Source of the DNA: Candidatus Poribacteria bacterium
GTDB taxonomy: Bacteria > Poribacteria > DTPJ01 > WJIO01
Length of the DNA stretch: 12,365 nucleotides
Assembly: GCA_014730235.1 (NCBI GenBank)
Contig: WJIO01000167.1
Span: forward strand, 1-12,365
Direction of reading: 5' to 3'
Every line of letters begins with the position of its first letter. The first letter of the stretch is position 1. Shown piece after piece: positions 1 through 12,365 of this stretch. The notes beneath the pieces were generated by a model. The model worked only from the letters and a program-made list of their open reading frames with translations, did not search any database and was not told the DNA's origin. A program made the translations under genes and the position numbers.

Positions 1-142
1 AAGAAACAGATGAAAATGCTCAAAGAATATAGTTCTATGTCATTCCTGCGAAAGCAGGAATGACAGCCTGATAGCATTTTCATTTGCTAGTGTCTCTTTA
101 AGCACTGCAACATCTGGTTTTAGTTAATTTTAGAAATATCAG
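1..142. repeat. Dispersed nested-hairpin repeat, copy R1
   Basis: This is a copy of a repeat found again at 2332-2494. The two align end to end with about four substitutions and one 21-nt difference in the central loop. The centre is a perfect 11-bp hairpin, GTCATTCCTGC (39-49) with GCAGGAATGAC (54-64), closed by a GAAA tetraloop. An outer 11-bp inverted repeat encloses it: ATGAAAATGCT at 10-20 and AGCATTTTCAT at 73-83. The copy may continue upstream of the window. It ends 20 nt from the stop codon of the receiver gene, so it probably forms the 3' end of that transcript. No U-tract follows the hairpin, so I do not call it an intrinsic terminator. It encodes no protein that I can see. Confidence 0.9.
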
Positions 143-162
143 TATTTATTTTTAAATTATCG

Positions 163-534
163 TTACTCAAGTATTTCTGTAACCCGTTTTTTAACGGCCC
201 GGGGATCGAAGGGTTTTAACATATACTCATCAGCCCCGGCTTCCAGGCTTGCCACCTGGTCGGATTCCTGCCCCATTGCTGTAAGCATAATTACATAAGT
301 CTTTTCGATGTCCGGATCTTCTCTTATTTCCCTGCATACCTGATAACCGTCCATTTTAGGCATGCTTATATCCAGAAATATAAGATCCGGTTTCTCTTGC
401 TTAACTAATTCCAGTCCTTCTTCTCCGTTACCTGCCACAAGGCATTCATAGCCCTCTTTTTCAAAAATAAATGATAGGGATTTTGATATAAAAAATTCAT
501 CGTCTATTACTATTATCTTGCCTGCTCTATCCAT
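163..534 (-). CDS. Stand-alone response regulator receiver (REC) protein
   Basis: This is a 123-residue single-domain CheY-type receiver with no output domain. The acidic pair is D11-D12, the phospho-accepting aspartate is D55 in LIFLDIS, the switch threonine is T85 in MLTA, and the conserved lysine is K107 in YMLKPF, so all landmarks of an active receiver are present. It would take a phosphoryl group from a histidine kinase and pass the signal on by protein contact. The ATG is preceded by AGGAGG at 544-549 with a 9-nt spacer. The gene starts 20 nt after the stop of the HD-GYP gene and is surely in the same transcript. The REC-histidine kinase encoded upstream is a likely but unproven partner. 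The fold is certain; the target is unknown. Confidence 0.93.
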   Translation of the reverse strand: MDRAGKIIVIDDEFFISKSLSFIFEKEGYECLVAGNGEEGLELVKQEKPDLIFLDISMPKMDGYQVCREIREDPDIEKTYVIMLTAMGQESDQVASLEAGADEYMLKPFDPRAVKKRVTEILE

Positions 535-554
535 AAAAATACGCCTCCTAACTA

Positions 555-2168
555 CTACCGAAGTACTGATTTTCTGAGTTCCTGAAGCCTTTGCTGTTCA
601 TCCTCCGATAAAGCCTTTCCCTGAGCTTCCTGAGTTAAAATATTTATTATTTCACTGTCTATACGGTAATAAGCTACTCGGTTAAGTTTCATACCACCCT
701 TATCCGGGTTTTTATTGTATTCATCCAGGTATTTTTTATAGCCATTTTCCCTTACCAAATTCAGAAATATATCCACTATTGCAGGATCATACTGATTTCC
801 AGAGCTTAAATGTAGTTTTACAATGGGTATATCATATGGGTAACGTGCATTATAATTTCTGCTCAAGGTTAATATATCATAGGCATCAGCTAAAGCAAGT
901 ATTCGTGAGTGTAAGGGAATCTCCTCTTCCTTCAGTCCGTCGGGATAACCAGAGCCGTCGTAGCATTCATGATGATGCTTAATCCAGAGGGCGATGTTTT
1001 TCATATGCTGCATACGACCTATTATTTCCGCCCCTTTTACTGGGTGATTTTTCAGTTTCTCATGTTCTGATCTGGACAAACCGCCTCGTTTCTTCAATAC
1101 TAAACCTGAAATGCCTATCTTACCAATATCGTGAAGAATACCAGCAAGACGCAGGTCTGCTACCTCACCTTCTGGTAAACCCAATTCCTGTCCTATAAGG
1201 ACGGCATATTCAGCCACGCGTCGGCAGTGACCGATTGTATAAGGATCTTTGGCTTCAACAGCAGCTGCCAGAGTCTCTACAGTTCCCAGGAACATCTCCC
1301 TCTGCTCCTCGTAAAGCCTTGCATTACCCAGAGACATTCCAGCCTGAGAAGCCATGGCCGTTATCAGCTTGGTATCCTCAGTGGTAAATTTCTTCCCATT
1401 TTCCTTTTCGGACATGCTGATGATTCCAGAAACCTTTTCCTTAATATTTATTGGTACAACCATTATAGGTATGGTAAATAGATCATTATCTTTTGATATT
1501 TTGTCCTGCAATTCAGGATACTTCTCCAAATCATCAATAACGGTTGGGGAACCATTGCGAATAACTTTGCTGTATATACTCTCTTTCATCTGTAACCGCA
1601 GGTCTTTAAATTTATTATCAATGCCCATGGATGCTGTCATAACAAGTTCATCTGTATCAGGCTCTATAAGCATAACAAAGGCGGATTTTGGATTAATAAT
1701 ATCTACAGCCTGATCTAGAACTATCCTGCATATTTCTTTTGCATCCAGAACACTGCTGAGTAACTCACCTAATTCATATAGAAGATTAAGTTCCTGGTAG
1801 ATGTTGATAATTTCCGAAGCCAGGTTATCCGATTTAAGTTCCTGCTCCAATTTATCAGAAATCATCTTTGCCAACGTCGCAACATTATCTTTCAGCGTTT
1901 CCTTTTGTGTATTTTCATCTATACTTACGACTATTGAACCTGAAGAACCATTAGTAATATTAAACGGGTGGCTAATAAATTCAGTTTCTGGTTTAATATC
2001 CAGATCAGTTTGGTCTTTTACATGACCATTTTCATATATGATGCCGCCTTCGCTGTCAAGAACCGAGATTTCCCCGGGGAATATAACATTAATCTGATCA
2101 AGAAAATAAACCAGCTCTCTTCTGGAAATAAGTGTATGCAAATCAGGAATTTCTGATTTATTCAACAT
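555..2168 (-). CDS. GAF / HD-GYP cyclic di-GMP phosphodiesterase
   Basis: The product is likely a cytoplasmic enzyme that hydrolyses the second messenger c-di-GMP under control of a sensory region. Numbered from the chosen start (537 residues), residues 1-115 are an unrecognised, possibly PAS-like or other sensor segment. A GAF domain follows at about 122-285. The HD-GYP domain spans about 290-480: H314, the HD pair H346-D347 in LHDIGKIGI, H375 in NHPVKG, HHE at 399-401 and DGSGYP at 404-409, then D428. The metal-binding set and the GYP loop are intact, so activity is expected. An ATG at 2196-2198 would add ten residues but has no ribosome site. The ATG at 2166-2168 has AAGGAG with a 6-nt spacer, so I prefer it. 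No transmembrane segment is visible. The receiver gene follows 20 nt downstream. Confidence 0.92.
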   Translation of the reverse strand: MLNKSEIPDLHTLISRRELVYFLDQINVIFPGEISVLDSEGGIIYENGHVKDQTDLDIKPETEFISHPFNITNGSSGSIVVSIDENTQKETLKDNVATLAKMISDKLEQELKSDNLASEIINIYQELNLLYELGELLSSVLDAKEICRIVLDQAVDIINPKSAFVMLIEPDTDELVMTASMGIDNKFKDLRLQMKESIYSKVIRNGSPTVIDDLEKYPELQDKISKDNDLFTIPIMVVPINIKEKVSGIISMSEKENGKKFTTEDTKLITAMASQAGMSLGNARLYEEQREMFLGTVETLAAAVEAKDPYTIGHCRRVAEYAVLIGQELGLPEGEVADLRLAGILHDIGKIGISGLVLKKRGGLSRSEHEKLKNHPVKGAEIIGRMQHMKNIALWIKHHHECYDGSGYPDGLKEEEIPLHSRILALADAYDILTLSRNYNARYPYDIPIVKLHLSSGNQYDPAIVDIFLNLVRENGYKKYLDEYNKNPDKGGMKLNRVAYYRIDSEIINILTQEAQGKALSEDEQQRLQELRKSVLR

Positions 2169-2331
2169 CAATCTCTCCTTATTACTAGCCGCCAGCATTT
2201 TCTAACAAAATAAATAAGTAATTTATGAGCAATTTTAAGCTACTACACACTATGATAAATTGAGCGAAAAATAAATATCACTGAGAATTCTAAAAAATCT
2301 CTAACACCAATGTTTATAAGAATTCAGCATG

Positions 2332-2494
2332 AAGAAACAGATGAAAATGCTCAAAGAATATAGTTCTATGCCATTCCTGCTTCAAGCTTTTTCAAAAAGC
2401 TTGAAGCAGGAATGACAGCCTGATAGCATTTTTATTTGCTAGTGTCTCTTTAAGCATTGCAATATCTGGTTTTAGTTAATTTTAGAAATATCAG
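2332..2494. repeat. Dispersed nested-hairpin repeat, copy R2
   Basis: This is the second copy of the repeat at 1-142, about 97% identical outside the loop. Its core is a near-perfect palindrome of 43 nt (2372-2414): two 21-nt arms around a single central C at 2393. Where R1 has a 4-nt GAAA loop, R2 has a 25-nt self-complementary insert (2381-2405) starting TTCAAGC, which lengthens the stem. The outer inverted repeat (2341-2351 with the AGCATTTTTAT segment near 2425-2435) is kept with one mismatch. The copy ends 3 nt from the stop codon of the histidine kinase gene. Confidence 0.92.
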
Positions 2495-2497
2495 ATA

Positions 2498-3763
2498 TCA
2501 TTTTTCAACTAAAATTTTTTCTCTCCTTACCCTGTAAGGTAATGTAAAAGTAAAGGTGCTTCCCTTACCCCGCCCAGGGCTTTCAACCCATATTCGACCA
2601 TTATGCTGTTCCACTATCTTTTTTGCTATGGCAAGTCCCAGGCCAACGCCTTCTTTTACTGTTTCACCTTCCATTTTACCTCTGCCGAATTTTTCAAATA
2701 TTTTACTGTGATATTCCTCGGGAACTCCCACTCCTGTGTCACTTACTGAAACTAAGATCTCACCATCGTTCTTTTCTAGTTTGACGTTTATTTTCCCTCC
2801 CGGAGGGGTAAATTTAACTGCGTTGCTGATCAGGTTTGATACTACCTGGCTTAACCTGTCCTGGTTACCATTTACCATTGGCAGATCATCGGGTATATGG
2901 GATTCCAGGGATATTTTAAGATTACCCGCTTGACCTTGAAACACAGAAACTATATGGTCTATTAGGCTGGTCAAATCCAGCGGTTGCATATCATAATCCA
3001 TTTTTCCCGATTTAATAAGTTCAAGATTCAGGAGGTTATTTACTAGATTACTCAATCTTACGCATTCGTGAATAATAATATTGAGGAATTCCTCATGGGT
3101 TTCCTGGGATTCATTTCTATACATGAGAACCATATCGGCATAAGCCCTTATGGATGTAAGAGGTGTTCTTAGATCATGGGCCACAGTTCTAAGAAATTCC
3201 GTTTTTTCTTTATCCTGCTTTCTCAAAATCTTGTTTGCCTGTTCCAGTTCCTCATTAGCTTTTGTAAGGTCTTGTGTCCGTTTTTTTACTTCCTTTTCCA
3301 GTTCCTTATTCCACTGCTTAAGTTTTTCCTGTGATTCCCTGAGTCTTAAATTTGTTCTTTTTAATTCTTCCGCAATATTTTTTCTTTCTATGGCATATTT
3401 TATAGAGCGGGCCAGGAGTTTACCGTCAACCCGGTCTTTAACCAGATAGTCCTGTGCCCCTTTATGCACTGCCTCAGTGGCTATATTTTCATCATCAATT
3501 CCGGATAATACAACAATAGCCGTTTCTGAAGCATTTTTATAAACTTCTGTAAAAGTATCCAATCCCCAGCTATCGGTCAAAGACAAATCCAGCAGTATAA
3601 CATCATATTTTCCTGAATTTAAATTTTCAATCCCTGATTTTAACGACTCCGACCAATCAATCTCAAAATTTGGACCCAATTCTCTGACAAGCATTATTTC
3701 TATTATTTGGTAATAATCATCGTTATCTTCGATCAGCAAAATGCGAATAGTATCTTCTTTCAT
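2498..3763 (-). CDS. REC-histidine kinase (response regulator fused to a soluble sensor kinase)
   Basis: The 421-residue product has a receiver domain in front of a kinase. The REC domain covers about 5-125, with E12-D13, phospho-acceptor D59 in LLDLSLTD and K109 in YLVKD. A heptad-rich coiled coil runs from about 128 to 188. The HisKA dimerisation domain carries the phospho-accepting H196 in AHDLRTPLTS. The HATPase_c domain at about 295-410 has N310/N314 in VVSNLISNAVKF, the G1 box DTGVG at 342-346 and the G2 box GVGLGLA at 372-378. All catalytic boxes are intact. There is no transmembrane segment, so it is a cytosolic kinase probably controlled by phosphorylation of its own REC domain. The upstream ribosome site is weak (GGGA, 8-nt spacer). 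It is likely linked functionally to the HD-GYP and receiver genes downstream, although repeat R2 and about 160 nt lie between them. Confidence 0.93.
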   Translation of the reverse strand: MKEDTIRILLIEDNDDYYQIIEIMLVRELGPNFEIDWSESLKSGIENLNSGKYDVILLDLSLTDSWGLDTFTEVYKNASETAIVVLSGIDDENIATEAVHKGAQDYLVKDRVDGKLLARSIKYAIERKNIAEELKRTNLRLRESQEKLKQWNKELEKEVKKRTQDLTKANEELEQANKILRKQDKEKTEFLRTVAHDLRTPLTSIRAYADMVLMYRNESQETHEEFLNIIIHECVRLSNLVNNLLNLELIKSGKMDYDMQPLDLTSLIDHIVSVFQGQAGNLKISLESHIPDDLPMVNGNQDRLSQVVSNLISNAVKFTPPGGKINVKLEKNDGEILVSVSDTGVGVPEEYHSKIFEKFGRGKMEGETVKEGVGLGLAIAKKIVEQHNGRIWVESPGRGKGSTFTFTLPYRVRREKILVEK

Positions 3764-4014
3764 CTTAATGATCCCATATTGAGCTGAGTTTTCATAACCC
3801 AGATTGATAAAATCTAACCTTGCCCAGTAAACATAAATATATTTACATTATATAGATACTATCGGCATAATATTCCCTTAGCTTTAGCATGATCGTTAAT
3901 GAAGATAAAATCACTCCCCACAAATCGGCTTTACCCATGCCTGAAACTTAGCACCAAAATATTATCCCCAACAAAACCATGTGAAAATATGACAAGAATT
4001 ATACTATACTGGCC
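3764..4014. other. Intergenic region upstream of the kinase gene
   Basis: No coding region is visible between the kinase gene and the terminator of the primase operon. It must hold the kinase promoter on the minus strand. A TATAAT hexamer (reverse complement of 3847-3852) is a possible -10 box, about 85 nt before the ATG, but no convincing -35 box stands 16-18 nt upstream of it. I see nothing else of note. Confidence 0.4.
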
Positions 4015-4080
4015 AAAAAGAAGACGCATCCATTAAAATATGTTTAAAGAACTAATCATTACAAAATAAAGGATGCGTCT
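4015..4080 (-). terminator. Probable intrinsic terminator of the primase-rsgA operon
   Basis: Read on the minus strand, a perfect 10-bp inverted repeat AGACGCATCC (4071-4080) / GGATGCGTCT (4022-4031) is followed directly by TCTTTTT (4015-4021). It lies 73 nt beyond the stop of the last operon gene, in the correct orientation. The 39-nt AT-rich loop is unusually long for a terminator, so folding would be less efficient than usual. No alternative such as a mobile element is supported, because no target-site duplication flanks the repeat. Confidence 0.65.
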
Positions 4081-4153
4081 GAGGTGAACTATAAAACACT
4101 GGGTTATATTACAAGAGATACATGAAATGATGTGTTATAGAGTCGGATAAAAA

Positions 4154-4978
4154 TTAAAGCATAGACATTACGCAACTCAGCAGTTCATCTTCTGGAACAA
4201 TACCTGTTCTGCCTGATCCAAGCTGCTGATCAAGCCACTGTTTTGTTTTTCCCACGACTGGACTAGATTCATATACAGTATCTTCATCAATTAACCCCAG
4301 GCATGTATTAATCCAGTAGGAGATAGCGGCTGGGCTGGAGCTAAAGGTCAGTGCTATGTCTGTTATTTCCGATTTGTTTACTTTCTCTTTTTTAAAAGAT
4401 TTTTTTATATCTTCTCTTTTAAGACCATCAACCCTTATAACAACATCACTATCTATGCGTTCATAGTTAAAAACATATACATCATTACCGCGACGCTCAA
4501 AATTGCTGTACTTATTAAGACTTATACAGCATTTAAGAATAGCAGGTTTATCATTTTTATTTCGGGAACGCATTATGGCTATATTTCCGGGAATTTTGGT
4601 TTTGGAAGCGAAGAAAATCCTTCGTTCTTTCCTTGATTTTTTAACCCGGAAACCTTCCTCAAGTATAGACTTAGCGCAGGATAATGTTGTTCCATGCCAT
4701 AAAATTACATTTCGGTCAATATCCCGACTGAGATCAGGTATATATAAACGAATTTCATCAGCCAAAATACCATAATGAGCCGCAAAATCCTCCAGACGGA
4801 GGGATGGATCGCGCTGACTGCGTCGTTGATATTCCTTCGCAAGCCAATCCATATCCCCCTCCTGGAAACTGCTCTGATAAATGGGAGTATTATCGTGTTT
4901 ACCAGATAATCCTCCCAGTCCAAAAGCCGTTACAGCAGCATTTCTACGATTTCTATCTTTTCCCTTACCTTTATTCAT
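4154..4978 (-). CDS. ADP-ribosyltransferase-like (ART-fold?) protein
   Basis: This 274-residue protein is of uncertain family. The clearest signal is LWHGTTLSCAKSILEEGF at 93-110. That is the pattern (HGT, then A..I...GF) at the NAD-binding start of the PARP/Tpt1-type ADP-ribosyltransferase fold, with H95 as the candidate NAD-contacting histidine. A second block, RIFFASKTKIPGNIAIM (120-136), fits the following aromatic/ser-ala strand. VYVFNYERID (167-176) could hold a later strand, but I cannot identify the catalytic glutamate with confidence. The first 85 residues, starting with a basic segment, and the last 75 are unrecognised. There is no signal peptide. The ATG overlaps the rsgA stop by one base (TAATG), so translation is coupled to rsgA. 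A Tpt1-like RNA 2'-phosphotransferase role is an alternative to ADP-ribosylation. Neither is demonstrated. Confidence 0.6.
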   Translation of the reverse strand: MNKGKGKDRNRRNAAVTAFGLGGLSGKHDNTPIYQSSFQEGDMDWLAKEYQRRSQRDPSLRLEDFAAHYGILADEIRLYIPDLSRDIDRNVILWHGTTLSCAKSILEEGFRVKKSRKERRIFFASKTKIPGNIAIMRSRNKNDKPAILKCCISLNKYSNFERRGNDVYVFNYERIDSDVVIRVDGLKREDIKKSFKKEKVNKSEITDIALTFSSSPAAISYWINTCLGLIDEDTVYESSPVVGKTKQWLDQQLGSGRTGIVPEDELLSCVMSML

Positions 4979-6048
4979 TACTTGCGTCTGGCTCTCCTGT
5001 CTGAAAATTTCTCAGATACTTCTTCTCCTGAAGAAGCTGATCGGTATAATTTCAGATAATTTTTGTATCTGGATTTTGCTATTTTACCATCTTCAACAGC
5101 TTCTAAAACAGCACATCCCGGCTCATCATGATGGGAGCAGTCGGAGAATCGGCATTGGGTTACATAAGGACTTATGTCCGGGAAAAAGTTATGTAGTTCT
5201 TCCTTCCAGATATTCCATAAGCCTAATTCCCGAATCCCCGGGGTATCCACCACATATCCCCCCATATCCAGAGAGTGAAGTTCTACATTGGTGGTAGTAT
5301 GCTTTCCCTTGCTGGTTTTATCGCTGACTTCGTTGGTACGCAGCTTAAGGTTTGGCTGTATAGCATTTAACAATGTGGATTTACCCGCGCCTGATGGTCC
5401 AGCGAGGGCTGTTAATTTATCCTTTAACAAGTCAGTTAAATCATCCAGACCTTCTTTTTTCAAAGCGCTGGAATAGATCACCTTATAGCCTATATCTTCA
5501 TATACCTTTGTTTCTTCTAACAGCTTATTTTTATCTTTTTCATTTACTAAATCCATTTTATTTACACAGACCACCGGAACCAGTTCTCCGGCTTCTGCAA
5601 CTACCAGAAATCTGTCCAGAAGCTGTGCGTTAAATCCTGGATTTTTTGTGGATAAAACAATCAGCAGATGATCAGCATTAGCTACTATTATTTGTTCAAG
5701 GGATACGGGCTTATGTGCTATATCTGATGATTTCATGCGTTTTGGCAGGCGAGTTTGTTTGGATTTAATCTTAATGTAACTGCCGGGAGCAGTTCTGGAG
5801 AGTTTTGATTTTCGGGGTAGGATTTCTTCAATAGCACCTTTTTCGCTTTCGGCTGTGGTTATAATAACTTTATCACCTACAGCTACCGGGTCTTTATAAA
5901 AGTTGGTGCCATCTTCTGCCTGAAATTCACGTTTTACTTTGCCTCTTAGAGTACATTCAATAATGCGACCGTCATAACTAACATAGTAAACTCCTGTTTG
6001 TGCTCTGATAACAAGACCTTGTTTTTCTTCTGTTGTTTTTTCTATCAT
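4978..6048 (-). CDS. rsgA: Ribosome small-subunit-dependent GTPase RsgA
   Basis: RsgA is a circularly permuted GTPase that checks late maturation of the 30S ribosomal subunit. The 356-residue protein shows the family order. An OB-fold domain covers about 10-85. The G domain then follows with permuted motifs: G4 NKMD (163-166), G5 SSA (193-195), G1 P-loop GPSGAGKS (217-224), the GKHTT switch (248-252) and G3 DTPG (268-271). The C-terminal zinc finger is C299, C304, H306 and C312. All are intact and the length is normal. A basic tail RRARRK ends the protein. The ATG is unusual: the strong AGGAGG (6069-6074) is 20 nt away, and only a weak AAGAG lies close. Upstream, the stop of the primase gene is in the same frame, nine codons before this ATG. 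It is the third gene of the operon. Confidence 0.97.
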   Translation of the reverse strand: MIEKTTEEKQGLVIRAQTGVYYVSYDGRIIECTLRGKVKREFQAEDGTNFYKDPVAVGDKVIITTAESEKGAIEEILPRKSKLSRTAPGSYIKIKSKQTRLPKRMKSSDIAHKPVSLEQIIVANADHLLIVLSTKNPGFNAQLLDRFLVVAEAGELVPVVCVNKMDLVNEKDKNKLLEETKVYEDIGYKVIYSSALKKEGLDDLTDLLKDKLTALAGPSGAGKSTLLNAIQPNLKLRTNEVSDKTSKGKHTTTNVELHSLDMGGYVVDTPGIRELGLWNIWKEELHNFFPDISPYVTQCRFSDCSHHDEPGCAVLEAVEDGKIAKSRYKNYLKLYRSASSGEEVSEKFSDRRARRK

Positions 6049-6075
6049 AATACTCTTTGTGAGAATCGCCTCCTT

Positions 6076-7941
6076 TCAGGAAATTAAGCTTTCAAGTAAT
6101 TTGAAATTGTTTTCTCTATTAAAACTTATCATGGATTCTATTTCCTCCAACTGAATATATTTGGTAATTGATACATCATCCCGCGTTAAGTTCCGAGCAT
6201 ATTCCAGACAAAAAATGCCATTAATACCCATGCCATCTTCAGATACAGAATAAGGTACAGGACAGCATTCCTCATATAAAGATACTTTTATATTGGCTTT
6301 ATTCCCGAGATTTTGCCTTAATTGTTGTTTCAATTTCATAGCCAGATATGAAAACCTTGATAATGGAAATCCTGGTTTTATCACCGTATCCAAAATATCA
6401 AAAGGTAAAACAAATCTTATAATATCACTACCATCATACATAGCATAAGCAGGTAAATCCATATTCTGCAAATACGTTGATAGGCTTTCGGCTGAATCAA
6501 GATCTGATGTCAAAACAATATCACAGGCTTTCATATCCCCTGAATCAAAATCATAACGGGCATTGGTGCATCGAAAAAAAGGAGTTACACCGCCGCCCAC
6601 CATATACGCCGCTAAAGCTGGAATACAGGTGGAATCACCATCTATGGTTATATATTCGTCTGTACCCTTTAAAAGCATACATCGTTCTTCAAGATGGTTA
6701 CACATAAATTCCTGCACATCCGGCCGGGAATAATGCTTTATGGCATCAGTGTGTTTTGCCCAGCGAAGGGCAAGCTGTATATTCTGATCATTGATTTCAT
6801 CCTCATGATCTGATACAGCTTTAACTGTATTTTGTATATCAGTATCATTCAAAAGGGATATGCCATTTTCCGCAATCTGTTCACCTGTTTTTATTATACC
6901 CATCTTTATCGGTGCACCAAGGACAAAAGGCATCACCGGGGGAAGGTTTTGATTTAACTCAAGTTCTTTTCGTTTCTTTCTGACAGGTATATGCTTTCTC
7001 TGCCCGATAACTATCTCTATAAGTTCCCTCATACCATCACATGAGTCATCATACACAGGCCACCAGTTATCCTTGACCTGCGCAAACTCAGGACGGGCCA
7101 TCTCCCACGAAAACCGGCTGTATTGCTCTATATCCAGGGGTAAACTCACTAACCCTGTGCTTTCATTCAGGGAATATGGCATTCGTAGGAAATGTCTTGG
7201 GTTTCTGAAAGACCTGTCCAGGGTTTTAGGCTGTTTGAGCTTACCCTTGAAAAAATCCAGCATTTTCCCGTATAATCCCCGATATTTTCCGGGCCTGCGC
7301 CATTCTGGAGGAAAAACCTCTGCTGGAATTATAATGTGAGGGCTGGCATGACCACTGAATTTGATCCGGAACTCCACACCCAGGTCAGACAGCATATTTA
7401 CTATGGGTCTGGCCAAATTAAAGGAAGTGGTTCTGCTTTTCTTAAAATCCACTTCCAGAATTAAATCACACACAGAACCAATGACAGAATCGTATCTTGA
7501 AACAGTTCCATGCATTGAAGGCCAATATCGCCGCTCCTGGGAGTAAAATATCATTATAGGCAGTATGTCCTCAGGCTTGCGAAGCTGAGAACCATTGAAC
7601 ATAGGTTGGAAAGTTCTAACAATCGATAATTTTCTACCCTTTGCGTAATCAAACATGGCCTGCTGTATATCTTTTCTTGAGTAATAGGAAACGATTGTAT
7701 CGTATTTATCACCCTTTATAATTTTGCCGCACTCCTGATAACGCTCAAGAATTTTATGACCAGCTTCTACTACCTGCTGGTATAGATCACCGCTTTTCTT
7801 GCCAGTAGATCTGTTTAACTTTGGTAGAAAAACATGACCTTTAGCCTCTCTTACAGCCGCAGCCTGAAGATTAGCGGAACGTTCCAGGGCCTGTTTATGC
7901 TGTGCCCTGGTCATATTCTTTATTTTTCTTTTCTTTGCCAA
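6076..7941 (-). CDS. Archaeo-eukaryotic primase (AEP) superfamily protein with a second, degenerate AEP domain
   Basis: The 621-residue protein begins with a basic segment (1-20). The first AEP domain (about 85-300) has a YYSR block at 86-89, motif I as LILEVDF with E163 and D165, motif II as SGHASPH at 196-202 with H202, motif III as LD with D242, and RMPYSLN at 253-259 followed by TGLVSLPL. These match the primase small-subunit / LigD-polymerase pattern, so nucleotide polymerisation or priming is plausible. Residues 404-590 repeat the landmarks: YSR at 404-406, CDIVL at 473-477, G504 to P513, and PYSV at 563-566. In that half E163 becomes T478, H202 R509, D242 N550 and R253 P561, so it is probably inactive. 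No helicase, zinc finger or ligase module is present. The start is TTG with GAGGA about 9 nt upstream; the next ATG (codon 10) lacks a ribosome site. It follows the small coiled-coil gene by 27 nt. Confidence 0.85.
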   Translation of the reverse strand: MAKKRKIKNMTRAQHKQALERSANLQAAAVREAKGHVFLPKLNRSTGKKSGDLYQQVVEAGHKILERYQECGKIIKGDKYDTIVSYYSRKDIQQAMFDYAKGRKLSIVRTFQPMFNGSQLRKPEDILPIMIFYSQERRYWPSMHGTVSRYDSVIGSVCDLILEVDFKKSRTTSFNLARPIVNMLSDLGVEFRIKFSGHASPHIIIPAEVFPPEWRRPGKYRGLYGKMLDFFKGKLKQPKTLDRSFRNPRHFLRMPYSLNESTGLVSLPLDIEQYSRFSWEMARPEFAQVKDNWWPVYDDSCDGMRELIEIVIGQRKHIPVRKKRKELELNQNLPPVMPFVLGAPIKMGIIKTGEQIAENGISLLNDTDIQNTVKAVSDHEDEINDQNIQLALRWAKHTDAIKHYSRPDVQEFMCNHLEERCMLLKGTDEYITIDGDSTCIPALAAYMVGGGVTPFFRCTNARYDFDSGDMKACDIVLTSDLDSAESLSTYLQNMDLPAYAMYDGSDIIRFVLPFDILDTVIKPGFPLSRFSYLAMKLKQQLRQNLGNKANIKVSLYEECCPVPYSVSEDGMGINGIFCLEYARNLTRDDVSITKYIQLEEIESMISFNRENNFKLLESLIS

Positions 7942-7968
7942 TGCTAATCTTCCTCTTTATCCTTCATC

Positions 7969-8199
7969 CTAATCCAATTCAAGTTCTTCACGAAGTATCT
8001 CCAGTTCACCCTCCAGATCTATAAGCTGAATTTTATACCAGTCGAGTTTTTTCATGGCTGCTGAAACCATATGCTGTTTTGGTGCAGGAAGTCCCTCGGC
8101 TTTAATTAATCTTCCCTTGTAATAATCCCTTTCTTTCTTGCTTTTTCTGATTAAGTCTATTAAAGCTTGTTCTGCAGCGGCTTTAGTCCTCTGATTCAT
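7969..8199 (-). CDS. Small charged coiled-coil protein
   Basis: The product has 76 residues and belongs to no family I recognise. It is rich in Lys, Glu and Leu, with two helical stretches: about 5-33 (basic) and 43-75 (acidic towards the end, GELEILREELELD). A GLPAP turn lies between them. The pattern suggests a helical hairpin or a coiled-coil dimer, perhaps a partner or assembly factor for the primase-like protein. The ATG has GGGGAG with a spacer of about 7 nt. It is the first gene of the operon, 27 nt ahead of the primase gene and about 30 nt behind the U-tract of the leader terminator. No membrane segment or signal peptide is present. Confidence 0.75.
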   Translation of the reverse strand: MNQRTKAAAEQALIDLIRKSKKERDYYKGRLIKAEGLPAPKQHMVSAAMKKLDWYKIQLIDLEGELEILREELELD

Positions 8200-8230
8200 T
8201 TATGATCTCCCCATCAAAATATTAATTGCC

Positions 8231-8281
8231 AAAATTAAAATAAAAAGGCCGTGAGTAATAACACATCATACTCACGGCCTT
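8231..8281 (-). terminator. Intrinsic terminator in the operon leader (attenuator candidate)
   Basis: A perfect 13-bp stem is formed by 8269-8281 and 8245-8257 (arm AAGGCCGTGAGTA on the minus strand), with an 11-nt loop. It is followed on the minus strand by U-rich sequence, TTTTTATTTTAATTTT (8231-8246, partly in the stem). The plus strand has no U-tract after the stem, so it acts only on leftward transcription. It ends about 30 nt before the first ATG of the operon, with little room for another promoter. It either closes a short separate RNA or attenuates the operon. Confidence 0.85.
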
Positions 8282-8321
8282 AAGACTTAAATATATAAGC
8301 GCAGTATAAAGCTTTAAATAA

Positions 8322-8429
8322 TTACCAGCTAGTCCACTTCCTCCTGATATATCAGAATAAATATATACGGTCAAGGTGGTAAATATGATGCGTATTCAAT
8401 TGTTTTATTTCACTTTTCACGGCAAGCAT
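8322..8429 (-). CDS. Short leader ORF, 25 codons to the first stop
   Basis: An ATG at 8427-8429 opens a 25-codon frame (starting MLAVKSEIKQ) that stops at TGA 8352-8354. Upstream stands GAAAGGTGGTG, one mismatch from the perfect anti-16S sequence GAAAGGAGGTG, with 7 nt between the core and the ATG. The same frame stays open after the TGA for nine codons (YIRRKWTSW) and ends at TAA 8322-8324. The ORF lies between a strong promoter and an intrinsic terminator. It may be a leader peptide or a very small protein. I recognise no family, and a chance ORF is possible; the coordinates include the tail beyond the TGA. Confidence 0.4.
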
Positions 8430-8443
8430 CAAGACACCACCTT
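8373..8443 (-). promoter_or_regulatory. Leader stem that covers the ribosome site of the short ORF
   Basis: On the minus strand, AAGGTGGT (8436-8443) can pair with ACCACCTT (8373-8380), and GATGC (8426-8430) with GCATC (8387-8391), separated by a small internal loop of 5 and 6 nt. The first arm contains the ribosome-binding site of the short ORF, and the GATGC arm contains its start codon. The stem would therefore block its translation when folded. It resembles an RNA switch or thermometer in form, but I match it to no known riboswitch class. Confidence 0.5.
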
Positions 8444-8526
8444 TCTGAATATTATATAAACTTAATTTGCGATAAATTCGTTTCTATCTATAAGTATAAT
8501 TTTTACTTTCTATCTCTTATGTTTAC

Positions 8527-8555
8527 ATTATACACATGAGTATATAAAAAGTCAA
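8527..8555 (-). promoter_or_regulatory. Strong sigma70-type promoter for the primase operon leader
   Basis: On the minus strand the -35 box is TTGACT (8550-8555), the spacer is exactly 17 nt, and the -10 box is TATAAT (8527-8532). Only one base differs from consensus. Transcription should start near 8520, giving a leader of about 320 nt before the first ATG at 8199. A weaker second candidate, TTGACC (8369-8374) with a 17-nt spacer and TATATC (8346-8351), lies inside the leader. Confidence 0.8.
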
Positions 8556-8700
8556 GTAAATCTTCGGATTTTTAGACTCATGAAAATAATTTTTATGCTT
8601 GCAGTTTTAAGCTATTATTGATATATTTAACTAAATAATCTAACCTGGCAATCCCTATATATACGTCTCTTCATTTTTTCAATTTGGTCTAAAATATTCA
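8556..8700. promoter_or_regulatory. Divergent intergenic region with a possible plus-strand promoter
   Basis: This stretch lies between the leftward operon promoter and the repeat in front of the peptidase gene. A plus-strand candidate for the peptidase is TTGCAG (8599-8604), a 17-nt spacer and TATATT (8622-8627). Its -10 box is good but its -35 box is only half-matching. A transcript from it would carry the whole nested inverted repeat in its 5' leader. No ORF is supported here. Confidence 0.35.
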
Positions 8701-8839
8701 GTTTTTCCGGGTTTAGTTTGGTTATAATTGAAAATTCCCTCAGCTTGTCATTCCCGCTTCAAGCTTTTTCAAAAAGCTTGAAGCGGGAATGACAGCATAA
8801 AGAAGTCTCTTATCTTTACCACACTAAACCCGGAAAAAC
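8701..8839. repeat. Nested inverted repeat with 47-nt palindrome, copy R3
   Basis: The core at 8747-8793 is a palindrome of two 23-nt arms around a single C (8770), starting GTCATTCCCGC. Its inner 25 nt match the loop insert of R2 at 2381-2405, and its outer part matches R1 and R2 except that CTGC is CCGC with the compensating change on the other arm. A separate outer inverted repeat of 22 nt (8701-8722 with 8818-8839, one mismatch, including TTTTTCCGGGTTTAG) encloses it. This outer pair is unrelated to the flanks of R1 and R2. The element ends 33 nt before the peptidase ATG. Confidence 0.9.
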
Positions 8840-8872
8840 CAAATATCATAAAAAAATAAATCAGGAGCAGAA

Positions 8873-10969
8873 ATGTCTAAGAATATATGTATTTTGTTTA
8901 TATCTCTACTGTTAATTTCTGTATTATGCAATATTTCCAATTCTCATGAAGTTTTGGTCAGTGTTAAACTTGAAAATTCTAATAATCTGGAAAACTTCAG
9001 GAATATAAGATTTATAGGAAAGGATTTTGCCTTAATTCAGGAAGATGAGGATTTCCTGGCGCTACTGGATATTCCTTATACTTTGCTGGGTGATTTTAGA
9101 GAGAACAGCTTATATTACCTTGTTAAAGCAGGATATGATAATTACCATGTCCAGGAATTGACGGAATTGGGTAATATATTATATAGATTTAGCGATTCTG
9201 TAGTATTGGAAATAGAGCCGCATATGGAAAGATATTTGATAACTATGGGCCTGCCTATAGCTTTACTTCCAAAGAAAATTAAGTTATCATCACCTCGCAG
9301 TTTCTGGATGGCCCCGGATATCAAAACAAAAGAGGAATATGCTGCGGATGCAGTCTTAATTAAAGAAGTCATAGATGCCGTAAGTGTTAATGAAATAGAA
9401 CAATTTATCCTTGATCTACAGGAAAACCGCGACCTTGATCAACCAGGCATTGCATATAGAAGCCGTTATTCTCTGAGAGTGGCGGAAACAGATGATCCTT
9501 CGGATGACGCCTGTGATAATGCAGCCGAATATATTTACAATAAATTTAAAAGCTACGGCCTGGATGTAGAATACGATTCGTTTCCCCATGAAGTCCTTAC
9601 TCAGGGGCATTACCAGATGCGTAATGTAGTGGCAACTTTACCGGGAAGCGGCCCTAACAGCACCAGTATTTTTGTTATAACGGCCCATTACGACTCAGTA
9701 GCGTCCAAATCCCCCAACTGGCAACTGGAATGGAAGACTATGCCTGCTCCCGGTGCAAATGATAACGCTTCGGGAGTGGCGGCGGTTCTGGAAGCTGCCC
9801 GGATATTAAGTCAGTATGATTTTGACTACACCATTAAATTCATCACCTTTTCCGGTGAAGAGTTGGGACTGCATGGCAGTAAACATTATACCAGAAAGGC
9901 ATCGGAAGAAAATAAAGATATAGTTGGGGTTTTGAACTTTGATATGATTTCCTATGATCCTGACGAACTGGATATTGACGTTATAACCAATATAAAATCA
10001 GAGTGGCTGGCTGATGCCATGCTGGCAACTCAAAGCAAATTTAATATCGGGCCCTTGAAATTACATAAAATAATCAATCCAGAAATGGTCTACAGTGATC
10101 ATGCACCTTTCTGGGAACAAGGATGGAACGCCATATTAAGTATAGATAATTCCAATTTCGATTCACCGGAATTTTACCCTATTATGCACACCGTTGACGA
10201 TACCATAGACAATCTTAATTTCAATATGGCCTCCAGTATGATAAGAATTGCAGTAGGCACTTTATGTAGTCTGGCAGATCCAGAAGGCAGTGAACCACAT
10301 CCTGATCTGGCCATAATAAAGGATGATCTGGTGTTATCCCCTGAAAATCCATCCCGGGGGGAAAGCGTGAGAATTACAGCACGGATCGCCAATCTGGGCA
10401 AGGCCGATGCCCGAAGCGTTCCTGTGCAGGTATGGCTTATGGAACCTATTTCCCATGAACCCAGACTTATAAAAGAAGATTTATTTGATCTGGAAGTAAA
10501 TCAATCAGCCAGTATACAGACATCAGTTGAGCTAACAGAATGGGGTAATTATGAAGTTCTGGTTAAGGTAAACCCCGGTTACTATATATTTGAAACCAAT
10601 GGCAGGAATAACGTGATTTCCAGAAGTATTACATTAGGCTCTTCATCTATGCTTTTGGGTAAAATGATGCTTTATCCAAATCCTATGGCCCCGGGTCGTG
10701 ATAAAAATCTGAATGTTACATATACCCTCAGCAAAAATGCCAATACTAGAATGGAAATATACGACTCCATGGGTAATACGGTTTATAAGGAATATTTCAC
10801 TTTAGGAGAACCGGGGGGTAAATTTGGGCCCAATACGGACATAAACTGGGATGGAACAAACCAAATGGGAGAAAAAGTCTCAGGAGGGATATATTTCTGC
10901 TGTATAGTTTCCACTGATGAAAATGGCAATACTAGCAGTCGCAGTAAAAAGTTATTAATTATCAGATAA
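8873..10969 (+). CDS. Secreted M28-family zinc aminopeptidase with CARDB and FlgD-like C-terminal domains
   Basis: The 698-residue protein is probably exported and cleaves amino-terminal residues from peptides. A signal peptide covers about 1-24 (hydrophobic 5-20). Residues 25-180 look like a propeptide or N-terminal accessory region. The peptidase domain (about 195-465) keeps all M28 residues: H272 in AHYDS, D297 in GANDNASG, general base E329 and ligand E330 in FSGEELG, D357 in NFDM and H410 in YSDHAPF. A CARDB-type Ig-like domain follows (about 477-588), then a FlgD-like beta domain (about 595-698) with YPNPM near its start and GGIYFC near the end. Such tails are common on exported proteins and may serve sorting or surface attachment. 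The ATG has AGGAG with a short spacer. The gene converges on the next one with only 3 nt between the stop codons. Confidence 0.94.
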   Translation: MSKNICILFISLLLISVLCNISNSHEVLVSVKLENSNNLENFRNIRFIGKDFALIQEDEDFLALLDIPYTLLGDFRENSLYYLVKAGYDNYHVQELTELGNILYRFSDSVVLEIEPHMERYLITMGLPIALLPKKIKLSSPRSFWMAPDIKTKEEYAADAVLIKEVIDAVSVNEIEQFILDLQENRDLDQPGIAYRSRYSLRVAETDDPSDDACDNAAEYIYNKFKSYGLDVEYDSFPHEVLTQGHYQMRNVVATLPGSGPNSTSIFVITAHYDSVASKSPNWQLEWKTMPAPGANDNASGVAAVLEAARILSQYDFDYTIKFITFSGEELGLHGSKHYTRKASEENKDIVGVLNFDMISYDPDELDIDVITNIKSEWLADAMLATQSKFNIGPLKLHKIINPEMVYSDHAPFWEQGWNAILSIDNSNFDSPEFYPIMHTVDDTIDNLNFNMASSMIRIAVGTLCSLADPEGSEPHPDLAIIKDDLVLSPENPSRGESVRITARIANLGKADARSVPVQVWLMEPISHEPRLIKEDLFDLEVNQSASIQTSVELTEWGNYEVLVKVNPGYYIFETNGRNNVISRSITLGSSSMLLGKMMLYPNPMAPGRDKNLNVTYTLSKNANTRMEIYDSMGNTVYKEYFTLGEPGGKFGPNTDINWDGTNQMGEKVSGGIYFCCIVSTDENGNTSSRSKKLLIIR

Positions 10970-10972
10970 AAC

Positions 10973-12193
10973 TTAAAACACAAATTCAGTACCTAATGAA
11001 AATATGCTAAAAGAATAATCATAAATCGCCAGGGTTGATTGGTTTTTCCTGTTATATATCTGGATATTCAAAGTAAAAGCAGGAAAGGAATTAGGAATAA
11101 ATTCTTTTTCAAAGTTAAACATTATAACCTTGTTGGAGTCTCTTTGATCGTTAAACTGGTATTTTCTAATTTCCCGGCTGAATGATCCTTCCAGCTTTAT
11201 ACCCCAGGAGGCAAAATGCTTTAAAGTTATATTATAGCCATTACTTGAATAATTGTATTCGTTATTCAGAAAGTCTTCCACAGTATAAAATCCCTGAGTT
11301 TCATACATATCTTCAGCAAACAATCCTTTAAGCATTAACCTTGCCTGATTTAACCTTATCAAAGCTCTAATTATAGGACGCTGATTTAACCGGTTTCTCA
11401 AAGGGCTGTTTTTCCTATAAAATATTATATTATCTTTAACAGGTTTATCCTCTGTGATTTCATTATTGTCTTCTATATCCAGGATTATTGGTATACGATG
11501 GTGTATATATTTTAATTGTATACCGGTGAGATCTGCGATAGACTGAGCAATTTTAAGTATAAACGTCGTCTGAAGAGCTTTATCATTTCCTTCGTCACTA
11601 TAATTATAATAGCTTCGATATCCAAGATTTGCATTTAGCTGGAGTGTTGTCCGGCTTTCAAAGAAACGGCTGAATTGCAAACTCCCGTAGTTTTCCAGAA
11701 AGCTGAACTTATCAAGATTCATGTAGTCCTGATATTGAAGTTTGTAGTCAAATTTTCCCTGCATACTGTCTGAAATACTGTAGCTTAAATCAGACATCAA
11801 ACCTGCAAGGTTGCGGTCATAAATGTCATACTCAGGTGTGTTCTGCCGATTGTTTATTTCACCATCTATATTTAGAATGCCTTTATCACCGTTTATATAT
11901 TTTTCGTAATTAAAACTCAAGTGATTGCTGTAGTTGGTAAGGGAGGAATTTTCATAAAAAAGGCTGCTGCTAAAGGAATAACCAAGGGAAAGTTCAGGAG
12001 TTAAAGAATAAAGCAAGTCCAGATCAGTAATGCCCACGTAATCTTCCTGTGCATCCTTGATCTGGAATATATTGTCGGCGTAAGCACCATGAAGCATCAA
12101 ACGGGCTGCAAGGGGTATCTCCTGAGAATAAGCAGTTCCCGTTAGAAAAAGAAATATTAACATACAGATCAGCGTACTATACCACCTGATCAA
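10973..12193 (-). CDS. Probable outer-membrane beta-barrel protein
   Basis: The 406-residue protein has a clear signal peptide: a charged start, hydrophobic residues 8-20 and a likely cut after TAYS at 23, before QEIPL. The rest alternates polar and hydrophobic residues in many short strands rich in Tyr, Phe, Ser and Asn (for example LSLGYSFSSSLFYENSS at 68-84). It ends in FSLGTEFVF, and a terminal Phe is the usual signal for outer-membrane barrel assembly. No specific family is recognised; a porin-like or secretin-independent transport role is only a guess. The start is TTG: AGGAGG stands 5 nt upstream, and the TTG overlaps the TGA stop of the preceding gene by two bases. The two are therefore co-translated. 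Confidence 0.82.
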   Translation of the reverse strand: MIRWYSTLICMLIFLFLTGTAYSQEIPLAARLMLHGAYADNIFQIKDAQEDYVGITDLDLLYSLTPELSLGYSFSSSLFYENSSLTNYSNHLSFNYEKYINGDKGILNIDGEINNRQNTPEYDIYDRNLAGLMSDLSYSISDSMQGKFDYKLQYQDYMNLDKFSFLENYGSLQFSRFFESRTTLQLNANLGYRSYYNYSDEGNDKALQTTFILKIAQSIADLTGIQLKYIHHRIPIILDIEDNNEITEDKPVKDNIIFYRKNSPLRNRLNQRPIIRALIRLNQARLMLKGLFAEDMYETQGFYTVEDFLNNEYNYSSNGYNITLKHFASWGIKLEGSFSREIRKYQFNDQRDSNKVIMFNFEKEFIPNSFPAFTLNIQIYNRKNQSTLAIYDYSFSIFSLGTEFVF

Positions 12194-12365
12194 TCTCTCC
12201 TCCTATCCCGCAGGCGTTTTATAATACCAATCCGTCTTTTAATTCGCCCTTTAAAGCGTCCTATTCTCCGACCATCACGAATACCATCACCATCTTTGTC
12301 CACAAAACGATCATTTATACCATCTCCATCACGATCCCTGAAACGAAGCCTTCGAGCTATAGGGT
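12190..12365 (-). CDS. 3' end of a protein with DxDxDG calcium-loop repeats and an Arg-rich tail (partial)
   Basis: Only the last 57 codons are in the window (complete codons from 12363 to the TGA at 12190-12192); the 5' part lies beyond the right edge. The frame reads two loops, DRDGDGIND and DKDGDGIRD, of the type that binds calcium in thrombospondin type-3 and similar extracellular repeats. A very basic tail with about 14 Arg/Lys in the last 27 residues follows. It is probably an exported or surface protein encoded directly upstream of the barrel protein and translationally coupled to it by the TTGA overlap. The family of the whole protein cannot be told from this piece. Confidence 0.75.
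   Translation of the reverse strand, partial: PIARRLRFRDRDGDGINDRFVDKDGDGIRDGRRIGRFKGRIKRRIGIIKRLRDRRRD

What the first reader, a model, noticed from the sequence alone, without database searches (positions are those of the whole stretch)
6076..7941. Primase-like protein that is an internal duplication: one intact and one decayed AEP domain
Seen directly: paired landmarks recur at nearly constant offsets. YSR at 87-89 and 404-406 (offset 317), CD(L/I)(I/V)L at 158 and 473 (315), G..P at 197-206 and 504-513 (307), PYS at 255-257 and 563-565 (308). Established: E/D-x-D, SxH and hD are the AEP catalytic motifs. In the second half E163 is T478, H202 is R509, D242 is N550 and R253 is P561, while D165 is kept as D480. 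Inference: the second domain lost catalysis and became a structural, template-binding or regulatory half, like a built-in pseudo-dimer. I know of no described AEP family with this tandem active/pseudo layout and no helicase or ligase partner domain.
Basis: partly seen in the sequence, partly recalled or inferred. Interest (0 to 1): 0.8.

Follow-up and report, generated by a model that had tools for sequence, protein, structure and literature searches.

The report
Tandem primase: one live, one dead domain
In a rarely studied bacterial phylum (Candidatus Poribacteria) one gene encodes a DNA primase-polymerase that was duplicated end to end, the first copy keeping its active site and the second losing it while natural selection still preserves it, an arrangement I found in no described primase family.

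Summary
Confirmed. The minus-strand ORF 6076-7941 (621 aa, Ca. Poribacteria) holds two AEP (PriS/LigD-Pol-like) domains, aa ~78-317 and ~398-621. An HMM of N-domains finds all five C halves (E 6e-44 to 2e-8); profile-profile probability is 100. AlphaFold models of both halves match AEP structures best (N: Prim-PolC, Z 18.9; C alone: PriS/LigD-Pol, Z 12.1, first non-AEP row 7.6). Across 23 domains with intact motifs, K194, H202, D242, H250 and R253 are invariant; in five C domains H144, S196, H202, D242 and H250 are lost in all, K194 and R253 in four, while Y87, R103 and G197 remain. The layout recurs in a second gene of the same genome and in at least two other Poribacteria genomes; C domains show dN/dS 0.14-0.16, so the dead half is maintained. 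Trees favour one duplication, with modest support. No helicase, ligase or Zn-stem domain is present; the genomes carry DnaG but no PriL, and no Ku was found. Best reading: a stand-alone Prim-Pol, active in the N half, with a pseudo-AEP half as a structural or regulatory partner. The fold and inactivation are well supported; the biochemical role is inference. New variant of a known kind.

The parts
6076..7941 (-). tandem AEP gene, 621 aa, TTG start, stop at 6076-6078
   Evidence: MAKKRK-type N-terminus shared by paralogues and AGAGGA upstream of the TTG support the start
7711..7941 (-). basic helical N-terminal tail, aa 1-77 (net +12 over aa 1-79)
6991..7710 (-). AEP-N, catalytic domain, aa 78-317
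   Evidence: AlphaFold plus VIA-align: Prim-PolC Z 18.9, 242 residues; LigD Pol 17.6; PriS 14.6
7447..7455 (-). motif I E163-V-D165 (intact)
7336..7344 (-). motif II S200-P-H202 (intact)
7216..7218 (-). motif III D242 (intact)
7183..7185 (-). R253, invariant Arg of HxLRxxY (intact)
6751..6990 (-). helical linker, aa 318-397
   Evidence: suspected repeat of the N-tail not significant
6079..6750 (-). AEP-C, pseudo-domain, aa 398-621
6502..6510 (-). decayed motif I T478-S-D480
6415..6417 (-). R509 in the place of the motif II His

Best explanation
The gene encodes a stand-alone Prim-Pol of the PriS/LigD-Pol branch of the AEP superfamily that arose by one in-frame tandem duplication inside Ca. Poribacteria. 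SHOWN computationally: both halves are AEP folds; the N half keeps all catalytic and nucleotide-binding residues; the C half has lost most of them in every member seen but is under purifying selection. INFERRED: the N half performs template-directed nucleotidyl transfer (priming and/or short-gap filling), and the C half is a non-catalytic partner packed on or tethered to it, positioning the enzyme or regulating it, the way a second subunit does in dimeric or PriS-PriL/PriX primases. It is not the cell's replicative primase, since DnaG is present. Confidence: tandem live/dead AEP 0.95; N half active 0.8; one duplication 0.75; C half a structural/regulatory partner rather than an independent nucleic-acid-binding module 0.5. 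The number given below is for the combined statement.
For: Homology of halves. Fold of each half. Residue loss table. Same layout in G000:C169 (662 aa), G080:C234 (674 aa), G071:C303 (639 aa); split by a frameshift in G080:C152; C half only at a contig end in G080:C631. dN/dS of C halves 0.136 and 0.160, with the N half of the second pair at 0.158. C domains group together (97/97; 83/83 with the longest branch left out) and share Cys in place of invariant S266 (5/5). DnaG in 4/4 bearing genomes, PriL in 0/4.
Against: No biochemical data. Long branches in C domains weaken the single-duplication claim. The AlphaFold domain arrangement is not confident (pTM 0.55), so an intramolecular pseudo-dimer interface is not shown. 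The alignment for the C-half model contained N domains and PriS, which may pull it toward the AEP fold, although the full-length model, in which the C half is covered mainly by C domains, gives the same element order. Some other C domains keep parts of motif I (C169_C keeps E, D, K and R), so residual metal binding there is possible.
Confidence: 0.6

Rival explanations
1. The C half binds the template or downstream DNA strand, extending the footprint like the N-terminal pocket of LigD-Pol/Prim-PolC or like PriL/PriX.
For: The Y87/R103 positions of the first AEP helices are kept in 5/5 C domains (Q93 in 4/5), while the nucleotide pocket is lost.
Against: C domains are more acidic than their own N domains (win -13, C303 -8, C234 -5, C169 +1); however active single-domain relatives are acidic too, so charge is not decisive.
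Confidence: 0.25
2. The C half is a decaying remnant without function, on its way to loss.
For: Very long branches (win_C 4.1 changes per column); one copy split by a frameshift (G080:C152).
Against: dN/dS 0.14-0.16 in two C-domain pairs, equal to the N half of the second pair; full-length reading frames in four genes of three genomes.
Confidence: 0.08
3. It is an end-joining polymerase (NHEJ-type), the tandem replacing the LigD-Pol synaptic dimer.
For: Structural neighbours include LigD-Pol; stand-alone ATP-dependent ligases exist in G000 and G080.
Against: No Ku in any of 7 genomes searched; no N-x-(D/E)-K phosphate-pocket motif in the N tail; no ligase fusion or neighbour in the loci examined.
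Confidence: 0.1
4. It belongs to a defence or mobile-element module (CRISPR-linked, ART-linked).
For: Paralogue on G000:C47 lies 172 bp from a divergent type I-D csc2-csc1-cas6 operon; an ART-like gene lies two genes downstream in the window and ART-like segments are inserted inside other Poribacteria AEPs (L034, L036).
Against: No conserved neighbour among the tandem genes; the ART family is common in Poribacteria genomes without AEP; no PADLOC match; one weak phage match and no plasmid match; none in viral contigs.
Confidence: 0.12

Closest known systems
Mycobacterial Prim-PolC (PDB 6SA0/6SA1/5OP0)
   Same: Closest solved fold for the N half (Z 18.9, 242 residues, 14% identity); stand-alone AEP without helicase
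   Different: Single AEP domain; its N-K-Y-K 5'-phosphate pocket (PMC7442782) not seen here by motif; no C-terminal pseudo-domain
LigD polymerase domain (2IRU, 2FAO)
   Same: Fold of both halves (N Z 16.8-17.6, C Z 12.0); compact, no Zn stem; acts in pairs at DNA ends (PMC8656161)
   Different: No ligase, no Ku in genome; below the Pfam cut-off for LigD_Prim-Pol
Archaeal/eukaryotic PriS, especially DPANN primases
   Same: Main sequence matches outside Poribacteria (about 22-30% identity over most of the domain); HxLRxPYSxNxKTG signature shared with human PriS
   Different: No PriL partner in genome, no Zn stem, tandem pseudo-domain
CRISPR-associated Prim-Pols (CAPP)
   Same: AEP fold; a C-terminal module proposed to help initiation (PMC10345425, PMC8211822)
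   Different: CAPP CTD is not described as an AEP; window gene is not next to cas genes
PriSLX with non-catalytic PriX
   Same: Catalytic AEP with a non-catalytic partner
   Different: PriX is related to the Pri2/PriL C-terminal domain (PMC10345425), not to an AEP domain

Membership tests
AEP superfamily | AEP (RRM-like two-layer) fold | tested here: met
   for both halves
AEP superfamily | three catalytic motifs (E/D-x-D, SxH, hD) | tested here: met
   N half intact; C half not
PriS replicative primase | PriL partner | tested here: not met
   0 of 4 bearing genomes; DnaG present in 4 of 4
PriS replicative primase | Pfam DNA_primase_S above gathering score | tested here: not met
   14.7 bits vs 26.8
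LigD polymerase / NHEJ | Ku in the genome | tested here: not met
   0 of 7 genomes
LigD polymerase / NHEJ | Pfam LigD_Prim-Pol above cut-off | tested here: not met
   none over cut-off in these genomes
LigD polymerase / Prim-PolC | N-x-x-K 5'-phosphate pocket at the N-terminus | tested here: inconclusive
   motif not found by pattern in 8 family proteins; a structural check at atom level was not possible
Prim-PolC | gap-filling activity with LigC and BER partners | not testable with these tools
   needs biochemistry
CAPP | operon with cas1/cas2 of type III CRISPR | tested here: not met
   no cas gene in the window; paralogue on C47 is next to type I-D effector genes only
Primase-helicase (PrimPol-PV1 etc.) | fused or adjacent helicase | tested here: not met
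   no helicase domain in the gene or neighbours

The most novel reading that the evidence does not exclude
A primase-polymerase family in which a second, catalytically dead AEP domain has taken over the role that PriL/PriX, a helix-bundle domain or a second Pol subunit plays elsewhere, making a covalent active/pseudo AEP heterodimer.
Probability: 0.35. Interest if true: 0.75.

Novelty: new variant of a known kind. Interest (0 to 1): 0.55.

Why it matters
Active/pseudo pairs are well known in other enzyme families (for example pseudo-caspases) but I found none described for AEP primases in the papers searched. If the dead half controls the live half, it gives a compact single-chain system to ask what a second subunit contributes to primer initiation or gap filling, and it shows that bacteria with DnaG keep several dedicated Prim-Pols of unknown job.

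Tried and rejected
Repeat of the N-terminal helical tail in the linker: HMM scores within the range of shuffles, dropped. AEP-ART functional linkage: the ART family is widespread in Poribacteria without AEP, kept only as a remark. Viral origin: no relatives in viral contigs with alignment A1; a second viral scan with A4 could not run, too few conserved stretches; one weak phage primase match (14% of the query, E 2e-4); none in plasmids. NHEJ role: Ku not found. Charge as evidence of DNA binding: not diagnostic because single-domain relatives vary widely. Literature: Poribacteria with primase gave no relevant paper; duplicated or inactive AEP searches gave none, and 'duplicat' and 'tandem' do not occur in the survey of novel AEP families PMC5862659; only open-access papers were searched.

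Full report
Setting. The window is a contig (G000:C89) of a Candidatus Poribacteria MAG; same-phylum genomes that hit are named Poribacteria in their records. The reported gene is on the minus strand, 6076-7941, 621 aa, starting at a TTG preceded by AGAGGA; the N-terminal MAKKRK-type sequence is shared by paralogues, supporting this start. Minus-strand neighbours: a 76-aa ORF (7969-8199), then the AEP gene, RsgA (4978-6048) and an ART-like ORF (4154-4978) in close succession.

Observation. The repeated landmarks are exact. An HMM of seven N domains scores the five C halves 138.5, 106.2, 37.7, 29.5 and 21.9 bits (the last is this protein, E 2e-8); the best of 10,000 shuffles is 10.0 bits. Profile-profile comparison gives probability 100, E 7e-41 over 238 columns. 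So the internal duplication is real.

Fold. AlphaFold2 on the full chain (25-row alignment; pLDDT 77, pTM 0.55) shows the same order of elements in both halves. The full model matches Prim-PolC (Z 18.9, 3.8 A, 242 residues), LigD Pol (17.6) and PriS (14.6) through the N half. The C half modelled alone (pLDDT 73) matches PriS 12.1, LigD-Pol 12.0 and Prim-PolC 11.4; the first 42 entries are all AEPs (Z 8.8 or more), and the first non-AEP rows are at 7.6. Caveat: its alignment included active AEP domains. The relative placement of the halves is not reliably predicted. Coordinates of the models could not be read, so the halves were compared through common templates and not superposed directly.

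Inactivation. In an alignment of 23 domains with intact motifs (7 tandem-type N domains, 4 single Poribacteria AEPs, 12 PriS-like rows mostly from DPANN archaea) and 5 C domains, D165, K194, H202, D242, H250, R253 and S266 are invariant in the 23. In the C domains H202 becomes R/E/N/Y/Y, D242 K/C/C/H/H, H250 E/G/A/E/A, S196 D/D/D/A/D, H144 R/Q/A/L/V, S266 C in all five; K194 and R253 are kept only in C169_C. The motif I pair is complete in some (E-x-D in C169_C, D-x-D in C303_C) and broken in others (T-x-D here). In contrast Y87, R103 and G197 are kept in 5/5, the acidic D159 position in 5/5 and Q93 in 4/5. So scaffold residues stay and the nucleotide/metal site goes, with motif I decaying at different speeds.

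Family and history. Full tandem genes: G000:C89 (this one), G000:C169, G080:C234, G071:C303; G080:C152 is the same layout split by a frameshift; G080:C631 carries only a C half at a contig end; G000:C47 is cut by the contig end after its N half. A solo relative with intact motifs exists in G057:C433. In the phylum set, 7 of 84 genomes have any match. A scan of genome contigs (84,980 species, two peptide patterns) found tandem relatives only in Poribacteria; the remaining hits are mainly DPANN primases. ML trees put the C domains together (97/97; 83/83 when the longest branch and the split pair are left out) within the tandem-type group (100/98; 95/93); the shared S266C change agrees with one duplication. 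Long branches limit this claim.

Selection. C halves of G080:C234 and C631 (195 codons, 95% identical) give dN/dS 0.136; C303 vs C152 gives 0.160 for the C halves and 0.158 for the N halves (synonymous changes near saturation in the latter pair). The pseudo-domain is therefore maintained.

Function. The bearing genomes have DnaG (4/4) and lack PriL (0/4), so it is not the replicative primase. Ku was found in none of 7 genomes; ATP-dependent ligases exist elsewhere in G000 and G080, with a weaker match in G071. No fused helicase, ligase or Zn domain was found. The neighbourhoods of the tandem genes differ from one another. I commit to a stand-alone Prim-Pol, active in the N half, with a pseudo-AEP partner half of structural or regulatory role. 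In each full tandem protein the C half is more acidic than the N half (-13 vs +13 here), which makes general DNA binding by the C half less attractive, but charge alone is not diagnostic.

Novelty. The open-access papers searched describe AEPs fused to helicases, PriCT, PriL-like, TPR and RT modules, but no AEP-AEP active/pseudo tandem was found. It is a new variant within a known superfamily, not a new kind of enzyme.

Noticed in passing
L038 (G000:C47) 85-3938: A paralogous AEP (cut at the contig end) starts 172 bp from a divergent type I-D operon csc2-csc1-cas6 in which csc2 is the first gene; no cas10d on that side.
   Followed up: partly
L034 1346-3589; L036 145-1089: AEP proteins of another Poribacteria genome (G071) with an ADP-ribosyltransferase-like segment (LWHGTT) inserted inside the AEP domain, between the first helices and motif I; L034 also ends in HEAT repeats.
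   Followed up: partly
window 4154-4978 (-): ART/PARP-like ORF (Pfam PARP E 9e-4) overlapping the end of rsgA; the family is widespread in Poribacteria, with clusters of ART stretches on G071:C443, G080:C665 and G028:C56.
   Followed up: partly
L030-L033 (Poribacteria single AEPs): A second Poribacteria AEP family of about 260 aa with intact motifs, always next to a conserved ORF of about 500-600 aa (the complete ones 548-608 aa; a DUF4097 match in one of them).
   Followed up: no
window 8694-8846: Two 76-nt arms of an inverted repeat (78% complementary, 1 nt apart), MITE- or hairpin-like, upstream of the gene.
   Followed up: no
window 8873-10969 (+): M28 peptidase with CARDB and a CHU_C/Por_Secre_tail-like C-terminus, suggesting sorting by a type IX-like secretion system.
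   Followed up: no
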